Source: Serinibacter salmoneus (GTDB taxonomy: Bacteria; Actinomycetota; Actinomycetes; Actinomycetales; Beutenbergiaceae). Taken from it: DNA of 64,000 bases. The DNA lies in the NCBI RefSeq assembly GCF_002563925.1, contig NZ_PDJD01000001.1, positions 2,238,973-2,302,972 of the forward strand, read 5' to 3'. A program made the translations under genes and the position numbers. Below are positions 1 through 64,000 of this stretch, piece by piece. Positions within the stretch are counted from its first letter, which is position 1; every line of letters starts with the position of its first letter. Under the pieces are notes generated by a model. That model did no database searches and was not told the origin of the DNA. It was given only the letters and a program-made list of their open reading frames with translations.

Positions 1-155
1 AGGATCAACAGCACCACGGCCATCGCCACCCCGAAGGTGACGAGGAAACCCAGCAGTCCCGGTGAGACGTCCTCGTCGGCCGGTGCCTGCGCCAGCACTT
101 CCGCTGCGAGCGGCACCACGCTCACGGCCAGGTGCGCCGTCGCCCCGGCGATCAC
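1..155 (-). CDS. small membrane protein, partial (runs off the window start)
   Basis: The reading frame opens at a GTG (155-153) that overlaps the mca stop codon as GTGA and stays open to the window edge, giving 51 codons. The peptide has a hydrophobic N-terminus, an acidic stretch, then a second hydrophobic run that looks like a membrane helix (LLGFLVTFGVAMAVVLLIL). From memory, mca in mycobacteria is also followed by a short membrane-protein gene (Rv1082-Rv1083), which fits. No function can be assigned. The four-base overlap suggests translational coupling to mca. The C-terminus lies outside the window. Confidence 0.6.
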   Translation of the reverse strand, partial: MIAGATAHLAVSVVPLAAEVLAQAPADEDVSPGLLGFLVTFGVAMAVVLLI

Positions 156-1045
156 AGGGTCACCCCCGCGAACAGATCGTCCTCGAGGTCCTCCACCGCG
201 GGGGCGCCGGCCGCGGCGGTGGCCTGCCCTGCCAAGGTGGTGCGCACCAGTTCGAACTCCTCCCAGGGCCACACCCGGGCCTCGATCTCGCGCGGGACGG
301 CGAAGAAGAAGCCGTCCGGGTCGATCTGGGTGGCGTGCGCCAGCAGCGCGGCATCACGCTGGGGGAAGAACTCGTGGACGTCGATGCGCGCGGTCACGGT
401 GCGCGATCCGCGCCCGTCCCAGCGCGCCACCCAGTCCCCGAACGGGGACTCGATGCCCTCGGCCCCCATCGCCTCGTGCAGCGCCAGGAGCCGGTCGCGG
501 GAGAAGGACACGTGGTAGTACACCTTGGGCACCTCCCACGGCTCGCCGAGTTCGGGGAAGGCCGCGGGGTCGGCAGCCGCCTCGATCGCGGCCATCGTGA
601 CCACGTGGGTCATGATGTGGTCGGGATGCGGGTAGCCGCCGTTCTCGTCGTAGGTGAGCACCACGTGCGGTCGGAAGGAGCGCAGGTGCGCCACGAGCGC
701 CCGCGAGGTCTCCTCCAGCGGCGCAAGGGCGAAGCACCCCGGCGGCAGCGGTGGCAGCGGGTCGCCCTCGGGAAGGCCGGAGTCGACGAAGCCGAGCCAT
801 ACCTGCTCCACCCCGAGCGCGGCCTTGGCCGCCGCCATCTCCTCGCGCCGCAGCGCGGGGAGGTCCTCCTGCGCGCGCGGGTCGTGCTGCAACCGCGGGT
901 TGAGCACGTCGCCGCGCTCCCCCCCGGTGCAGGTCACCACCAGCACCTCGGCGCCCTGCGCCGCGTAGCGCGCCATCGTGCCCGCCCCCTTGCTCGACTC
1001 GTCATCGGGGTGGGCGTGCACAGCCATGAGGCGTGGTGCGGTCAC
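152..1045 (-). CDS. mca: mycothiol S-conjugate amidase (LmbE/PIG-L family)
   Basis: This is a 297-residue protein with the zinc-binding AHPDDE motif at residues 11-16 and the second metal motif HPDH at about 140-143, both typical of the LmbE/PIG-L amidase family. Mca cleaves mycothiol S-conjugates to a mercapturic acid and GlcN-inositol, detoxifying electrophiles in the cytoplasm. The GTG at 1045 is chosen because AAGGAG lies five bases upstream and because the family begins just before the first zinc motif; the frame is open further upstream without support. MshB (the deacetylase in mycothiol synthesis) is a close paralogue. The neighbours, a divergent DUF4307 gene then greA, match the mca locus and argue for Mca. 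It overlaps the next gene on its strand by four bases. Confidence 0.88.
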   Translation of the reverse strand: MTAPRLMAVHAHPDDESSKGAGTMARYAAQGAEVLVVTCTGGERGDVLNPRLQHDPRAQEDLPALRREEMAAAKAALGVEQVWLGFVDSGLPEGDPLPPLPPGCFALAPLEETSRALVAHLRSFRPHVVLTYDENGGYPHPDHIMTHVVTMAAIEAAADPAAFPELGEPWEVPKVYYHVSFSRDRLLALHEAMGAEGIESPFGDWVARWDGRGSRTVTARIDVHEFFPQRDAALLAHATQIDPDGFFFAVPREIEARVWPWEEFELVRTTLAGQATAAAGAPAVEDLEDDLFAGVTL

Positions 1046-1132
1046 ATCGCTCCTTGGGAATCCTGGGCCAACCGGCGCCCGCGAACACCGGGCGCACGAC
1101 TCCCATCGTGCCACCTGAGGCAGACTGGTGAG

Positions 1133-1591
1133 GTGAGCCGACCCCGCCCGGACCAGCCCGACGACGCCGCCGCAGCCCGCGAGCGCTACCTCGAGCGGCG
1201 CTACGGGCGCGCGAACAACGCCCGGGACACCACCGATGGCCGGTCCCGCACCGCATGGGCGCTCAGCAGCGTGGTGGCCGTGGTGGTCGGCGCGGTGGCG
1301 GTGTATCTCGCGCTCGGGTCCTCCGAGCCCGGCATCACGCTCTCCCAGGCCTCCTACTCCACGCCGTCGGACTCCCTCATGGAGATCACCGTGACCGCCT
1401 ACCGGGAGGACCCCTCCCAGGCCTGGACGTGCGCATTCGAGGCGCTGGACGCCTCCCGCGCGCAGGTCGGGGTGGTCCTGGTGGACATCCCCCCGAGCGA
1501 GCAGGCCAGCGAGGTCCTCACGGTGGAGGTCCCCACCCTGGCACGCGGCGAGATCGGGCGCGCCGTGGACAACGGGTGCTACCCCGCCTGA
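1133..1591 (+). CDS. DUF4307 membrane protein
   Basis: This is a 152-residue protein with a charged cytoplasmic N-terminus rich in Arg, Asp and Glu (residues 1-40), one membrane helix (about 41-65) and an extracytoplasmic beta-type domain that ends with a conserved-looking C-terminal Cys (DNGCYPA). Another Cys occurs in the WTCAFEAL segment, so a disulfide is possible. The size, topology and position between mca and greA fit the actinobacterial DUF4307 family, whose function is unknown. The GTG start at 1133 is the only one that keeps the family length; it faces mca across an 87-bp divergent spacer. Confidence 0.75.
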   Translation: MSRPRPDQPDDAAAARERYLERRYGRANNARDTTDGRSRTAWALSSVVAVVVGAVAVYLALGSSEPGITLSQASYSTPSDSLMEITVTAYREDPSQAWTCAFEALDASRAQVGVVLVDIPPSEQASEVLTVEVPTLARGEIGRAVDNGCYPA

Positions 1592-1611
1592 GGATGCCGG
1601 GTATCATGGCC

Positions 1612-1617
1612 GTTTCG
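1612..1617 (+). promoter_or_regulatory. possible -10 element upstream of greA
   Basis: TATCAT lies in the DUF4307-greA gap, about 100 bases before the greA start. It matches the actinobacterial TANNNT -10 form. No convincing -35 is visible. Confidence 0.3.
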
Positions 1618-1714
1618 CCGCTCGCATCTGCGGGCGGCGTTCCGTATACCGGAGCGACGTGAGCGCGCCGAAGGACAGCGCCGTCGCACCCGCACGACGT
1701 CATGAGGAGGGCAC

Positions 1715-2194
1715 GTGCCTGAGACAACCTGGCTCACCAAGGATGCCTACGACCGTCTGAAGAACGAGCTGGACTACCTGTCCGGCCCCGGACGCAGCGA
1801 GATCACGGCCCGCATCGAGCAGGCCCGCTCCGAGGGCGACCTGAAGGAGAACGGCGGCTACCACGCCGCTCGCGAGGAGCAGGGCAAGGCCGAGGCCCGC
1901 ATCCGCCAACTCCAGGAGATCCTGCGCAACGCCGAGGTCGGCGACGCCCCGCCGGACGACGGCGTGGTGGAGCCGGGCATGGTCGTCACCGCCGTGGTGG
2001 GCGGGGAGGAGATGGAGTTCCTCTTCGGTTCCCGCGAGTCCGCCCAGGGTGTGGACATCGACGTGTTCTCCCCCTCCTCGGCGCTCGGTGCCGCGATCAA
2101 CGGCAAGAAGGCCGGCGACAGCACCGCCTACACCACGCCGCGTGGCGCGGAGATCCCGGTCGAGATCAAGGCCGCGAAGCCGTTCAGCGCCTGA
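1715..2194 (+). CDS. greA: transcription elongation factor GreA
   Basis: This is a 159-residue protein with the GreA layout: an N-terminal antiparallel coiled coil (about residues 5-75, with the acidic tip GDLKENGGY) followed by a C-terminal FKBP-like domain. GreA inserts its coiled coil into the RNA polymerase secondary channel and stimulates cleavage of backtracked transcripts. The GTG start at 1715 has GAGGAGGG just upstream. Length and sequence are normal for an actinobacterial GreA, and the location next to DUF4307 and mca matches other actinobacteria. It converges with ilvA, whose stop is 54 bp away. Confidence 0.95.
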   Translation: MPETTWLTKDAYDRLKNELDYLSGPGRSEITARIEQARSEGDLKENGGYHAAREEQGKAEARIRQLQEILRNAEVGDAPPDDGVVEPGMVVTAVVGGEEMEFLFGSRESAQGVDIDVFSPSSALGAAINGKKAGDSTAYTTPRGAEIPVEIKAAKPFSA

Positions 2195-2248
2195 GCGCCC
2201 ACCCTCACCGGTGAGGGACGCACGCGAGGTGGGCGGCGCCGTCGGGCC

Positions 2249-3493
2249 TCATCGCTCGACGGCGCCGTACCCCGCATCCCGCACCCGCTCCAGGGTCTCC
2301 TGGGCGTGGCTGCGTCCCTTGGTGACCACCTCGAGGTCCACGGCGGTCTCATCGACCCCCAGCCCCGGTCCGGTGCGCACGTGGGAGACCGTCACCACAT
2401 CGGCGCCGGCCTCGGCGACCACCGCCAGCAGCCCGGCCAGAAGACCTGGCCGGTCGGTCAGGGTGCAGCGCAGGTGCAGGTAGCGCCCGGCGGCGGCCAT
2501 GCCGTATCGGAAGACCTTGCGCAGCACGATCGGGTCGACGTTGCCGCCCGAGAGCACCGCGACCACCGGGCGGCCGTGGTCGATCACGTCCGCGAGTTCG
2601 CCACGCCGGGTCACGAGCGCCGCCAGGCCCGCCGCTCCGGCGGGCTCCACCACCTGCTTGGCACGTTCGGCCAGGGCGAGCACGGTGCGGGAGATGTCCT
2701 CCTCCGAGACCGTCACCACGCGCACGTCCCGCCCCGCCATCACCGCCAGCGGCACCGCACCTGGCTCGGCCACCGCGATACCGTCCGCCATGGTGCGGCC
2801 GGTGTGCACCCGCACGGGATGCCCGGCGGCGAGGCTCGGCGCCCACGCCGAGGCCCGCTCGGCCTGCACCGCCACCACCCGCACCGAGTCAGGGAGCGCG
2901 GCGCGGATCCCCGCGACCAACCCGCCGCCGCCGGCGGGTACCAGCACGGTTCCCACGTCGGGCACCTGCTCGAGGATCTCCAGCCCCACCGTTCCCTGGC
3001 CTGCCACCACGTCCGGGTGGTCGAACGGGTGGATGTAGGTGCGACCCTCCGCCTCGGCCTGCGCCCGGGCGCGTGCCATGGCGTCCTCCACCCGGTCGCC
3101 TCCCAGCACCACGCGGGCGCCGTAGGACTCGGTGGCCTCCACCTTCGGCAGGGCGGCATCCGCGGGCATGTGGACCACGGCGTCGATCCCCAGCCGGCGG
3201 GCGGCGTAGGCCACGCCCTGGGCGTGATTGCCCGCGGAGGCCGCGACCACGCCCCGCTCGCGCTGCTCGGGCGCAAGCCGCGCGAGACGCACCAGCGCCC
3301 CCCGCACCTTGAAGGAGCCGGTGCGCTGCAGGTGCTCGCACTTGAGCATCACGCGGGCGCCGGCGAGGTCGGAGAACGCCTCGCTGGACTGCATCGGGGT
3401 GCGGTGCACCACCGGATCGACGATCTCGCGGGCGGCGCGGACGTCCGCTTCCAGCACGGGGCGAGCGGGGTGGTCGGGGTCGAGGTGTGCCAC
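2249..3493 (-). CDS. ilvA: threonine ammonia-lyase with C-terminal ACT-like domain
   Basis: This is a PLP enzyme of fold type II, converting threonine to 2-oxobutyrate and ammonia for isoleucine synthesis. The PLP lysine is in SFKVRGA (residue 62), and a glycine-rich phosphate loop (PAGGGGL) lies near residue 188. The C-terminal 80 residues begin with LRCTLTDRPGLLAGLLAVV, an ACT-like regulatory domain. A single short ACT domain is typical of the 400-420 residue form rather than the long two-ACT IlvA. The GTG at 3493 gives 414 residues, the usual length, but its purine run is too close to the start; an ATG at 3529 is the alternative and also lacks a good ribosome-binding site. Serine dehydratase activity is possible. 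Confidence 0.88.
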   Translation of the reverse strand: MAHLDPDHPARPVLEADVRAAREIVDPVVHRTPMQSSEAFSDLAGARVMLKCEHLQRTGSFKVRGALVRLARLAPEQRERGVVAASAGNHAQGVAYAARRLGIDAVVHMPADAALPKVEATESYGARVVLGGDRVEDAMARARAQAEAEGRTYIHPFDHPDVVAGQGTVGLEILEQVPDVGTVLVPAGGGGLVAGIRAALPDSVRVVAVQAERASAWAPSLAAGHPVRVHTGRTMADGIAVAEPGAVPLAVMAGRDVRVVTVSEEDISRTVLALAERAKQVVEPAGAAGLAALVTRRGELADVIDHGRPVVAVLSGGNVDPIVLRKVFRYGMAAAGRYLHLRCTLTDRPGLLAGLLAVVAEAGADVVTVSHVRTGPGLGVDETAVDLEVVTKGRSHAQETLERVRDAGYGAVER

Positions 3494-3616
3494 TCCCCCA
3501 GCGTGCCACCGCGCCCGGGGAACAGCCATGAGCGTCGGCGCGTTCCACTCCATGAGGCGATGCCGCTCGCGGCGTGAGACCGCCCGCCCGATCCAGCGCA
3601 GAACCGAGAGGACACC

Positions 3617-4255
3617 ATGTTCTTCCGCCAGGCCCCCACCATGGTCACCGCCGACGAGGCCCTGCCCGGCCGCGAGGAGCCCGCCTTCACCGTCCCGGGC
3701 GTGCACCGCGTGCTCGGCACGCCGCTGCGTGGCCCGTGGCCCGAGGGCACCGAGCAGCTCTACGTGGCCATGGGGTGTTTCTGGGGTGAGGAGAAGCACT
3801 TCTGGCAGCTGCCCGGGGTGGTGACCACCGCCGTCGGCTACATGGGCGGCTTCACGCCGAACCCGACCTACGAGGAGACCTGCACCGGGCGCACCGGGCA
3901 CACCGAGACCGTGATGATCGCCTACGACCCGGCCGCGATCAGCATCGAGCAGCTGCTCGAGGTGTTCTGGACGCAGCACGACCCCACGCAGGTCTTCCGC
4001 CAGGGCAACGACCGCGGCACCCAATACCGCTCGGCGATCTACTGGACCACGCCCGAGCAGGCGAAGGCCATCGAGGCCTCGGCCGCCGCGTACCAGCCGC
4101 GACTGACGGCCGCCGGATACGGCGAGATCGCCACGGAGATCCGCGACGCGCGCGAGGCCGGACCCTTCTGGTACGCCGAGGGTTACCACCAGCAGTACCT
4201 GGTGGCGAACCCGAACGGGTACTGCCCGGTGCACGCCACCGGCGTCACGTTCTAG
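3617..4255 (+). CDS. msrA: peptide-methionine (S)-S-oxide reductase
   Basis: This is a 212-residue MsrA, which repairs S-sulfoxides of methionine in proteins after oxidative damage. The catalytic motif GCFWGEE is present with Cys54, followed by the conserved TAVGYMGG and HTETV segments. A second cysteine at about residue 203 (GYCPVH) is placed like the resolving cysteine of thioredoxin-recycled MsrA enzymes. ATG 3617 follows GAGAGGA at good spacing. The gene is divergent from ilvA and converges on glgP. It has no neighbouring msrB. Confidence 0.95.
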
Positions 4256-4328
4256 CGCGCCGGTCGGTTCCGGCCCGACCCCGCGCGCCCCGCGCACCGG
4301 CGGAGCGCACCCCTGCGCTTCCCTGCAG

Positions 4329-4423
4329 CGCCGAGCGATGAGTTGCGCACGCCCAGCGCAGGCAAACCCTGCGCAACCACACGCTCGGCGACCCGTGGAC
4401 GGCGCAACCGCGTGCTCGGCGAG
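4329..4423. repeat. inverted plus direct repeat cluster in the msrA-glgP gap
   Basis: The segment TGCGCAAC-N5-GCTCGGCG occurs three times: inverted at 4329-4349, direct at 4370-4390, and direct again (minus the first T) at 4402-4421. The inverted and first direct copies can pair as 8 bp plus 9 bp around a four-base internal loop. The third copy could compete as the 3' arm. A smaller hairpin (4356-4362 with 4368-4374) lies inside. No gene is visible in 4256-4505. Confidence 0.5.
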
Positions 4424-4442
4424 GGTCCGGGCGGGCGGGCGG

Positions 4443-4488
4443 GACGACGACGGCGCGCCACCCGAGGGGGTTGCGCGCCGTCGTTGTC
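4443..4488 (-). terminator. strong hairpin terminator after glgP
   Basis: The arms 4443-4458 and 4473-4488 pair over 16 positions with one G-T wobble around a 14-base loop, just past the glgP stop. There is no T-run. It may also stop msrA transcription from the other side. Confidence 0.7.
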
Positions 4489-4505
4489 GGCTCAGGAGCG
4501 TCGGC

Positions 4506-7040
4506 TCAGAAGGCCGGCGGCGTGTGCCAGATCCGGTCGATGTAGTCGCGCATCGAGCGGTCGGAGGAGAAGAAGCCGCTGCGCGCCACGTTGAGGATGG
4601 CCGCGCGGGTCCACTCCTCCTGGTCCGCGTAGGCGGCGTCCACCTTGTCCTGCGCCTCGATGTAGGCGGCGTAGTCGGCCAACGCGAGGAAGCGGTCCTC
4701 CTGCAGCAGGTTGCCCACCACGGAGTCGAACATGTGGCGGTCCCCGCCGGAGAAGACGCCCGAGGCGATCGCGTCGATGGCGCGGCGCAGTTCCGGGTTG
4801 CTCTCGTAGTAGGAACTCGGCACGTAGCCCGCGGCCTGCAGGGCCTCCACCTCGGGCTCCAGCATGCCGAAGAGGAAGAAGTTCTCATCGCCCACGAGTT
4901 GGCGGATCTCGACGTTCGCGCCGTCGTCGGTGCCGATTGTCAGGGCCCCGTTGAGCGCGAACTTCATGTTCCCGGTGCCGGAGGCCTCCTTCCCGGCGAG
5001 CGAGATCTGCTCGGACAGGTCGGCGGCGGGGATGACCTTCTCCGCGAGCGTCACGTTGTAGTTCGGCGGGAAGATGACCTTCAGCCGGCCCTCGAGCCGC
5101 TCGTCATTGTTCACCGTGGACCCCACCGCATTGATGAGGTGGATGATGTCCTTCGCCATCTTGTAACCCGGCGCGGCCTTGGCGCCGAAGATGAAGGTGC
5201 GCGGGGTGAGGTCGGCCGCGGCCACCTCACCGGAGACCACCCGGTTGTACTGGGTGATGATGTGCAGCACCTTCAGCGTCTGGCGCTTGTACTCGTGCAG
5301 GCGCTTGACCATGACGTCGAGCATGTGGCCGTCGCTGACCGACACGCCGTCGCGCTCGGTGAGCACCGCGTGCAGGCGGCGCTTGTTCGCGGCCTTCACC
5401 TCCCGGAAGCGGGCGCGGAACTCCTCGTCCGCCGCGAACGGCTCCAGCTCGCGCAGCCGCTCCAGGTCGGTCAACCAGCCCACCCCGATGGACTCGGTGA
5501 TGAGTTCGGACAGGCCGGGGTTGGCCAGGCGCACGAACCGGCGCGGCGTGATGCCGTTGGTGACGTTGGTGAACTTGCCCGGGTAGAACTCGTTGAAGTC
5601 GGGCAGCACCTTGTCGCGCAGCAACTGGGAGTGCAGTTCGGCCACGCCGTTGACCTTCGAGCCGGCCACGGTGGCGAGGTAGGCCATCCGCACGGAGCGC
5701 TCGGGGTGCTCGGCGATGATCGACATCCGCCGGATGCGCAGCTCGTCGTCGCCGAAGCGCTCGCGGACCTCCTCGAGGAACTCCTCGTTGATCCGGTAGA
5801 TGATCTCCAGGTGGCGCGGCAGCAGGCGGCCGAGCAGCTCCACCGACCACACCTCCAGCGCCTCCGGCAGCAGGGTGTGACACGTGTAGGCGAAGCAGCC
5901 CTTGGTGATCTCCCACGCGGTGTCCCACGCCAGCCCCTTCTCGTCCACGAGCACGCGCATGAGCTCGGGCACCGCGATCACGGGGTGGGTGTCGTTGAGC
6001 TGGAAGATGATGCGCTCGGGGAGCTTCGTGAGGTCGAAGTCCTCGGGCAGCACGTCCTCGAGGAAGTCCGCGATCGAGGCCGCCACGAAGAAGTACTGCT
6101 GCTGCAGGCGCAGTTCCTTGCCCTGCGGGGTGGAGTCCTCCGGGTAGAGCACCTTGGAGATGTTCTCCGCGAAGGTCTGCGAGCGCACGGCCTCCTCGTA
6201 GTCACCGGAGTTGAAGATGCGTAGGTCGAACCGCTCGGTGGCCACCGAGCGCCACAGCCGCAGGGTGTTCACGCGGCCGTTCTGGTAGCCCGGCACCATG
6301 TAGTTGTACGGGACTGCCTGCACGGTCCAGGCGGGCACCCAGCGGGTGCGCTCGGCGCCGTCGGAGTCGGTGTAGGTCTCGGTGTGTCCCCCGAAGGAGA
6401 CCTCCTGTGCGGAGTCGGGGTGCGGGAACTCCCACGGCGCGCCGAGCGCGAGCCAGGAGTCGGGCTGCTCCACCTGGCGCCCGTCTACGAAGGTCTGGCG
6501 GAAGATCCCGAACTCGTACCGGATGCCGTACCCGATGCACGGCACACTCATGGTCGCGAGGGAATCGACGAAGCAGGCGGCGAGGCGCCCGAGGCCGCCG
6601 TTGCCCAGGCCAGGCTCCACCTCCTGGGCGCGCAGATCGGCGATGTCGATGCCACACTGCGCGAGCCCGTCCGCCACGATGTCCGTGAGGTCGGTGGCCA
6701 GCAGGGCGTTGCCCAGCTGGCGTCCGAGGAGGTACTCCGCCGACAGGTAGGCCACACCCTTGGCCTGGGTCTCCTTCTGGCGACGCATGGTCTCGAGCCA
6801 GCGCGCCATGAGGTAGTGCCGCACGGTGCGGGCCAGCGCCAGGTACTGGTCGTTGACGGTGGAGGCCGAGAGCGCGACGCCCTGACCGAAGTTGAGCTCG
6901 CGCAGGAACTCACGGACGAAGCCGTCGACGCTGACCGGCGGGCTGCTCACCGGGGCGAGCGCCAACGGATGGCTCCGGTTCGGGCCGCCGTCGGCGGGTT
7001 CGGGGGCGGGTGTCTCGGTCGTCTCGACGCTGTTAGCCAC
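4506..7040 (-). CDS. glgP: glycogen phosphorylase (GT35)
   Basis: This is an 844-residue GT35 enzyme that releases glucose-1-phosphate from glycogen or maltodextrin using PLP. Family landmarks are GNGGLGRLAACF near residue 110, the C-terminal EASGTGNMKFALNGAL segment that carries the PLP lysine, and GTDDGANVEI. Length is normal for the bacterial enzyme. The start is uncertain: GTG 7040 is preferred, while an ATG at 7067 in the same frame would add nine residues; neither has a clear ribosome-binding site. A hairpin terminator follows the stop. No other glycogen gene is adjacent. Confidence 0.93.
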   Translation of the reverse strand: MANSVETTETPAPEPADGGPNRSHPLALAPVSSPPVSVDGFVREFLRELNFGQGVALSASTVNDQYLALARTVRHYLMARWLETMRRQKETQAKGVAYLSAEYLLGRQLGNALLATDLTDIVADGLAQCGIDIADLRAQEVEPGLGNGGLGRLAACFVDSLATMSVPCIGYGIRYEFGIFRQTFVDGRQVEQPDSWLALGAPWEFPHPDSAQEVSFGGHTETYTDSDGAERTRWVPAWTVQAVPYNYMVPGYQNGRVNTLRLWRSVATERFDLRIFNSGDYEEAVRSQTFAENISKVLYPEDSTPQGKELRLQQQYFFVAASIADFLEDVLPEDFDLTKLPERIIFQLNDTHPVIAVPELMRVLVDEKGLAWDTAWEITKGCFAYTCHTLLPEALEVWSVELLGRLLPRHLEIIYRINEEFLEEVRERFGDDELRIRRMSIIAEHPERSVRMAYLATVAGSKVNGVAELHSQLLRDKVLPDFNEFYPGKFTNVTNGITPRRFVRLANPGLSELITESIGVGWLTDLERLRELEPFAADEEFRARFREVKAANKRRLHAVLTERDGVSVSDGHMLDVMVKRLHEYKRQTLKVLHIITQYNRVVSGEVAAADLTPRTFIFGAKAAPGYKMAKDIIHLINAVGSTVNNDERLEGRLKVIFPPNYNVTLAEKVIPAADLSEQISLAGKEASGTGNMKFALNGALTIGTDDGANVEIRQLVGDENFFLFGMLEPEVEALQAAGYVPSSYYESNPELRRAIDAIASGVFSGGDRHMFDSVVGNLLQEDRFLALADYAAYIEAQDKVDAAYADQEEWTRAAILNVARSGFFSSDRSMRDYIDRIWHTPPAF

Positions 7041-7166
7041 GGGACCACGGTAGCGGTCCCGGCCCATTTCGCCAGGCCAAGCATGTGACGCGACGGCGCC
7101 ACCCACCCGCCGCAGTCCGCCCACCTGCAAGTTTCAGCAAGTCTTGCGAGGCTGGCGTGACGGAGA

Positions 7167-8282
7167 TCACACCGCGCGTGTCCACGCGAGCAACTCCTCC
7201 ACGTCCCACGTGGTCACGATGCGCCCGGCCGGGACCTCCCGCGCCGCCGCCCGGGAGTACCCCAGCGCCAACCAGTCCTGCTGCCCGGGGGCGTGGGAGT
7301 CGGAGTCGACGGCGAACAGGCAGCCGCTCTCCAGCGCCAGGTCGATCAGGGCGTCCGGTGGGTCACAGCGCTCCGGGCGCGCATTGATCTCGATCGCCGT
7401 CCCGAACGACTCCGCCGCGGCGAAGACGATCTCGGCCTCGAACTGCGAGGGCGGCCGCGTGCCACGCGATCCGGTGACCAGACGACCCGTGCAGTGCCCG
7501 AGCACGTCCAGGTGGGGGTTCGCGATCGCCGTCACCATCCGCCGCGTCATGGCCGCCGAGGGCATCCGCAGCTCGGAGTGCACCGAGCCGACCACGATGT
7601 CCAGCTCAGCGAGGAGGTCCTCCTCCTGATCCAGCGACCCGTCCTCGAGGATGTCGACCTCGATGGCCGTCAGTACGCGCAGCTCCACGCCGTCGCGCTG
7701 CAGCGCGGCGTTGAGTGTCGCGATGCTCGCGATCTGTTCCCGCAGCCGTTGCGGGCTCAGTCCGTTCGCCACCCGCAGCCGGGGCGAGTGGTCCGAGATC
7801 GCGATGTACTCCCGCCCCAGCCGGGCGGCCACCGCCGCCATCTCGGTCAGGGGCGCTCCGCCGTCGGAGGCCTCGGTGTGCATGTGCAGGTCACCCCGGG
7901 CCCGGGCGAAGAGCGCCCGCCCGGCGGCGTCCTCGGCCGCGAGCGTCGGCGCCGCCCCCGCCCTCGCCTCTGCGAGGCCCCGGGGGACGCCGCCGGCGAG
8001 CGATTCACAGATGGCCGCGGCTGTCGAGGCCCCGATGCCCTGCACCCGCTGCCACGCAGTCTTGGTGACCCCGAGGCCGGCGATGTGCTCCTCGGTCATC
8101 CCGGCCACGGTGTCCGCGGCCCGGCGGTACGCCTTCACGCGGTGCGTATCGGCGCCCGCGCGTTCACGCCAGAACGCGATCTCGCGCAGGGCGGCGACGG
8201 GGTTCCCCGGGGCGGGATCGGCGCCGGTGCGCGCCGCCTCGGGCAGCACCGACGAGCCCCAGGGGCCCCCGTCGATCAGCAT
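7167..8282 (-). CDS. PHP-domain metal-dependent phosphoesterase with N-terminal helix-hairpin-helix region
   Basis: This is a 371-residue protein. Residues 30-100 form a helical region like the helix-hairpin-helix part of PolX (KTAWQRVQGIGASTAAAI). From about residue 128 a PHP domain begins with GDLHMHTEASDGG and continues with ISDHSPR, GSVHSELR and DSDSHAP, supplying the metal-binding His and Asp residues. It resembles the C-terminal half of bacterial family-X DNA polymerase but has no nucleotidyltransferase domain. It could be a nuclease or phosphatase; the substrate is unknown. The gene starts seven bases after the FKBP gene stop and is probably co-transcribed with it. Confidence 0.8.
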   Translation of the reverse strand: MLIDGGPWGSSVLPEAARTGADPAPGNPVAALREIAFWRERAGADTHRVKAYRRAADTVAGMTEEHIAGLGVTKTAWQRVQGIGASTAAAICESLAGGVPRGLAEARAGAAPTLAAEDAAGRALFARARGDLHMHTEASDGGAPLTEMAAVAARLGREYIAISDHSPRLRVANGLSPQRLREQIASIATLNAALQRDGVELRVLTAIEVDILEDGSLDQEEDLLAELDIVVGSVHSELRMPSAAMTRRMVTAIANPHLDVLGHCTGRLVTGSRGTRPPSQFEAEIVFAAAESFGTAIEINARPERCDPPDALIDLALESGCLFAVDSDSHAPGQQDWLALGYSRAAAREVPAGRIVTTWDVEELLAWTRAV

Positions 8283-8289
8283 GAGGAAC

Positions 8290-8691
8290 TCAGCCAGCGC
8301 CGATGAGGTCGACGACGAAGACGAGGGTGTCGCCGCCGCGGATACCGGCCTGCGGCACGCCGCGCTCGCCGTAGCCCAGGTGTGGGGGGATCGAGACCAG
8401 CACGCGGGAGCCGAGCTGCTGGCCCACGAACGCGTCGTCCCAGCCGGCGATCACGGCGCCCACGCCGATCGGGAACTGGATGGAGGAGCCGCGGTCGTAG
8501 GAGTTGTCGAACATCGCACCGTCCCAGACCTGGCCGTAGTAGTGCACGTCGATGGTCTGGCCGGCCTCGACCACCTCGCCGTCACCCTGCTCGAGGATGA
8601 GCACCTGCAGCTCCTCGGGAGCGGCGGTCTCGGGGAAGGTGAGTTCCGGCTTCTCGCCGAAGGTGCCGGATGCGGTGGGGAGCGTGGACAT
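8290..8691 (-). CDS. FKBP-type peptidyl-prolyl cis-trans isomerase
   Basis: This is a 133-residue cytoplasmic FKBP with no signal peptide. The fold is marked by VHYYGQVWDGAMFDNSYDRG, FPIGVGAVIAGWDDAF and SIPPHLGYGERG, the usual active-site segments. It catalyses proline isomerisation during protein folding. ATG 8691 has GAGAGGA at good spacing. The PHP-domain gene follows seven bases downstream on the same strand, so the two probably form an operon; no functional link is evident. Confidence 0.92.
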   Translation of the reverse strand: MSTLPTASGTFGEKPELTFPETAAPEELQVLILEQGDGEVVEAGQTIDVHYYGQVWDGAMFDNSYDRGSSIQFPIGVGAVIAGWDDAFVGQQLGSRVLVSIPPHLGYGERGVPQAGIRGGDTLVFVVDLIGAG

Positions 8692-8747
8692 GGGGTTCCT
8701 CTCGATCACGCGGTGCTGGGATGTCCCCGCCACCCTAGCGGCGGGCA

Positions 8748-9419
8748 CTAGGTCCCGAGGTAACGGCCCGGCCGATGGTTCAGCACCAGCACGGTGGACA
8801 GCAGCACAGCGCCCAGGGCCGACAGGAGCACGGTCATCGGGGGGACCACCGTGAGGGCCAGCAGGATCACGGCGACGTCGAGCCCCATCTGCACGTAACC
8901 GGCGCTCCACCCGAATCGCTCCTGCAGGGTCAGGGCGAGCACGTTGAACCCGCCCAGGCTCGCGCGGTGCCGGAACAGGATCAGCAGGCCGATGCCGGCC
9001 AGGAGGTTCCCCATCGCGATCGCATAGACCTCCGGGAGCGCCCCGGGGGCGATCGGGTGGAGATCGGCGGCCACGGAGGCCAGGGCGACGGCGATCGCGG
9101 AACGCAGCGTGAACCGCCACCCCTTGGCGCGCAGCGCGAGCACGAAGAAGGGGACGTTGACGCCGAAGAAGATCACCCCGAACGGGATCGGCGTGGCGTA
9201 GGAGATCAGCAGACCCAGCCCGGCTGTCCCGCCGGTCACGGCGTCGACCGAGCGGAGCATCGCCAGGCCGAGGGAGGCGACGACGGCGCCCACCACCAGC
9301 CCGAAGGTGTCCTCGAACCACGAGTGCGGCACGGGCGTTCCCCCAGGCGGGGTGCCGGGGCCGTAGGGCGCCGTCTCGACGCGCTCGGGATCGGGTTCGA
9401 CATCGGGGGGTGTGGTCAC
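8748..9419 (-). CDS. YitT-family membrane protein
   Basis: This is a 223-residue integral membrane protein with about five helices after a proline-rich cytoplasmic N-terminus of some 35 residues. The hydrophobic blocks and the segment GGTAGLGLLISYATPIPFGVIFFGVN match the YitT (DUF161) family, a predicted transporter-like family without an established substrate. The GTG start at 9419 has no ribosome-binding site. Instead GACAAT sits six bases upstream, which suggests leaderless transcription. The 22-bp repeat array lies about 65 bp upstream. Confidence 0.7.
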   Translation of the reverse strand: MTTPPDVEPDPERVETAPYGPGTPPGGTPVPHSWFEDTFGLVVGAVVASLGLAMLRSVDAVTGGTAGLGLLISYATPIPFGVIFFGVNVPFFVLALRAKGWRFTLRSAIAVALASVAADLHPIAPGALPEVYAIAMGNLLAGIGLLILFRHRASLGGFNVLALTLQERFGWSAGYVQMGLDVAVILLALTVVPPMTVLLSALGAVLLSTVLVLNHRPGRYLGT

Positions 9420-9483
9420 GGGTCCATTGTCCAGGTCTCAGATGACGGACAGGTGACGGCGGGTGCCTCAGCCACACCATAGG

Positions 9484-9593
9484 TCTGCACAACCGCCTCG
9501 CCGTGCCTGCACAACCGCCTCGCCGTGCCTGCACAACCGCCTCGCCGTGCCTGCACAACCGCCTCGCCGTGCCTGCACAACCGCCTCGCCGAG
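9484..9593. repeat. five perfect 22-bp tandem repeats
   Basis: Units start at 9484, 9506, 9528, 9550 and 9572, each with core CTGCACAACCGCCTCGCCG; only the first and last bases of the array deviate. The array lies directly past the terminator of the Bax-inhibitor-like gene and before the YitT-like gene. Read on the minus strand it matches the repeats near rsmA and in the ABC-F gene. There are no spacers, so it is not a CRISPR. Confidence 0.95.
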
Positions 9594-9598
9594 ACGGC

Positions 9599-9634
9599 GA
9601 GGGCCGGCCACCGCGGGTGCGGTGGCCGGCCCTC
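9599..9634 (-). terminator. strong hairpin terminator after the Bax-inhibitor-like gene
   Basis: A perfect 16-bp stem (9599-9614 with 9619-9634) has a four-base loop. It lies 26 bp past the stop codon of the Bax-inhibitor-like gene. There is no T-run, as is common in GC-rich actinobacteria. Confidence 0.8.
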
Positions 9635-9660
9635 GTGCAGACGGCGCGGAACGCTCGTTG

Positions 9661-10563
9661 TCAGTCGCCGCGCAGGATCGCAAGCAGACGCAGGAACTCC
9701 AGGTACATCCACACCAGGGTGACGGCGAGGCCGAAGGCCGCGCCCCAGGCGTAGCGCGCGGGAGCGCCCCGCTGCACGCCCTTCTGGATGGTGTCGAAGT
9801 CGATGACCAAGGTGGCGGCCGCCAGGATCACCGCAGCGACGCCGATGAGGATGCCCCACGGCCCCTCGCGCAGACCCCAGCCGTCCAGCACACCCGTCAC
9901 CATGAGGAGCAGGTTGACCAGGGAGAACACCATGTAGCCGACGAGGGCGACCATGACGATGCGCTGGAACTTCGGGGTGTTGCGCACCTTGCCGCTACGG
10001 AAGAGCAGGAGCACGGCGGCGAACGTGGAGACCGTGGCCAGCACCGCCTGCATCACGATGCCGGAGTACTGCGCCTCGAACACCATGCTGATGGCTCCGA
10101 GGAAGAGTCCCTCGAGTGCCGCGTAGGCAAGGATCAGACCCGGCTTGGGTTCGCGCTTGAAGGCGTTCACCAGGCCCAGCACGAATCCGCCGATCGCACC
10201 GATGATCATCAACGGGAAGGTCAGGCCCGGCATCCCCAGCGCGCTCGGAAGCAGCCAGGACGCCGCGCCGAACAGCACGATCGTGCCGAGAACGAGCGAG
10301 GTCTTGACGATGACGTCGTCATAGGTCATCCGCCCGGTGTCGGCGGGGGCCGCCGACGGCATCCGATAACTCGCTTCGAGCGAGTCCTGCGCCGCGGGGA
10401 CCGCGGCGGGTGGCTGGTAGGTCTGGGTGGCGCCCGGGGTCCCCCAGGGCGAGGGTGTCGAAGTGCCCGGCGCGGAGGGCGAGCCGGCCATGGCTCGGCG
10501 TTCCTGCTGCGCCTTCTGGCTGTCCCCGAAGTAGGGATCGTTGTTGAAGTACGGGTTGCTCAC
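9661..10563 (-). CDS. Bax inhibitor-1/YccA family membrane protein
   Basis: This is a 300-residue protein with a disordered, Pro/Ser/Ala/Gln-rich N-terminal 100 residues followed by about seven membrane helices. The hydrophobic part includes GLVNAFKREPKPGLILAYAAL and a late acidic position in LVIDFDTIQKGVQ, which is typical of the actinobacterial Bax1-I/YccA family. Members of this family leak protons or calcium in some systems; the bacterial role is unclear. GTG 10563 is preceded by AAGGAG. A strong terminator and the 22-bp repeat array follow. Confidence 0.85.
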   Translation of the reverse strand: MSNPYFNNDPYFGDSQKAQQERRAMAGSPSAPGTSTPSPWGTPGATQTYQPPAAVPAAQDSLEASYRMPSAAPADTGRMTYDDVIVKTSLVLGTIVLFGAASWLLPSALGMPGLTFPLMIIGAIGGFVLGLVNAFKREPKPGLILAYAALEGLFLGAISMVFEAQYSGIVMQAVLATVSTFAAVLLLFRSGKVRNTPKFQRIVMVALVGYMVFSLVNLLLMVTGVLDGWGLREGPWGILIGVAAVILAAATLVIDFDTIQKGVQRGAPARYAWGAAFGLAVTLVWMYLEFLRLLAILRGD

Positions 10564-10730
10564 GCGTTCTCTCCTTGAGGCATCTGGCGCGGGCTGCGGT
10601 CGTGGTGCTGTCCGGTTCAACGCGTCGGGTGCGCCCGGTGTCCCCATCCTCTCAGGAAACGCCCCGGCGCACCTCAGGGCTCTCCCTGGACGTTCCCTCC
10701 CCCGTAGGTCGGGGTCGTCTCAGGGCAGAA

Positions 10731-10775
10731 TCCGCCGCAAGCATGATGTCCGGCGGAGCGGCCGACCCCTAGCCT
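10731..10775 (+). promoter_or_regulatory. candidate promoter and operator of the ABC exporter pair
   Basis: TAGCCT (10770-10775) could be a -10 element about 40 bases before the ATPase start. The inverted repeat TCCGCCG/CGGCGGA (10731-10737 and 10751-10757) would sit at the -35 region. The rest of the 10564-10814 gap shows nothing else. Confidence 0.3.
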
Positions 10776-10814
10776 CGTGGACATGGAGAACTCCGCCGTC
10801 ACGAAGGGCACACG

Positions 10815-11741
10815 ATGATCGAGGCACACGACCTCACCAAGCGGTACGGGAGCAAGACCGCCGTCGCGGGCGTCAGTTTCCGGGTGGAACCCGGCACCGT
10901 GACCGGGTTCCTCGGCCCGAACGGGGCCGGGAAGTCCACGACGATGCGGATGATCATGGGCCTGGACCGCCCCTCCGGTGGTTCGGTCACCGTGAACGGC
11001 AAGCCGTACGCCCAGCACCGCGCACCCCTGCACGAGGTCGGGGCGCTGCTGGAGGCAAAGGCCGTGCACACCGGCCGTTCGGCTCGCAATCACCTGCGGG
11101 CGCTCGCCGCGACCCACGGGATCCCCGCCAAGCGGGTGGCCGAGGTGATCGAGATGACCGGCCTGGGCAGCGTGGCCGGTAAGCGCGTCGGCGGGTTCTC
11201 CCTCGGCATGGGCCAGCGCCTGGGTATCGCCGCTGCCATGCTCGGCGACCCGCGCACGCTGATCCTCGACGAGCCCGTGAACGGTCTCGATCCCGAGGGC
11301 GTGCGGTGGGTGCGCGGCCTCGTACGCCACCTCGCCGACCAGGGCCGCACCGTCTTCCTCTCCTCCCATCTGATGAGCGAGATGGCCATCACCGCCGACC
11401 ACCTCATCGTGATCGGCCGCGGCCGCATCATCACCACGGGCTCGGTGCGCGAGGTGATCGACCGCACGTCCGGGACCACGGTGTCCGTGCGCAGCCCGCA
11501 GTCCGGGGCGCTCGCCCAGGCACTGGTGGCCAAGGGCGGCGAGATCGTCTCCTCCGACGGCGACCTGTTGTCCGTGCGCGGCCTGGAGGCCGCGGCCGTC
11601 GGTGAGACCGCCGCCGCGAACGGCGTGGTACTGCACGAGCTCACCCCGACCCAGGCCTCCCTCGAGGACACCTTCATGACCCTGACCGCAGGGGACGTGG
11701 AGTTCCAGACCACCACCAGCCAGAGCGGAGTCTCCGCATGA
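10815..11741 (+). CDS. ABC transporter ATP-binding subunit (DrrA/ABC-2 exporter type)
   Basis: This is a 308-residue ATPase with Walker A GPNGAGKST (about 34-42), a degenerate signature region SLGMGQRLGIA and Walker B LILDEPVNGLDP, ending in the C-terminal domain usual for multidrug or antibiotic exporters. It pairs with the permease that starts inside its stop codon (ATGA overlap). The substrate cannot be inferred; related pairs export drugs, peptides or lipids. The gene is divergent from the Bax-inhibitor-like gene, with a possible operator in between. Confidence 0.9.
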   Translation: MIEAHDLTKRYGSKTAVAGVSFRVEPGTVTGFLGPNGAGKSTTMRMIMGLDRPSGGSVTVNGKPYAQHRAPLHEVGALLEAKAVHTGRSARNHLRALAATHGIPAKRVAEVIEMTGLGSVAGKRVGGFSLGMGQRLGIAAAMLGDPRTLILDEPVNGLDPEGVRWVRGLVRHLADQGRTVFLSSHLMSEMAITADHLIVIGRGRIITTGSVREVIDRTSGTTVSVRSPQSGALAQALVAKGGEIVSSDGDLLSVRGLEAAAVGETAAANGVVLHELTPTQASLEDTFMTLTAGDVEFQTTTSQSGVSA

Positions 11742-12610
11742 CCACGACCGTCTCCGACCGATCCCCCGCACCCTCGAGCGCCGGGACAGGGGGTGTGACC
11801 TTCCCGCGGCTGCTGCGCTCGGAGTGGCTCAAGCTCATCACCCTGCGCTCCACCTGGTGGTCCCTCGGCATCACGGTGCTGGCGATGATGGGACTCGCGG
11901 CGATCTTCGCCGCCTCGATCAGCTTCATCCCCGAGGACGAGGCCACGGGAATCAGCGAACTCGGTGCCCAGGTCATCACCTTCGGGTACTACTTCGCCCA
12001 GGTCACCGTGGCCGTGCTCGGCGCCCTGGTGATCACCGGGGAGTACTCCACGGGGATGATCCGCTCCACGATGACGGCGGCCCCGCACCGCATCACCGTC
12101 CTGGCCGCCAAGGCGCTCGTCCTCGCGATCGTGGTCTTCGTGATCGGCATCCTGGCCACGCTGCTGTCCTGGGTGATCACCATGCCGCTGCTGCCCGACG
12201 GCATGAGCGTGGACATCGCGGCCGGTGAGACCTGGGAGGTCATCCTCGGGGCCGGGGTGTACCTCACGCTCGTGGCCCTGATGGCATTCGGGCTCGGGAC
12301 CATCGTGCGCTCCAGTGCCGGCGCGATCGCCGCGGTGCTCGGCATCGTCCTCATCCTGCCGATCATCTTCACGGTGCTCCTGGGCACGGGGCAGGACTGG
12401 GCCATTGACCTCTACCCCTACCTGCCCTCGGCCGCGGGTGAGCGACTCATGGCCACCAGCGGCGGCGACGCCATGGCCACCGACCCCGCCGCCGGCGGCT
12501 TCGCGGGGATGACCCAGCTCGACCCGTGGGTCGGCGGATTGGTGATGCTGGGATACGTCGCGGTCATCGGACTGATCGGCGCGGTCCTGGTCAGGCGCCG
12601 CGACGTGTGA
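11738..12610 (+). CDS. ABC-2 type transporter permease
   Basis: This is a 290-residue membrane protein with six predicted helices. The conserved early segment LLRSEWLKLITLRSTWWSLG and VITGEYSTGMIRSTMTAAP are typical of ABC-2 permeases linked to DrrA-type ATPases. It overlaps the ATPase gene by four bases, so translation is probably coupled. A strong hairpin terminator follows 20 bp after the stop, marking a two-gene operon. Confidence 0.88.
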   Translation: MTTTVSDRSPAPSSAGTGGVTFPRLLRSEWLKLITLRSTWWSLGITVLAMMGLAAIFAASISFIPEDEATGISELGAQVITFGYYFAQVTVAVLGALVITGEYSTGMIRSTMTAAPHRITVLAAKALVLAIVVFVIGILATLLSWVITMPLLPDGMSVDIAAGETWEVILGAGVYLTLVALMAFGLGTIVRSSAGAIAAVLGIVLILPIIFTVLLGTGQDWAIDLYPYLPSAAGERLMATSGGDAMATDPAAGGFAGMTQLDPWVGGLVMLGYVAVIGLIGAVLVRRRDV

Positions 12611-12630
12611 GCACGCCCGTCACCGACACT

Positions 12631-12664
12631 CGACGCCCGGGAGAGTACGCTCTCCCGGGCGTCG
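12631..12664 (+). terminator. strong hairpin terminator after the ABC permease
   Basis: A perfect 15-bp stem (12631-12645 with 12650-12664) carries a TACG loop. It ends the ABC operon ahead of the acetyltransferase gene. Confidence 0.85.
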
Positions 12665-12702
12665 ACTGTGTTCGAGCGCCGATCTTCGGTAACGTGCCGG
12701 GA

Positions 12703-13248
12703 ATGACGGGACGTGAGCCGCACATTGCCGTGCGCGAGATCACGGCGCAGGACGGGGACTTCCTCGTGGACATGGTGCTGGAGATCGCCACCGCGAATGG
12801 TGAGAACGTCACGCGCCGGGGCGTCCTGACCGCGCCTCGTCTCGCACGCTACGCCACTGGATGGGGCCGACCTGGGGACCTCGGTCTCGTCGCCGTGGAC
12901 CTCGACGGCCCCCGCGGACTGCAGATCCCCGTGGGTGCCGCGTGGATCCGGCACTACGCCAGCACCGAACCCGGGAAGGGCTTCGTGGATTCCCGGGTGC
13001 CGGAACTCAGCATCTCGATCGTCCCCGGCCGCCGACGCATGGGCATCGGCCGCGCATTGCTCGCGGCGCTGATCGCGAAGGCCCGGGAGAGCGGGGTCCG
13101 CGCGATCAGCATGGCCCTGGCCCCGGACAATCCGGCACGTCCGCTCTACGAGGAGGCCGGATTCACCGAGGACCCGGACGCCCCCTCCGCGAGTGAGGAC
13201 TCGATCACGCTCGTGCTGGAACTGCTCTCCTCCTCCAGGTCGGCGTAA
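12703..13248 (+). CDS. GNAT-family N-acetyltransferase
   Basis: This is a 181-residue protein with the acetyl-CoA-binding motif A: SIVPGRRRMGIGRALLAALIAKA, a variant of the R/Q-x-x-G-x-G/A signature, followed by ALAPDNPARPLYEEAGF. The substrate is unknown. The ATG at 12703 is used; a GTG nine bases upstream is possible. The gene's last 103 bp overlap, tail to tail, the 3' end of the broken exonuclease/polymerase gene on the other strand, so one of the two C-termini may be extended beyond its ancestral length. Confidence 0.75.
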   Translation: MTGREPHIAVREITAQDGDFLVDMVLEIATANGENVTRRGVLTAPRLARYATGWGRPGDLGLVAVDLDGPRGLQIPVGAAWIRHYASTEPGKGFVDSRVPELSISIVPGRRRMGIGRALLAALIAKARESGVRAISMALAPDNPARPLYEEAGFTEDPDAPSASEDSITLVLELLSSSRSA

Positions 13249-14981
13249 CTCTCCGTCACCACAAGGTCCAGCGGGACCAGGTCCCCGTGCCCCGGGAACA
13301 GCAGCCGACTGGCGGACACCGCCGCCTCCGCGAGCACTGCCCGCACCAGGTCGGCCTCCTCCTGCGGGGCGTGCACCACGAGTTCGTCGTGCATGAAGAA
13401 GGCCAGGTGGGCACGCGAGTTCGCCAGGGCGGAGCGCGTGTAGGCCATCCAGGACAGCGCCCACTCGGCTGCGCTGCCCTGCACCACGAAGTTGCGCGTG
13501 AACCGGCCCCAGTCCCGGGCCAGGCGGCGCGCCTCGGCCTGCTGCGCAGTCGTCCCCTCCGCTCCCCACGCCGTGTGCTGGACCCTGGTCCACTCCGCCG
13601 AGGGCGGCGGACTGGAGCGCCCCAGCCACGTGGTGACCACGCCGCCTGCCTCACCGGTGGCGGCCGCGTCGTCGACGAGGGCGAGCGCACGCGGGTAGGC
13701 ACGGGCCAGGCGCGGGACGAGCGCACCGGCCATCCCGGAGCTCTACCCGTACAGCGCCCCGAGCATCGCCACCTTGGCGTGCTCGCGGTCCTCGACCACG
13801 CCGTCCGCCACCAGCGCCTGGTAGAGGTCGCCACGAGCCCCGGCGGCAAGCATCGCCTCGTCCCCGGAGATCGCGGCCAGCACCCGCGGTTCCAGCTGGG
13901 CGGCGTCGGCGACGACGAAGGTCCAGCCTGGATCGGCCACCACGGCCGACCGGATCACCTTGGGCAGGCTCAGCGCCCCACCGCCCCGGGAGGACCACCG
14001 CCCCGTCACCACGCCGGCCGGCACGTAGTCCGCGCGGAACCGGCCGCCACTGACCCAGGAGTCGAGCCACGCCCACCCATTGGCCGAGGCCAGACGCGCG
14101 AGCTTCTTGTACTCCAGCAGGTCCTCCAGCACGGGGTGGTCCAGTCCCCGCAGTTCCCACCGCGCGGTGGAGTTGACATCCAGCCCCATCCGACGCAGCG
14201 CCCGCAGCAGGTGCGGCTGGGAGTCGGGGTTGAGGTGGGGGTCGTTCAATGCGAGGCGGATGCGGGCAGCCAGCTCCTCCAGCCGCGCCGGGCGGGCCCC
14301 GAACCGGCCACGCTCCCCGAGCAGCTCCTGCAGCCGCGCGCGATGCAGGTCCTCACGCAGGGGCAGCCCGTCGTGGTGCAACTCGACTGCGGCGAGCGCC
14401 CCGGCGGACTCCGCCGCGATGAGCAGCTGCAGCGCCCGGGCGCGGTCCGGACTGTATGCGGCGATCTCCCTGAGCGCCTGCTCCTGCGCGAGCCACTGCG
14501 CCTGGGCGTCGCGACCGGCCTCGGGCGCCGAGTGCTCGGGCCGGTCCATCTCGAACAGGCCGGGTTCGGCCGAGTCGTGCCCTCGGGCGCCCCAGCCGCC
14601 GTCCCAGCCCTCCCACGCGGCATCGTGCCGGCGCGGGGCGGCAGCGACCTCCTCGCCGCCCAGGGACGCGCCGGCGACGTCGGGCGGCGCGACCGACTCG
14701 GCCGCGATCCGTGGCGCCGAGAGGCGCAGGATCGCTCGGGACAACCGCAGGTCCAGGCAGCGGGAGACCCGCACGCCCACCTCAACGAGTTCCGGGTACC
14801 AGTGCGCGGTGGAGTCCCAGACCCAGCGTGGGTGCACCCGCTCGCGTTCGCGCACCGCCTCGGGGAGGTCCTCACGAGTGAGAGTGTGGGTCTCGCCGTC
14901 GCCCATCAGTTCGACCAGGGACGCGTCCGAGCGCGAGCGGCGCACCAGGACGCTCGGGGTCACGGGCGTCTCCACCCGCAC
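13146..14981 (-). pseudogene. bifunctional 3'-5' exonuclease/DNA polymerase, split by an in-frame amber codon
   Basis: The frame is open from GTG 14981 to the stop at 13146 except for one TAG at 13743-13745. The first part (412 codons) contains a divergent exonuclease-like region and polymerase motif A (VVADAAQLEPRVLAAISGD). The stop falls inside the O-helix motif right after AKVAMLGALYG. The 195 residues from the next ATG, three codons later, retain motif C (HDELVVHAP). This is the short actinobacterial family-A-like exonuclease/polymerase of about 600 residues. In homologues I recall, the residue after YG is often Gln, so a CAG-to-TAG change would explain it. Codon use stays normal after the stop, suggesting a recent mutation, an error in the sequence, or read-through. 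The C-terminus overlaps the acetyltransferase gene by 103 bp. Confidence 0.85.
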
Positions 14982-15269
14982 ACTCTGGCACAGGGGTACG
15001 ACACCGGCGGGCGGCGTCGGTGGCAAGCGATGACGGTGGCGTCAGTGACGACGGTGCCGTCCGTGGCGGTCACCGAGCACGCACACCACGCCGCTATTGC
15101 GGCGGTGCACTTCGCTGGGTGGTTCTCAAACCCGCGCAAGCCCCTCATGACGCTGATTCGCCGGGTTCTGCGGGATCGCGGCGTCCTGTGTCGCGTCCTG
15201 AATGTCACCCTATTGAGGAGGTGCGCGGCCCGGTCGCGGAGAGTTCGCTCCGTTCTCAAACCCGATTGA

Positions 15270-15512
15270 GGGTCCCGAATCGGGCTGCGCTGGCTGAGGA
15301 GTAAGCCAACGGTGTGCCGGTCGGTGAGCTAGTGCGGCGGTTCGGAATACATCGCACGACTGTGCATCGGCTCGCCGCACAGGCAGGTGTCGCGGTGCGT
15401 CGCCGTGGGCCGGATGAGCCCGGACGCCGGGAGGCCGTGCGGCTGTACGAGCAGGGCATGACGCTCGTAGAGATAGCGGCCGAACTGGGGGGGGCGGAAA
15501 GGAGGTGGTGCG
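15270..15512 (+). pseudogene. remnant of a serine-recombinase C-terminal helix-turn-helix region
   Basis: The plus-strand frame encodes VGELVRRFGIHRTTVHRLAA followed by QAGVAVRRRG and later MTLVEIAAELG, two helix-turn-helix-like segments as in the C-terminal part of large serine recombinases or their invertase relatives. The frame is interrupted upstream by TAA (15302-15304) and loses similarity after a run of eight G (15487-15494), probably a frameshift. No catalytic domain is present. The flanking 15027-15269 and 15513-15683 show no intact gene. Confidence 0.5.
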
Positions 15513-15683
15513 TTCTGCGGGGGTGGCCTGTGGCGGAACGATCCGCCGAAGCGGTCGACGGTCAGATGTCTAGTCACTCGGAGCACACACTCTCGTCGAT
15601 GGAGAGGTCATTGAGATCAGCGGCGGCGGACATCCGGGTAGTGATCTCGGCGGAAGCGGTCGCAGTCGAAGGAGACCTGTAGA

Positions 15684-16091
15684 TCACTGGCCCCAGCAGG
15701 CGTCACCTTGGACGGCGGCAATCTGGATGAGATTTCCGCAGGTGTCATCGAACACCGCAGTCATCGCGGGGCCCATCTCGGTCGGCCCCTGGGTGAACGT
15801 CACGTCGAGGTCACGCAGCCGGTCGTACTCGGCCTGCACGTCATCGACGAGAAACTGGGCCGCCGGTATCCCGTCGGCCATCAGCGCCGCCCGGTAGGGC
15901 AGTACTGCAGGATGAGCTGCGGGCTCAAGTAGAAGCTCGACACCATCTGGGTCGTCGGGCGCGACGACGGTGAGCCATCGATGCTCACCGACAGGCTCGT
16001 CGACCTTGGTCACGAAGCCGAGTGTTTCGGTGTAGAAGGCCAGCGCGGCGGCCTGGTCGTCGACGAAGACGCTGGTGATCGCGATCCTCAT
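15684..16091 (-). CDS. VOC-family (glyoxalase-like) protein
   Basis: This is a 135-residue single-domain protein of the vicinal oxygen chelate fold, with two beta-alpha-beta-beta-beta halves (MRIAITSVFVDDQAAALAFY and VFDDTCGNLIQI). The metal-ligand positions are only partly conserved, so catalysis is not certain. It begins four bases after the stop of the ArsR-SRPBCC gene and is surely in the same operon. ArsR, SRPBCC and VOC genes commonly occur together in actinobacteria; the shared substrate is unknown. Confidence 0.85.
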   Translation of the reverse strand: MRIAITSVFVDDQAAALAFYTETLGFVTKVDEPVGEHRWLTVVAPDDPDGVELLLEPAAHPAVLPYRAALMADGIPAAQFLVDDVQAEYDRLRDLDVTFTQGPTEMGPAMTAVFDDTCGNLIQIAAVQGDACWGQ

Positions 16092-16095
16092 TTCG

Positions 16096-16905
16096 TCAGG
16101 CTCCACTGACAGGAAGGTTCCGTGCCGCCCACCGGCGCCCCGGCTCCGGGTCGACGCCAAGGCGCTCGGCGTAGAGTTCGTGGATCTCCGCCCAGGGCCC
16201 GTGCGCCTCCTCCTCAGAGAGGTGTCCGCCTGCGAGATGGGGTCCGAGCCGGGAAAGGTAGATTTCCCATCCGGTCGCGGTCTGGGCGGCGGGGAGGTCG
16301 TCGATGGTGGTCGTGAAGACCAATCGGCACTCATCCCCCTCCTGCGTCAGCTCGAAGCCCTGCGGCTGACCGGCAAAGATCCAGGTCAACAGAGTCGGTG
16401 CCTCGACCTGCGTCACCTCCACGGACATGCCGCCAGCGTCGATGATCTCGCCTGCGACGGGTGTCCAGTCTGCGGCACCCGGAAAGAAGCGTTCCAACTC
16501 GGACGGCGTGCTCACCGCCTGCCACACGCGCTCAATCGGATAGCCGAGCGAGCGCTCGAAACGCAGCGCCCACCGACCGTCGATGGTCTCCAAAGTTCCA
16601 TACGCCTTGGGTTCATTCATGGTTGTTCCTGCTTTCTCTGGATACGGCCAACGGTCGATGATCGCGCGCAGCGGGGCAGTGTCGATGGAGTGGAACTTGT
16701 ACCGTCCGTCCTTGACCGCGATCACCAGTCCGGCCGCCTGCAACACCTCAAGGTGCTGCGATACGGCCTGGCGGGAGGAGGTGAGTCCGTGCCTCGTAGC
16801 CAATCGGCCGCACAGTTCGAACAGGGTCTGCCGATCCCGCTCAAGGAGTTCGTCGAGGATGGTCCGCCGAGTCCCATCGGCCAGCGCTTTGTACACGTCG
16901 CTCAC
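16096..16905 (-). CDS. ArsR-family repressor fused to an SRPBCC (AHSA1-like) domain
   Basis: This is a 269-residue protein with two parts. Residues 1-90 are an ArsR/SmtB winged helix (DGTRRTILDELL, then SRQAVSQHLEVLQAAGLV). From about residue 96 an SRPBCC/AHSA1 lipid- or ligand-binding domain begins (TLETIDGRWALRFERSL, then PIERVWQAVSTPSELERFFP). These are usually two adjacent genes; here they are one frame, with the ArsR C-terminus shortened. An ATG at 16620 preceded by AGGA could still start a free SRPBCC domain. No ArsR metal-binding cysteine set is seen, so a ligand other than metal is likely. A perfect inverted repeat just upstream of the start suggests autoregulation. Confidence 0.85.
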   Translation of the reverse strand: MSDVYKALADGTRRTILDELLERDRQTLFELCGRLATRHGLTSSRQAVSQHLEVLQAAGLVIAVKDGRYKFHSIDTAPLRAIIDRWPYPEKAGTTMNEPKAYGTLETIDGRWALRFERSLGYPIERVWQAVSTPSELERFFPGAADWTPVAGEIIDAGGMSVEVTQVEAPTLLTWIFAGQPQGFELTQEGDECRLVFTTTIDDLPAAQTATGWEIYLSRLGPHLAGGHLSEEEAHGPWAEIHELYAERLGVDPEPGRRWAARNLPVSGA

Positions 16906-16916
16906 ACCTCGACATT

Positions 16917-16936
16917 AGGCAAGCGAACACTTGCCT
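16917..16936. promoter_or_regulatory. ArsR-type operator
   Basis: AGGCAAG and CTTGCCT form a perfect 7-bp inverted repeat with a six-base spacer, centred about 20 bases before the ArsR-SRPBCC start. This size and spacing suit a dimeric winged-helix repressor. The remainder of 16937-17147 shows no gene. Confidence 0.7.
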
Positions 16937-17178
16937 GTCAATCGCCGCGTAGGCGGGCACAAGGGCCAGGCGCCGCGGCGTGGACGGGCTCGGATGGCGA
17001 GAGTCCGCGCGGATGCACGAAGAATGCAGGCCGCCCCGCACTCCAAGACCAGCATGCAGTTCGAGGCACCCCTACGACGGCCCGCTCACCCGGTGCCGAG
17101 AGACCTCCACGGCCCCCTTCACCATGTGCATCGCCGACTACTGCAACTGAATCGCCCTGGGTCTGGTGGAGGGTCGCG

Positions 17179-18027
17179 CTATTGGATTCCGGCGACCTGG
17201 TGGCCCTCGGTCTGGTCAGCATAGAAGGCCTGCTCGAACTCCGCTGGTGGGACATCGTCGAGGTAGCCGTGCAGGCGCTGGTGGTTGTGCCAGTGGACCC
17301 ACCCCAGGGTGGCGAGCTCGACGTCTTCGATCGTCTTCCAGGGCCGCTGCCTGGCGGGTCCGCGGATGAGCTCGGCCTTGTAGTACCCGTTCACGGTCTC
17401 AGCCAGCGCGTTGTCGTAGGAATCGCCCACGGTCCCGATCGAGGGGGCTGCCCCGATCTCCGCGAGCCGTTCGCCGTAGCGCAGACTCGTGAATTGACTA
17501 CCGGCGTCGCTGTGACATCTCAGCCCCGCCAGGTCCGCGCCCCGGGACCAACGAGCCATCTCGATTGCGTCCAGCACGGTCTCGGTCCTCATCGTGGCCG
17601 CTGCGCGCCAGCCCACGATCATCCGCGAGTAGGCGTCGATGATGAAGCACACGTAGGTCACCCCCGCCCACGTCGGGACGTAGGTCAGGTCGGTCACCCA
17701 CAGCTGGTTCGGGGCCGTCGCGGTGAAGTCCCGGCCGACCAGGTCCGGGTGGCGGGCAGCGAGCGGATCAGGCCGAGTCGTGCGCACCCGTTTGGTCCGG
17801 CTCACGCCTTTGATCCCCGCGCTGCGCATGAGGCGAGCGACCTGGTCGCGTCCCACCTCCAGCCCTGCCCGTCCGGCTGCCTTCCAGAGCTTGCGGGCTC
17901 CGTAGACGCGGTAGTTCGCCTCCCACAACGCCACCAGCTGCGGCCCGAGGACCGCGTCGCGGATCTGGCGGGCCGACGGTGGCCGGCTCCGGCGGGCGTA
18001 GTAGGTGCTGGGGGCCACCTGCAGCAC
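17179..18027 (-). CDS. IS3-family transposase OrfB (integrase catalytic core)
   Basis: This 282-residue segment has the DDE integrase triad: Asp in WVTDLTYV, Asp in HSDAGSQF and Glu in NALAETVNGYYKAEL. The N-terminal part contains the HTH_21-like segment before GARKLWKAAGRAG. The frame is open upstream of this ATG and overlaps the end of orfA in the -1 frame, so the natural product is probably an OrfAB fusion made by programmed -1 frameshifting. No stop or frameshift disrupts it, so the element may still be active if both ends work. Confidence 0.9.
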   Translation of the reverse strand: MLQVAPSTYYARRSRPPSARQIRDAVLGPQLVALWEANYRVYGARKLWKAAGRAGLEVGRDQVARLMRSAGIKGVSRTKRVRTTRPDPLAARHPDLVGRDFTATAPNQLWVTDLTYVPTWAGVTYVCFIIDAYSRMIVGWRAAATMRTETVLDAIEMARWSRGADLAGLRCHSDAGSQFTSLRYGERLAEIGAAPSIGTVGDSYDNALAETVNGYYKAELIRGPARQRPWKTIEDVELATLGWVHWHNHQRLHGYLDDVPPAEFEQAFYADQTEGHQVAGIQ

Positions 18028-18098
18028 GCGGCAGATGCGCTCGACCCCCAGCCGACGGCCCTCAACGACGACCTCGCGGTTGGCGTCGATGAATGCGG

Positions 18099-18440
18099 CT
18101 ACTTGGTCTGGCGGTCCAGCTCCGCCCCGAAGAAATGCGCTGCCCGCCGCAGGATCTCATTCGCCCGCCGCAGCTCACGGACCTCCTGCTCCAGGGCCTT
18201 CACCCGGGCCGCCTCATCGGTGCTCACGCCCGCAGTGACACCCTCGTCGATGTCGGCCTGCTTGACCCACACTCGGACCGACTCGACCCCGTAGCCCAAC
18301 TGCGTAGCGACCCGCTGGACCGTGCCCTGCTCAGTCCCAAGCTCCGCCCGCAGCGACCGCACCATCCCGACCGCGACCGCCTTCTCCTGATCGCAGTACC
18401 GCCTCGTGGTCGGCTTCCCCGCACTCTGCTCCATCGGCAT
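18099..18440 (-). CDS. IS3-family transposase OrfA
   Basis: This 113-residue protein has a helix-turn-helix (TVQRVATQLGYGVESVRVWV) and a C-terminal leucine-zipper-like coiled coil (KALEQEVRELRRANEILRRA), the standard OrfA layout for DNA binding at the IS ends and for multimerisation. ATG 18440 has GAGG eight bases upstream; an in-frame TTG further upstream lies in the terminal repeat. OrfA ends at TAG 18099, just past the region where the orfB frame opens. Confidence 0.88.
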   Translation of the reverse strand: MPMEQSAGKPTTRRYCDQEKAVAVGMVRSLRAELGTEQGTVQRVATQLGYGVESVRVWVKQADIDEGVTAGVSTDEAARVKALEQEVRELRRANEILRRAAHFFGAELDRQTK

Positions 18441-18492
18441 GTGACCATCCTCGTTTCCAAGCTCAGGCGACTCCACCAAACCCAGGGCGATT

Positions 18493-18609
18493 CACTACCC
18501 GTACTTCATCTGCGCCGGCCGACAAACCCCGAAGTCCAGGCCACCGCCCTTGCTCGCCAGACAGCAAGCGGAAACGGGACGGATCAAACCGGGAACGTCG
18601 CTAGTTTGA
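18493..18609 (+). pseudogene. possible recombinase zinc-ribbon fragment at the IS right flank
   Basis: Starting at the IS boundary, the plus strand reads HYPYFICAGRQ then a low-complexity tail to a stop. The aromatic-Cys-Gly-Arg pattern resembles the zinc beta-ribbon of large serine recombinases. Only this short motif supports the call. It may be the target into which the IS inserted. Confidence 0.35.
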
Positions 18610-18625
18610 ACAACGACGCTCTGGG

Positions 18626-18699
18626 TGCCCCCGATGGGACTCGAACCCATACTGTGCCGGGTTTAAGCCGGCTGCCTCTGCCGATTGGGCTACGGGGGC
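18626..18699 (-). tRNA. tRNA-Leu (anticodon UAA), short variable arm
   Basis: This is a 74-base tRNA with a seven-pair acceptor stem (GCCCCCG with CGGGGGC), a 3-4 pair D stem, a perfect five-pair anticodon stem (GCCGG/CCGGC) and loop CTTAAAC. The T arm has stem ATGGG/CCCAT and loop TTCGAGT, and the discriminator is A. CCA is not encoded. The anticodon TAA reads UUA, so Leu is expected, but the variable region has only five bases (ACAGT), unlike class II leucine tRNAs. Confidence 0.85.
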
Positions 18700-18743
18700 C
18701 GCACGCGGCACCGGTGGTGCCGCGTGCGCACAGCGTACGGCGA

Positions 18744-20141
18744 TCAGACGACCGTCGGCGGCTCCGGGAGGTTCTCGCGGCTGGGCGCCGGGGCCGAGGC
18801 CGCGATGAACTCGGCCCGCGGGGTGCTCACGCCACCCAGTGCGACCGGTTCGCGGCGGAAGAGCAGCGAGGTGGTCCAGTCCAGCATGATGCGCACCTTG
18901 CGGTTCCAGGTCGGCATCGCGAAGAGGTGGTAGGAGCGGTGCATGAACCATGCCAGCGGGCCACGCAACTTGATCCCGAAGATCTGCGCGACGCCCTTGA
19001 AGAGGCCGAGCGAGGCGACCGTACCGACGTTCGCGTGGACGTAGTCCACGGGCTCCTCACCGGCCAGCACGCGGGCGATGTTGTCGCCGAGGTGCTTGGC
19101 CTGGCGCACGGCGTGCTGCGCGGTGGGGGCACAGAAGGCTCCCTCCCCCACGGCGAGATCGGGCACCGAGGCACAGTCGCCGGCCGTCCAGGCGTTCTCC
19201 ACGACCGTCCCGTCCTCCTCCACGATCCGCAGCGAGGCATCGGCCCGCACTCGGCCGGTCTCGGTCAGCGGAAGATCGGAGCGCTGCACCGCCGGGCTCG
19301 GCTTCACACCGGCGGTCCACACGATGGTCTCGGAGTCGAACTCGGTGCCGTCGGAGAGCACCACGTGTCCGTCCTCGCAGGAGTTCAGGAACGTGGACAG
19401 GTGCATCTCGATGCCACGGGCGCGCAACTGCTCCAGCGCGTAACCACCGAGTTCCTCGCCGAGTTCCGGCAGGATGCGGTGGGTCGCCTCCACCAGCACG
19501 AAGCGCAGGTCGGAACGCTCGATGGAGTCGAAGTCCCGGCATGCGGAACGAGCCATGTCCTCGATCTCACCGAGCGCCTCGATGCCCGCGAACCCACCAC
19601 CGACGAAGGTGAAGGTGAGCATCTTCTTGCGACGCTCGGGATCCCAGGTGGAGGCCGCCTCGTCCATCAGGCCGAGGACCTGGTTGCGCAGCGCGAACGC
19701 CTCCTCGACCTGCTTGAAGCCGAGGCCGACCTCCGCCAGGCCCGGAATCGGGAGCGTGCGCGCGACCGCGCCCAGCGAGACCACGAGGTGGTCGTAGCGC
19801 ACCCAGTAGTCCTCGCCCTCGGCCGGGGTCACCCGCACGGCGCGCTCGGCGTGACGGATCGCGGAGACCCGACCGTTGATCACGGTGGCGTTGCGCAACT
19901 CGCGGCGATGGGAGGCCACCACGTGGCGCGGCTCGATGGAGCCGGCCGCCGCCTCGGGCAGGAAGGGCTGGTAGGTCATGTAGGAGCGGGGATCCACCAG
20001 CACGATCGCCACCTCACGACGACCCAACTGTTTGCGCAGGCGGATTGCGGTGAACAGGCCGACGTACCCCCCACCCAGGATGAGGATGCGGGGCACCTTG
20101 CGGGCCGCGGCGCGGGCGGTGGGAGCTGTCGTGGAAGTCAC
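18744..20141 (-). CDS. ndh: type II NADH:quinone oxidoreductase
   Basis: This is a 465-residue two-dinucleotide-binding-domain flavoprotein. The FAD-binding motif ILILGGGYVGLFTAIRL is at the N-terminus, a second Rossmann motif FTFVGGGFAGIEALGE lies near residue 175, and the C-terminal region has hydrophobic, membrane-attaching segments (GPLAWFMHRSYHLFAMP). NDH-2 feeds electrons from NADH to menaquinone without pumping protons. The GTG at 20141 overlaps the stop of the small upstream ORF as GTGA, which supports that start; an ATG at 20150 is the alternative. Confidence 0.93.
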   Translation of the reverse strand: MTSTTAPTARAAARKVPRILILGGGYVGLFTAIRLRKQLGRREVAIVLVDPRSYMTYQPFLPEAAAGSIEPRHVVASHRRELRNATVINGRVSAIRHAERAVRVTPAEGEDYWVRYDHLVVSLGAVARTLPIPGLAEVGLGFKQVEEAFALRNQVLGLMDEAASTWDPERRKKMLTFTFVGGGFAGIEALGEIEDMARSACRDFDSIERSDLRFVLVEATHRILPELGEELGGYALEQLRARGIEMHLSTFLNSCEDGHVVLSDGTEFDSETIVWTAGVKPSPAVQRSDLPLTETGRVRADASLRIVEEDGTVVENAWTAGDCASVPDLAVGEGAFCAPTAQHAVRQAKHLGDNIARVLAGEEPVDYVHANVGTVASLGLFKGVAQIFGIKLRGPLAWFMHRSYHLFAMPTWNRKVRIMLDWTTSLLFRREPVALGGVSTPRAEFIAASAPAPSRENLPEPPTVV

Positions 20142-20392
20142 GCGGCCCATCGTAGTAGCGCACGTCCACGCCATACAGGGGGGGACCTGTGTCCCTTGAC
20201 ACAAAGGTCCAGACCGTCGAGGCCGTGCCGCGGGCAACGACCGCGCTCCCGCGACGCCGGCTCGTGCGGGAGGGCTGGATCGCCGCGCCGAGCGTGGAGC
20301 GCGGCCGGCAGTACCAAGGTGCCCAGGGTCACCCCGAGGACCTCGCGAGTCAGGGCCAGGAGATCACGCAGTCGCCCGGCGCCCTGGCTCAC
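20138..20392 (-). CDS. small hypothetical protein linking ppx and ndh
   Basis: This 84-codon ORF starts at GTG 20392, overlapping the ppx stop by four bases (GTGA), and ends at TGA 20138, overlapping the ndh GTG start by four bases. The peptide has an amphipathic to hydrophobic helix (LLALTREVLGVTLGTLVLP) and then an Arg-, Pro- and His-rich tail. I do not recognise it. The double overlap is the main argument that it is translated; rare codons near its 3' end argue against. It may serve mainly to couple ndh translation to ppx. Confidence 0.45.
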   Translation of the reverse strand: MSQGAGRLRDLLALTREVLGVTLGTLVLPAALHARRGDPALPHEPASRERGRCPRHGLDGLDLCVKGHRSPPVWRGRALLRWAA

Positions 20393-21339
20393 GCGGATGC
20401 GCCGAGACTCAGCGCTATGCCGTCCAGGATGTCGTGCTCGCTCGTGACCACGTGCCGGATCCCGCTCCCGGCGGCCGTCGTCTCGGCCAGGACGCGCGCG
20501 ATCACCTCGAACCAGATCAGGGCGCCTGCCCCGATCACGTCGACGCGGCCCGGATGCAGGTAGGGCAGCGCCGCCCGCTCCCTCCGGGTCGCCGCCAGCA
20601 GATCCTGTGCTGCCGCCATCGCGATCCCCACGGGGAGCTCGGCGCCGTCGATGCGCTCACGCTGGTAGCCGGGCAGACGCAGCGCGTGCGCGGTGGTTGT
20701 GGTGATGGTGCCCGCCACACCGACCAGGGTGGCTGTCTCGTGCAACGGCACCTCGGCCTCGGCCCGCCGCAGCGCCTCACGCACGTCCACCGTGGCCGCA
20801 TCGATCTCCGCCTGGGTCGGTGGATCACTCACCAGATGCCGCTCGTGCAGTCGCACGGACCCGATGTCGAGGGACACGGCGTACTCGGGCGCATCGGTTC
20901 CCAGGACCACTTCGGTCGATCCACCGCCGAGGTCGACCACGAGGTAGGGGCCGGGGTGCGCGCGAGAGACGGCGCTGACGGCACCGGTGAAGGAGAGCCC
21001 TGCCTCGACGACACCGCTGACGACCTCGGGTTCCACGCCCAGCGCCTCACGCACGCCGAGGACGAACTCGTCGCGATTGCGCGCATCGCGGGTGGCTGAG
21101 GTGGCCACGAACCGCACCTGCTGTGCACCCTCGGACTCGATGATCCCCGCGAACTCCCGGGTGGCCGAGAGCGTGCGGGTGAGCGCGTCCGCATCCAGCT
21201 CGCCGGTGCGGTCCACGCCCTGACCCAGCCGTGTGATGAGGCCGGTGCGCACGACCTCCCGGGCCTGGCCACCCTCGAGGTCGGCCACGAGGAGACGGAT
21301 CGTGTTGGTTCCACAGTCAATGGCAGCTACCCGCGTCAC
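20389..21339 (-). CDS. exopolyphosphatase/guanosine pentaphosphate phosphatase family
   Basis: This is a 316-residue Ppx/GppA protein of the actin-like ATPase fold. It shows the phosphate-1 segment AAIDCGTNTIRLLVAD, a central VVDLGGGSTEVVLG and a late GVAGTITTTTAHAL phosphate-2 loop. It would hydrolyse polyphosphate or pppGpp. Start GTG 21339 is chosen because the family begins five residues before the first motif. It occupies the place of the ppx gene found after ftsB and DUF501 in actinobacteria, but dinB is inserted between DUF501 and it. It shares GTGA overlaps downstream with the small ORF and ndh. Confidence 0.88.
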   Translation of the reverse strand: MTRVAAIDCGTNTIRLLVADLEGGQAREVVRTGLITRLGQGVDRTGELDADALTRTLSATREFAGIIESEGAQQVRFVATSATRDARNRDEFVLGVREALGVEPEVVSGVVEAGLSFTGAVSAVSRAHPGPYLVVDLGGGSTEVVLGTDAPEYAVSLDIGSVRLHERHLVSDPPTQAEIDAATVDVREALRRAEAEVPLHETATLVGVAGTITTTTAHALRLPGYQRERIDGAELPVGIAMAAAQDLLAATRRERAALPYLHPGRVDVIGAGALIWFEVIARVLAETTAAGSGIRHVVTSEHDILDGIALSLGASA

Positions 21340-21422
21340 ACCTGCGACCCTACTGCGGTCGCCGAGGATGTCGGACCCCGCGCGGATCATGCCGCCATGA
21401 GCACGCAGCCGGGGATGCGTCG

Positions 21423-22652
21423 ATGAACGCGGGGGCGCAATGGGCCGGCTCGCCGCGCGGGCACGAGGGCGAGGCGGGCATGCTGCACGCCGACCTCGAT
21501 TGCTTCTTCGCCTCCGTGGCCCAGCGGGACGATCCCCGCCTGCGCGGCCGCCCGGTCGCCGTGGGGGGAGGTGTGATCCTTGCTGCGAGCTATGAGGCGC
21601 GGCGGGCCGGGGTGCGCTCCGCGATGTCCGGGCGTGAGGCCCGAGCACGATGCCCGGACCTCGTCCTCGTGCCCACGGACTTCGACGCCTACACGCGCGC
21701 GAGCCGGCAGGTCATGGCCCTCTTCCGCGAGACGACCCCCGTGGTCCGGGTGATGTCCATCGACGAGGCGTTCCTCGACGTGCGCGGGTTACGCCACCTG
21801 GAGCAGTCACCGCTCCATGTCGCCCGCCGGCTGCGGGCGCGGGTATCGGCGCAGGTCGGCCTGACCGTGAGCGTCGGGGTGGCCCGCACCCCGTTCCTGG
21901 CCAAGATGGCCAGCACGGCGAGCAAACCGAACGGTCTGCTCCTGATCCCACCGGAGGGGGAGGACGCCTTCCTCCATCCGCTGCCGCTGGCACGGCTGTG
22001 GGGTATCGGTGATGCCACGACAGCGCGCTTGGCCCGGTGTGGGCTGCACACCGCGGGGGACCTCGCACAACTCCCCCGTGAGGTGCTCCTCGGGCTGCTC
22101 GGATCCGGCGCCGGAGCACGGCTGCACGCCCTCGTGCACTCCGTGGGCCCGGAGCGTCTGCACGAGGAGGACGGCGCCCCTCAACGCGGATCGATCGGCG
22201 CACAGCGTGCCCTCGGGCGAGGACCGCACACGCCCTCGGCCCTGCGAGCGCACCTGCTGGCGTTGGTGGACCGGACCACCGGCCGCCTGCGCGGCGCGCA
22301 CCTGACCACCCGACGTATCGAGTTGCGGCTTCGCCTCGAGGACTACTCGCGGGCCTCGCGCTCGAGCACCCTGACCCATCCGGTTCAGGCCGATGCGCCC
22401 ATCGCCCGCACCGCCGTCGCGCTCCTGGATAGCGCCTGGCCACTCCTGGAGCGACGGGGGTGCACCCTGGTCGGCATCGCTCTGGCCGAGTTGGCTCCGG
22501 CCGATGCGCTCCAGGAGGAACTCGATCTCGGCCTCAGCGGGGAGCACGAGCGGGCTCGGGCGTGGAAGAGTGCGCGCGACTCGGTCACTGCGCGCCACGG
22601 GCACCACGCCGTGGTGCGAGCAAGCAGTCTCGGCGCGCGGCCCCGGGCCTGA
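21423..22652 (+). CDS. dinB: DNA polymerase IV (Y family)
   Basis: This is a 409-residue translesion polymerase. Catalytic motifs are MLHADLDCFFASVAQRDD (first metal Asp), YEARRAGVRSAM and VMSIDEAFLDV (SIDE, second metal acidic pair), followed by a helix-hairpin-helix thumb (RLWGIGDATTARLARCG) and a little-finger domain. No canonical C-terminal beta-clamp-binding pentapeptide is obvious. It is the only plus-strand gene in this run and converges on DUF501 with a 14-bp gap, so it appears inserted into the conserved DUF501-ppx order. Confidence 0.93.
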   Translation: MNAGAQWAGSPRGHEGEAGMLHADLDCFFASVAQRDDPRLRGRPVAVGGGVILAASYEARRAGVRSAMSGREARARCPDLVLVPTDFDAYTRASRQVMALFRETTPVVRVMSIDEAFLDVRGLRHLEQSPLHVARRLRARVSAQVGLTVSVGVARTPFLAKMASTASKPNGLLLIPPEGEDAFLHPLPLARLWGIGDATTARLARCGLHTAGDLAQLPREVLLGLLGSGAGARLHALVHSVGPERLHEEDGAPQRGSIGAQRALGRGPHTPSALRAHLLALVDRTTGRLRGAHLTTRRIELRLRLEDYSRASRSSTLTHPVQADAPIARTAVALLDSAWPLLERRGCTLVGIALAELAPADALQEELDLGLSGEHERARAWKSARDSVTARHGHHAVVRASSLGARPRA

Positions 22653-22666
22653 CCCGTCCCGGCTCC

Positions 22667-23272
22667 TCAGCAGGTGCAGCGCCCGGGCCTCCAACTCGCG
22701 GCCATCGCCGCGAGCGCCTCGTCGCCCAGGGGATTCACTCCCGGCCCCCGTGCCAGCGCGTGCGCGACGAGCACGTGCAGGCACTTGACGCGACTGGGCA
22801 TCCCGCCCGCGGAGATGCCGGCGATCTCCGGCACCTCACCGAGCTCGGCCCGCCGCTCCAGGTAGTCCTGGTGAGCGCGCAGGTGGGCCGCAGCGAGCCC
22901 GGGCTCCCGCGCGAGCCGCTCGGTCATCTGCGCCATCAGCCCGCCTGCCTCGAGGGTCGAGACCGCGGAGACCGCCCCAGGATGCGTCAGGTAGTAGGAG
23001 GTGGGGAACGGCGTGCCATCCGCCAGTCGTGGCGCGGTGCGCACGACCGTGGGGCGACCACACACGCAGCGCGCAGCGATCTCCACCACGCCGCGCGGCT
23101 CGCGGCCGAGCTGATCGGCCAGGACCGCCAGGTCCTCCTCGCGCACGCGAGGCCGGGGCGCCGCACCCGGGTCGTGTTCCACGCGAGGCCCGGGACGGTC
23201 GCGGTGCTGCTGCGGGCCCGGCGGGAGCTGCGTCGTGCTGGGCTCGGGTGCCTCGTTCTCAGCCGTCATCAT
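22667..23272 (-). CDS. DUF501 protein
   Basis: This is a 201-residue protein, with a Pro/Gln-rich N-terminus and then the DUF501 domain, marked by CVCGRPTVVRTAPRL, PTSYYLTHPGAVSAVSTLEAGG and GGMPSRVKCLHVLVAHALA. The conserved Cys and His residues suggest metal binding, but the family's function is unknown. The ATG at 23272 overlaps the ftsB stop as ATGA. The order ftsB-DUF501-ppx is widely kept in actinobacteria. Confidence 0.88.
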   Translation of the reverse strand: MMTAENEAPEPSTTQLPPGPQQHRDRPGPRVEHDPGAAPRPRVREEDLAVLADQLGREPRGVVEIAARCVCGRPTVVRTAPRLADGTPFPTSYYLTHPGAVSAVSTLEAGGLMAQMTERLAREPGLAAAHLRAHQDYLERRAELGEVPEIAGISAGGMPSRVKCLHVLVAHALARGPGVNPLGDEALAAMAASWRPGRCTC

Positions 23273-23916
23273 CCGCCTGCCCGCTCGGTGTCGGCGCCGC
23301 CCGCAGACTCGCCCGTTGCCTCGTCCTGCTCCGCCTCGTCCTGCTCCGCCTCGTCCTGGGCCGCCTCGTCCTGGGCCGCCTGGTCCTGGGCCGCGCCGGC
23401 GATCTGGACGGAATCCCAGACCGTGACGTACCAGGGCCCCCGCGCTCCCGTCGTCAGCCCGGAGGCCGCCTGTTGTGCCTGCGCGGTGAGGTCCGCGATG
23501 GGGTCCTCCCCCACCACGGTCTCCGGGTCCACCACGCGGTAGGAGGTCTCGCCCGGCTCCACGTAGTTGAACCGCTCGCGGGCCTGGGCGCGGACGTAGT
23601 CGTCGTCCTGCCACTGCTCGAGTTCGGCGGCGAGTGCCTCCGCCTGTGCCTGGGAGGAGGCGAGGTCGGCGTTCACCTCACGCAGTTGCTCCTGCTGCGT
23701 CACATAGGCGCGGAACGTGGGTGCCAGCACCACGAAGGCCACCAGGATCATCACGAGCAGCACGATCCCTCGCAGGGTGATCTGCCGCGGCGCGCGGGTC
23801 TCCTCGAGTTCCGCCGCCGAACCGCTCGCCGCTGCGCTGCGCGTGCGCGCGCGCCGTACCCCGGCCCGGCGGCTCGTCCTTGCCGCGGGTCGCTGGGTCT
23901 GCCCTCGAGCACTCAC
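23269..23916 (-). CDS. ftsB: septum formation initiator, FtsB/DivIC family
   Basis: This is a 215-residue bitopic membrane protein. It has a basic, disordered cytoplasmic N-terminus (1-48), one membrane helix (GIVLLVMILVAFVVLAPTF), an extracytoplasmic coiled coil (LREVNADLASSQAQAEALAAELEQW) and the conserved YVRAQARERFNYVEPGE segment. FtsB links FtsL and FtsQ in the divisome. The C-terminal tail is unusual: a 15-bp minisatellite encodes tandem AQDEA/EQDEA units. GTG 23916 gives the normal N-terminus. The gene lies between the eno terminator and DUF501. Confidence 0.9.
   Translation of the reverse strand: MSARGQTQRPAARTSRRAGVRRARTRSAAASGSAAELEETRAPRQITLRGIVLLVMILVAFVVLAPTFRAYVTQQEQLREVNADLASSQAQAEALAAELEQWQDDDYVRAQARERFNYVEPGETSYRVVDPETVVGEDPIADLTAQAQQAASGLTTGARGPWYVTVWDSVQIAGAAQDQAAQDEAAQDEAEQDEAEQDEATGESAGGADTERAGG
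23318..23392. repeat. 15-bp minisatellite inside ftsB
   Basis: Five 15-bp units start at 23318, 23333, 23348, 23363 and 23378. On the minus strand they encode AQDQA, AQDEA, AQDEA, EQDEA and EQDEA. Being a multiple of three, copy-number change would keep the frame. Confidence 0.9.
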
Positions 23917-23985
23917 CGCCTCATCGTGCCAGGGCAAACCGCCGCCGACGGACGCGGCACGCCGGGAGCACCGCGCACACGAGGA

Positions 23986-24017
23986 CGCCCCGGGGTGAGA
24001 GGACTCACCCCGGGGCG
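23986..24017 (-). terminator. strong hairpin terminator after eno
   Basis: A perfect 14-bp stem (23986-23999 with 24004-24017) has an AGGA loop. It lies about 40 bp past the eno stop and separates eno from ftsB. Confidence 0.85.
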
Positions 24018-24055
24018 CTACGTTCGTGGCCGGCGGGCATATCCGCCCGACGGGC

Positions 24056-25414
<1,359 letters not shown>

Positions 25415-25469
25415 TCACTGCCCAGGACAACCCTAGAGGATCCTCGCGCAAGGGCGAGCGGGACGTTTG

Positions 25470-26192
25470 TCACGCGGACGACTCGGCCTCGCGCACCTGC
25501 GCACGAAGACCTCGGACCTGCGCGCGCAGCGCCGCCTCGGCATCCACCCCCGCCGCCTGGGCTCGGGCGACCAGGGCCACCAGTTCCGCGCCGATGTCGG
25601 CCTCGAGGTCTGCCTGCTCATCCCCGTGCTCGGGGTAGGAGGGACCCACCGCGATGCCGGCTCGCCGGGCGCGGGCGAGCACCTTCTGCGCCGCGGCGAG
25701 CGCCGGCAGGGAGGTCGGGACGCCCGCGAGCACGCTGGCCTCACCGGCGACGGCGCCGGTGGGCGACGCTGCGCGCTCCGCCGCCTTGATGTCCTCCCAG
25801 GTGGCCGCCACCTGCTGGGCGTCCACCGCCGTCGCATCCGCGAACACGTGGGGATGACGACGCCGCAGCTTGGCCTCCAGGGTGCGTGCTACATCGGCCA
25901 GGTCGAACGGGGTGGCGCCGTCGGGTCCCTCCTGCGCGATCCGTGCCTGGAAGAGCACCTGGAGGAGCAGGTCACCGAGTTCCTCCCGCAGCGTGCCGTC
26001 GCCGCTCTCGGCCGCCTCCGCGACCTCGTGCGCCTCCTCGATGGCGTACGGCGCGAGGCCGGCGTGGGTCTGCTCGGCATCCCAGGGGCAGCCCCCGGGC
26101 GACCGCAGCCGGTCCATCACGGCCACGACATCGCTCATGGCGCGGGCGATCCGCTCCGGACTGCCGAGCCCCGCGGCGCCCGGAGTGCTCAC
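25470..26192 (-). CDS. mazG: MazG nucleoside triphosphate pyrophosphohydrolase
   Basis: This is a 240-residue MazG-type enzyme that hydrolyses (d)NTPs to monophosphates. The conserved core is LRSPGGCPWDAEQTH, the metal-binding YAIEEAHEVAEA and EELGDLLLQVLFQARIA, with a later RRRHPHVFAD. The C-terminal part is Ala/Arg-rich with a coiled-coil look. The protein is a little shorter than E. coli MazG and seems to have one full domain. The GTG start overlaps the phosphatase stop by four bases (GTGA) and follows GAAGGA. Confidence 0.92.
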   Translation of the reverse strand: MSTPGAAGLGSPERIARAMSDVVAVMDRLRSPGGCPWDAEQTHAGLAPYAIEEAHEVAEAAESGDGTLREELGDLLLQVLFQARIAQEGPDGATPFDLADVARTLEAKLRRRHPHVFADATAVDAQQVAATWEDIKAAERAASPTGAVAGEASVLAGVPTSLPALAAAQKVLARARRAGIAVGPSYPEHGDEQADLEADIGAELVALVARAQAAGVDAEAALRAQVRGLRAQVREAESSA

Positions 26193-26878
26193 TCCTTCAC
26201 GCCCGGGGGCACGTTCCAGTGCCGCAGGCAGCGCGCGCCGCGGTCGTAACCGAGCACGCTGCGCGCGGCGGTGCCCATCTCCAGTCGTTCGGCGACGTCG
26301 GCATGCAGTTCGAGCCAGGTCGCGGTGAGGATCCGCAGGACGTGCCCGTGCGCCACGAAGAGCACATCGCCCCCCGACCGCAGAACAGGCTCGGCGCGCG
26401 CAATCACGCGGGCCGCGCGCGCGGCTACCTCCTCCACGAGCTCGCCCGGCCCGGGGTGGGCGTTGCGTTGCTCGGGTGGCAGGTCGTCGGTGCCGGAGAT
26501 GGTCAGCGGTTGCCGCACACCGTCCCCGAGCGCGGCCCAGGGGTGCCCGAGCGCCTCGATGACCTGGACCCTCGTGAGGCCCTCGACCGGGCCGTAGTCC
26601 CACTCCATCAGGTCCGGCTCCGGCTCGCCGTCGCCATGCCCGAGGAGCTCGGCCGTGTGACGCGCGCGTTGCAAGGGGGAGACCAGGGTGAGCGCGAAGG
26701 TACGCCCCGCGAGCGCCTCTCCCTGCGCCCTGGCCTGCTCGACACCCGCCGGGGTGAGGGGGATGTCACTGCGCCCGGTGTGCCGGCCGGTGCGGCTCCA
26801 GGCGGTCTCGCCGTGGCGCACCACCACGAGTTCTCCCCAGTCGGCCTTGTCCACCGGCGCCGGCGCAGTGGCTGCCAC
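26189..26878 (-). CDS. histidine phosphatase family protein
   Basis: This is a 229-residue member of the phosphoglycerate-mutase-like superfamily, with the catalytic RHGETAWSRTGRHTGR near the N-terminus, the acid-base region EWDYGPVEG and the second histidine in LFVAHGHVLRIL. Substrate unknown; acid phosphatase or mycothiol-pathway phosphatase roles are both possible. GTG 26878 begins three bases after the stop of the lipoprotein gene, and mazG starts inside its stop, so the three genes form a coupled run. Confidence 0.9.
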   Translation of the reverse strand: MAATAPAPVDKADWGELVVVRHGETAWSRTGRHTGRSDIPLTPAGVEQARAQGEALAGRTFALTLVSPLQRARHTAELLGHGDGEPEPDLMEWDYGPVEGLTRVQVIEALGHPWAALGDGVRQPLTISGTDDLPPEQRNAHPGPGELVEEVAARAARVIARAEPVLRSGGDVLFVAHGHVLRILTATWLELHADVAERLEMGTAARSVLGYDRGARCLRHWNVPPGVKE

Positions 26879-26881
26879 GAC

Positions 26882-27403
26882 TCAGCCCACCGCCGCGGTC
26901 GCGGGTTCGAGCAACCAGGGCCATTGCGTCGGTTGGACCCCGGAAGCACCCGACCACTCGCCGTACAACGGGTTGACCTCGACGTCGGCCTCAGCGGCGC
27001 GTACCGCGATCTCCTCGTTCAGCCCGGCCACCGAGGCGGTGTACTGGCTGACAAGCTGGAGTTCGGCGATCTGGATCGTGCCGGGCGCGTAGTCCCACGG
27101 TTCCAGTCCCGCGGTCGCCGCGACCTCGTCGAGCAGCGCTGTCGCTTCCGCCTGACTGACACCGACCCCCGCATCGCCGGAGGCCGTCACCACGACGGGC
27201 GCGAAGATGAGCGAGGTCAGCACCTGCCCAGGGTCGGAGGCCATTCCGTTCAGGGTGTCGAGATCCTCCACCGTGGCGGCGAGCTCCGCCTGGGTGATGC
27301 GTTCACCTTCGACCGTGGCGGCGGTCCCCGGCTGCTGGGTGCAGGCGGTCAACGCAAGAACGGTCAGGACTGGGACGACGGCGTAACGCGCCTGAGAACG
27401 CAC
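26882..27403 (-). CDS. lipoprotein with SurA-N-like region
   Basis: This is a 173-residue exported protein with a basic N-terminus, a hydrophobic core and the lipobox LTAC (Cys at about 21). It is followed by VEGERITQAELAATVEDLD, which resembles the N-terminal chaperone region of SurA/PrsA-like proteins. No peptidyl-prolyl isomerase domain is present. It likely sits on the outer face of the membrane. GTG 27403 has GGAGG upstream. It lies between mfd and the phosphatase, where mycobacteria also carry a lipoprotein gene, though not of this family. Confidence 0.7.
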   Translation of the reverse strand: MRSQARYAVVPVLTVLALTACTQQPGTAATVEGERITQAELAATVEDLDTLNGMASDPGQVLTSLIFAPVVVTASGDAGVGVSQAEATALLDEVAATAGLEPWDYAPGTIQIAELQLVSQYTASVAGLNEEIAVRAAEADVEVNPLYGEWSGASGVQPTQWPWLLEPATAAVG

Positions 27404-27460
27404 AGCAACCTCCGGTGGGGCGGGCCAACGCCCTCGATCCTATCCATCGATCGCACCGGG

Positions 27461-30400
27461 TCACGAGCCGGGCCCGGCCACCGCGGCTGCAGCCGCGACG
27501 CTGCTACCCACCACACTGCGCAGCAGGCCCATCACCCACTCCACCAGGGCGAGATCGCGCAGCACCTCCCCACCCACCCGCGCCGTGGTGGGTGCCGGCA
27601 CCAGGATCGTGCGCACCGCCGCCTTGATCACCGAACGCGGGTAGAGCCGCTTGAGCCTCACGGTGGCGGAGTCGCTGAGCTCAACGGGAGCGAATCGGAT
27701 GTACTGGCCCTGAATGGTGATGGCGGTGACTCCCAGCGAGCGGGCCAGGGTGCGCATCTCGGCGACGGCGAAGAGCAGTTCGGTGCTCGCCGGGACAGCA
27801 CCGTAGCGGTCCACGAGTTCCTCGCGGACGGCGGCGACGTCCTCGCTGCCACGCGCGGAGGCGATCTTCTGGTAGGCCTCCAGGCGCAACCGTTCGTGCG
27901 GCACGTACTCGTGCGGGATGTGCGCGTCGATCGGCAGTTCGATCGTCACGTCCTGCAGCTCCTCGACCTCCTCGCCGCGGAAACGCTGCACGGCCTCGGA
28001 CACCATGCGCACGTACAGATCGAAACCGACGCCGGCGATGTGGCCGGACTGTTCACCGCCGAGGAGGTTGCCGGCGCCGCGAATCTCCAGGTCCTTCAGC
28101 GCGACCTGCATCCCCGCGCCGAGGTCGGTGTTCGCGGCAATGGTGGCCAGGCGGTCGTGGGCGGTCTCGGTCAGCGGCTTCTCCGGCGGGTACAGGAAGT
28201 AGGAGTACGCCCGCTCGCGCCCGCGCCCCACGCGACCGCGCAGCTGGTGCAGCTGGGACAGGCCCATGACATCGGCGCGTTCGAGGATCAGGGTGTTGGC
28301 GTTGGAGATGTCCAGGCCCGTCTCCACGATCGTGGTGCAGACCAGCACGTCGAACCGCTTCTCCCAGAAGTCCATGATCACGCGCTCGAGCTGGTGCTCG
28401 TTCATCTTGCCGTGCGCCACAGCGATGCGCGCCTCGGGCACGAGTTCGGCCAGGTGGGCGGCGGCGCGCTCGATCGATTCCACGCGGTTGTGCACATAGA
28501 ACACCTGCCCCTCCCGGAGGAGCTCGCGCCGGATCGCAGCAGCGATCTGCTTCTCCTCGTAGGGACCCACGAACGTCAGGACGGGGTGGCGTTCCTCGGG
28601 CGGGGTGGCCAGCGTGGACATCTCCCGGATGCCGGTGACCGCCATCTCCAACGTGCGGGGGATCGGCGTGGCGCTCATCGCCAGCACGTCCACGTTCGTT
28701 CGCAGTTGCTTGAGAGTCTCCTTGTGCTCCACGCCGAATCGCTGTTCCTCGTCCACGATCACGAGACCGAGGTCCTTGAATCGCACCTCCCCGGTGAGCA
28801 GTCGGTGGGTGCCGATGACGACGTCGACCTTCCCGGCACGCACGTCCTCGCGCACGCGGGCGGCCTCGGCGTCCGTCTGGAATCGGGACAGCGCCGCAAC
28901 CGTGACGGGGAACCCGGTGAAGCGATCGGTGAAGGTCTGCAGGTGCTGCTGGACAAGGAGCGTGGTGGGGACCAGGACGGCGACCTGCTTGCCGTCCTGG
29001 ACCGCCTTGAACGCGGCCCGCACCGCGACCTCGGTCTTCCCGTAGCCGACGTCGCCACAGATGAGGCGGTCCATCGGCACGGACTTCTCCATGTCGGCCT
29101 TCACCTCCTCGATCGTGACGAGTTGGTCGGGTGTCTCCACGTAGGCGAACGCGTCCTCGAGCTCACGCTGCCAGGGGGTGTCGGGTGCGAAGGCGTGGCC
29201 CTGGGTGGCCATGCGGGCGGAGTAGAGACGGATGAGTTCCCCGGCGATCTCCCGTACGGCCTTGCGCGCACGCGCCTTGGTGTTCTTCCAGTCGCTGCCG
29301 CCCATCCGGCTGAGGGTGGGCGCCTCGCCGCCCGTGTACTTGGTCACCTGGTCCAGGGCATCGGTGGGGACGTACAGCAGGTCCTGCGATCCCGCGTTCT
29401 TCCCCTGCTTGGGCGAGGCGTACTCGATCACCAGGTACTCACGGGTGGCCGGCTTCCCGCGAGCCCCGGCCGCACCGCCGACCGTGCGCTGCACGAGTTC
29501 CACGAACCTGCCCACACCGTGCTGTTCATGCACCACGTAGTCGCCCGGACGCAGCGCGAGAGGGTCCACCACGTTGCGGCGCCGGGAGGCCAACCGCTTC
29601 GCGTCACGGGCGCCCGCGGTGGCCCGCCCGGTGAGATCGGCCTCCGTGAACAGTGCCAGCCGCAGGTCGGGGGCAACGAAGCCCCGCCCGATCGTGGCCG
29701 TCGTGACGTGCACGACACCGGGCTCGGGTGCGGTCTCGAGATCGGACTCCAGGCGCGCCGGCACCTGCGCGGCACGCAGTTGCTCGACCATGCGACGGGC
29801 CTGCCCGGCGGCATCGGTGGCCAGGACGAGACGCCACTCCTGGCGGACCAGGTCGCGTAGGTCGCTCACGGCGCGCTCGAGGTCCCCGCGGTAGCCCTCG
29901 ACATCGCGCGCGGCCAGCCGCAGGTTCTCTTCGTCCCCCGCCGTGTCATCGGCGCCCACCAGGTCGGCGTCGCTGGGCAGCACGGTCAGGCTCCAGCGCA
30001 GCAGCCCACGCGCCTGGGCGCGTTCGTACACCTGCGCGAGTGCCACGAAACTCGCCGCGGACAGGTCCAGAGGGACCGAGCCACCGGCCGCCGCGGATGT
30101 CCAGGCCGCAGCCAGGAACTCCTCGGTCGTGGCCTGTAGATCGGCGGCCCGGGACCGGATCCGTTCCGGGTCCCATGCCATCAGGAGCGCGTCGTCCTCG
30201 ACCAGGTCGAGGACCTGGGACATCTCGTCCACGAGTGCCGGGGTGAGGGACTCCATCCCTTCCACCGCAATGCCCTGCGCCATCTTCTCGAGCATCTCGG
30301 CCGCACCCGGGAGCGCGTCCCGCAGCCGCAGGGCTCGTTCCCGCACCTCATCCGTCAGCAGGAGTTCACGGCACGGCGGTGCCCACAGGCCCTCGGGCGC

Positions 30401-31084
30401 CACCTCGAGGCTGCGTTGATCGGCGGCCGAGAACCACCTGATCTCCTCGATCTCATCCCCCCAGAAGTCCAGCCGCATGGGATGGTCCTGGGTCGGAGGG
30501 AAGACGTCGAGGATCCCGCCGCGCACGGCGAACTCACCCCGCGCCGTCACCATGTCGGTCCGGGTGTAGGCGGCGGCCGCCAACGCCTCGACGATCTCCT
30601 CCATCGGCCGGGTCTGCCCCGCGTGCGCGGCGACCGGCTCCAGATCACCGAGTCCGGTGACGACCGGCTGCATCGCCGCGCGCACGGGCACGACGAGTAC
30701 CCGGATACGGCCGGTGTGCGAGCCGCCGGTGCCCTCGGGGTCCGGGTGGGTCAGACGCCGCATCACCGCCAGCCGGGTGGCAACAGTGTCCGCCCGCGGG
30801 CTGAGCCGCTCGTGGGGCAGCGTCTCCCATGCGGGCAGGGCTGCGAGCGACTCCGCCGGGAGGTAGGCCCCGAGAGCGGCCACCAGGCTCTCCGCCTCCC
30901 GACCCGTGGCGGTCAGCACCACGATCTGGGGGGCCTGCGGCGCGAGCGCGAGTTGCGCGATCAGTGCGGGTCGCGCTCCGACCGGGGCGATCACCTCGCA
31001 CGCACGCCGCTGGGCGAGAGCCCGCAGGGTCGGGTCGATCGAGGGGTCGTGGGCAAGTGCGGACAGCAGTCCGGTGAGCTTCAT
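27461..31084 (-). CDS. mfd: transcription-repair coupling factor Mfd
   Basis: This is a 1207-residue protein with the full Mfd layout. The N-terminal UvrB-like region comes first. Then comes the RNA-polymerase-interacting tudor/CarD-like segment ([21 protein letters not shown]), followed by a superfamily-2 translocase with Walker [18 protein letters not shown], Walker [16 protein letters not shown] and [16 protein letters not shown]. The C-terminal TRCF domain begins near [15 protein letters not shown]. Mfd removes stalled RNA polymerase and recruits UvrA. ATG 31084 is the only start before the domain; no strong ribosome-binding site is seen. The surface-glycan cluster begins directly upstream on the other strand. 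Confidence 0.97.
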
Positions 31085-31242
31085 AGGCGTGTTCTGCGCC
31101 GCCGGTCCGAGCGTGGCGGCCTCCCGGCCGCCCAGTCTAGGCGTCCCGGATGGACGCCCGAACCCCAAACCACCACCGCACGCCGGGCGCCGTTACTCTT
31201 TCGTGACAAATGATCCCTGCCTGCTCGAGACACAGGAGGAAC

Positions 31243-31410
31243 GTGTCGCTCCCGCTCATGCCCTACCGCACGGCTTCACCGCTCCCCTGCGGCACCGCGG
31301 TGATCGGGTCCGCGGACGACACCCTGCGCCATCGAGCAGCAGACGCGGACCGCCCACGCATCCCCGAGCTGACTGCTCCGTGGATCCGGGCCGCAGCCCA
31401 GCACCCCTGA
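31243..31410 (+). CDS. 55-residue upstream ORF, possible leader peptide
   Basis: GTG 31243 is preceded by AGGAGGA at good spacing, the best ribosome-binding site in this 340-bp intergenic stretch. The ORF runs 55 codons and stops 17 bases before the ATG of the secreted beta-helix protein. The peptide is not hydrophobic and I do not recognise it; it contains two prolines near each other and several His/Arg residues. It could be a leader controlling the next gene or a small protein. Nothing else is visible between 31085 and 31242 apart from an AT-richer patch at 31190-31215. Confidence 0.4.
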
Positions 31411-31427
31411 CACCCTGGAGCACCTCC

Positions 31428-33947
31428 ATGACCCGCACCCGATTACGGCCCGCCCTGATGGCCCCCTTGGCCACCCTCGCGACGTGCTCGGCTCTCGTCC
31501 TCGCACCCGGACTCGCCCCCGCGGCCCACGCTGCACCACAACTTGCGCAGGACTCCTTCAACCGCACGGCCGCGAGTGGATGGGGCACCACTCCTGGCGG
31601 TGTGACGTGGAACACCACCCGGACCTCGGCTCTCGAGGTGAGCGGGGGTGCCGCGACCGCGACCCTGAGCGCCGGCGAGGACGTCTGGACCAGCCTGCGC
31701 GACGTGGAGGCGACGGACATGACGGTCTCGACGATCGTCGCCGCGGACCAGCGCGCCGCCGCCGGACTGGGGAGCATCTCGGCCGTCCAGGCGCGGTCCA
31801 GCGAGGCTGGTTCGTATCGCGCCACGCTGCGCTTCGCCACGGGGGGGAAGGTCACGTTGCGCATCGATCGGACGGGACCGCGCGGAGCGGTCGTCGTCCA
31901 GGAGACACTCCTGACCACGAAGGCGCAGCCAGGGCAGAACTGGGGCCTCGACCTGGCGGTCACCGGCCAGGATGTGGTGAGTGTCGCGGCCCGCGCCTGG
32001 GTCCAGGGCACGCCGCGCCCCGACTGGCAGCTCTCCGCCCGGGACGTCTCCGACGCGCGCGTGACGGCGGCCGGCGGCGTCGATGTGTACTCGCGCGTCC
32101 ACGCCGGCTCGCCGGAGACCACGCTGCGTTACGAGGCCATCGGCGTCTACGGCGCATCGACCACGACGGCCACCCCGACGCCCACACCGTCCCCCACTCC
32201 CACACCCACACCCACCGCGGCGCCCTCTCCGACACCTACCCCCACGCCGTCGCCCACCCCCACGCCGACACCGTCGCCCACCCCCACGCCGACACCGTCG
32301 CCCACCCCCACACCCGCTCCGGTCGCCGATGCCGACGAGGTCGGCTCCCTGCCGATCGGTGAGGCCGAGTACGCCGTACCGTCGTCGGCCATCTGGGTGG
32401 AGAACCGCGGCGAGGCCACCGGGAACGGCACCTCGAGCTCCCCCTTCGGTTCTCTCCAGCACGCGGTCAATCGCGCTGCGAGCGGGTCCACGATCGTGCT
32501 CCGGGAGGGCAACTACCACGAGAGCGTGGTGGTCCCGCACTACAAGAAGCTCACGATCCAGAACGCTCCCGGCGCCCAGGTCTGGCTGGACGGTTCCGAA
32601 CGGCTGACCCAGTGGACCGCGTCCGGGTCCTCCTGGTACACCTCGTGGGACCACGAGTTCGATTCCCGGGTCTCCTACACCGCCGGGGCCGACCAGTCCT
32701 CCCGGATGATCGATCCCGAGTACCCGATGGCCGGGCACCCCGAACAGGTGTGGGTGAACGGTGAGCCACTGACGCAGGTCGGTTCCCGAAGCGCCCTCGA
32801 AGCCGGCACGTTCTTCGTCGACACGAGCGCCGACCGGTTGTACGTGGGCACGCGGCCCACGAGCGCGACCGTCCACGCCAGCACCCTCGCGAAGGCCCTG
32901 CAGATCCAGGGCGAGGGGACCACGGTCCGCGGGATCGGGGTGCGTCGCTACGCGAACCACCTCGCGCTGATCGGCGCGGTCTCCGCGGAGGTCGAGGGCA
33001 TCACGCTGGAGAACATGGTGATCACCCAGAACGCCACCGTCGGCTTGGGGACGTGGAACCCGAACCAGACGTTCCGATCACTCACGGTCTCGGAGAACGG
33101 GATGCTCGGGATCAGCGTGAGCGATGCACCCGACCTGTCCATCAGCGACAGTCTCGTGCGGGCCAACAACCTCGAGCACTTCAAGCCCGCTCCGGTCTCC
33201 GGCGGCATCAAGGTGACCTCCTCGCAGGGCGTCGTCGTCTCGGACAGCCTCGTGACCGAGAACGTGCACGCCGGTCTCTGGTTCGACGAGCACGCCACCG
33301 ACATGGAGGTCACCGGGAGCACGTTCCGCGGCAACACCGGTACCGGTCTGCAGGTGGAGCTCGGGGCGGACGCCCTCCTCGCCGGGAACTACGTGGTGGA
33401 CAACGGCGGCGCCGGCCTGAAGATCATCGACTCCAGCGATGTGCGGGTGTGGAACAACACGATCGCTGAGAACGGCCGCGAGACGGTCTCTCTCGTGGAG
33501 GACGGTCGGCACGGCACCTCCAGCCCGTGGCACCTGAGCGACCTGGAACTGCGCAACAACGTGCTCGGTCTCTCTGCGAGCGCCACCTGCCCGATCCTGT
33601 TCGACGACCAGACCGACAGCGTCTCGCACACCTCGCGCGCGCTGGACGTCGACCACAACCTGCTGCACCGCAGTTCGGCGACCGCGCCGGAACGACTGAC
33701 GTGCCTGCCCTACGGGTCCTCAGCGCTCAAGTCGACCCGCACCTTCGCGGCGCTCCAGGACATCGGATGGGAGTCGCACGGCGCCCTGCTGGAGGGCAGC
33801 GCGGCGTTGGACGGGCAGTACCACCTCACCAGCGCGGCGCAGAACGAGGCGAACGGTGTCGCCGTCGCTCTCCCGGCGTCGCTCGCCGCGGCGCTCGAGG
33901 TGTCGACCACCTGGCGTGGCGTCGGCGCCCCCGGCACAGCCGACTGA
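31428..33947 (+). CDS. secreted right-handed parallel beta-helix protein
   Basis: This is an 839-residue exported protein. A Sec signal peptide ends near AHA-AP (residues 1-35). Residues 37-241 form a jelly-roll-like module starting [13 protein letters not shown] Thr/Pro/Ser-rich linker with PTPTPS repeats spans about 245-300. From 320 to about 760 there is a parallel beta-helix of the pectate-lyase type ([20 protein letters not shown], then repeated [11 protein letters not shown]-like coils). Such proteins are often polysaccharide lyases, epimerases or cell-surface adhesins. Its place at the edge of a glycan cluster suggests it acts on or binds that polymer. No anchor is seen. A bidirectional terminator follows. 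Confidence 0.8.
32163..32330 (+). repeat. Pro-Thr linker minisatellite
   Basis: Short tandem units based on CCCACGCCGACACCGTCG encode a PTPTPSPT-type linker between the two domains of the secreted beta-helix protein. The frame is maintained. Confidence 0.85.
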
Positions 33948-33962
33948 GCACCCTGCGCTGTC

Positions 33963-34976
33963 CTACTGGTGGGTGCCGACCTCCGGGTCGGCACCCACCA
34001 CGCGGGCCAGTCGGGCGCACAGCGCGTGCGTGGTGAACTCGCTCTCGACGCGCTCGCGCGCCTGTCGGCCCCACGCGGCCGCCTGCTCCGGAGCCGCCAA
34101 CAATCGCTCCGCTCCGGCCGCGAGCGCCGCCGCGTCGCCCTGCGGTACCAGGATCCCGTCCGTGCCCGCGCGGACGTAGTCGGCCATCCCGGGCGAGGAG
34201 GTCACGACCACCGGGCGCGCCGTCGCCATCGCCTCGAGGCTGACCGTCATGCCCGAGACGTGCAGGTTGGGACGAGTGGCGAGCATCACGAGGCCGGCCG
34301 CCTCGTACTCCCGACGCAGCTCCGCATGGGTCAGTCGAGGCACCACCCGCACGCCACGGGGAGGCGAGAGCGCCGAGGTGGTCTGCACCGTGACCTCCAG
34401 CCCGGGGTGGCGAGCGAGAACGCGTTCCAGCGCCGCGAAGAGGGTGGCGGCGTCCCGGTCGCGGTCCCCGCCCACGCTCAGGATGCGAGGCACACTCGGG
34501 TAGGGCGCGGGCCGGAAGAAGTCCGTGTCGATCCCGAACCGCACGTAGGAGATCCGCGGTGCACGTGGCCCCAGGAGTCGCCGCAACGGCTCGACCTGGG
34601 CGTCGCTGAGGACCCAGAGCCCATCGAACCGGCTGAGCCAGGCGCGCTGCTTGCGGGAGGCCACGGTGTGCGGGTCCCGATCCGTCAACCAGATCACCCC
34701 CGCGTAGCGGCGGCGTCCTCCCGCCGGTGTGAGGCGCATGGCGGTGTTCTCGTCCCACACCAGGGCCGCGGCGCCCCGCGAGGAGCGGGGCAGCGCGGAA
34801 CGTGCCCATCCCGCCAGCGCTGCTGTCCTGGACAGCGGCCGGAGGAACCCGGGCGCGCCGGAGGCCAGTCCCTCGAGCCCATAGGGCCAACGCGACGGCG
34901 CCTCACCGGCGTCGAAGCGCGCCGTCCACTCCTCGAGGTCGCGCTCGATCGGAAAGCAGACCTGTATCGGTTTCAC
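33963..34976 (-). CDS. glycosyltransferase, GT4 family
   Basis: This is a 337-residue GT-B glycosyltransferase. The C-terminal nucleotide-sugar-binding half shows PRILSVGGDRDRDAATLFAA, then SGMTVSLEAMATARPVVVTS, the GT4 E-x7-E-like region, and DGILVPQGDAAALA. The N-terminal acceptor half contains GVIWLTDRDPHTVASRKQ. Substrates unknown. The GTG start at 34976 faces the Wzz/BY-kinase gene across an 88-bp divergent spacer. The last codons form one arm of the terminator shared with the beta-helix gene. Confidence 0.85.
   Translation of the reverse strand: MKPIQVCFPIERDLEEWTARFDAGEAPSRWPYGLEGLASGAPGFLRPLSRTAALAGWARSALPRSSRGAAALVWDENTAMRLTPAGGRRRYAGVIWLTDRDPHTVASRKQRAWLSRFDGLWVLSDAQVEPLRRLLGPRAPRISYVRFGIDTDFFRPAPYPSVPRILSVGGDRDRDAATLFAALERVLARHPGLEVTVQTTSALSPPRGVRVVPRLTHAELRREYEAAGLVMLATRPNLHVSGMTVSLEAMATARPVVVTSSPGMADYVRAGTDGILVPQGDAAALAAGAERLLAAPEQAAAWGRQARERVESEFTTHALCARLARVVGADPEVGTHQ
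33968..33999. terminator. bidirectional hairpin terminator
   Basis: A perfect 13-bp stem (33968-33980 with 33987-33999) and six-base loop lie between the convergent beta-helix and GT4 genes, inside the final codons of the latter. Confidence 0.75.
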
Positions 34977-35064
34977 GGATACCCCCCATCCTCCCCGGTA
35001 GGCTAGCGAGTCGGGGGCCGGCGCGGAGACTACGGAGCGCCGCAGGGGACGGCAGGGGGCCGAG

Positions 35065-36456
35065 ATGGATCTCCAGGACTATGTGGGGACACTGCGCAAG
35101 TACTGGTGGCTGATCGCCGTCCTGACGGCACTGGGCGGGGTCGCCGGAATCGGGTACGCAGCGACTCAGCAGGAGTCCTATCGCGCATCGGCGCGCACGT
35201 TCGTGACCGTGAACGCGGGCAACAGCGTCGGTGAGCTCGTGCAGGGATCCACCTTCGTGGAGAACTCCATCCAGAGCTTCGTCCAGCTCACGGGTCAACC
35301 GATCGTCCTCGACCCTGTGATCGAGGCCCTCGACCTGCCGGTGACAGCACGCGCGCTCGGGGCTCAGGTCACGGCGGAGAACCCGCTCAACACGTTCTTC
35401 ATCGATGTCAGCGTGACCGACAGCGATCCGCAGTTCGCCGCTGATGCCGCGAACGCGATCGTGGAGCAGCTGGCCGTGACCGTGGCGGACCTCTCGCCCT
35501 CCACCGACGAGTCGGGGCGCTCGTTCGTGGAACTGACCCCCGTGGCCGAGGCGCCCGTGCCGACCTACTCGATCAGTCGCGGTCCACGCTCCTATGCGGC
35601 GCTCGGTGCCGCGGCCGGTCTGGCTCTCGGCGTCCTGGCCGCCCTGCTGAGGCGGCTATTCGACTCCCGGGTGCGCGACTCCGGTCACCTCATCCCGCTC
35701 GGCGGGCTGCCCGTCCTGGCCACGATCGACCGCGATCGGGACCCGGAACGCAGCGCCACCACGATGATCACCAGTCCTGACACCACCCGGGCGGAGGGGT
35801 TCCGTCGGCTGCAGGCGAACCTGGAGTACCTCGACGAGGACGCGCCCGCGCGCGTGATCGTGGTCTCCTCCGCCACCCAGGGCGAGGGCAAGACGACGCT
35901 GTGCACCAATCTGGCGCTCGCGGCCGCGGAGAAGGGCCTGCGTGTGCTCCTGATCGATGCCGACGTCCGCGTCCCCGCGCTGACTGAGCGCCTCGGGCTC
36001 CCCGAGGGTGTCGGCCTGACCGGCGTGCTGCAGGGCGCCTCCACGCTGGGGCAGGAGTCCCAGCGCTACCGACGCAACGTGATGCTGCTCGGCGCGGGCG
36101 AGGCACCGGTGCACCCCAGTGCGCTTCTCGTCTCCGACGCGATGGACACGCTGCTGCAGGAGGCTCGTTCCCGCTACGACATGGTCATCATCGACTCACC
36201 GCCGATCCTGCTCTTCTCCGACACCCCGGTGCTCGCGCGACGCTCCGACGGCATCATCCTGGTGGCACGGCTCGGCCGTCTGCGGCGTGCCCAGGCAGCC
36301 GCCGCGGTCGCGGACATCGAAGCTCTCGGCGCACGAGCCCTCGGTTGGGTCGCGATGGGCCGTCCCGGCTCGAAGCGCACCGAGACGGTGCAGTACGGGG
36401 ACCCCGCGCGGCGAACGATCCCGCGCGCCCTCACGAACCTGCGTCCCGGCCGATGA
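35065..36456 (+). CDS. Wzz-type chain-length determinant fused to a BY-kinase domain
   Basis: This is a 463-residue membrane protein. Residues 1-200 form a Wzz domain with two membrane helices (YWWLIAVLTALGGVAGIGYA and SYAALGAAAGLALGVLAALL) around an extracytoplasmic loop. Residues 230-463 form a BY-kinase ATPase with Walker A SATQGEGKTT, Walker A' LLIDADVR and Walker B DMVIIDSPP. Such proteins set polymer length and control export of capsule or exopolysaccharide. The usual C-terminal tyrosine cluster is absent, with only one Tyr (VQYGDP) near the end. The next glycosyltransferase gene overlaps its stop by four bases. Confidence 0.92.
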   Translation: MDLQDYVGTLRKYWWLIAVLTALGGVAGIGYAATQQESYRASARTFVTVNAGNSVGELVQGSTFVENSIQSFVQLTGQPIVLDPVIEALDLPVTARALGAQVTAENPLNTFFIDVSVTDSDPQFAADAANAIVEQLAVTVADLSPSTDESGRSFVELTPVAEAPVPTYSISRGPRSYAALGAAAGLALGVLAALLRRLFDSRVRDSGHLIPLGGLPVLATIDRDRDPERSATTMITSPDTTRAEGFRRLQANLEYLDEDAPARVIVVSSATQGEGKTTLCTNLALAAAEKGLRVLLIDADVRVPALTERLGLPEGVGLTGVLQGASTLGQESQRYRRNVMLLGAGEAPVHPSALLVSDAMDTLLQEARSRYDMVIIDSPPILLFSDTPVLARRSDGIILVARLGRLRRAQAAAAVADIEALGARALGWVAMGRPGSKRTETVQYGDPARRTIPRALTNLRPGR

Positions 36457-37571
36457 GGCGCCCCGTCGACTCGGTCGAGAACCCTGTGGGCCGAAGGGTC
36501 CTCGTGTATCACCAGGCCCGCACGGCGCACCTGGAGCGCCTGCACGGAGCCGCTGGAACGACCTTGCTGTTCCAACACGCGCGCTACGACTTCCATCCCG
36601 AGGCCGCGGCCGGCGCCGACGTTCGTCAGGTCAGCGCGGTACAGGCGTTTCGCCTGATCCTGCAGGGTGCGCCTCGGACGGTGGAGATCACCGAGCCGAC
36701 CTATTATCCGGGTGTCCGGCTCGCCGCCGCGGTGGTCCTCGCCGCGCGCGCCACCGCCCTGCTGCATCGCCGCCCGCGTCCTCGCGTGGTCACCTACGCG
36801 ATCGGCAACAGCGACCCGCGAGAGGACTTCCGACCGGTGACGGCACGCGAACGCCTGGGGTACGCGGTGAACCACGCGCTGGCGGGGTTGGTCTGGCGCT
36901 CCTGCGACCGCATCGCATTCGGGACCGGTGCCGCCAGCACGCAGTACCGGCGAGTCTTCCGCCGGGCACCGCGTGGTCAGCGTCGCGTCGTCATCCCTGC
37001 GCTCCCCGCCCCGTGCCGGTGCGGTCAGCCCGCCCCGAGGGCTCGCCACCTCGTGTTCCTCGGGTCTCTGACACCGCGCAAGGGCTTCGATCTCCTCCTG
37101 CGGGCCTGGGCCGAGATCCCCGATCCCGCCGTGCGCCTGACGATCATCGGATCGGGTCCGGGCCTCCGCGACGCGCAGGCTCTCGCCGCGCACGATCCCC
37201 GGGTGCGAGTACTGGAGGATCCACCGCGCAAGCGGATCCACCAGGTGCTGCGCAGCGCCGCCGTCCTGGTGCTCCCCTCCCAACGCACCGCCCGCTGGCG
37301 CGAGCAGGTCGGGCTACCGATCGTGGAGGCACTCGCGCACGGCAACCGGGTGGTGACCACCGCGGAGACCGGGCTCACGCCCTGGCTGCGCACCCACGGG
37401 CACCTGGTGCTCCCCGCCGACGTCGGACCGTCACCGCTGGCGCGTGCCCTGGAATCGGCCCTCGCACATCCCCCCGATCCGCACCGCGTGCTGCGCACGC
37501 TGCCCGTGCGCGACGGCCGTCAGGTCGCCGAGGACTGGCTCATCGCGGACGATGAGCCCCGGGACCGGTAG
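36453..37571 (+). CDS. glycosyltransferase, GT4 family
   Basis: This 372-residue GT-B protein has the second-half landmarks LVFLGSLTPRKGFDLLLRAW, LTIIGSGPGL and EQVGLPIVEALAHGNRVVTT (E-x7-E-type). The N-terminal half is less conserved and shows TYAIGNSDPREDF. The start codon overlaps the BY-kinase stop (ATGA), so it is translationally coupled with the chain-length regulator. Its last 52 bp overlap the tail of the convergent polymerase/ligase gene. Donor and acceptor are unknown. Confidence 0.85.
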   Translation: MRRPVDSVENPVGRRVLVYHQARTAHLERLHGAAGTTLLFQHARYDFHPEAAAGADVRQVSAVQAFRLILQGAPRTVEITEPTYYPGVRLAAAVVLAARATALLHRRPRPRVVTYAIGNSDPREDFRPVTARERLGYAVNHALAGLVWRSCDRIAFGTGAASTQYRRVFRRAPRGQRRVVIPALPAPCRCGQPAPRARHLVFLGSLTPRKGFDLLLRAWAEIPDPAVRLTIIGSGPGLRDAQALAAHDPRVRVLEDPPRKRIHQVLRSAAVLVLPSQRTARWREQVGLPIVEALAHGNRVVTTAETGLTPWLRTHGHLVLPADVGPSPLARALESALAHPPDPHRVLRTLPVRDGRQVAEDWLIADDEPRDR

Positions 37572-38770
37572 TCGCGCGCGCCCACGACCCTGCCAGGCCG
37601 CAGCGCCACGACAGCCAGGGCGATCGCCAGGACCGCCAGCCTCATGCTCGTACTGGCGGGGCTGAAGGCCAGGTCCCAGAAGAAGCGGATCCCGACGTAG
37701 GCGAGCAGACCCGACATGGCTCCGGCCCGGAGTGCTCGGTTCACGCCCGAGGCCACGAGCGCACCTGCAACGATGACCGCCGCAAGCCCCGGCAGCCCGA
37801 ACCAGAGCCAGAAGTCCGCAGCGACCGAGTGGACCTCGACACCGCTGCCGAACATGTAGTTCAGGACGTACCCGTTGTTCGGGTCGTAGCCGATGCCCGC
37901 CATGCCTTCCTGCGCGCGATAGACGTCGCCGGCGTTCGCGATGGTGCCCGAGCCCAGTCCCGCGGGATGAGCCCGCAGGAGGGCGAGAGACGCTGCCAGC
38001 TCCGGCCTCCCACCCAACAGCAGGGAACCACTGCGTTCGATCTGATCCGCGGTGCGCTGCTGCGTCACCTCGCCGAAGTAACCCTGGAGGAGCGCGAACT
38101 GCATGAAGTAGAACAGGGCGATGCCCAGGGCGGCCAGACCGAACAGATTCCCCCACCGTCGACGGGCGCCGACCAGGCGCGGGAGCACGCGGTTCCACGC
38201 GAGGATCGCAGCGGCAAGGAACATCATCGAGGCATACGACCGGGAGTCGCTCACCATCCCCACCGCTCCGAGTCCGACCAGCGCCACCACCTGCAGGCTC
38301 GCTCGATCGCGACGCATGAGGAGCGCGAGCACGACGACCGTCACCGGCATCGAGAGGCTGAACTTCCACGGGTTGGCGGGATTGATCCCCGCAAGCGGGA
38401 CAGCCGCGGCCATGCCCAGTCCGTACACGAGGGCGACGGTCGCGGGCGTGAACCTCGCGAGCGCGTACAGCAGCGCACCCAGCCCACCGACGAGGCATGC
38501 CAGCATCAGCGACCGCTCCACGATCGAGTACGTGGAGATCGCGTGGGTACTCCTCGCCAGCAGACTCAGCAGCAATCCGCACGCCGCGCTCACCGCGAGC
38601 AGACCCATGAGCAGCCGCACCCAGCCGGAGGTCGCGAGCGTGCGCTGCCACAGCGGGAAGAGTGCCAGGGAGGCGAGGGCGCCGAGCGGGGCGTGGTAGA
38701 GCAGGCTCACCTGGCTGCCGACCGCGAACACCAGCACGAGGGCGAGCAGACCCTCGGCCCGCGTCCACAC
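37520..38770 (-). CDS. O-antigen ligase/polymerase-like membrane protein
   Basis: This is a roughly 416-residue integral membrane protein with 10-12 helices and a large extracytoplasmic loop (about 230-330) containing RSGSLLLGGRPELAASLALLRAHPAGLGSG. This is the layout of Wzy_C/WaaL-type ligases and Wzy polymerases. The GxG...NNGYVLNYM region resembles the catalytic His loop, although the usual H is replaced here by nearby residues. GTG 38770 has GAGG seven bases upstream and is preferred; a TTG at 38875 overlapping the giant-protein stop would add 35 Pro/Ala-rich residues. It likely polymerises or attaches the glycan outside the membrane. Confidence 0.75.
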   Translation of the reverse strand: MWTRAEGLLALVLVFAVGSQVSLLYHAPLGALASLALFPLWQRTLATSGWVRLLMGLLAVSAACGLLLSLLARSTHAISTYSIVERSLMLACLVGGLGALLYALARFTPATVALVYGLGMAAAVPLAGINPANPWKFSLSMPVTVVVLALLMRRDRASLQVVALVGLGAVGMVSDSRSYASMMFLAAAILAWNRVLPRLVGARRRWGNLFGLAALGIALFYFMQFALLQGYFGEVTQQRTADQIERSGSLLLGGRPELAASLALLRAHPAGLGSGTIANAGDVYRAQEGMAGIGYDPNNGYVLNYMFGSGVEVHSVAADFWLWFGLPGLAAVIVAGALVASGVNRALRAGAMSGLLAYVGIRFFWDLAFSPASTSMRLAVLAIALAVVALRPGRVVGARDYRSRGSSSAMSQSSAT

Positions 38771-38867
38771 CGTGGCCTCGGGCCGTGCCAGACGCGGGCG
38801 GCTCGGAGCTGGCGGCGCTGCCGCGGCCAGGCCTGCCGCGATCCGCGCCCCGCCCTCCCCTGCGCCT

Positions 38868-41800
38868 CTAGTCAAACGATCGTGCCTCGAAGGAGTGCAC
38901 CAGCACGGAGACCGGGGCGTTGGTCGCGCTCCCGGACAGCGTGGCGTGGACACCGACCGCGCCCGCGTCCTGGAGCTCGGCCGTGTCATCCGTGGCGCTG
39001 ACCGTCCACTGCTCAGGCTCCTGCGCCGATGCCGGCCAGACCTTCATCCGCACGGTGGTCGGGGCCGTGCCCGAGGTCTCCACGAGCATCATCCACTCCT
39101 CGCCCGGTGCCAGGGTGAGCCCCGGCACATTCACCTGGGCCAACGTGGTCTCAGAACCCTGCAGGCGAGACACTGACGCGTTGACGCTCCCGTCCGCCTT
39201 CACCCAGGCCTTGCCGCGGTACTGGCTCGACCAGCCGCCGTCGCGCGCCGCGAGCGAGACGTACGTACCGAGACCGTCGCCCAACCGGTCCAGTGAGACC
39301 GCGGCCCGCACCTGCGTGTCGAGGCTGGAGACGTCACCGAGGCGGAGTCGAGGGTTCCATCCGGCCTGGAGGACGGCGAGCATGCCGGCTCCTGAGTCGA
39401 CCTGGTACTGCCCGGCGGACCCGTTGCGGGTCCACTGACCGCCGGTCGCTGCGGCGCCCCAGCCACCGGTCTCGGTGCGCTCGAAGTCGTCGGCCGCCAC
39501 GAGGAGACCCTGGCCCGGCTCGGGCTCGGGCGCCGCAACGGTCACGGGGATCGTCGCGATCCCGCTCTCCCCTGCGTCGTCCGTCACCGTCAACGTGACG
39601 TCGTAGGTGCCAGCCGCCGCGTAACCGTGCTCCACCACCGCGCCGTCCAGGGTCGTGCCGTCACCGAGGTCCCAGGCGTGGGAGACGATCGACCCGTCCT
39701 CGTCGCTGGAGCCGGAGCCGTCCAGCGTCACCGTGAGCCCGTCCACGGTGTGTGCCACCTGCGCCACCGGGGCGACGTTGTCGGGCTCGGGGTCCGGCTC
39801 GGGGTCCGGGTCGGGGTCCGGCTCCGGGTCCGGGTCCGGCTCCGGGTCGGGGTCCGGGTCGGGGTCGGGGTCCGGGACGATTACGCCGATGGGCGTCACC
39901 CGGATCCGGTGCACCTGGACCGCGACGGGGGCGTTGGTCACGCTCCCGAAGAGATAGGCCGCTTGGCCGATGGCCCCGGGATCCTGCAGTGCGGGCGTCG
40001 CATCGCTCGCCTGCAACGCCCACGTGGTGGGCTCCTCCTGGCCGTCCGGCCAGACCCGAAGCCGAAGCTGCGTCGGATCGGTGCCCTCGACCTCGAACCG
40101 TGCGTGCAGGCGGTCCTGGGCACCGACCGTCACGCCGGCGAGGTTGACCTGAGCCAGAGTGCTCTCCCCGGACTCGAGCCTGGTCAGCGCGAGGTAGACG
40201 CTGCCGTTCGCCCGGACCTGGATCTTGGCGCGGTACGCGGAGGACCAGGAGTCCGTCCGGTGCGCCAGGATGTACTGCGCCCCCGAGCCGTCCGCGAGCT
40301 TGTCCAGGGAGAAGGTCGTCATCATGGAGGCGTCCTCGAGGTCCACGCCCGGGAGCATCACCCGCGGGTTCCAGCCCGCGGCACCCACGCGGAGCGCGCC
40401 CGCGCCGTCACCCACCGAGTACTGCGATCCCGAGCCGTGGTTCGTCCACGCACCCCCGATGTCCGCATCCCCCCATCCGGTCGCGGTCGTACGCTCGAAC
40501 TCGTCGAGCGCGAGGAAGGCAGGGGCCTGGATCGTGATGTCGCGCGAGGTCGTAGCGGTCGAACCGAGGTCGTCGGTCACGGTGAGGGTGACGGTGTAGG
40601 TCCCCGCCGCGGCGTAGGTGTGCTCTGCCGTCTCACCCGTACCTGTGGCGCCGTCACCGAACTCCCAGGCGAATGAGACGATCTCGCCGCCCGGTGCGTG
40701 GGAGTCGGATCCGTCCACCGCGAGGGTGAGTGCCGTGGCCTCGGCCACGAACACCGCCTCGGGAGGCACCGCCTCGCGAACGTTCACCGCGCGCGATGCG
40801 GTGGCTGTCGCGCCGTCCGCATCGGTCACCGTGAGGGTGATCGTGTACTCCCCCGGGGCGGTATAGACGTGCTGCGCGGTGGCGCCCGTGGCGCCGGTGC
40901 CATCCCCGAAGTCCCATGAGTAGGCCGCTACCGCGCCATCCGGGTCGCTCGAGCCGGTCCCGTCCACCGTGACCGCCAGCTCTGCGAGGTCCACCTCGAA
41001 GGCTGCCACGGGGAGCTCGTTCGCGATCGTGACCTCGCTCGAGGTCGTTCCGGTGGCTCCCTCGGCGCTGGTGACCGTCAGGCTCACCTGATAGGTGCCG
41101 GCGGACGCGTAGGTGTGCTCCACCGATTCTCCCGAGGCCGTCTCGCCGTCACCGAAGGACCACTCCCAGGACTCGATCGTGGAGTCGGCCACCGTGGACG
41201 CGCTGCCGTCAGCGCTGAGCGTCCGGCCCTCGAGCGAGAGATCCGCCACCGCCGTGGGGACGGCGGCGGGCTCGCTCCCGGTGGCGCCGAGCGCGTAGTG
41301 CCGCAGGGCGTCCGCTTGCGTGAGCTGTCGGTGGTACACGGCGACCTCGTCGATCGACCCGACGAGGTGCCCGCCACCACCCCAGGTGTGGGCACCCCCC
41401 GCGCGCCAGTACCCCGAGTAGGACTGGCTCGCGCCCGTGTCGCCGGAGGCGACCTGCTCGCCGTCGACCATCAACCGCACCCCGTCCGGGCCGGTCGTGG
41501 CCATGACGTGGTGCCACTCGCCGTCGTTGTAGGACTGGGTGGAACTGACGAGTTGCTCCCCACCGGCAAGCACCCCGAAGCCGACAGTGCCGTCGGGCGC
41601 CATCGTGATCTGCCGGTCCGCGAGCACGGGTGTGCCCGTGGGCCGATCAGCGAAGCCCAGGATCGAACCCCCGGTGGTCGACGTCGTGGCGAACCATGCC
41701 TCCATCGTCGCGACCTCGGGTGCTTGGAAGCCGAACGAGGAGTAGGCGAGGCCCTCCAGCGGACCCACCCGCACCGAGGTTCCTCCGGTCAGCAGGGGCG

Positions 41801-44399
41801 AGGACGCCTGACGGGAGAAGGCACCAGACAGCGTGCCGACGTTCCCACTCTCGCCGTGGTCGAGGACCGCCTGGCCACCGGCCTCCTCGAAGCGCCAGTA
41901 CAGCGTGGGTTCGGCGTCGAACACCGCGGCACCGTAGGCATCCGCCGGTGCCGTGGGCGTGGACGTGCTGCGGCCGGAGGCAAGGAAGTGGTTGCGGACC
42001 TCACCTGCGTCCAGCGCGTGGTCGTAGACAGCGACCTCGTCGATGTCCCCCGAGAAGTACCGCTGCTGCGGACTGGACCACCCATTGAGGTTGTCGCCCC
42101 CGAGGCGCCAGTACCCGAGATAGACCGCCTGGGCACTGATTCCGCCCTGCGAGGCCACCTTCACGCCGTCGACGTACAGGGCCATCTGCCCATCGCGCAG
42201 GGTGGCGACCGCATGGTGCCACGCGCCGTCCTCATAACTCTGGGCCGTGGTGAGGGTGTGCCGGTTGTCCGGGTCCACCCCGAAGACCAGGCGACCGGCC
42301 GAGTCCAGGTACAGGTGACGGTCGTAGCGCGAGGACGTCCCCGTGGCCCTGTTCCCGAATCCGAGGATCTTGCCGCCCTGACCCGATGACGTGCGGAACC
42401 ACGCCTCCAGGGTGAACTGCTGCGGCGCGGACACCGGCTCGCGGGTCGAGGCCAACCCGGAGGTGGAGCCACTGAAGCGGCTGGCGGTATCCGGGTCTGC
42501 GGCAATGGCGCCGACCGCTCCGCGGGACACGCCGTTCGCCGCCGTCATGTCCAGCAGTCCCGCCCAGTCGACGACCGTCGCGCCCGAGGCCTCCGAGAGG
42601 CGCCAGAACGACGTCGGGGCGTCGTCCAGCACCGTCGTGGCATACGCGCTGCTGGCCACACCCTCGACGGTCACGGACTCCCAGTCCGTGCGGGTCTCGT
42701 TCCCCCACGGGTCGGTCACCGTCACGAGGTAGCGGTGGGTGGTCCCGGGGGTCAGCCCGGTATCGGTGAAGCTCATCGTCGGCTGGTCCCAGAACGGAGC
42801 CGTCACGGTCTCCTCGTACAGCGGCGTGGAATCGCGCGAGTCGCGGTACACGTGATAGGTCAGCGTGGCGTCGTCACGGTCGATGTTGCCGTCCCAGACC
42901 ACCTGCACCCGGCCGGCGAGGGTCGAGCGCACATCCAGCGGCCAGGCGCCTCCCTGGTGGCTCGGGCCCACCTCGTTGGGCGCGACGTCCCGGGTCGCGA
43001 AGCGCACCAGACCCTGCTGACCGGTGCCGTTGACGGTGGGGAACTCCCCCGCGAACAGGATGTAGTCACCGCTGCCGGTCACCGTCCAGGTTGCCTGGTC
43101 CTGACCTGTCGCGGTACCCGGCTGGAATGTGGGGTACCACTCCAGGAACTCCGGGCGCGGTGTGCCGGGGTGGTCGGGGTAGTTGTAGATGTCGGGCGTG
43201 TTCACGCCGTAGACCCCGTTGGCCACCGCCGTGCCGTGGTAGAAGGTCCACGGCGACGTCTGCGGGAAGCCACCGCTGTTGCCGCAGTAGTGCTTGTGGC
43301 TCGCGATGTAGACCACCTCGCCCTGGGGGTGGATGCCATAACTGTCACCGTGGCAGTCCTCCAACCAGGTCAGTTCACCGGTCTGCCAGTCCGCGGCGAA
43401 GGAGCCCTCCACGTTGCCGCTACGGCCGAAGTGCCACCCGGTCCCGTAGAAGGACGTCGAGTCGGAGGCGAGGGAGGCGATCGCCGATCGCGCGCCCGCG
43501 TTGCGGACCTCGGAGTTGACCGGGAGCGCCGAGGGTGCGCCCGTCACCGCGTCGAGTCGGGTCAGCCCGTAGCCCAGGCTGCTGGAGCCGTTCACACTGG
43601 TGAAGTTCCCCGCCACCACCAGCGATGCGGAGTCAGGCGAGACGGCGATGTCCTGCACCTGGTAGTCGTCGATGCTGACCTGGAAGTCGGCGCGAACGGC
43701 ACCGGAGGCGGCATCCAGCGCCACGATCCGGTTGCGGTTCACCCCGTTGACGTTGTTGAAAGCGCCTCCGACGTAGACGGTGGGCCCGTTGACCGCGACC
43801 GCGGTCGCATAGGTGTTGGTGCCGGCCGAGAACCCGGTGACCTGCCCGGTGGCCGGGTCCAGGCCCACGATCCGGTAGCGGTTGTGGCCGTCCACCTGCG
43901 TGAAGTTCCCCACCACGTACAGGGTGGAGCCGTCCTGGGAGATGGCCACGTCGCGGGTCTGTGCGTTGAACGAGGGGGCGAAGCCCTCGATCAGTTCACC
44001 GCTCTCGAGGTCGTAGGCGAGCATGTTCGCTCGCGCCGTCTCGTTCGTGCCGGGCGCGGCACCCGCGGGGCGCGCAGAGGTGAAGTTCCCCACCACGTAC
44101 ACGACGTCGCCCACCACGAGCTGGTTCCAGACCACGCCGTTGACCTGGACCGTCGGCAGCGGGTCGGCCGAGACGGCCTGCGGGAGCGCGTCCGCGGCGT
44201 CCATGGCCACTCCGGCCTCGATGTCGGCCTGGATGTCGGCTTCGGCCGCGCCGGCCTCGCCTGCTTCAGCGCCCTCGAGCGCCGCCTGACCGATCATCGC
44301 CCCGGGCAACGGGGCCGCCACGGCCACCGAGCCCAGCCCGGCGGGCACGGCCAGGCCCACGGCGGTGGCCAGTGCCACCCATGTCTTGCGCACGCGCAT
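38868..44399 (-). CDS. giant secreted multi-domain protein (beta-propeller, Fn3, LamG, PKD)
   Basis: This is an 1843-residue exported protein. It starts with a signal peptide (1-28) and an Ala/Glu-rich spacer. A beta-propeller-like region follows (81-476, repeated VYVVGNFT/VGGAFNNVNG units). Then come an Fn3 domain (486-585), two LamG/concanavalin-like domains (586-820 and 823-1045) and three PKD domains (1048-1290). A jelly-roll-like module opens DEFERTTATGWG (1295-1505), followed by a linker of Pro-Asp repeats (1510-1536), a fourth PKD (1545-1625) and a second jelly-roll-like module (1635-1843). ATG 44399 has GGGGAG upstream. No LPXTG or membrane anchor is visible. It likely binds surface glycans or mediates adhesion; no enzyme domain is recognised. 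Confidence 0.85.
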   Translation of the reverse strand: MRVRKTWVALATAVGLAVPAGLGSVAVAAPLPGAMIGQAALEGAEAGEAGAAEADIQADIEAGVAMDAADALPQAVSADPLPTVQVNGVVWNQLVVGDVVYVVGNFTSARPAGAAPGTNETARANMLAYDLESGELIEGFAPSFNAQTRDVAISQDGSTLYVVGNFTQVDGHNRYRIVGLDPATGQVTGFSAGTNTYATAVAVNGPTVYVGGAFNNVNGVNRNRIVALDAASGAVRADFQVSIDDYQVQDIAVSPDSASLVVAGNFTSVNGSSSLGYGLTRLDAVTGAPSALPVNSEVRNAGARSAIASLASDSTSFYGTGWHFGRSGNVEGSFAADWQTGELTWLEDCHGDSYGIHPQGEVVYIASHKHYCGNSGGFPQTSPWTFYHGTAVANGVYGVNTPDIYNYPDHPGTPRPEFLEWYPTFQPGTATGQDQATWTVTGSGDYILFAGEFPTVNGTGQQGLVRFATRDVAPNEVGPSHQGGAWPLDVRSTLAGRVQVVWDGNIDRDDATLTYHVYRDSRDSTPLYEETVTAPFWDQPTMSFTDTGLTPGTTHRYLVTVTDPWGNETRTDWESVTVEGVASSAYATTVLDDAPTSFWRLSEASGATVVDWAGLLDMTAANGVSRGAVGAIAADPDTASRFSGSTSGLASTREPVSAPQQFTLEAWFRTSSGQGGKILGFGNRATGTSSRYDRHLYLDSAGRLVFGVDPDNRHTLTTAQSYEDGAWHHAVATLRDGQMALYVDGVKVASQGGISAQAVYLGYWRLGGDNLNGWSSPQQRYFSGDIDEVAVYDHALDAGEVRNHFLASGRSTSTPTAPADAYGAAVFDAEPTLYWRFEEAGGQAVLDHGESGNVGTLSGAFSRQASSPLLTGGTSVRVGPLEGLAYSSFGFQAPEVATMEAWFATTSTTGGSILGFADRPTGTPVLADRQITMAPDGTVGFGVLAGGEQLVSSTQSYNDGEWHHVMATTGPDGVRLMVDGEQVASGDTGASQSYSGYWRAGGAHTWGGGGHLVGSIDEVAVYHRQLTQADALRHYALGATGSEPAAVPTAVADLSLEGRTLSADGSASTVADSTIESWEWSFGDGETASGESVEHTYASAGTYQVSLTVTSAEGATGTTSSEVTIANELPVAAFEVDLAELAVTVDGTGSSDPDGAVAAYSWDFGDGTGATGATAQHVYTAPGEYTITLTVTDADGATATASRAVNVREAVPPEAVFVAEATALTLAVDGSDSHAPGGEIVSFAWEFGDGATGTGETAEHTYAAAGTYTVTLTVTDDLGSTATTSRDITIQAPAFLALDEFERTTATGWGDADIGGAWTNHGSGSQYSVGDGAGALRVGAAGWNPRVMLPGVDLEDASMMTTFSLDKLADGSGAQYILAHRTDSWSSAYRAKIQVRANGSVYLALTRLESGESTLAQVNLAGVTVGAQDRLHARFEVEGTDPTQLRLRVWPDGQEEPTTWALQASDATPALQDPGAIGQAAYLFGSVTNAPVAVQVHRIRVTPIGVIVPDPDPDPDPDPEPDPDPEPDPDPDPEPDPEPDNVAPVAQVAHTVDGLTVTLDGSGSSDEDGSIVSHAWDLGDGTTLDGAVVEHGYAAAGTYDVTLTVTDDAGESGIATIPVTVAAPEPEPGQGLLVAADDFERTETGGWGAAATGGQWTRNGSAGQYQVDSGAGMLAVLQAGWNPRLRLGDVSSLDTQVRAAVSLDRLGDGLGTYVSLAARDGGWSSQYRGKAWVKADGSVNASVSRLQGSETTLAQVNVPGLTLAPGEEWMMLVETSGTAPTTVRMKVWPASAQEPEQWTVSATDDTAELQDAGAVGVHATLSGSATNAPVSVLVHSFEARSFD

Positions 44400-44683
44400 T
44401 GCTCCCCCTAGCCCCCACACCGCGCGACGGCACCCATGGCACGCCCCCACGGCCCGAATCCGGCGCCCGGTGCGGTCACACCCGTAGCGCCGTACGAAAC
44501 CTGCCACGCGGAACTCCCGGCGCGACACCACACAGAATAGGGCGATCTCCCGCCCCTGCCTAGCCCTCCCGGCGCGCTGTGCACAATGCGAGACGCGCTC
44601 CGCGCCCTGGCACGCCTATGGACTCCCCGATCGGATACACGACGGCGCGATGGAATCTCCCGCGGGAATGCACCATCCGGAAT

Positions 44684-45412
44684 TCAGGCGAGAGACCCCT
44701 CGAAGAGCACCACGCGAGAGAGGTCGGCGGAATTCACTTCCACGACCACCTCATCGCGCTCACCCTCCGGAACCCCGAAGACCAGGGCCGCGAGCCCCGA
44801 CTCCCCCGCCGGGATCCGGGTGGGGAAGGCCTCGATGTCCGGGCCACTGAGCGGCAACGCGGGGATCCGGTCGGATCCGTAGTACACGTTGACCGCGGAG
44901 CCTGTCATCGTGATGCTCGCGCCGGTCTCGTTGGTCACCTCGACCACCACCCGGATCGCCGGGCCCGCGACCTCACCGGGGCCGGCCGCCGTTCCCTCGA
45001 CGGTGCTGATCTGCGTCAGCCGCGCCGTCACCTCACTGGCGAGCTCGGCCGGCTCGTCCAGAGCGACCGGATCCGCCGTGGGTATCACGGTCGGCTCGAG
45101 CGTGGGGTCCTCATCCGCCGGCACATCGGCCTCGCCGCCGCCCTCGGGCGACGAGGAGGTCTCCTGCGGCACGTTCTCGCTCGCAGTGCTCGCAGGGCTC
45201 GACGACGAGTCGCCCTCCTGTGGGCTCGCCTCGTCCTGGCTCCCGCTCGCTGTCGGCCCCGCCGACTGCACCGGCATCGCCTCGCCGTCCTCGCCGGATC
45301 CGCCGCGCGTCGCGAACAGGACAACCGCGCTCACCGCCACGAGCAGGGCCACCAACGCGATGATCCACCGGCGCCGACGCGCAACGACCCGGTCCACCGA
45401 TGTCTCACTCAT
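44684..45412 (-). CDS. membrane-anchored hypothetical protein
   Basis: This is a 242-residue protein with a basic cytoplasmic N-terminus, one membrane helix (RRWIIALVALLVAVSAVVLF), a Ser/Glu/Gly-rich linker of about 80 residues and a C-terminal beta domain (VVVEVTNETGASITMTG, then RIPAGESGLAALVFGVPEG). The C-terminal domain resembles the DUF4352/FxLYD immunoglobulin-like fold seen in exported proteins that sense or bind surface components. ATG 45412 has a GGGGAAG site. It sits between the flippase and the giant protein. The 284-bp gap 44400-44683 shows no gene. Confidence 0.6.
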   Translation of the reverse strand: MSETSVDRVVARRRRWIIALVALLVAVSAVVLFATRGGSGEDGEAMPVQSAGPTASGSQDEASPQEGDSSSSPASTASENVPQETSSSPEGGGEADVPADEDPTLEPTVIPTADPVALDEPAELASEVTARLTQISTVEGTAAGPGEVAGPAIRVVVEVTNETGASITMTGSAVNVYYGSDRIPALPLSGPDIEAFPTRIPAGESGLAALVFGVPEGERDEVVVEVNSADLSRVVLFEGSLA

Positions 45413-45487
45413 GCTTCCCCCCGTGCGATGCGCGTGCCCCCTGCAGCGCATTCGCCCCCCGATGGTACGGCCGCACCGACCCGCCCC

Positions 45488-46900
45488 TCAAGATTCGCGC
45501 TCGCCCTCGCGAGCGCGTCGCACGAGGTCACGCCGCACGTACCAGGCATTGGGGAGCACCTGGCACAGGAGAACCGCGATGCTGGTGGCCCACACGGGGC
45601 CGGCTGCGCCGATCGCTGGGATGAACAGGGCGGCGAGCCCGAGGCTGATGGGAACCATGGCGATGATCGGGAGCACCTGGAAGCGAAGACCGCGGGCGTC
45701 GGTCATGTACATGCCGAGCGGGTACTTCACCGCCTGGAGCGCCACGAACACCACGAACGCCCCGGCGAGCGATGTGCCGATCTGGATCTGACCGTCCGAG
45801 ATCAGCATCGTCATCCAGTCCAGCAGGAGCCACAGGAGGCACGCCGCCGCACCGGCGAGGGCCAGGAACACCAGGCTCGCGGGCAGCGGGGACCGGACCC
45901 GGCCGTCGGCCCGGGCGCGCGCGTACAGCGGCCACAGAGCCATTCCCCCAGCGGCGACGCTCTGCACCACCAGTCCGAACAGTTGTGAGGCCAGGTTGTA
46001 CTGCGCGATGTCCTCGGGCGTGGCCAGGTGGGAGAGCATCAGGCGCCCGGTCTGCATCGCGACCGGCAACGCCATCATCTGCAGGAGCATCGGCCACGCC
46101 ACGTCGACCACACGCACGCCGGGCGCCGTGCGGATCCGCGGCACGTCACGCAGGCCGTCCCCCACGATCGGGTGCAGGAGACGCCCGGCCGCGATCAGGC
46201 ACACCACCGCCACCACCGCGCTGGCCAGGTAGGAGAACACCGCGACGTACGGACCCATGGGCAGCGCCAGGGCCACCGACGCCGCCACCATGAGCAGCAC
46301 CAGCGGCGACCCCAGCGCGGAGAACCCGGTCTGCAGCGCGGTGCGCCCGGCGCTGACCAGGAGCCGCTGGCCCACACCCAGCGGCAACGCGAGCGCGAAG
46401 ACCAGCGCGCACAGCGTGGCCGCGAGCGCCCCGCCCTGGGGCATCAGTCCGTCACCGAGAAGCGCAGGCCACCACCCGAACACCCCGCAGGCGATGGCGC
46501 CGAGGGCGATCACGGCCGCCGAGGTGAACAGGATCCGGAAGGCCGAGGTGATCGTGCGCACGACGCGGGGGTCTCGGCGCGGATGCCTGGACTCCGCGAT
46601 CACGTTCACCAGGACGGCGGCGACCCCGAGGTCGGCGAACGGGATCAGCGACGGCAGTGTGGCAAGAACCCCGTACTGGGCGTACGCATCGATCCCGTAG
46701 TGCTGGATGATCAGGCGACTGGTCACCATGCCGGCGACCCCCGCGATCGCCATGCCGATGACCTTCACCGCCGCCGTGGAGGAGACCTGCCGCGCCGCCG
46801 AGCCACGCCGACGCTCCTCCCGCAACTGCCGCCTGGTGGGGTGGGCCTCGGAGGTCGCTGTGGGGGCGTGCGGGGAGTGCGCCGCGCGATCGGTCACCAT
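45488..46900 (-). CDS. Wzx-like polysaccharide flippase
   Basis: This is a 470-residue membrane protein with about 14 helices and a basic cytoplasmic N-terminus (RRQLREERRRGSAARQ). The early segment VKVIGMAIAGVAGMVTSRLIIQHYGIDAYAQYGVLATLPSLIPFADLG, split here over several helices, and the later YNLASQLFGLVVQSV are typical of MVF/MATE-type oligosaccharide translocases. It would move the lipid-linked repeat unit across the membrane. ATG 46900 follows GGGAGTGGGG. It is divergent from the next glycosyltransferase across 74 bp. Confidence 0.85.
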   Translation of the reverse strand: MVTDRAAHSPHAPTATSEAHPTRRQLREERRRGSAARQVSSTAAVKVIGMAIAGVAGMVTSRLIIQHYGIDAYAQYGVLATLPSLIPFADLGVAAVLVNVIAESRHPRRDPRVVRTITSAFRILFTSAAVIALGAIACGVFGWWPALLGDGLMPQGGALAATLCALVFALALPLGVGQRLLVSAGRTALQTGFSALGSPLVLLMVAASVALALPMGPYVAVFSYLASAVVAVVCLIAAGRLLHPIVGDGLRDVPRIRTAPGVRVVDVAWPMLLQMMALPVAMQTGRLMLSHLATPEDIAQYNLASQLFGLVVQSVAAGGMALWPLYARARADGRVRSPLPASLVFLALAGAAACLLWLLLDWMTMLISDGQIQIGTSLAGAFVVFVALQAVKYPLGMYMTDARGLRFQVLPIIAMVPISLGLAALFIPAIGAAGPVWATSIAVLLCQVLPNAWYVRRDLVRRAREGERES

Positions 46901-46974
46901 CCCCACTCCCACCGCTGCCTCGATAGGCTCGACCCGGTCGACGCAGGGGGCGTCGCACCAGGGGGGACCTCACC

Positions 46975-48060
46975 ATGACCGCACCGCGCCGGCGCGAGCC
47001 GCGCCTCGCAGGACACCGCGAGATCCGTGTGCTGCAGCCGTTCCGGATGATCCGGCCGACGACCAACCCGTACATCGTGATGCTCGATCGTGCGCTGCGC
47101 GAGACCCCCGGGATCCGGGTGGCGACCTTCTCCTACCGCCGTGCGTTCCTGGGAGGCTACGACGTCGTGCACCTGCACTGGCCCGAGACGCTCCTGGAGG
47201 GCCGAACCACCCCGCGACGCCTGGCTCGCCTTCTGCTGGCGCACCTGTACCTGCTGCGCCTGCGGCTGGGGCGGGTGGCCGTGGTCCGCACGGTGCACAA
47301 TCTCGACCTGCCCTCCGGGCTCTGGCCCGCGCAGATCGCCTACCTGCGCGGCTTGGAGCGGCTGACCGCCGTGCGGGTGCACCTGAACGAGCAGACCGGC
47401 GCCGCGGGCGAGGACGTGGAGATGGTCCCGCACGGCCACTACCGGGACTGGTTCGCCGGCATGCCGACCTCGACGGCGACGCCCGGCCGGATCGGGTTCG
47501 TCGGCCTGGTGCGTGGCTACAAGAACGTGACCGGACTCGTCGCTGCCTTCCGCGAGGCCACCGGCAACCGGGTGGCCGATGACGGGGAGCTGAGCCTTCA
47601 GGTCTGCGGCAAGGCCTCCAACACCGACCTCGAGCGCGACCTGCGCCGAGCTGTCGGCGACATGGAGAACGTGGACCTCGACCTGCGGTTCCTGACGGAG
47701 GAGGAACTGGCGATCGCCGTCACCGGCTGCGAGCTCCTGGTACTCCCCTACCGGCACATGCACAACTCCGGTGTGGCGCTCACGGCGCTCTCCCTGAACC
47801 GGCCCGTACTCGTGCCGCGCAACCCCACCACGCTGGCGTTGCAGCGTGAGGTCGGCGATCGATGGGTGCACACGTTCACCGGGGAGATCGACGGCGCGGA
47901 CCTGCTCGCCGCGTTGCGCACCGTACGGGCCGCACCCGGTGGCGCGCCCGATCTGAGCGCGAGGAACTGGGATCTCGCCGGCCGTGCACACCGCCGGGCC
48001 TATCTGCGTGCGCTGCGCAGTCGGCACCGTCGGGTGCGGCGGGGTCGCACCGCGGCGTGA
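46975..48060 (+). CDS. glycosyltransferase (GT-B fold)
   Basis: This is a 361-residue protein with an N-terminal half containing VLQPFRMIRPTTNPYIVMLD and YDVVHLHWPETLL, a pattern seen in actinobacterial mannosyl- or glucosyltransferases. The C-terminal half has GRIGFVGLVRGYKNVTGLVAAF and LPYRHMHNSGVALTALSLNRPVL, a GT4-like donor site. Substrates are unknown. GGGGGGACC precedes the ATG. A small bidirectional hairpin separates it from the next, convergent gene. Confidence 0.8.
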   Translation: MTAPRRREPRLAGHREIRVLQPFRMIRPTTNPYIVMLDRALRETPGIRVATFSYRRAFLGGYDVVHLHWPETLLEGRTTPRRLARLLLAHLYLLRLRLGRVAVVRTVHNLDLPSGLWPAQIAYLRGLERLTAVRVHLNEQTGAAGEDVEMVPHGHYRDWFAGMPTSTATPGRIGFVGLVRGYKNVTGLVAAFREATGNRVADDGELSLQVCGKASNTDLERDLRRAVGDMENVDLDLRFLTEEELAIAVTGCELLVLPYRHMHNSGVALTALSLNRPVLVPRNPTTLALQREVGDRWVHTFTGEIDGADLLAALRTVRAAPGGAPDLSARNWDLAGRAHRRAYLRALRSRHRRVRRGRTAA

Positions 48061-48067
48061 TCCCGTG

Positions 48068-48090
48068 CGCGGGGCGTACCGAGCCCCGCG
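48068..48090. terminator. bidirectional hairpin between convergent glycosyltransferase genes
   Basis: CGCGGGGC (48068-48075) pairs with GCCCCGCG (48083-48090) around a seven-base loop in the 41-bp gap. Confidence 0.5.
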
Positions 48091-48101
48091 GGTGCCGCGG
48101 G

Positions 48102-49064
48102 TCATGGTCGGCCTCGCTCGCCCACCCGCGAACGTGCGCCGTCGCGGATACCTCTGGCGTAGGCCAGCCACGGCGCCGTCGAACCCAGCAACTGACGCCG
48201 CCCGCCCTGGAGCAGCACCGCCCATCCCGTCAGGGGCGCCAGCAGCGCCCAGCGCCTGCGCCAGGACGGCGCGAGCCACCGATCGGCGAACAGCATCCGA
48301 TTGCGGATCGAGTAGTAGTAGTACGTGTCCGACTTGGCGCGGCTCACGGTGGCGCCGCGGTGGGTGGCACCCTCGTCGTGGATCGCGACAACCGACTCCT
48401 CCACCTCCAGCCGACCCCCGGCGCGGTGGATCCGGCGTGAGAGATCCACATCCTCCCAGTACAGGAAGTAGCGCGGGTCGAACCCGCCGGAACGCCGCCA
48501 CAGATCGGATGAGAGCGCGAGGGCGGCTGCGGTCAACCAGGTCATCACCGCGACCCCGTTCGGCACCTCCTCGCGGCGACGCTCGCTGAGCATCTCCCCG
48601 CGGTCCAGTCGCAGCAGGATGCGTCCACGCGAGTAACTCGATCCGTCCGGCCTGTGGATCAGCGGTGCGACCGCGACATCCCGCTCCGATCGCACCCGCG
48701 CCGCCAGGCGCGCCACGCCGTCGGGGGGAATGGTCAGGTCGGGGTTGAGCAGCACGAGCGCATCGCAGCCGAGCGCGAGAGCGCGGTCTGCGGCGAGGTT
48801 GCAGCCACCCCCGAATCCCAGGTTCGCTCCCGGCTCGAGGTACTCCCAGCCGTGCGCCACGCACAGCGCACGAGTGCTGGCCTGCTGCGCCGGGTCCCGG
48901 TGGTTCTCCACCACCACGACCGCCGTCGGAGCGCGCGACGGCCCACCGGGTTCCGGTGGCACCGAGTTCGCCAGCGTGGTGCGCAGGAGCGCCGCGGACC
49001 CGTAGCTGACCACCAGGATGCCGGTGCGCGCGGCGCTCGAGGCGCTCCTCGGCGCGGTCATCAT
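48102..49064 (-). CDS. glycosyltransferase, GT2 family (rhamnosyltransferase-like)
   Basis: This is a 320-residue GT-A protein. It has the GT2 N-terminal strand GILVVSYGSAALLRTTL, an NLGFGGGCNLAA loop, the metal-binding acidic motif LVLLNPDLTIP, and YFLYWEDVDLSRRIHRAGG, the ED-type catalytic region of dTDP-rhamnosyl transferases. ATG 49064 follows GAGGG; a GTG at 49073 overlapping the previous stop is also possible. It is the last gene of a four-gene overlapping run with the CDP-alcohol transferase, a GT4 and a cytidylyltransferase. Confidence 0.88.
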   Translation of the reverse strand: MMTAPRSASSAARTGILVVSYGSAALLRTTLANSVPPEPGGPSRAPTAVVVVENHRDPAQQASTRALCVAHGWEYLEPGANLGFGGGCNLAADRALALGCDALVLLNPDLTIPPDGVARLAARVRSERDVAVAPLIHRPDGSSYSRGRILLRLDRGEMLSERRREEVPNGVAVMTWLTAAALALSSDLWRRSGGFDPRYFLYWEDVDLSRRIHRAGGRLEVEESVVAIHDEGATHRGATVSRAKSDTYYYYSIRNRMLFADRWLAPSWRRRWALLAPLTGWAVLLQGGRRQLLGSTAPWLAYARGIRDGARSRVGERGRP

Positions 49065-49069
49065 GGCCC

Positions 49070-49810
49070 TCACCGCGTCGAGGCGCCGGGGATACCGAGC
49101 GACCGGACCTCCCGGAACCACCGCGGCAGCGCGAGGACGAGGAAGACCGCGGACGCCGCCGTGACCGCCGCGTAGCCGGCGAGGAACACCCCGGTGGCGC
49201 CGTAGAGGAGGAACAACAGGCACAGCACGCCGTAGTCGGTGGGAAGCACCAGCACGGAGCGCAACCACGGAGCACGCCCGGACGTGGGTGCCCGCGAGAC
49301 CACGCCGTGCGCTCGTCTGAGTTGTTCGGTGAGGATCATCGCGAAGAACAGCACCGAGGTGACCACGGCGCTGACCACCGGGATGAGTAGCAGCACGTGG
49401 TCCGCCCCGGCCCGCAGCAGGCCGACGGCCACGGCCACGGGCAGCGCGACGACCTTGACCGAGTCGACGACGTGGTCGAGCCACTCTCCCGCGGGCGATC
49501 CGGTGGCGGTCAGGCGCGCCACCTGGCCATCGGCGGAGTCCCAGGCGTAGCCGAGCACGAGCAGCACACTGACGAGGACCCCCAGCCACCCACTCGGCGC
49601 AAGCAGCGCCAGCAGCGCGATCGCGGTGAAGGTGTGCACGGCGGAGACGGCGGTCACCTGGTTCGGGCTCAGCCCCGCCCGGTGCGCCGCGGCGGCCAGC
49701 ACGCGCCCGAGTCGTCGGTTGACGAAGCGCGAGTACGCCGGGGCGCTACGGGCGGCCCCCTTCTGCGCCGAGCCGAGCCGGGTGAGCACCTCGCGGTAAC
49801 TCTCCGTCAT
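49070..49810 (-). CDS. CDP-alcohol phosphotransferase family membrane protein
   Basis: This is a 246-residue membrane protein with about six helices and the complete CDP-alcohol phosphotransferase signature D-x2-DG-x2-AR-x8-G-x3-D-x3-D (DSADGQVARLTATGSPAGEW then LDHVVD). The family transfers a phospho-alcohol from CDP-alcohol to an acceptor. Because a cytidylyltransferase gene lies two genes upstream in the same coupled operon, the natural reading is that it uses the CDP-alcohol made there, perhaps to decorate the glycan, rather than housekeeping phospholipid synthesis. Both ends overlap or abut neighbours (ATGA with the GT4 gene). Confidence 0.85.
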   Translation of the reverse strand: MTESYREVLTRLGSAQKGAARSAPAYSRFVNRRLGRVLAAAAHRAGLSPNQVTAVSAVHTFTAIALLALLAPSGWLGVLVSVLLVLGYAWDSADGQVARLTATGSPAGEWLDHVVDSVKVVALPVAVAVGLLRAGADHVLLLIPVVSAVVTSVLFFAMILTEQLRRAHGVVSRAPTSGRAPWLRSVLVLPTDYGVLCLLFLLYGATGVFLAGYAAVTAASAVFLVLALPRWFREVRSLGIPGASTR

Positions 49811-50994
49811 ACGGCGCCCCTCACCGCCTGCCTCGCCTGCAGCCGACGCGCTCGAGGGTGCGGTCCTCCCACCGCGCCTCGGGCCAGGCGACGCGCGAGA
49901 TCCTCGTACCCGTCGGCCACCCGGTCCCAGTCGTATGCGCGGGCACGCTCACGCAGCCGCTCGCCGCGCTGGAGCGCCCGATCCGGGCGCACCTCCGCGT
50001 CCAGCAGCAATGGTGCGATGTCCGCGGCCGAACCGAAGTAGCGGCCCTCCTCGCGCGTCACCTCGCGATTGAACTGAACGTCCCACGAGATGGTCGCGGT
50101 GCCCGCGCCGATCGCGCGCAACAACGACGGATTCGTTCCGCCCACGGAGTGGCCGTGCAGGTAGGTCAGGGCGTGGGCGTAGAGCTGGTCGAGCAGCCCC
50201 TGGTCCCAGACCCCACCGAGCAGGTGGACTCGCGGATCGTCCCCGGCGATGTCCCGCACCCGCGCCACGTACTCATCGGCGTACGGCGCCGACCCGACGA
50301 CCACCAACGGCAGTCGCGCCCCACTGCGGACGTACCCCTCGACGATCACGTCGACGTGGTTCTCCGGCTCGAACCTGGCGACCACGAGGTGGAATCCACC
50401 GGGTCGCAGGCCGAGGGGGGCTAGCCCCGTGCTGGGCACGTCCGTGAGGATCGGGGCGCCGTAGGAGATCAGCTCGGTGGGGACGCCGTACTCCGCGTCG
50501 TAGTAGGAACTGATGCCCTCGGCGTCGGCGATCAGGGCGTCGGACATGCGCACGGCTGCCGTCTCAGCCGCCCGGTAGTACGCCTTCCCGCCCTTGCCCC
50601 ACTTGGCTCGCTTCCACTCCAGCCCGTCCACGTGGGTGGCGACCGGGATCCGCGCCGCCCGCAGCACGGGCAGGAACGGTGCGTTCGCTGCGTTGAACAC
50701 GAACGCGGCGTCCATCCGCCGCAGCGCGAGGTGCACAGCGGACAGGGCGGTGTGGCTGAGTGTCTCCAGGGTGCGCATCCGCAGGGCCGGGAGCGTCACG
50801 AGGTCCATCCCCCGGTAGCGGCTCATCCGCTCGGCGTTCCCGGTGCGGCAGTACACCCGCACGCGGTGGCCACGAGCCGCCAGGCGGGCGCCCACCTCCT
50901 CGACCGCGGTCTCGAAGCCGCCGTAGTGAGCCGGTGCGCCGCGTGTGCCGACCATGGCGATGGAGAGTCCTCCCGTGCCGAGGACGCCGCTCAT
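49807..50994 (-). CDS. glycosyltransferase, GT4 family with DUF1972-type N-terminus
   Basis: This is a 395-residue protein. The N-terminus SIAMVGTRGAPAHYGGFETAVEEV, split over two segments, is the DUF1972 signature found in rhamnosyltransferases that add the second sugar to lipid-linked glucose in some capsules. The C-terminal half has FHLVVARFEPENHVDVIVEG and GHSVGGTNPSLLRAIGAGT. It therefore may act early in repeat-unit assembly. Its start and stop overlap its neighbours by four bases each (ATGA), so the operon is tightly coupled. Confidence 0.88.
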   Translation of the reverse strand: MSGVLGTGGLSIAMVGTRGAPAHYGGFETAVEEVGARLAARGHRVRVYCRTGNAERMSRYRGMDLVTLPALRMRTLETLSHTALSAVHLALRRMDAAFVFNAANAPFLPVLRAARIPVATHVDGLEWKRAKWGKGGKAYYRAAETAAVRMSDALIADAEGISSYYDAEYGVPTELISYGAPILTDVPSTGLAPLGLRPGGFHLVVARFEPENHVDVIVEGYVRSGARLPLVVVGSAPYADEYVARVRDIAGDDPRVHLLGGVWDQGLLDQLYAHALTYLHGHSVGGTNPSLLRAIGAGTATISWDVQFNREVTREEGRYFGSAADIAPLLLDAEVRPDRALQRGERLRERARAYDWDRVADGYEDLARRLARGAVGGPHPRARRLQARQAVRGAV

Positions 50995-51455
50995 GACGCC
51001 ACCGCCTCGTCCCGCACGCCGCGCACCTCGAGCTCACTGGTCAGGAGACTGCGCAGCAGGGTGGAGGAGGTGGACGGGGTGTAGGGCAGGTACACCACGC
51101 GTGAGCCGACCTCGGCGAGTTCGGCCTCGAGTCGGTCGCCCTTGGCCGTGCCCTGCCAGTCATCCCCCTTGAAGAGCACGTCGAACGCGGTCCGCCGCCA
51201 GGCCTCTCGCTTGTCCTGGGAGACGTCCGGCACCACCTCGTGGACGAACCGCAGGTGTGCCACGAGCTCCATGCGCTCGGCGTGGGGCACCACCGGTGCC
51301 CTGCCCTTCATGGCGTGCAGTGACTCGTCCGTGGCCACCCCCACCACCAGCCGGTCGCAGCGCTGGGACGCCGCTCGCAGGATGTTCAGATGCCCGATGT
51401 GCAACATGTCGAATCCACCGGGCACATACCCGACGACCGCATGAGTCCGATCCAT
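50991..51455 (-). CDS. cytidylyltransferase (TagD/GCT-like)
   Basis: This 154-residue protein of the nucleotidyltransferase superfamily has the HxGH motif in GGFDMLHIGHLNIL (about residues 13-26) and VVGVATDESL. The C-terminal TPSTSSTLLRS resembles the (R)TxGISTT-type nucleotide-binding end of glycerol-3-phosphate cytidylyltransferases. It would activate an alcohol phosphate with CTP; the alcohol could be glycerol, ribitol, ethanolamine or another polyol. ATG 51455 follows GAGGGGGC. It is the first gene of the four-gene operon ending in GT2 and lies opposite a GT4 gene across a 252-bp divergent region. Confidence 0.82.
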   Translation of the reverse strand: MDRTHAVVGYVPGGFDMLHIGHLNILRAASQRCDRLVVGVATDESLHAMKGRAPVVPHAERMELVAHLRFVHEVVPDVSQDKREAWRRTAFDVLFKGDDWQGTAKGDRLEAELAEVGSRVVYLPYTPSTSSTLLRSLLTSELEVRGVRDEAVAS

Positions 51456-51618
51456 GACAAAGCCCCCTCGTGATTCGCTCCATACGGTGCGACTCGCTGC
51501 CCCCGCAGCCCCGCCTAATCCCCACCGTCGAATCCACCCGCGGCACGAGCGGTCGACGTATGTCCATGTGACAGTATCCGACGCACGAAGGATTGGGAAT
51601 GATGGAACCGCGCACGGT

Positions 51619-51651
51619 ACGCGCCAAGGCGAAACGCTTCTGGCGCGTTTT
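51619..51651 (+). promoter_or_regulatory. intrinsic-terminator-like hairpin in the leader of a GT4 gene
   Basis: ACGCGCCA (51619-51626) pairs with TGGCGCGT (51641-51648). An inner AGGCG/CGCTT extension gives about 13 pairs with an AAA loop and one bulged C, followed by TTTT. It faces the GT4 gene that starts 57 bases later. A terminator upstream of a gene suggests attenuation or a short leader RNA. Confidence 0.55.
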
Positions 51652-51707
51652 CGTCGCGATACATCGGATAACTCGTGACGCGAATACGACAATTGTGGGG
51701 GATGGAC

Positions 51708-52883
51708 ATGCACCACCAGCGCACGGCAGTCCTGGCGCACCCGTCGCCGGACCGGTACGGATCGGATCTCCAGGCGCTGGAGACCATCAGCGCTCTGGTC
51801 GCCCGGGGATGGCGCACGGTCGTCGCGCTCCCGGCCTCGGGGGTCTTCGGTCCACTCGCGCGGGCGCGGGGCGCCGAGACCAGGATCGTCCCGTTCCCCA
51901 CGGTCAACCGCGCGCTCCTCGCCCCGCGCGCGGCCACGGCGTTCGCCTACCGATCCGCCGGCGCCCTCGGGCCGATCACTCGGGGCCTGCGTCACCTACG
52001 ACCTGAGGCGGTGCTCGTCAACACGCTCACCGAACCGATCTGGCCGCTCGCCGCGGCGCTGACAGGCGTGCCCTGCCTGGTCCACGTGCACGAGGCGGAG
52101 CAGGACGCCGGGCGGCTCGCGCGCACGGCGCTGGCCTCCCAGCTTCTCCTGGCCGACCGGGTCGTGGTGAACAGCGAGGCTGCCGCGAGGGCCCTCACGG
52201 AGGTCCTCCCCGGCCTGGACTCGCGCCTGCAACGCATCTACAACGGAGTCCCCGGGCCCGGGTCCCACACCCGCGAGAGTCGCGACCTGACCCGGGGCGG
52301 CGCCAGGAGCGCGCACGGGGACCCCGGCGCAGCGCGGATCGCCCTCCTGGGTCGGCTCAGCCCACGCAAGGGCACAGACGTCGCGCTCGAGGCGGTCGCG
52401 GCACTGCGGTCCTCGGGCCGCAGGGTGCACCTCGACCTGTACGGAGAGGTCTTCGAGGGCTACGAGTGGTTCGAGGAGCAGTTGCGGCGTAGGGCAGCGC
52501 AGCCCGACCTGGCCGGCGCCGTGTCCTTCCACGGCTACGTGAGACCGATATGGAGCGCGCTCTCCGCCAGTGCCCTGGTGATCGTGCCCTCGCGGACCGA
52601 GCCGTTCGGGAACGTGGCGGTCGAGGCCATGCTCGCCGGGCGACCGGTCATCGCCTCCCGTGTCCAGGGCCTCGCGGAGATCGTCCGGGACGGCGTCACC
52701 GGGCTCCAGGTCACTCCCGGAGACCCCGGGGACCTCGCTCACGCCATCGCCCGCGCCCTGGAGGATCCGGCGTTCGCCGCGCGCCTCGCCGATGCCGGCC
52801 GACGCGACGCCAAGGAACGCTTCAGCGTGACGCGGTATCGAACCGAAATTGCCAATGCACTTGAAGCGATCAGTCGCGAGTAG
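51708..52883 (+). CDS. glycosyltransferase, GT4 family
   Basis: This is a 391-residue GT-B glycosyltransferase. It has the N-terminal LAHPSPDRYGSDLQALETI and, in the C-terminal half, IALLGRLSPRKGTDVALEAV, FHGYVRPIWSALSASALVIV and EPFGNVAVEAMLAGRPVIAS (E-x7-E region), then DGVTGLQVTPGDPGDLA. ATG 51708 is preferred because GTGGGGG is correctly spaced; an ATG at 51702 is next to it. An attenuator-like hairpin lies in its leader. It ends 14 bp from the convergent GT2 gene. Confidence 0.9.
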   Translation: MHHQRTAVLAHPSPDRYGSDLQALETISALVARGWRTVVALPASGVFGPLARARGAETRIVPFPTVNRALLAPRAATAFAYRSAGALGPITRGLRHLRPEAVLVNTLTEPIWPLAAALTGVPCLVHVHEAEQDAGRLARTALASQLLLADRVVVNSEAAARALTEVLPGLDSRLQRIYNGVPGPGSHTRESRDLTRGGARSAHGDPGAARIALLGRLSPRKGTDVALEAVAALRSSGRRVHLDLYGEVFEGYEWFEEQLRRRAAQPDLAGAVSFHGYVRPIWSALSASALVIVPSRTEPFGNVAVEAMLAGRPVIASRVQGLAEIVRDGVTGLQVTPGDPGDLAHAIARALEDPAFAARLADAGRRDAKERFSVTRYRTEIANALEAISRE

Positions 52884-52897
52884 GCACTGCCGAGCCG

Positions 52898-53878
52898 CTA
52901 CGAGTCGGCATACTCCTCGAACCGGTACCCCACGCCCGAGGTGAGCATCCCCACACCGCGGGCTGCGACACGCACGCCGCCGGCGCGACGCTGCCGCGAA
53001 CGCAGCACGACTCCGAGAAGGAGCGACCCGAGGCCTGCGCACAGCCGCGCCACGCCTCCCGCCACCGCACCCGCTCGCGCGCGGAGCACCTCGCGTGGTC
53101 CGTGCGCAAGGGCGATCCAGGCACCGCTGGACGCGTTCGCATGGCCGAATGCGCGCCGCACCACCGCGCGGCGGGTGAGCCGGGCAACCGGGCGCACATC
53201 GTGGACCCACGCCTCGCGGCACCACACGATCCGCTCCCCGGCCCGCGTCAGCGCCGTCGTGAACAGGGTGTCCTCACCGCCGGCGAGGCCGAGCGACTCC
53301 TCGAACCACAGGTCCAGGCCGCGCACCACCCGCAGGTCCAGGAGGAGGTTGTTCGTGGCCGCCGTGGCGACCGCCTCGCCCGTTCGCGTCGACTCCCGAT
53401 GGGAGCGCGCAAGGAAGCCGCCGTCCCGGATCCACGGGTCGAGCTCGCCAACGAGTACGGTGCGCACGGCTCCCGCCACGGCTGCCACCGGGTCCGCGCC
53501 CGCCCTGAGGAAGGTGCCCAGGAGCGCCACGAGCCAGCCCTCCCCGGGGGTCTCGTCGTCGTCGATGAACACCAGGAGGTCCTCGCCCGCGCTCTCGCGC
53601 AGGGCACGGTTGCGGGCCGTGGCGATGCCCGGACGAGGCTCACACACGTAGCGTGTCACCTCGGGGTCCGCGGCCCGCAGGACGGCGTCGCGGGCTGCCG
53701 CGTCGGGTTCGTTGTCCACCACGAGGACGCCGATGTCCCCGACCTCGGCGGGGAATGCGGCGAGGGCCTGCCTCGCCTGCGCCTCGAGCAGCGGCACGAG
53801 CGCCGCGATCTGCTCGTGGCGCCGATGCGTCAGCACCGCGAGCGTCACCCGCAGATCGACTGCGTGATTCTCCCCCAT
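52898..53878 (-). CDS. glycosyltransferase, GT2 family
   Basis: This is a 326-residue GT-A protein with the N-terminal LAVLTHRRHEQIAALVPLLE, VLVVDNEPDAAARD, RPGIATARNRALRESAGED and the metal-binding FIDDDETPGEGWL, the DxD-type motif. A later LGLAGGEDTLFTTALTRAGE matches the ED catalytic region. The C-terminus carries a hydrophobic stretch that may bind the membrane. ATG 53878 has GAGAGG upstream; a TTG six bases earlier is possible. It is the last gene of the glycan cluster before pth. Confidence 0.85.
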   Translation of the reverse strand: MGENHAVDLRVTLAVLTHRRHEQIAALVPLLEAQARQALAAFPAEVGDIGVLVVDNEPDAAARDAVLRAADPEVTRYVCEPRPGIATARNRALRESAGEDLLVFIDDDETPGEGWLVALLGTFLRAGADPVAAVAGAVRTVLVGELDPWIRDGGFLARSHRESTRTGEAVATAATNNLLLDLRVVRGLDLWFEESLGLAGGEDTLFTTALTRAGERIVWCREAWVHDVRPVARLTRRAVVRRAFGHANASSGAWIALAHGPREVLRARAGAVAGGVARLCAGLGSLLLGVVLRSRQRRAGGVRVAARGVGMLTSGVGYRFEEYADS

Positions 53879-53940
53879 ACCCAACCTCTCCCCCGTGCGA
53901 TCACCGCGGTGCCGACCCTACAGGGGTGGGTAAGGATCAG

Positions 53941-54543
53941 TCAGGAAGGGGTTCGGCTGTTCCAGGTGTTCTGCGCCGCGAAGAGACCCTCCCGCACGAC
54001 GTCCTGGACCGCGTCGCCCGCCTCGGCCACCGTGATGGCCCATTCCTCCCGTTCCCGGGAGGGGAAGTCCGACAGGACGAAGTCGGCCGCCTCCTGCCGG
54101 CCGGGCGGGCGGCCGACGCCGATGCGTAGCCGGGCGTACTCCTTGGTGCCGAGCGCCTGGGAGATCGACCGCAATCCGTTGTGCCCGCCCTCCCCGCCGC
54201 CGCGCTTCAGGCGCAGGGTGTGGGCCGGCAGGTCGAGCTCATCGTGCAGCACCAGGACGCGCTCGGCGGGGATGCCGTAGAACCGGCACAGCGCGGCGAC
54301 CGGCTTCCCGGAGGTGTTCATGTAGGTAGCGGGCCGGGCCAGGAGCACGCGCGGCCCCGGTGCGCCACCCGGCAGCATGCCGAGCCTGCCGTCGAGCACA
54401 CCCGCACCCGCCTTGTGGTTGGTCAGGGAGCCACCGATGCGATCCGCGAGGTGCTGCAGCGCCATCGCGCCGACGTTGTGCCGATTCCCCGCGTACTTCG
54501 CGCCCGGATTACCGAGCCCGACGATCAGCCAGGTGTCGCTCAC
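53941..54543 (-). CDS. pth: peptidyl-tRNA hydrolase
   Basis: This is a 200-residue Pth that recycles peptidyl-tRNA. Landmarks are IVGLGNPGAKYAGNRHNVGAMAL (catalytic His in the HNVG segment), PATYMNTSGKPVAALCRFY, VLVLHDELDLPAHTLRLKRG and GGEGGHNGLRSI. The start GTG 54543 is seven bases after GGAG. The gene follows the rplY terminator, so it probably has its own promoter or is read through. The order glmU-prs-rplY-pth is typical for actinobacteria. Confidence 0.95.
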   Translation of the reverse strand: MSDTWLIVGLGNPGAKYAGNRHNVGAMALQHLADRIGGSLTNHKAGAGVLDGRLGMLPGGAPGPRVLLARPATYMNTSGKPVAALCRFYGIPAERVLVLHDELDLPAHTLRLKRGGGEGGHNGLRSISQALGTKEYARLRIGVGRPPGRQEAADFVLSDFPSREREEWAITVAEAGDAVQDVVREGLFAAQNTWNSRTPS

Positions 54544-54591
54544 CACTCTTCTCCGCTCTCTCCTCGCCCATGCTCGGGCGCGTCCACAGAC

Positions 54592-54629
54592 GCCGACGGC
54601 GCCCCGCGCGAGCACGGGGCGCCGTCGGC
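54592..54629 (-). terminator. strong hairpin terminator after rplY
   Basis: A perfect 15-bp stem (54592-54606 with 54615-54629) has an eight-base loop between rplY and pth. Confidence 0.85.
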
Positions 54630-54642
54630 ACTCATCGGGAGG

Positions 54643-55248
54643 TCAGTCCTGAGAACCGGCCTCGCCGGCCTCGCCCTCGCCGGCCTCGTCCTCGTCCTCG
54701 GACTCCTCCTCGCCGCGCGGCGTGGAGACGGAGACCACGATGGTCTCGGGGTCGACGTCGGTCGAGCTGCCCTCGGGCAGGTCCAGGTCGCCCACGCGCA
54801 CGATCGTGCCGTCCTCCAGGCCCTCCACGGAGACGTGGATGGACTCCGGGATGGCCATCGCGTCGGCCTCGACCGTCAGGGTCTGCAGGTCCAGCGTGTG
54901 GATCGTGCCGGGAGCGGACTCGCCCTCGACCACCACATAGACCTCGACGGAGACCTTCTCGCCGCGGCGCACCAGCAGCAGGTCGAGGTGCTCGATCTCC
55001 TGGGAGAGCACGTCACGCTGCACGTCCTTGACCAGGGCGAGCTCGCTCTTGCCCTCGAAGGACAGTTCGAGCAGTGCGTTGATGTTGTCCTTGATGATCA
55101 GGAAGGTCTCGTGACCCGGCAGGGTGAGGTGCGTGGGCGCCTCACCGTGGCCGTAGAGAACGGCGGGGATCTTGTTGTCGCGGCGGATGCGGCGCGCCGC
55201 ACCCTTGCCGAACTCGGTGCGCAGGGTGGCGGGGATCTTCTCGGCCAT
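54643..55248 (-). CDS. rplY: 50S ribosomal protein L25/Ctc
   Basis: This is a 201-residue two-domain L25 (Ctc form). The N-terminal 5S-rRNA-binding domain runs LRTEFGKGAARRIRRDNKIPAVLYGHG, and the C-terminal TL5-like beta domain runs VSVEVYVVVEGESAPG to PEGSSTDVDPETIVVS. The tail is acidic (GEEESEDEDEAGEGEAGEAG) as in other actinobacteria. ATG 55248 has GGAGGAGCC upstream. The 177-bp gap to the CYTH gene contains no gene. Confidence 0.96.
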   Translation of the reverse strand: MAEKIPATLRTEFGKGAARRIRRDNKIPAVLYGHGEAPTHLTLPGHETFLIIKDNINALLELSFEGKSELALVKDVQRDVLSQEIEHLDLLLVRRGEKVSVEVYVVVEGESAPGTIHTLDLQTLTVEADAMAIPESIHVSVEGLEDGTIVRVGDLDLPEGSSTDVDPETIVVSVSTPRGEEESEDEDEAGEGEAGEAGSQD

Positions 55249-55425
55249 GGTGGCTCCTCCTCAGGGGCGATGTGACAGGGGGCCGACGGCGAGGGGCGGC
55301 ACGAGGAGGGGCGGGCGGCTCCAGCCGCTCGCCACCGCGTCGATCACGGACCCGAGGATCCCTCGCCGAGGCAACCGCACGAGTATAGCCGACCCTCGGG
55401 CGCGCAGCGCTCCCCCGCCGGCGGA

Positions 55426-56088
55426 CTACGGCAGGCGCTCGTTACGCCCGAAGTCCTCCCGCATCCGTGGGCCGAGTCGGGCGAGTTCGGACAGGTACCC
55501 CGCGCGCCACTGGCCGTAGGGGTGGGTGGCCAGGGACTCATTGGAGAACCGGCGGTCGTCGGTGAGTTCCGTGACGCAGAACGCCGGGATCTCCAGGTCG
55601 GTGACGGGCCCGGAGCGCTCGCACTCGGCGATGATCAACGGAGCGTTCAGTCCCCCGAACACGTCCACGGACCACCCGTCGCCCCCCGCCCACACGGAGT
55701 AGCGGGTCTTGACGATCGGCGCGCCGCCACGCCGGATCATCTCCACGGCCACGCCGGGGTCCAGCACGTGTTCCGTCTCGTACCGGGTACCGCCGATCGC
55801 GGGCCCCTTCACGGTCACCGTGGCAAGGTCCACCTCGCCCTCGATGTGAGTGAGCGCGTCGAGCGCATCTGTGCCCTCGTCCACCCGCAGGTCGACCCCG
55901 CTGGCCTGCACCCGCACCCGCAACGCGTAGCCGGCATCGGCGAGATAGTAGGACTGCACGATCAGGGTCGGGGCGTCGCGCAACTCCTGCGCCAACGCCG
56001 TCACCAGGAAGCGCCGCTCGAACTCGAAGTCGCGCACCTGGGCGAGGTGCTCCCGCTCCGCCTCGATGCCGTCGCCGAACTCGCTCAT
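55426..56088 (-). CDS. CYTH-domain protein (triphosphate tunnel fold)
   Basis: This is a 220-residue protein with the CYTH signature near the N-terminus (FEFERRFLV, the ExExR/K form), beta strands rich in Arg, Lys and Glu (ALRVRVQASGVDLRV, ATVTVKGPAIGGTRYETEH) and VKTRYSVW. The family hydrolyses inorganic triphosphate or thiamine triphosphate, or makes cyclic nucleotides; which applies here is unknown. The reading frame continues upstream, but ATG 56088 leaves the motif about 20 residues in, as is usual. It lies 55 bp after prs. Confidence 0.8.
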   Translation of the reverse strand: MSEFGDGIEAEREHLAQVRDFEFERRFLVTALAQELRDAPTLIVQSYYLADAGYALRVRVQASGVDLRVDEGTDALDALTHIEGEVDLATVTVKGPAIGGTRYETEHVLDPGVAVEMIRRGGAPIVKTRYSVWAGGDGWSVDVFGGLNAPLIIAECERSGPVTDLEIPAFCVTELTDDRRFSNESLATHPYGQWRAGYLSELARLGPRMREDFGRNERLP

Positions 56089-56143
56089 GTGGCCATTGTC
56101 ACCCGGGCGGCGCCGTCCTGCGGCTCGGCTCGCCCGGAACGCG

Positions 56144-57124
56144 TCAGGCGTTGCCGTCGAAGAGCGAGGTGACCGACCCCTCGTCGAAGACCTCGCGGAT
56201 CGCACGCGCGAGCAGGGGCGCGATGGACAGCACCGTGAGGTTCTCGATCCGCTTCTCCCGCGGGATCGGCAGCGTGTCGGTGACGACCACCTCGATGGCG
56301 CCGCTCTCGGCCAGCCGCTGGGTGGCGGGGTCGGAGAGCACACCGTGCGTGGCGGCCACCGTCACCGATCGCGCGCCGTTCTCCTTCAGCACGCGGATCG
56401 CCTCGGCGATCGTGCCGCCGGTGTCGATCAGGTCGTCCACGAGGACCGCGTCCCGCCCGTCCACCTCGCCCACCACGCGGTTGGCGACCGCCTGGTTCGG
56501 GCGCGTGATGTCGCGCGTCTTGTGCACGAAGGCCAACGGAACCCCGCCGAGTTTCGCGGCCCACTGCTCGGCCACCCGGATGCGCCCGGCATCCGGGGAG
56601 ACGACGGTGACGTTCGTGACGTCCACCCGGGTGCGGACGTAGTCCACCAAAATCGGCATCGCGAACAGGTGGTCCACCGGCCCGTCGAAGAAACCCTGGG
56701 TCTGTGCGGCGTGCAGGTCCACCGACATCAGGCGTTCCGCCCCGGCGGTGCGGAACAGGTCCGCCATCAGACGCGCGGAGATCGGCTCGCGGCCGCGGTG
56801 CTTCTTGTCCTGCCGGGCGTAGGGGTAGAAGGGCATCACGGCGGTGATCTGCTTGACCGAGGCGCGCTTGAGCGCGTCGACCATCAGCAGGTGCTCCATG
56901 ATCCACTCGTTCACCGGAGCGGTGTGGCTCTGCAGCACGAAGGCGTCCGCCCCGCGCACGCTCTCGGCGAACCGCACATAGATCTCCCCGGAGGCGAAGT
57001 CGTAGGCGGTGGTCGGCACGAGGTCGACGCCGAGCTCCTCCGCGACCCGCTCGGCGAGCTCGGGGTGCGCCCGACCGGAGATGAGAACGAGTCGTCGCTC
57101 CCCAAACGAGGTGATGCCGCTCAT
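56144..57124 (-). CDS. prs: ribose-phosphate pyrophosphokinase
   Basis: This is a 326-residue PRPP synthetase, making PRPP from ribose-5-phosphate and ATP for nucleotide, His and Trp synthesis. It has FASGEIYVRFAESVRGADAF, the flexible loop RQDKKHRGREPISARLMADL, the signature MSVDLHAAQTQGFFDGP and the PRPP-binding loop VLVDDLIDTGGTIAEA. Length is standard. It starts 26 bp after glmU, forming the usual glmU-prs pair. Confidence 0.97.
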   Translation of the reverse strand: MSGITSFGERRLVLISGRAHPELAERVAEELGVDLVPTTAYDFASGEIYVRFAESVRGADAFVLQSHTAPVNEWIMEHLLMVDALKRASVKQITAVMPFYPYARQDKKHRGREPISARLMADLFRTAGAERLMSVDLHAAQTQGFFDGPVDHLFAMPILVDYVRTRVDVTNVTVVSPDAGRIRVAEQWAAKLGGVPLAFVHKTRDITRPNQAVANRVVGEVDGRDAVLVDDLIDTGGTIAEAIRVLKENGARSVTVAATHGVLSDPATQRLAESGAIEVVVTDTLPIPREKRIENLTVLSIAPLLARAIREVFDEGSVTSLFDGNA

Positions 57125-57150
57125 GCGTCTGTGCCCTTCAGTTCGCCCGG

Positions 57151-58662
57151 TCAGGCTTGAGGTTCGGTGGTGGGGTCGGTCTCGGCCGGCTGTGCGGGCG
57201 GCGCCTGCGCCGTGGCTGCGGCGTCCCGGGCCGCGCGCGCCGAGGCGGACTGCGGTCGGCGACGTTGCACCCAGCCGGGGATGCTGCGCTGTTGCCCCCG
57301 GGCCACCGCGAGATCGCCGGGGCCCACGTCGCGGGTCACCACCGAGCCGGCGGCGACGAACGCGCCGTCTGCGACAGTCAGTGGGGCGACCAGCACGGAG
57401 TCGGAACCGACGAAGGCGTGCGAGCCGATCTCGGTGTGGTTCTTGGTCTCGCCGTCGTAGTTCGCCACGATCACGCCCGCGCCGATGTTGGTCGACTCAC
57501 CGATGGTGACATCACCGACGTAACTGAGGTGGGGCACCTTGGTGCCGGCGCCGATGACGGCGTTCTTGGTCTCCACGAACCCGCCGACCTTGGCCCCGGG
57601 CCCCACCACGGTTCCGGGGCGCAGGTGCGCGAACGGCCCGACGGACACCCCGGCCTCCAGCACGGCGCCGATCGCGTGCGAGCGCACCACGTGCGCATCC
57701 GCCCCCACGCGCACGTCCGTGAGCGTGGAGTCCGGGCCGATCACGGCGCCGCCCTCGGCATGGGTGACCCCGTGCAACTGCACACCGGGCAGCAGGGTGA
57801 CATCGGCCTCCAGGGTGACCGTGACGTCGATCCACGTCGAGCCGGGGTCCACCACCGTGACACCCTCACGCATCGCGGACTCGAGGGTGCGCCGGTTCAG
57901 CTCGGCGCCGAGCGCCGCGAGCTGGACCCGGTCGTTCACGCCCTCCACGCTGATCGCGTCGTCGGTCTCCACGGCCCGGACCGGCCGGGTCTCGCGGGCG
58001 ATTGCCACCACATCGGTGAGGTAGACCTCACCCTGGGCATTCGCCGTCGCACCCGAGGTGGGGTCGGTCAGTCGCGCCAGGCCGTCGCGCAGCACGTCCG
58101 CGTCGAAGGCGTAGACCGAGGTGTTGATCTCGGTGATGGCGCGCTCGGCCTGCGAGGCGTCACGCTCCTCCACGATGCGGGCCAGCAGACCCGTTCCCTC
58201 CTCGCGCACGATCCGGCCGTACCCCGTCGGATCCTCGACACGGGTGGTCAGCGCCGTCACGGCATTGCCACCGGCGGCGTGAGCCTCCAGGAGTTGCCCG
58301 AGGGTAGCGGAGTCGAGCAGCGGGACGTCCCCGGCGAGTACCAGCACGGGGCCCTCGAGGACCCCGGAAGACTCCAGTGCCTGCATCGCGCACCAGGCGG
58401 CGCGCCCGGTGCCCTTGACCTCGTCCTGCCAGGCGATCTCGACAGCGCCGTCGACCTCCTGGGCGTGAGCGGCGACAGCCTCGCCCTGGTGACGGACAAC
58501 GACGCACAGCCGCTGGGGATCGAGTTCGCGTGCGGTGGCGACCACGTGCCCCAGGAGGGTGCGCCCGCCGATGGCATGCATCACCTTCGGCGTCGCCGAC
58601 TTCATCCTGGTCCCCTCGCCTGCGGCGAGGACGATCACGGCGGCCGGACGCTGCTGTGTCAC
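57151..58662 (-). CDS. glmU: bifunctional GlcN-1-P acetyltransferase/GlcNAc-1-P uridyltransferase
   Basis: This is a 503-residue GlmU, making UDP-GlcNAc for peptidoglycan and other glycans. The N-terminal uridyltransferase has VIVLAAGEGTRMKSATPKVM and VLAGDVPLLD. The C-terminal left-handed beta-helix has hexapeptide repeats, GPFAHLRPGTVVGPGAKVGGF and NYDGETKNHTEIGSHAFVGSD. A disordered Ala/Pro/Thr tail of about 45 residues follows. GTG 58662 has GGGAGC upstream. The product is also a likely precursor for the nearby glycan cluster, but that is only inference. Confidence 0.97.
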   Translation of the reverse strand: MTQQRPAAVIVLAAGEGTRMKSATPKVMHAIGGRTLLGHVVATARELDPQRLCVVVRHQGEAVAAHAQEVDGAVEIAWQDEVKGTGRAAWCAMQALESSGVLEGPVLVLAGDVPLLDSATLGQLLEAHAAGGNAVTALTTRVEDPTGYGRIVREEGTGLLARIVEERDASQAERAITEINTSVYAFDADVLRDGLARLTDPTSGATANAQGEVYLTDVVAIARETRPVRAVETDDAISVEGVNDRVQLAALGAELNRRTLESAMREGVTVVDPGSTWIDVTVTLEADVTLLPGVQLHGVTHAEGGAVIGPDSTLTDVRVGADAHVVRSHAIGAVLEAGVSVGPFAHLRPGTVVGPGAKVGGFVETKNAVIGAGTKVPHLSYVGDVTIGESTNIGAGVIVANYDGETKNHTEIGSHAFVGSDSVLVAPLTVADGAFVAAGSVVTRDVGPGDLAVARGQQRSIPGWVQRRRPQSASARAARDAAATAQAPPAQPAETDPTTEPQA

Positions 58663-58741
58663 GGTGGCTTGCTCCCGGGCTGGTGAGGAAGGGCGGCGGG
58701 CGACGACCACTCTAGTGGTTGTTTCCGATGGCGAGCGACCG

Positions 58742-58813
58742 CTCCGCCCCCAGGATTCGAACCCGGACTGCACGGCACCAAAGGCCGGCGTGCTGCCATT
58801 ACACCAGGGCGGA
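58742..58813 (-). tRNA. tRNA-Gln (anticodon UUG)
   Basis: This is a 72-base tRNA. It has acceptor TCCGCCC/GGGCGGA, a D arm with one T-G pair, an anticodon stem with a 27-43 C-T mismatch, loop CTTTGGT (anticodon TTG), variable region GCAGT, T loop TTCGAAT and discriminator G. CCA is not encoded. It lies between glmU and the TetR gene. Confidence 0.9.
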
Positions 58814-58872
58814 CCGCACGAGCAGGACCGGGTGGTCCAGCACGCGCACCGGATCGATTGTGCCTCAGTGGG

Positions 58873-58887
58873 CACAATGGTGTCGTG
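58873..58887 (+). promoter_or_regulatory. leaderless promoter of the TetR gene
   Basis: CACAAT (58873-58878) ends six bases before the GTG start (58885). There is no ribosome-binding site, so transcription probably begins at the start codon. Confidence 0.45.
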
Positions 58888-59595
58888 ACCGAGACCCCGC
58901 GCGCCCAGGACCCGACCGCCGATGCGCCCACGGTCCGCGCGCGCCCGCGCCGAGCGCAACGGCAACGCATGACTGCCCGGCAGCGGCGCGAACAGTTGCT
59001 CGACGTCGGCCGCGCGCTGTTCGCCGAGCGGGGTTTCGCGGCCACCAGCGTGGAGGAGATCGCCGCGCGCGCCGACGTCTCCAAGCCCGTGGTCTACGAG
59101 CACTTCGGCGGGAAGGAAGGGATCTACGCCGTCATCGTGGACCGCGAGGTGGAGAAGCTCACCTCGATGCTCACCGACGCTCTCGGCGGCAGTCGCAACC
59201 CGAAGATCGTCGTGGAGCAGGCAGCCCTGGCCCTGCTGGACTACATCGAGTCGCACACCGACGGATTCCGCATCCTCGTGCGCGACTCCCCGGTGGCCCA
59301 GGCCACCGGCACCTTCTCCTCGCTGATCGGTGACGTCGCCACCCAGGTCGAGCACCTGTTGGCGCGGGAGTTCGCCCGTCGGGACTTCGAGACCTCCAAC
59401 GCCCCGATGTACTCCCAGATGCTCGTGGGGATGATCGCGCTGACGGGTCAGTGGTGGCTCGAGGCCCGGTCCCCGGACAAGCAGACCGTGGCCGCTCACC
59501 TGGTGAACCTCGCCTGGAACGGACTCGCCGGCCTCGACCCCGCGCCGCGGCTCGTGCAACGTGAGTCCGGGGGCTCGGGCGGCTCCACCCCCTGA
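58885..59595 (+). CDS. TetR/AcrR family transcriptional regulator
   Basis: This is a 236-residue regulator with a disordered Arg-rich N-terminus (1-38) and a TetR helix-turn-helix (RALFAERGFAATSVEEIAARADVSKPVVYEHFGGKE). A helical ligand-binding domain follows, similar to actinobacterial TetR proteins that lie next to glmU or mfd. The ligand is unknown. The GTG start appears leaderless. It ends 31 bp before the MarR gene, beyond a palindrome that is more likely the MarR operator. Confidence 0.9.
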   Translation: MTETPRAQDPTADAPTVRARPRRAQRQRMTARQRREQLLDVGRALFAERGFAATSVEEIAARADVSKPVVYEHFGGKEGIYAVIVDREVEKLTSMLTDALGGSRNPKIVVEQAALALLDYIESHTDGFRILVRDSPVAQATGTFSSLIGDVATQVEHLLAREFARRDFETSNAPMYSQMLVGMIALTGQWWLEARSPDKQTVAAHLVNLAWNGLAGLDPAPRLVQRESGGSGGSTP

Positions 59596-59597
59596 TA

Positions 59598-59620
59598 TCT
59601 CGACGTCGAGAGGTTAGGCT
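59598..59620 (+). promoter_or_regulatory. MarR operator and leaderless promoter
   Basis: TCTCGACGTCGAGA (59598-59611) is a perfect 14-bp palindrome. TAGGCT (59615-59620) follows as a -10 element, six bases before the GTG start at 59627. A repressor bound to the palindrome would block the promoter. Confidence 0.65.
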
Positions 59621-59626
59621 CGCCTT

Positions 59627-60172
59627 GTGATCCAGGACGCCGCCACACCGACCGACGAGGTCGACGCCATCGTGGCGGCCTGGCGCGCACAGCTGCCGGA
59701 CCTGAAGGGCGAGGGGATGCAGGTCTTCTCCCGGCTGCACCGCCTGGCGAGCCACGTGGAGGAGCAACGCCGCCTCGCGTTCGCGGAGCACGGACTGGCG
59801 GCGTGGCAGTTCGACGTACTGGCGGCGCTGCGGCGAGCGGGCGACCCCTTCGAACTGACACCCGGCGCCCTCGTCGCTCAGACGCACGTGTCCTCCGGGA
59901 CCATGACGCACCGGATCGACCGCCTCGTGGAACGCGAGCTGGTCCTGCGGCGCGGCTCCGAGGGCGATCGCCGCATCGTGCTGGTGCGCCTGACCCCCGC
60001 CGGCCGGGTGGCCGCTGACGCCGCCGTGCGCTCCCTGGTGGCGCGGGAACGCACGGTCCTGGCGGCGCTGGGCGCGGACGGGAGCGCGGACCTCGCGCGC
60101 CTGCTGCGGCGCCTCCTGGCCCAGTACCCCGACCCCCGTGCCACGAAGGAATCGAGTAGGGAGCGGCCATGA
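59627..60172 (+). CDS. MarR family transcriptional regulator
   Basis: This 181-residue regulator has the MarR winged helix in its central part: LAAWQFDVLAALRRAG, then LVAQTHVSSGTMTHRIDRLVERELVLRRGSEGDRRIV (helix 4 to wing, with the DxR tip GDRR). Flanking helices form the dimer interface. No redox cysteine of the OhrR type is present. The upstream palindrome suggests autoregulation. The gamma-carbonic-anhydrase-like gene starts inside its stop codon (ATGA), so both are in one operon and the latter is a likely target. Confidence 0.9.
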   Translation: MIQDAATPTDEVDAIVAAWRAQLPDLKGEGMQVFSRLHRLASHVEEQRRLAFAEHGLAAWQFDVLAALRRAGDPFELTPGALVAQTHVSSGTMTHRIDRLVERELVLRRGSEGDRRIVLVRLTPAGRVAADAAVRSLVARERTVLAALGADGSADLARLLRRLLAQYPDPRATKESSRERP

Positions 60173-60696
60173 CCGACCACCAGCAGGTCCATCTCACGGA
60201 TCGCCGCGTGCACGTGGACCCGAGCGCCTGGGTCGCGCCGGGTGCCGTGCTCGCCGGCGCGGTACACATCGGCGCCCGCTCCAGCGTGTTCTACGGGGTC
60301 GTGCTGCGCGGCGACTGCGAGTCCATCACGATCGGTGAGCGCAGCAACCTGCAGGACGGGGTGGTGGTGCACGTGGACGACGACTACCCCACCGTGGTGG
60401 GCGACGACGTCTCGGTAGGGCACCGCGCCGTGCTGCACGGCTGCACCATCGGTGACGGCTGCCTGATCGGGATGAGTTCCACCGTGATGTCCGGAGCCGT
60501 GGTGGAACCCGGGGCCATGGTCGCGGCCGGCGCGCTCGTCACACCCGGGAAGGTCATCCCCTCCGGCACGCTCGCGGCCGGTGTGCCCGCCAAGGTGGTG
60601 CGAGACCTGACCGAGGCGGAGAAGGCGCACCTGGCCCACAATGCCGCGCACTACCTGGAGATCGCCGAGGAGCACCGCGCGGCGCACGCCGGCTGA
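60169..60696 (+). CDS. gamma-carbonic-anhydrase-like hexapeptide protein
   Basis: This is a 175-residue left-handed beta-helix protein. Hexapeptide repeats run from VAPGAVLAGAVHIGARSSVF, with the conserved YGVVLRGDCESITIGERSNLQDGVVVHVD, then VGHRAVLHGCTIGDGCLIGMSS. The His in VVHVD and the two in SVGHRAVLHGC fit the three zinc ligands of gamma-class enzymes (CaiE/YrdA/PaaY type). It may be a carbonic anhydrase, thioesterase or acyltransferase. A helical C-terminus follows. It is co-transcribed with the MarR gene. Confidence 0.88.
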   Translation: MTDHQQVHLTDRRVHVDPSAWVAPGAVLAGAVHIGARSSVFYGVVLRGDCESITIGERSNLQDGVVVHVDDDYPTVVGDDVSVGHRAVLHGCTIGDGCLIGMSSTVMSGAVVEPGAMVAAGALVTPGKVIPSGTLAAGVPAKVVRDLTEAEKAHLAHNAAHYLEIAEEHRAAHAG

Positions 60697-60760
60697 GCGG
60701 CACCCGGCACCTGACACCCGGCACCTGGCGCCATCCGCCGCCCGCCTACGATGGGCAGCG

Positions 60761-62602
60761 ATGGCACACCTGCTCGGCGCTGACGCGATCTCGCTCGCCT
60801 TCCCCAACCGCACCGTCCTGTCCCGCGTGTCCCTCGGCCTGTCCGACGGCGACAAGGTCGGCGTGGTCGGGCGCAACGGGGACGGCAAGTCCTCCCTGCT
60901 GCGCCTGCTCGCCGGCAAGGGCGAACCCGACTCCGGCCGGGTCACCGTGCGCCGCGGGGCGCGGATCGGGATGCTCGACCAGACCGACGCCCTGCACCCC
61001 GAGGACACGGTGGGGCACGCCATCGTGGGGGACGCCGCCGATCACGAGTGGGCCGCCGATCCGCGGATCCGGGACGTGGTGGCGGGCCTCGTGGCGGACA
61101 TCGACTGGGAGACCACCGTGGGGGCGCTCTCCGGTGGCCAGCGGCGGCGTACGGCACTGGCGGCCCTGCTGGTGCAGGACCTGGACGTGCTGCTGCTGGA
61201 CGAGCCCACCAACCACCTCGACGTGGAGGGCATCACCTGGCTGGCCGAGCACATCCGCACCCGGTACGCCTCCGGCCAGGGTGCCTTCGCCGTCGTCACC
61301 CACGATCGCTGGTTCCTGGACGAGGTGACCACCGCCACCTGGGAGGTGCACGACGGCGTGGTGGAGCCCTTCGAGGGCGGGTACGCCGCGTACGTGCTCG
61401 CCCGGGTGGAGCGTGACCGGATCGCGGCGGCCACCGAGGCCAAGCGGCAGAACCTCATGCGCAAGGAGCTCGCGTGGCTGCGTCGCGGCGCGCCGGCGCG
61501 CACCTCCAAGCCGAAGTTCCGCATCGATGCGGCCAACGCGCTGATCGCAGACGAGCCACCGATCCGCGACACCGTGGCGCTGACCCGGATGGCCACCGCG
61601 CGCCTGGGCCGGGACGTGGTCGAGCTGATCGACGCCGGGGTGAGCTACGACGGCGAGCGCGAGGTGATCTCGGGCGTCTCCTGGCACCCGGGTCCGGGTG
61701 ACCGGATCGGGGTGCTCGGGGCGAACGGCGCCGGCAAGTCGACGCTGTTGGGGCTGGTCACCGGGGACCTGGAACCCACCAGCGGTCGGGTCAAGCGCGG
61801 CAAGACGGTGCGCGCGGCGTGGCTGTCGCAGGACCTGCACGAGCTCGCCGAGCACACCGACTCCCGCGTGGCGGACGTGATCGCACCGCTGCGGGTGGCC
61901 TTCCACTCCGCCTCCGGTGACGATCTGACGCCCGGGCAGGTGCTGGAGCGGCTCGGGTTCACCAATGCGCAACTGTCCACCCAGGTGAAGAACCTCTCCG
62001 GCGGGCAGAAGCGGCGGCTGCAACTCGCCCTGGTGCTGCTGTCCGAGCCGAACCTGTTGGTGCTGGACGAGCCGACCAACGACATGGACACCGACATGCT
62101 CGCGGCGATCGAGGACCTGCTGGACGGGTGGCCCGGCACCCTGCTCGTGGTCTCCCACGACCGGTACCTGCTCGAGCGCGTGACCGACGACCAGTTCGCG
62201 GTCATGGGCGGCGCGCTGCGCCATCTGCCGGGTGGGGTGGAGGAGTACCTCGCGCTGCGCGCGCAGGAGGACTCCGCCGCAGGCACCGCACCCTCGAAGG
62301 CCCCCCGCACCCGCGAGGCAATTCCGCAGGCACCGCGAGGTGGTTCTGCAGGTGACAGCGCGCCGACAGCGCCCGCGGCGAGGTCCGGTGCCGAACGTCA
62401 CGCGGCCCGCAAGGAGATCGGGTCGATCGAGCGCAAGCTGGAGAAGAAGCAGGCCGAGGCCGCGCGCCTGCACGAGGAGATGGCGGCTCACGACGTCGCC
62501 GATTTTGCTGGCCTCACGGCGCTCGCCGAGCGCAATACGGCAGTCGAGCGGGAGATAGCGGAACTCGAGGAGCGCTGGCTGGAGCTCGCCGAGGACGCCT
62601 GA
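60761..62602 (+). CDS. ABC-F family ATPase (duplicated ABC domains)
   Basis: This is a 613-residue soluble protein with two ABC domains. The first has Walker A GRNGDGKSSLL, signature LSGGQRRR and Walker B LLLDEPTNHLD. The second has GANGAGKSTLL, LSGGQKRR and VLDEPTNDMD. A linker (YVLARVERDRIAAATEAKRQ) lies between them. The absence of membrane segments and the layout fit the ABC-F translation factors (Uup/EttA/antibiotic-resistance type). The C-terminal coiled coil (ERKLEKKQAEAARLHEEMAAH) is preceded by a Pro/Ala linker that contains two copies of the 22-bp repeat. TACGAT eight bases before ATG 60761 suggests a leaderless promoter. Confidence 0.93.
   Translation: MAHLLGADAISLAFPNRTVLSRVSLGLSDGDKVGVVGRNGDGKSSLLRLLAGKGEPDSGRVTVRRGARIGMLDQTDALHPEDTVGHAIVGDAADHEWAADPRIRDVVAGLVADIDWETTVGALSGGQRRRTALAALLVQDLDVLLLDEPTNHLDVEGITWLAEHIRTRYASGQGAFAVVTHDRWFLDEVTTATWEVHDGVVEPFEGGYAAYVLARVERDRIAAATEAKRQNLMRKELAWLRRGAPARTSKPKFRIDAANALIADEPPIRDTVALTRMATARLGRDVVELIDAGVSYDGEREVISGVSWHPGPGDRIGVLGANGAGKSTLLGLVTGDLEPTSGRVKRGKTVRAAWLSQDLHELAEHTDSRVADVIAPLRVAFHSASGDDLTPGQVLERLGFTNAQLSTQVKNLSGGQKRRLQLALVLLSEPNLLVLDEPTNDMDTDMLAAIEDLLDGWPGTLLVVSHDRYLLERVTDDQFAVMGGALRHLPGGVEEYLALRAQEDSAAGTAPSKAPRTREAIPQAPRGGSAGDSAPTAPAARSGAERHAARKEIGSIERKLEKKQAEAARLHEEMAAHDVADFAGLTALAERNTAVEREIAELEERWLELAEDA
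62311..62352 (+). repeat. two 22-bp repeat units inside the ABC-F gene
   Basis: CCGCGAGGTGGTTCTGCAGG (62333-62352) is the exact reverse complement of the array core at 62609. A diverged unit, CCGCGAGGCAATTCCGCAGG (62311-62330), precedes it at exactly 22 bp. They encode REAIPQAPRGGSAGD in the linker before the coiled coil. Confidence 0.85.
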
Positions 62603-62608
62603 GACTCG

Positions 62609-62693
62609 CCTGCAGAACCACCTCGCGATACCTGCAGAACCACCTCGCGATACCTGCAGAACCACCTCGCGATACCTGCAGAACCACCTCGCG
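62609..62693. repeat. 22-bp tandem repeats between ABC-F gene and rsmA
   Basis: Units start at 62609, 62631 and 62653 (identical), and a fourth of 19 bp at 62675. The core CCTGCAGAACCACCTCGCG is followed by ATA. It fills most of the 118-bp gap between the two convergent genes. CTGCAG and TCGCGA palindromes alternate along it. Confidence 0.95.
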
Positions 62694-62720
62694 GAAGGGA
62701 CGGGAGAGCCTCGCGGTGCG

Positions 62721-63593
62721 TCAGGCTGTGGCGGCGGCCTGGGCGATCGCGGTGAACTCCTCGATCCCGAGGCGCTCCCCGCGCAGCGAGGGGTCCACGC
62801 CCGCCGCGCGCAGGATCTCCTCCGCGCGGGCGCCGGAGCCCGCCCAGGAGGACAGGGCGGCGCGCAGGGTCTTGCGTCGCTGCGCAAAGGCGGCATCCAC
62901 GACGGCGAAGGTCGCCTCCCGCCACTGCGGGCCGGCGGGCGGGGCGTGCCGGGTGAGGCGCACGAGCGCCGAGTCCACGTTCGGGGTGGGCCAGAACACG
63001 GTGCGCCCGATCGACCCGGCGCGCTCCGCGTGGCCGTACCACGCGGACTTCACCGAGGGGATGCCGTAGGTCTTGCTGCCCGGCCGGGCGGCGATCCGGT
63101 CGGCGACCTCCGCCTGCACCATGACGAGCACGTCCGTGATCGCCTCGAACCGCTCGAGCATCGTCAACAGCACGGGAACGGCGACGTTGTAGGGCAGGTT
63201 CGCCACCAGGTGGACCCGAGCGGCACCCGGGGGCACTGGGAGCTCGGTGATCCGCAGCGCGTCCTCGCGCACCACGCGCAGCCGCTCGCTCGCCTCCGGC
63301 AGCCGGGAGTCGACCGTGCCGGGCAGCCGCTGCGCCAGCACCGGGTCGATCTCGACGGCGCCCACGACCGCCCCGGCCTCGAGCAGGCCCAGCGTGAGCG
63401 AACCCAGCCCCGGACCGACCTCGACGACGGTGTCGCCCGCCGTGACGCCGGCGGCACGCACGATCCGGCGCACCGTGCCGGGATCGGTGACGAAGTTCTG
63501 CCCCAGGGTCTTGGTGGGACGCACCCCGGTGACGCCGAGCAGCCGGCGCACATCCGCCGTGGTCAGCAATGCGGAGGGGGTCTCGTCGGTCAC
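62721..63593 (-). CDS. rsmA: 16S rRNA (adenine(1518)-N(6)/adenine(1519)-N(6))-dimethyltransferase
   Basis: This is a 290-residue KsgA/RsmA, methylating two adjacent adenines near the 3' end of 16S rRNA. Landmarks are [18 protein letters not shown], the SAM-binding [19 protein letters not shown], the catalytic [11 protein letters not shown] (NLPY motif) and the later [15 protein letters not shown]. Length is standard. GTG 63593 is the start. It is followed downstream by the 22-bp repeat array. rpf lies immediately upstream, as in other actinobacteria. Confidence 0.96.
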
Positions 63594-63621
63594 CGGGCGA
63601 GCCTATCGCCGCGGGTCACGC

Positions 63622-63660
63622 ACGACGAACGCCCCGGCGGTGGGCCGGGGCGTTCGTCGT
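63622..63660 (-). terminator. strong hairpin terminator after the rpf gene
   Basis: A perfect 16-bp stem (63622-63637 with 63645-63660) has a seven-base loop, between rpf and rsmA. Confidence 0.85.
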
Positions 63661-63696
63661 GTCGGCGGCCGGGCGCCGCACCCGATCAGCGCAGGA

Positions 63697-64000
63697 TCAC
63701 AGCAGGCCGAGCTTGCTGGCGCAGGCGGGCCACTGGCCCCAGCCGGAGCGGGCCTGCAGGATCTTGGCGCGCTCGAGTTGCTCGGCCGCCGAGGCCTGCG
63801 ACGGCAGGCCACTCCCGCCGACCGACTGCCAGGTGGACACGGAGAACTGGTAGAGCCCGTGGTAGAGCCCGTTGGAGCTGACGATCGAGGGATTGCCGCC
63901 GGACTCGCACTGCGCGAGCTGCGCCCACACGCCCGAGGTGGGCGCGGAGCCCTGATCTGCGGAGGACGAGCCGGAGGAGGAGCTGCCGGTCGAGGAGGAA
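63697..64000 (-). CDS. resuscitation-promoting factor, C-terminal part (cut by window end)
   Basis: The visible 100 C-terminal residues comprise a Ser/Gly-rich linker (SSTGSSSSGSSSADQGSA) and a full Rpf domain: VWAQLAQCESGGNPSIVSSN (with the catalytic Glu in CESGG), GLYHGLYQFSVSTWQSVGG and ARSGWGQWPACASKLGLL with the second disulfide Cys. Rpf domains are lysozyme-like muralytic enzymes acting on peptidoglycan in the envelope. The N-terminal part, perhaps G5 or DUF348 domains as in RpfB, is beyond the window. The rpf-rsmA order supports the RpfB type. Confidence 0.9.
   Translation of the reverse strand, partial: SSSTGSSSSGSSSADQGSAPTSGVWAQLAQCESGGNPSIVSSNGLYHGLYQFSVSTWQSVGGSGLPSQASAAEQLERAKILQARSGWGQWPACASKLGLL

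Follow-up and report, generated by a model that had tools for sequence, protein, structure and literature searches.

Two-gene modules that pair an ArsR-type regulator with a COG3832 (Aha1/SRPBCC) protein were described by Makarova, Wolf and Koonin in 2009, in an account that takes antibiotic resistance as the most plausible function and names toxin-antitoxin activity as one option (PMC2701414). The Rv2034 regulator of Mycobacterium tuberculosis, as reported in PMC3338718, was footprinted on CCGTAAGT-N4-ACTTACGG in its own promoter, with the SRPBCC-type gene Rv2035 next to it. In the tiancimycin cluster, the CalU16-like TnmB and the sequestering TnmS proteins are described as acting in resistance (PMC11069151). 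Although numerous, ArsR-SRPBCC pairs have hardly been studied, and a literature search, with subscription papers mostly outside its reach, found no experimental study of an ArsR-SRPBCC/AHSA1 fusion.

We analysed a 64-kb stretch of Serinibacter salmoneus DNA (the window), which contains the following features:

16096..16905 (-), ArsR-SRPBCC fusion gene, 269 aa, GTG start at 16905 and TGA stop at 16096; conserved in frame in loci L014 and L015
16621..16905 (-), ArsR (HTH_20) part, residues 1-95; complete winged-helix fold in residues 1-86, invariant Cys32
16096..16620 (-), AHSA1/SRPBCC part, residues 96-269, starting at an internal ATG at 16620; the same frame stands alone in relatives
16621..16645 (-), AGCAGGA-bearing stretch ahead of the internal ATG, a possible ribosome-binding site that is also linker coding sequence
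15684..16091 (-), VOC (glyoxalase/bleomycin-resistance superfamily) gene, 135 aa, ATG at 16091, 4 nt past the fusion stop
16912..16941 (-), promoter-like TTGACA (16941-16936), 18-bp spacer and TAATGT (16917-16912), read from the sequence
16917..16936 (no strand), 20-bp perfect palindrome AGGCAAG-N6-CTTGCCT, putative ArsR operator

The two domains that an earlier note had placed in one frame are indeed joined there. HTH_20 (PF12840) covers residues 8-61 at 27.6 bits against a cut-off of 27, and the best NCBIfam ArsR model reaches 48.7 bits, below its cut-off of 55; the ArsR part thus belongs to the ArsR/SmtB family by the Pfam profile, with a score barely over that cut-off and under the NCBIfam one. 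Structure comparison matches it to the ArsR chains 3f6o and 2oqg (Z 12.7). AHSA1 (PF08327) covers residues 122-221 (31.7 bits, cut-off 22.1), and membership of AHSA1/SRPBCC is evident from both profile and fold. With its ArsR directly linked to a COG3832-type protein, the locus is an ArsR-COG3832 module in the form of a fusion. In the AlphaFold model (mean pLDDT 88.3, pTM 0.61), two confidently predicted domains are joined by a linker whose pLDDT is below 50 (residues 87-99). All helices of the ArsR fold are present in the model, the last being helix 77-85. The shortened ArsR C-terminus claimed previously proved to be wrong: the ArsR part up to the internal Met has 95 residues, compared with 90-117 aa in standalone relatives (n = 31), which stop a few residues past the same RW motif. 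Because Cys32 is the sole cysteine of the ArsR part and all 34 aligned sequences have it, thiol chemistry at this residue is a candidate means of sensing the inducer. In ArsR/SmtB metalloregulators, metal-site cysteines are found in the third helix.

The solved structure nearest to the SRPBCC part is CalU16 (Foldseek 1.2e-8; first in phmmer at 5.7e-9; 21% identity; VIA Z 16.9 and rmsd 2.6 over 149 aligned residues), which is poorly separated from 2nn5, a structure of unknown function (Z 16.3). The VOC gene's place in the operon, as the earlier note had it, is supported. Its product scores 72.6 bits with PF00903 (cut-off 20.6), placing it in the VOC superfamily, and matches 4g6x at 1.4e-50. Read by eye across 30 orthologs, its last motif is of CGNLIQ type, with Q in 29 of them. 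Many VOC enzymes have E at this position, and those that are metal-dependent have metal-ligand His/Glu positions. The Cys of the CGNL motif is likewise shared by 29 of the 30 VOC orthologs aligned and, alongside the invariant Cys32 of ArsR, could reflect a shared thiol theme. The TnmS proteins are themselves VOC members. A toxic small molecule is most likely what the window's SRPBCC and VOC proteins bind or inactivate, the whole probably being an autorepressed module that detoxifies a drug or electrophile. PADLOC gave no more than weak Csa3-type HTH matches.

IS3-type transposase genes (rve + HTH_Tnp_1, window 17179-18479) lie immediately upstream of the operon, with a tRNA-Leu at 18624-18699 beside them. 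At 13146-15026 (-), frames of 427 and 195 aa resemble, by eye, one DNA polymerase A type protein frameshifted near 13740.

A pattern scan of genome contigs yielded 15 related loci, 11 of them with SRPBCC. The search for the same domain fusion that the earlier note had called for found it intact in Nesterenkonia muleiensis (L014) and N. ebinurensis (L015) at ~82% identity, each with VOC behind. The intact fusions known are thus three, two of them from near-identical sister species, and the frame common to both Nesterenkonia genomes rules out a sequencing error or annotation artefact as its source. The linker measures 72 nt in all three, with no indel, and the frame is kept throughout at a window-Nesterenkonia dS of ~0.46-0.88. 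Comparing the window with L014, dN/dS is 0.12 for ArsR residues 2-80, 0.51 for residues 81-120 and 0.13 for SRPBCC residues 121-265; both fusion domains are under purifying selection. Loss of a stop without conservation, which had been named as one refuting case, therefore does not describe this locus, though the frame was lost in a copy from Pseudomonas dryadis (L016). This copy, homologous to window 16086-17060 at 90.4%, has a linker of 58 nt (14 shorter than 72), with ArsR and SRPBCC in different frames and SRPBCC open; no VOC match was found in the 5.8-kb locus. Contamination of the assembly could be ruled out, as the flanks read as Pseudomonas (a two-component pair, a dicarboxylate transporter and a TtcA-like protein, named from translations alone). 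Within a segment of the P. dryadis chromosome (L111), the actinobacterial arsR-srpbcc copy lies at ~9398-10364, a between-phyla transfer with ArsR broken and SRPBCC open.

SRPBCC stands alone or beside a broken ArsR in at least 6 genomes. In Qaidamihabitans (L018) the ArsR is broken, its frame ending in an ATGA overlap with srpbcc and the linker measuring 71 nt; both parts are broken in Streptomyces oceani (L024), and SRPBCC is split over two frames in Sciscionella marina (L023). No ArsR match at E 1e-3 was found upstream of SRPBCC in L017, L019 (identical in sequence to L036), L020, L021, L022 or L023, with a short ArsR remnant persisting in L017. In the SRPBCC tree (36 rows), the window groups with P. 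dryadis and Nesterenkonia in a single clade (97/95) nested within standalone SRPBCCs; the ArsR tree (42 rows), whose interior is weakly resolved, unites the three fusions in a clade (100/100). These clades suggest that the fusion probably arose once here and that P. dryadis later lost it by deletion.

After diverging from the P. dryadis copy, the window SRPBCC changed at S97, P112, H171, S183, H199, E221, F249 and Q262, and the sites of S183 and H199 are unchanged in the 13 other aligned sequences. Multi-base codon changes at family-fixed residues (H199, H171 and P112) are seen on the window branch within 16096-16620. Counting multi-base changes in one codon per base, nucleotide changes on this branch are 10 silent and 12 amino-acid-changing in SRPBCC against 4 and 1 in ArsR, too few to prove a difference. 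The divergence may reflect relaxed constraint or a new specificity, and the changes at S183 and H199 could mean that the old SRPBCC function is lost.

SRPBCC orthologs of the window kind are rare: strong matches (63-75% identity) were found in 0 of 396 order, 4 of 394 class and 1 of 296 phylum genomes, the samples overlapping, the window's own being excluded and the phylum sample having been queried with the entire fusion at E 1e-30. A plasmid search gave only distant relatives and standalone ArsRs among the matches listed (30 of 70). Distant SRPBCC relatives in frames of 256-318 aa (L030, L032-L034, L040-L047) include several with a second SRPBCC match, pointing to tandem SRPBCC genes or proteins. 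A different fused ArsR-SRPBCC family matches at E 1e-40 in 34 of 148 class genomes, with 32 near full length and 31 free of a stop; three of its proteins carry HTH_20 and AHSA1 by Pfam. Full-length fused proteins of another lineage in 31 of 148 sampled class genomes argue against the view that ArsR and SRPBCC are normally separate. Membership of the window fusion in this widespread family is ruled out by its separate position in both trees. ArsR-SRPBCC fusions are not rare, and the lineage of fusion found in the window is known from few relatives.

The palindrome ahead of the fusion has a single match in the 64-kb window with up to 2 mismatches allowed, against 0.03 expected from shuffles. It occupies the spacer between TTGACA and TAATGT, a promoter layout also seen around the palindrome in relatives. 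A consensus promoter scan gave no score to TTGACA-N18-TAATGT, because TAATGT is a poor match to consensus. With the GTG start only 6 nt past TAATGT, the fusion mRNA is probably leaderless. In most related arsR-voc loci, the operator core starts ~29-33 nt ahead of the chosen start. Autoregulation had been proposed on the strength of the palindrome: the perfect repeat is present as described, and together with Rv2034, reported to be footprinted on a similar palindrome, it suggests ArsR autorepression, the support for this proposal being comparative only.

The same ArsR subtype is found, at E 1e-20, in 13 of the 24 genomes of the window's family set, the window's own included. Among 31 distinct standalone loci (L002-L013, L025, L026, L073, L075, L076, L078, L079, L083 and L100-L110, leaving out the VOC-less, interrupted ArsR fragment L085 and the duplicates L074, L077, L080-L082 and L084), a VOC gene follows ArsR in every case, and none of the fetched stretches contains an SRPBCC match. 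An exact GCAAG-N6-CTTGC lies ahead of 29 of these, with one mismatch at L008 and no site at L083. It also precedes, with at most 1 mismatch, 11 of the 12 distinct srpbcc loci, including those where arsR is gone; the exception is the decayed L024. A search of 13 of the genomes for perfect GCAAGTN4ACTTGC returned 11 sites, spread over 7 genomes and every one of them ahead of an arsR or srpbcc gene of the system, compared with 1 site for the reversed-pattern control. Four genomes (G753, G754, G756 and G759) have exactly two perfect operators each, one before arsR-voc and one before srpbcc. Other one-mismatch operator matches are about as frequent as in the control and so do not point to further regulon members.

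Several genomes have srpbcc at a different locus that carries this operator, and there its own ArsR has gone or is degenerating. In G753, G754, G755, G756, G758 and G759, arsR-voc occurs separately (60-73% identity) and srpbcc has no intact ArsR next to it, and in the genomes of the window and both Nesterenkonia no other ArsR match is that close. The pattern is not strict, as G752, G757 and G760 lack both an intact cis ArsR and a close separate copy; a cis ArsR is absent from the 6 genomes with a separate arsR-voc and from 3 of 6 without, a difference that is not significant by a rough hand estimate. On this comparative evidence, the remote srpbcc is probably repressed in trans by the ArsR of arsR-voc. 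The operator is specific enough for predicting which genes belong together.

The internal ATG at 16620 and its AGGA site are present as the earlier note reported. The SD-like AGCAGGA is kept in the window, L014, L015 and L016, and 11 related SRPBCC loci have an ATG at the equivalent place with an AGGA- or GGGA-like site ahead, which makes this start plausible. In 8 of the 11, no ArsR frame runs into SRPBCC, whose translation must therefore begin at or near that ATG.

We give a probability of about 0.6 to the reading that this is an autorepressed operon in which ArsR and srpbcc became fused in an ancestor, the inducer acts via the ArsR part and free SRPBCC is made besides the fusion. The ArsR part would bind the palindrome in its own, probably leaderless, promoter and shut off the fusion and the VOC gene. 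Elsewhere in actinobacteria the same subtype heads arsR-voc operons, and some of these genomes carry srpbcc at a distance, preceded by that operator as well. The two genes were joined into one frame in the common ancestor of the window, Nesterenkonia and P. dryadis copies, and voc follows in the window and Nesterenkonia. An inducer would lift repression through the ArsR part itself, possibly at Cys32, and the retained SD-like site and ATG would probably yield free SRPBCC alongside the fusion.

The earlier proposal that a ligand bound to SRPBCC directly controls DNA binding, making the fusion a one-component sensor, appears unlikely. The frame has been retained with both parts under purifying selection, SRPBCC folds possess a ligand pocket, an unrelated ArsR-SRPBCC fusion is widespread, and the window SRPBCC differs at sites fixed elsewhere, a divergence that conversion of an effector into a sensor might produce. 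However, all 31 standalone ArsRs are full length and without an adjacent SRPBCC, and since they share the operator, SRPBCC would be unneeded for whatever ArsR senses; the fused SRPBCC is for this reason more likely an effector. The retained free start also speaks against a sensor, and the disordered linker of the model does not suggest rigid allosteric coupling. A related reading, in which a split regulon has been condensed into one gene whose effector may be becoming the sensor half of a one-component regulator while the internal start still supplies free effector, seems quite improbable to us; it would fit with probable trans repression of the remote srpbcc in relatives, with fusion where no separate ArsR exists and with the changes of the window SRPBCC at positions that its standalone kin keep fixed.

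It is also possible, if rather doubtful, that one indel simply joined two overlapping genes by neutral stop-loss, leaving both activities unchanged and the fusion without a role. The fusion is confined to a small clade, P. dryadis lost it with srpbcc staying open, and the L018 overlap, at 71 versus 72 nt, implies that a single nucleotide separates fused and unfused states; yet L018 is weak evidence on the ancestral state because it is a decayed copy, and the frame has persisted over the dS separating window and Nesterenkonia without a linker indel. A toxin-antitoxin-like pair, with SRPBCC as toxin and ArsR as antitoxin, is very unlikely. Mobility would suit it, given a copy within real Pseudomonas flanks and the transposase genes beside the window copy, but SRPBCC persisting alone or with a broken ArsR is unlike a toxin without its antitoxin, and Makarova et al. 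2009 deem antibiotic resistance more plausible in their account (PMC2701414). The fused, adjacent, decaying and remote arrangements, all under one operator, offer a natural series in which to ask what is sensed by the repressor and whether SRPBCC acts as sensor or effector.

Compared with known systems, the widespread actinobacterial fusions (263-283 aa; L086, L091, L094) share domain order and size with the window fusion, but are ~50% identical in ArsR and ~22-26% in SRPBCC over longer alignments and form a separate clade in both trees. CalU16/TnmB-type SRPBCC and TnmS-type VOC proteins are described as a pair serving in enediyne resistance (PMC11069151), and the window likewise combines SRPBCC with VOC. 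Enediyne self-sacrifice proteins such as CalC and CalU16 are cleaved by the drug while protecting against it. For CalU16, at 21% identity, the likeness to the window SRPBCC is one of fold and weak sequence similarity alone. Rv2034-Rv2035-Rv2036, as reported, likewise combines an autorepressing ArsR, an overlapping SRPBCC-type gene and a palindrome with a 4-nt spacer, whereas its genes are separate, its arm is CCGTAAGT rather than (A)GGCAAG(T) and its third gene is not VOC (PMC3338718). The ArsR-COG3832 modules, in the published description, are mobile, contain an ArsR that lacks the usual metal motif and, like the window, link ArsR directly to an SRPBCC partner, with a resistance role proposed through CalC (PMC2701414). 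Unlike them, the window has one frame followed by VOC, and in its relatives ArsR and SRPBCC occupy separate loci that carry one and the same operator; the new part is this regulon, in which a shared operator links arsR-voc operons and remote srpbcc.
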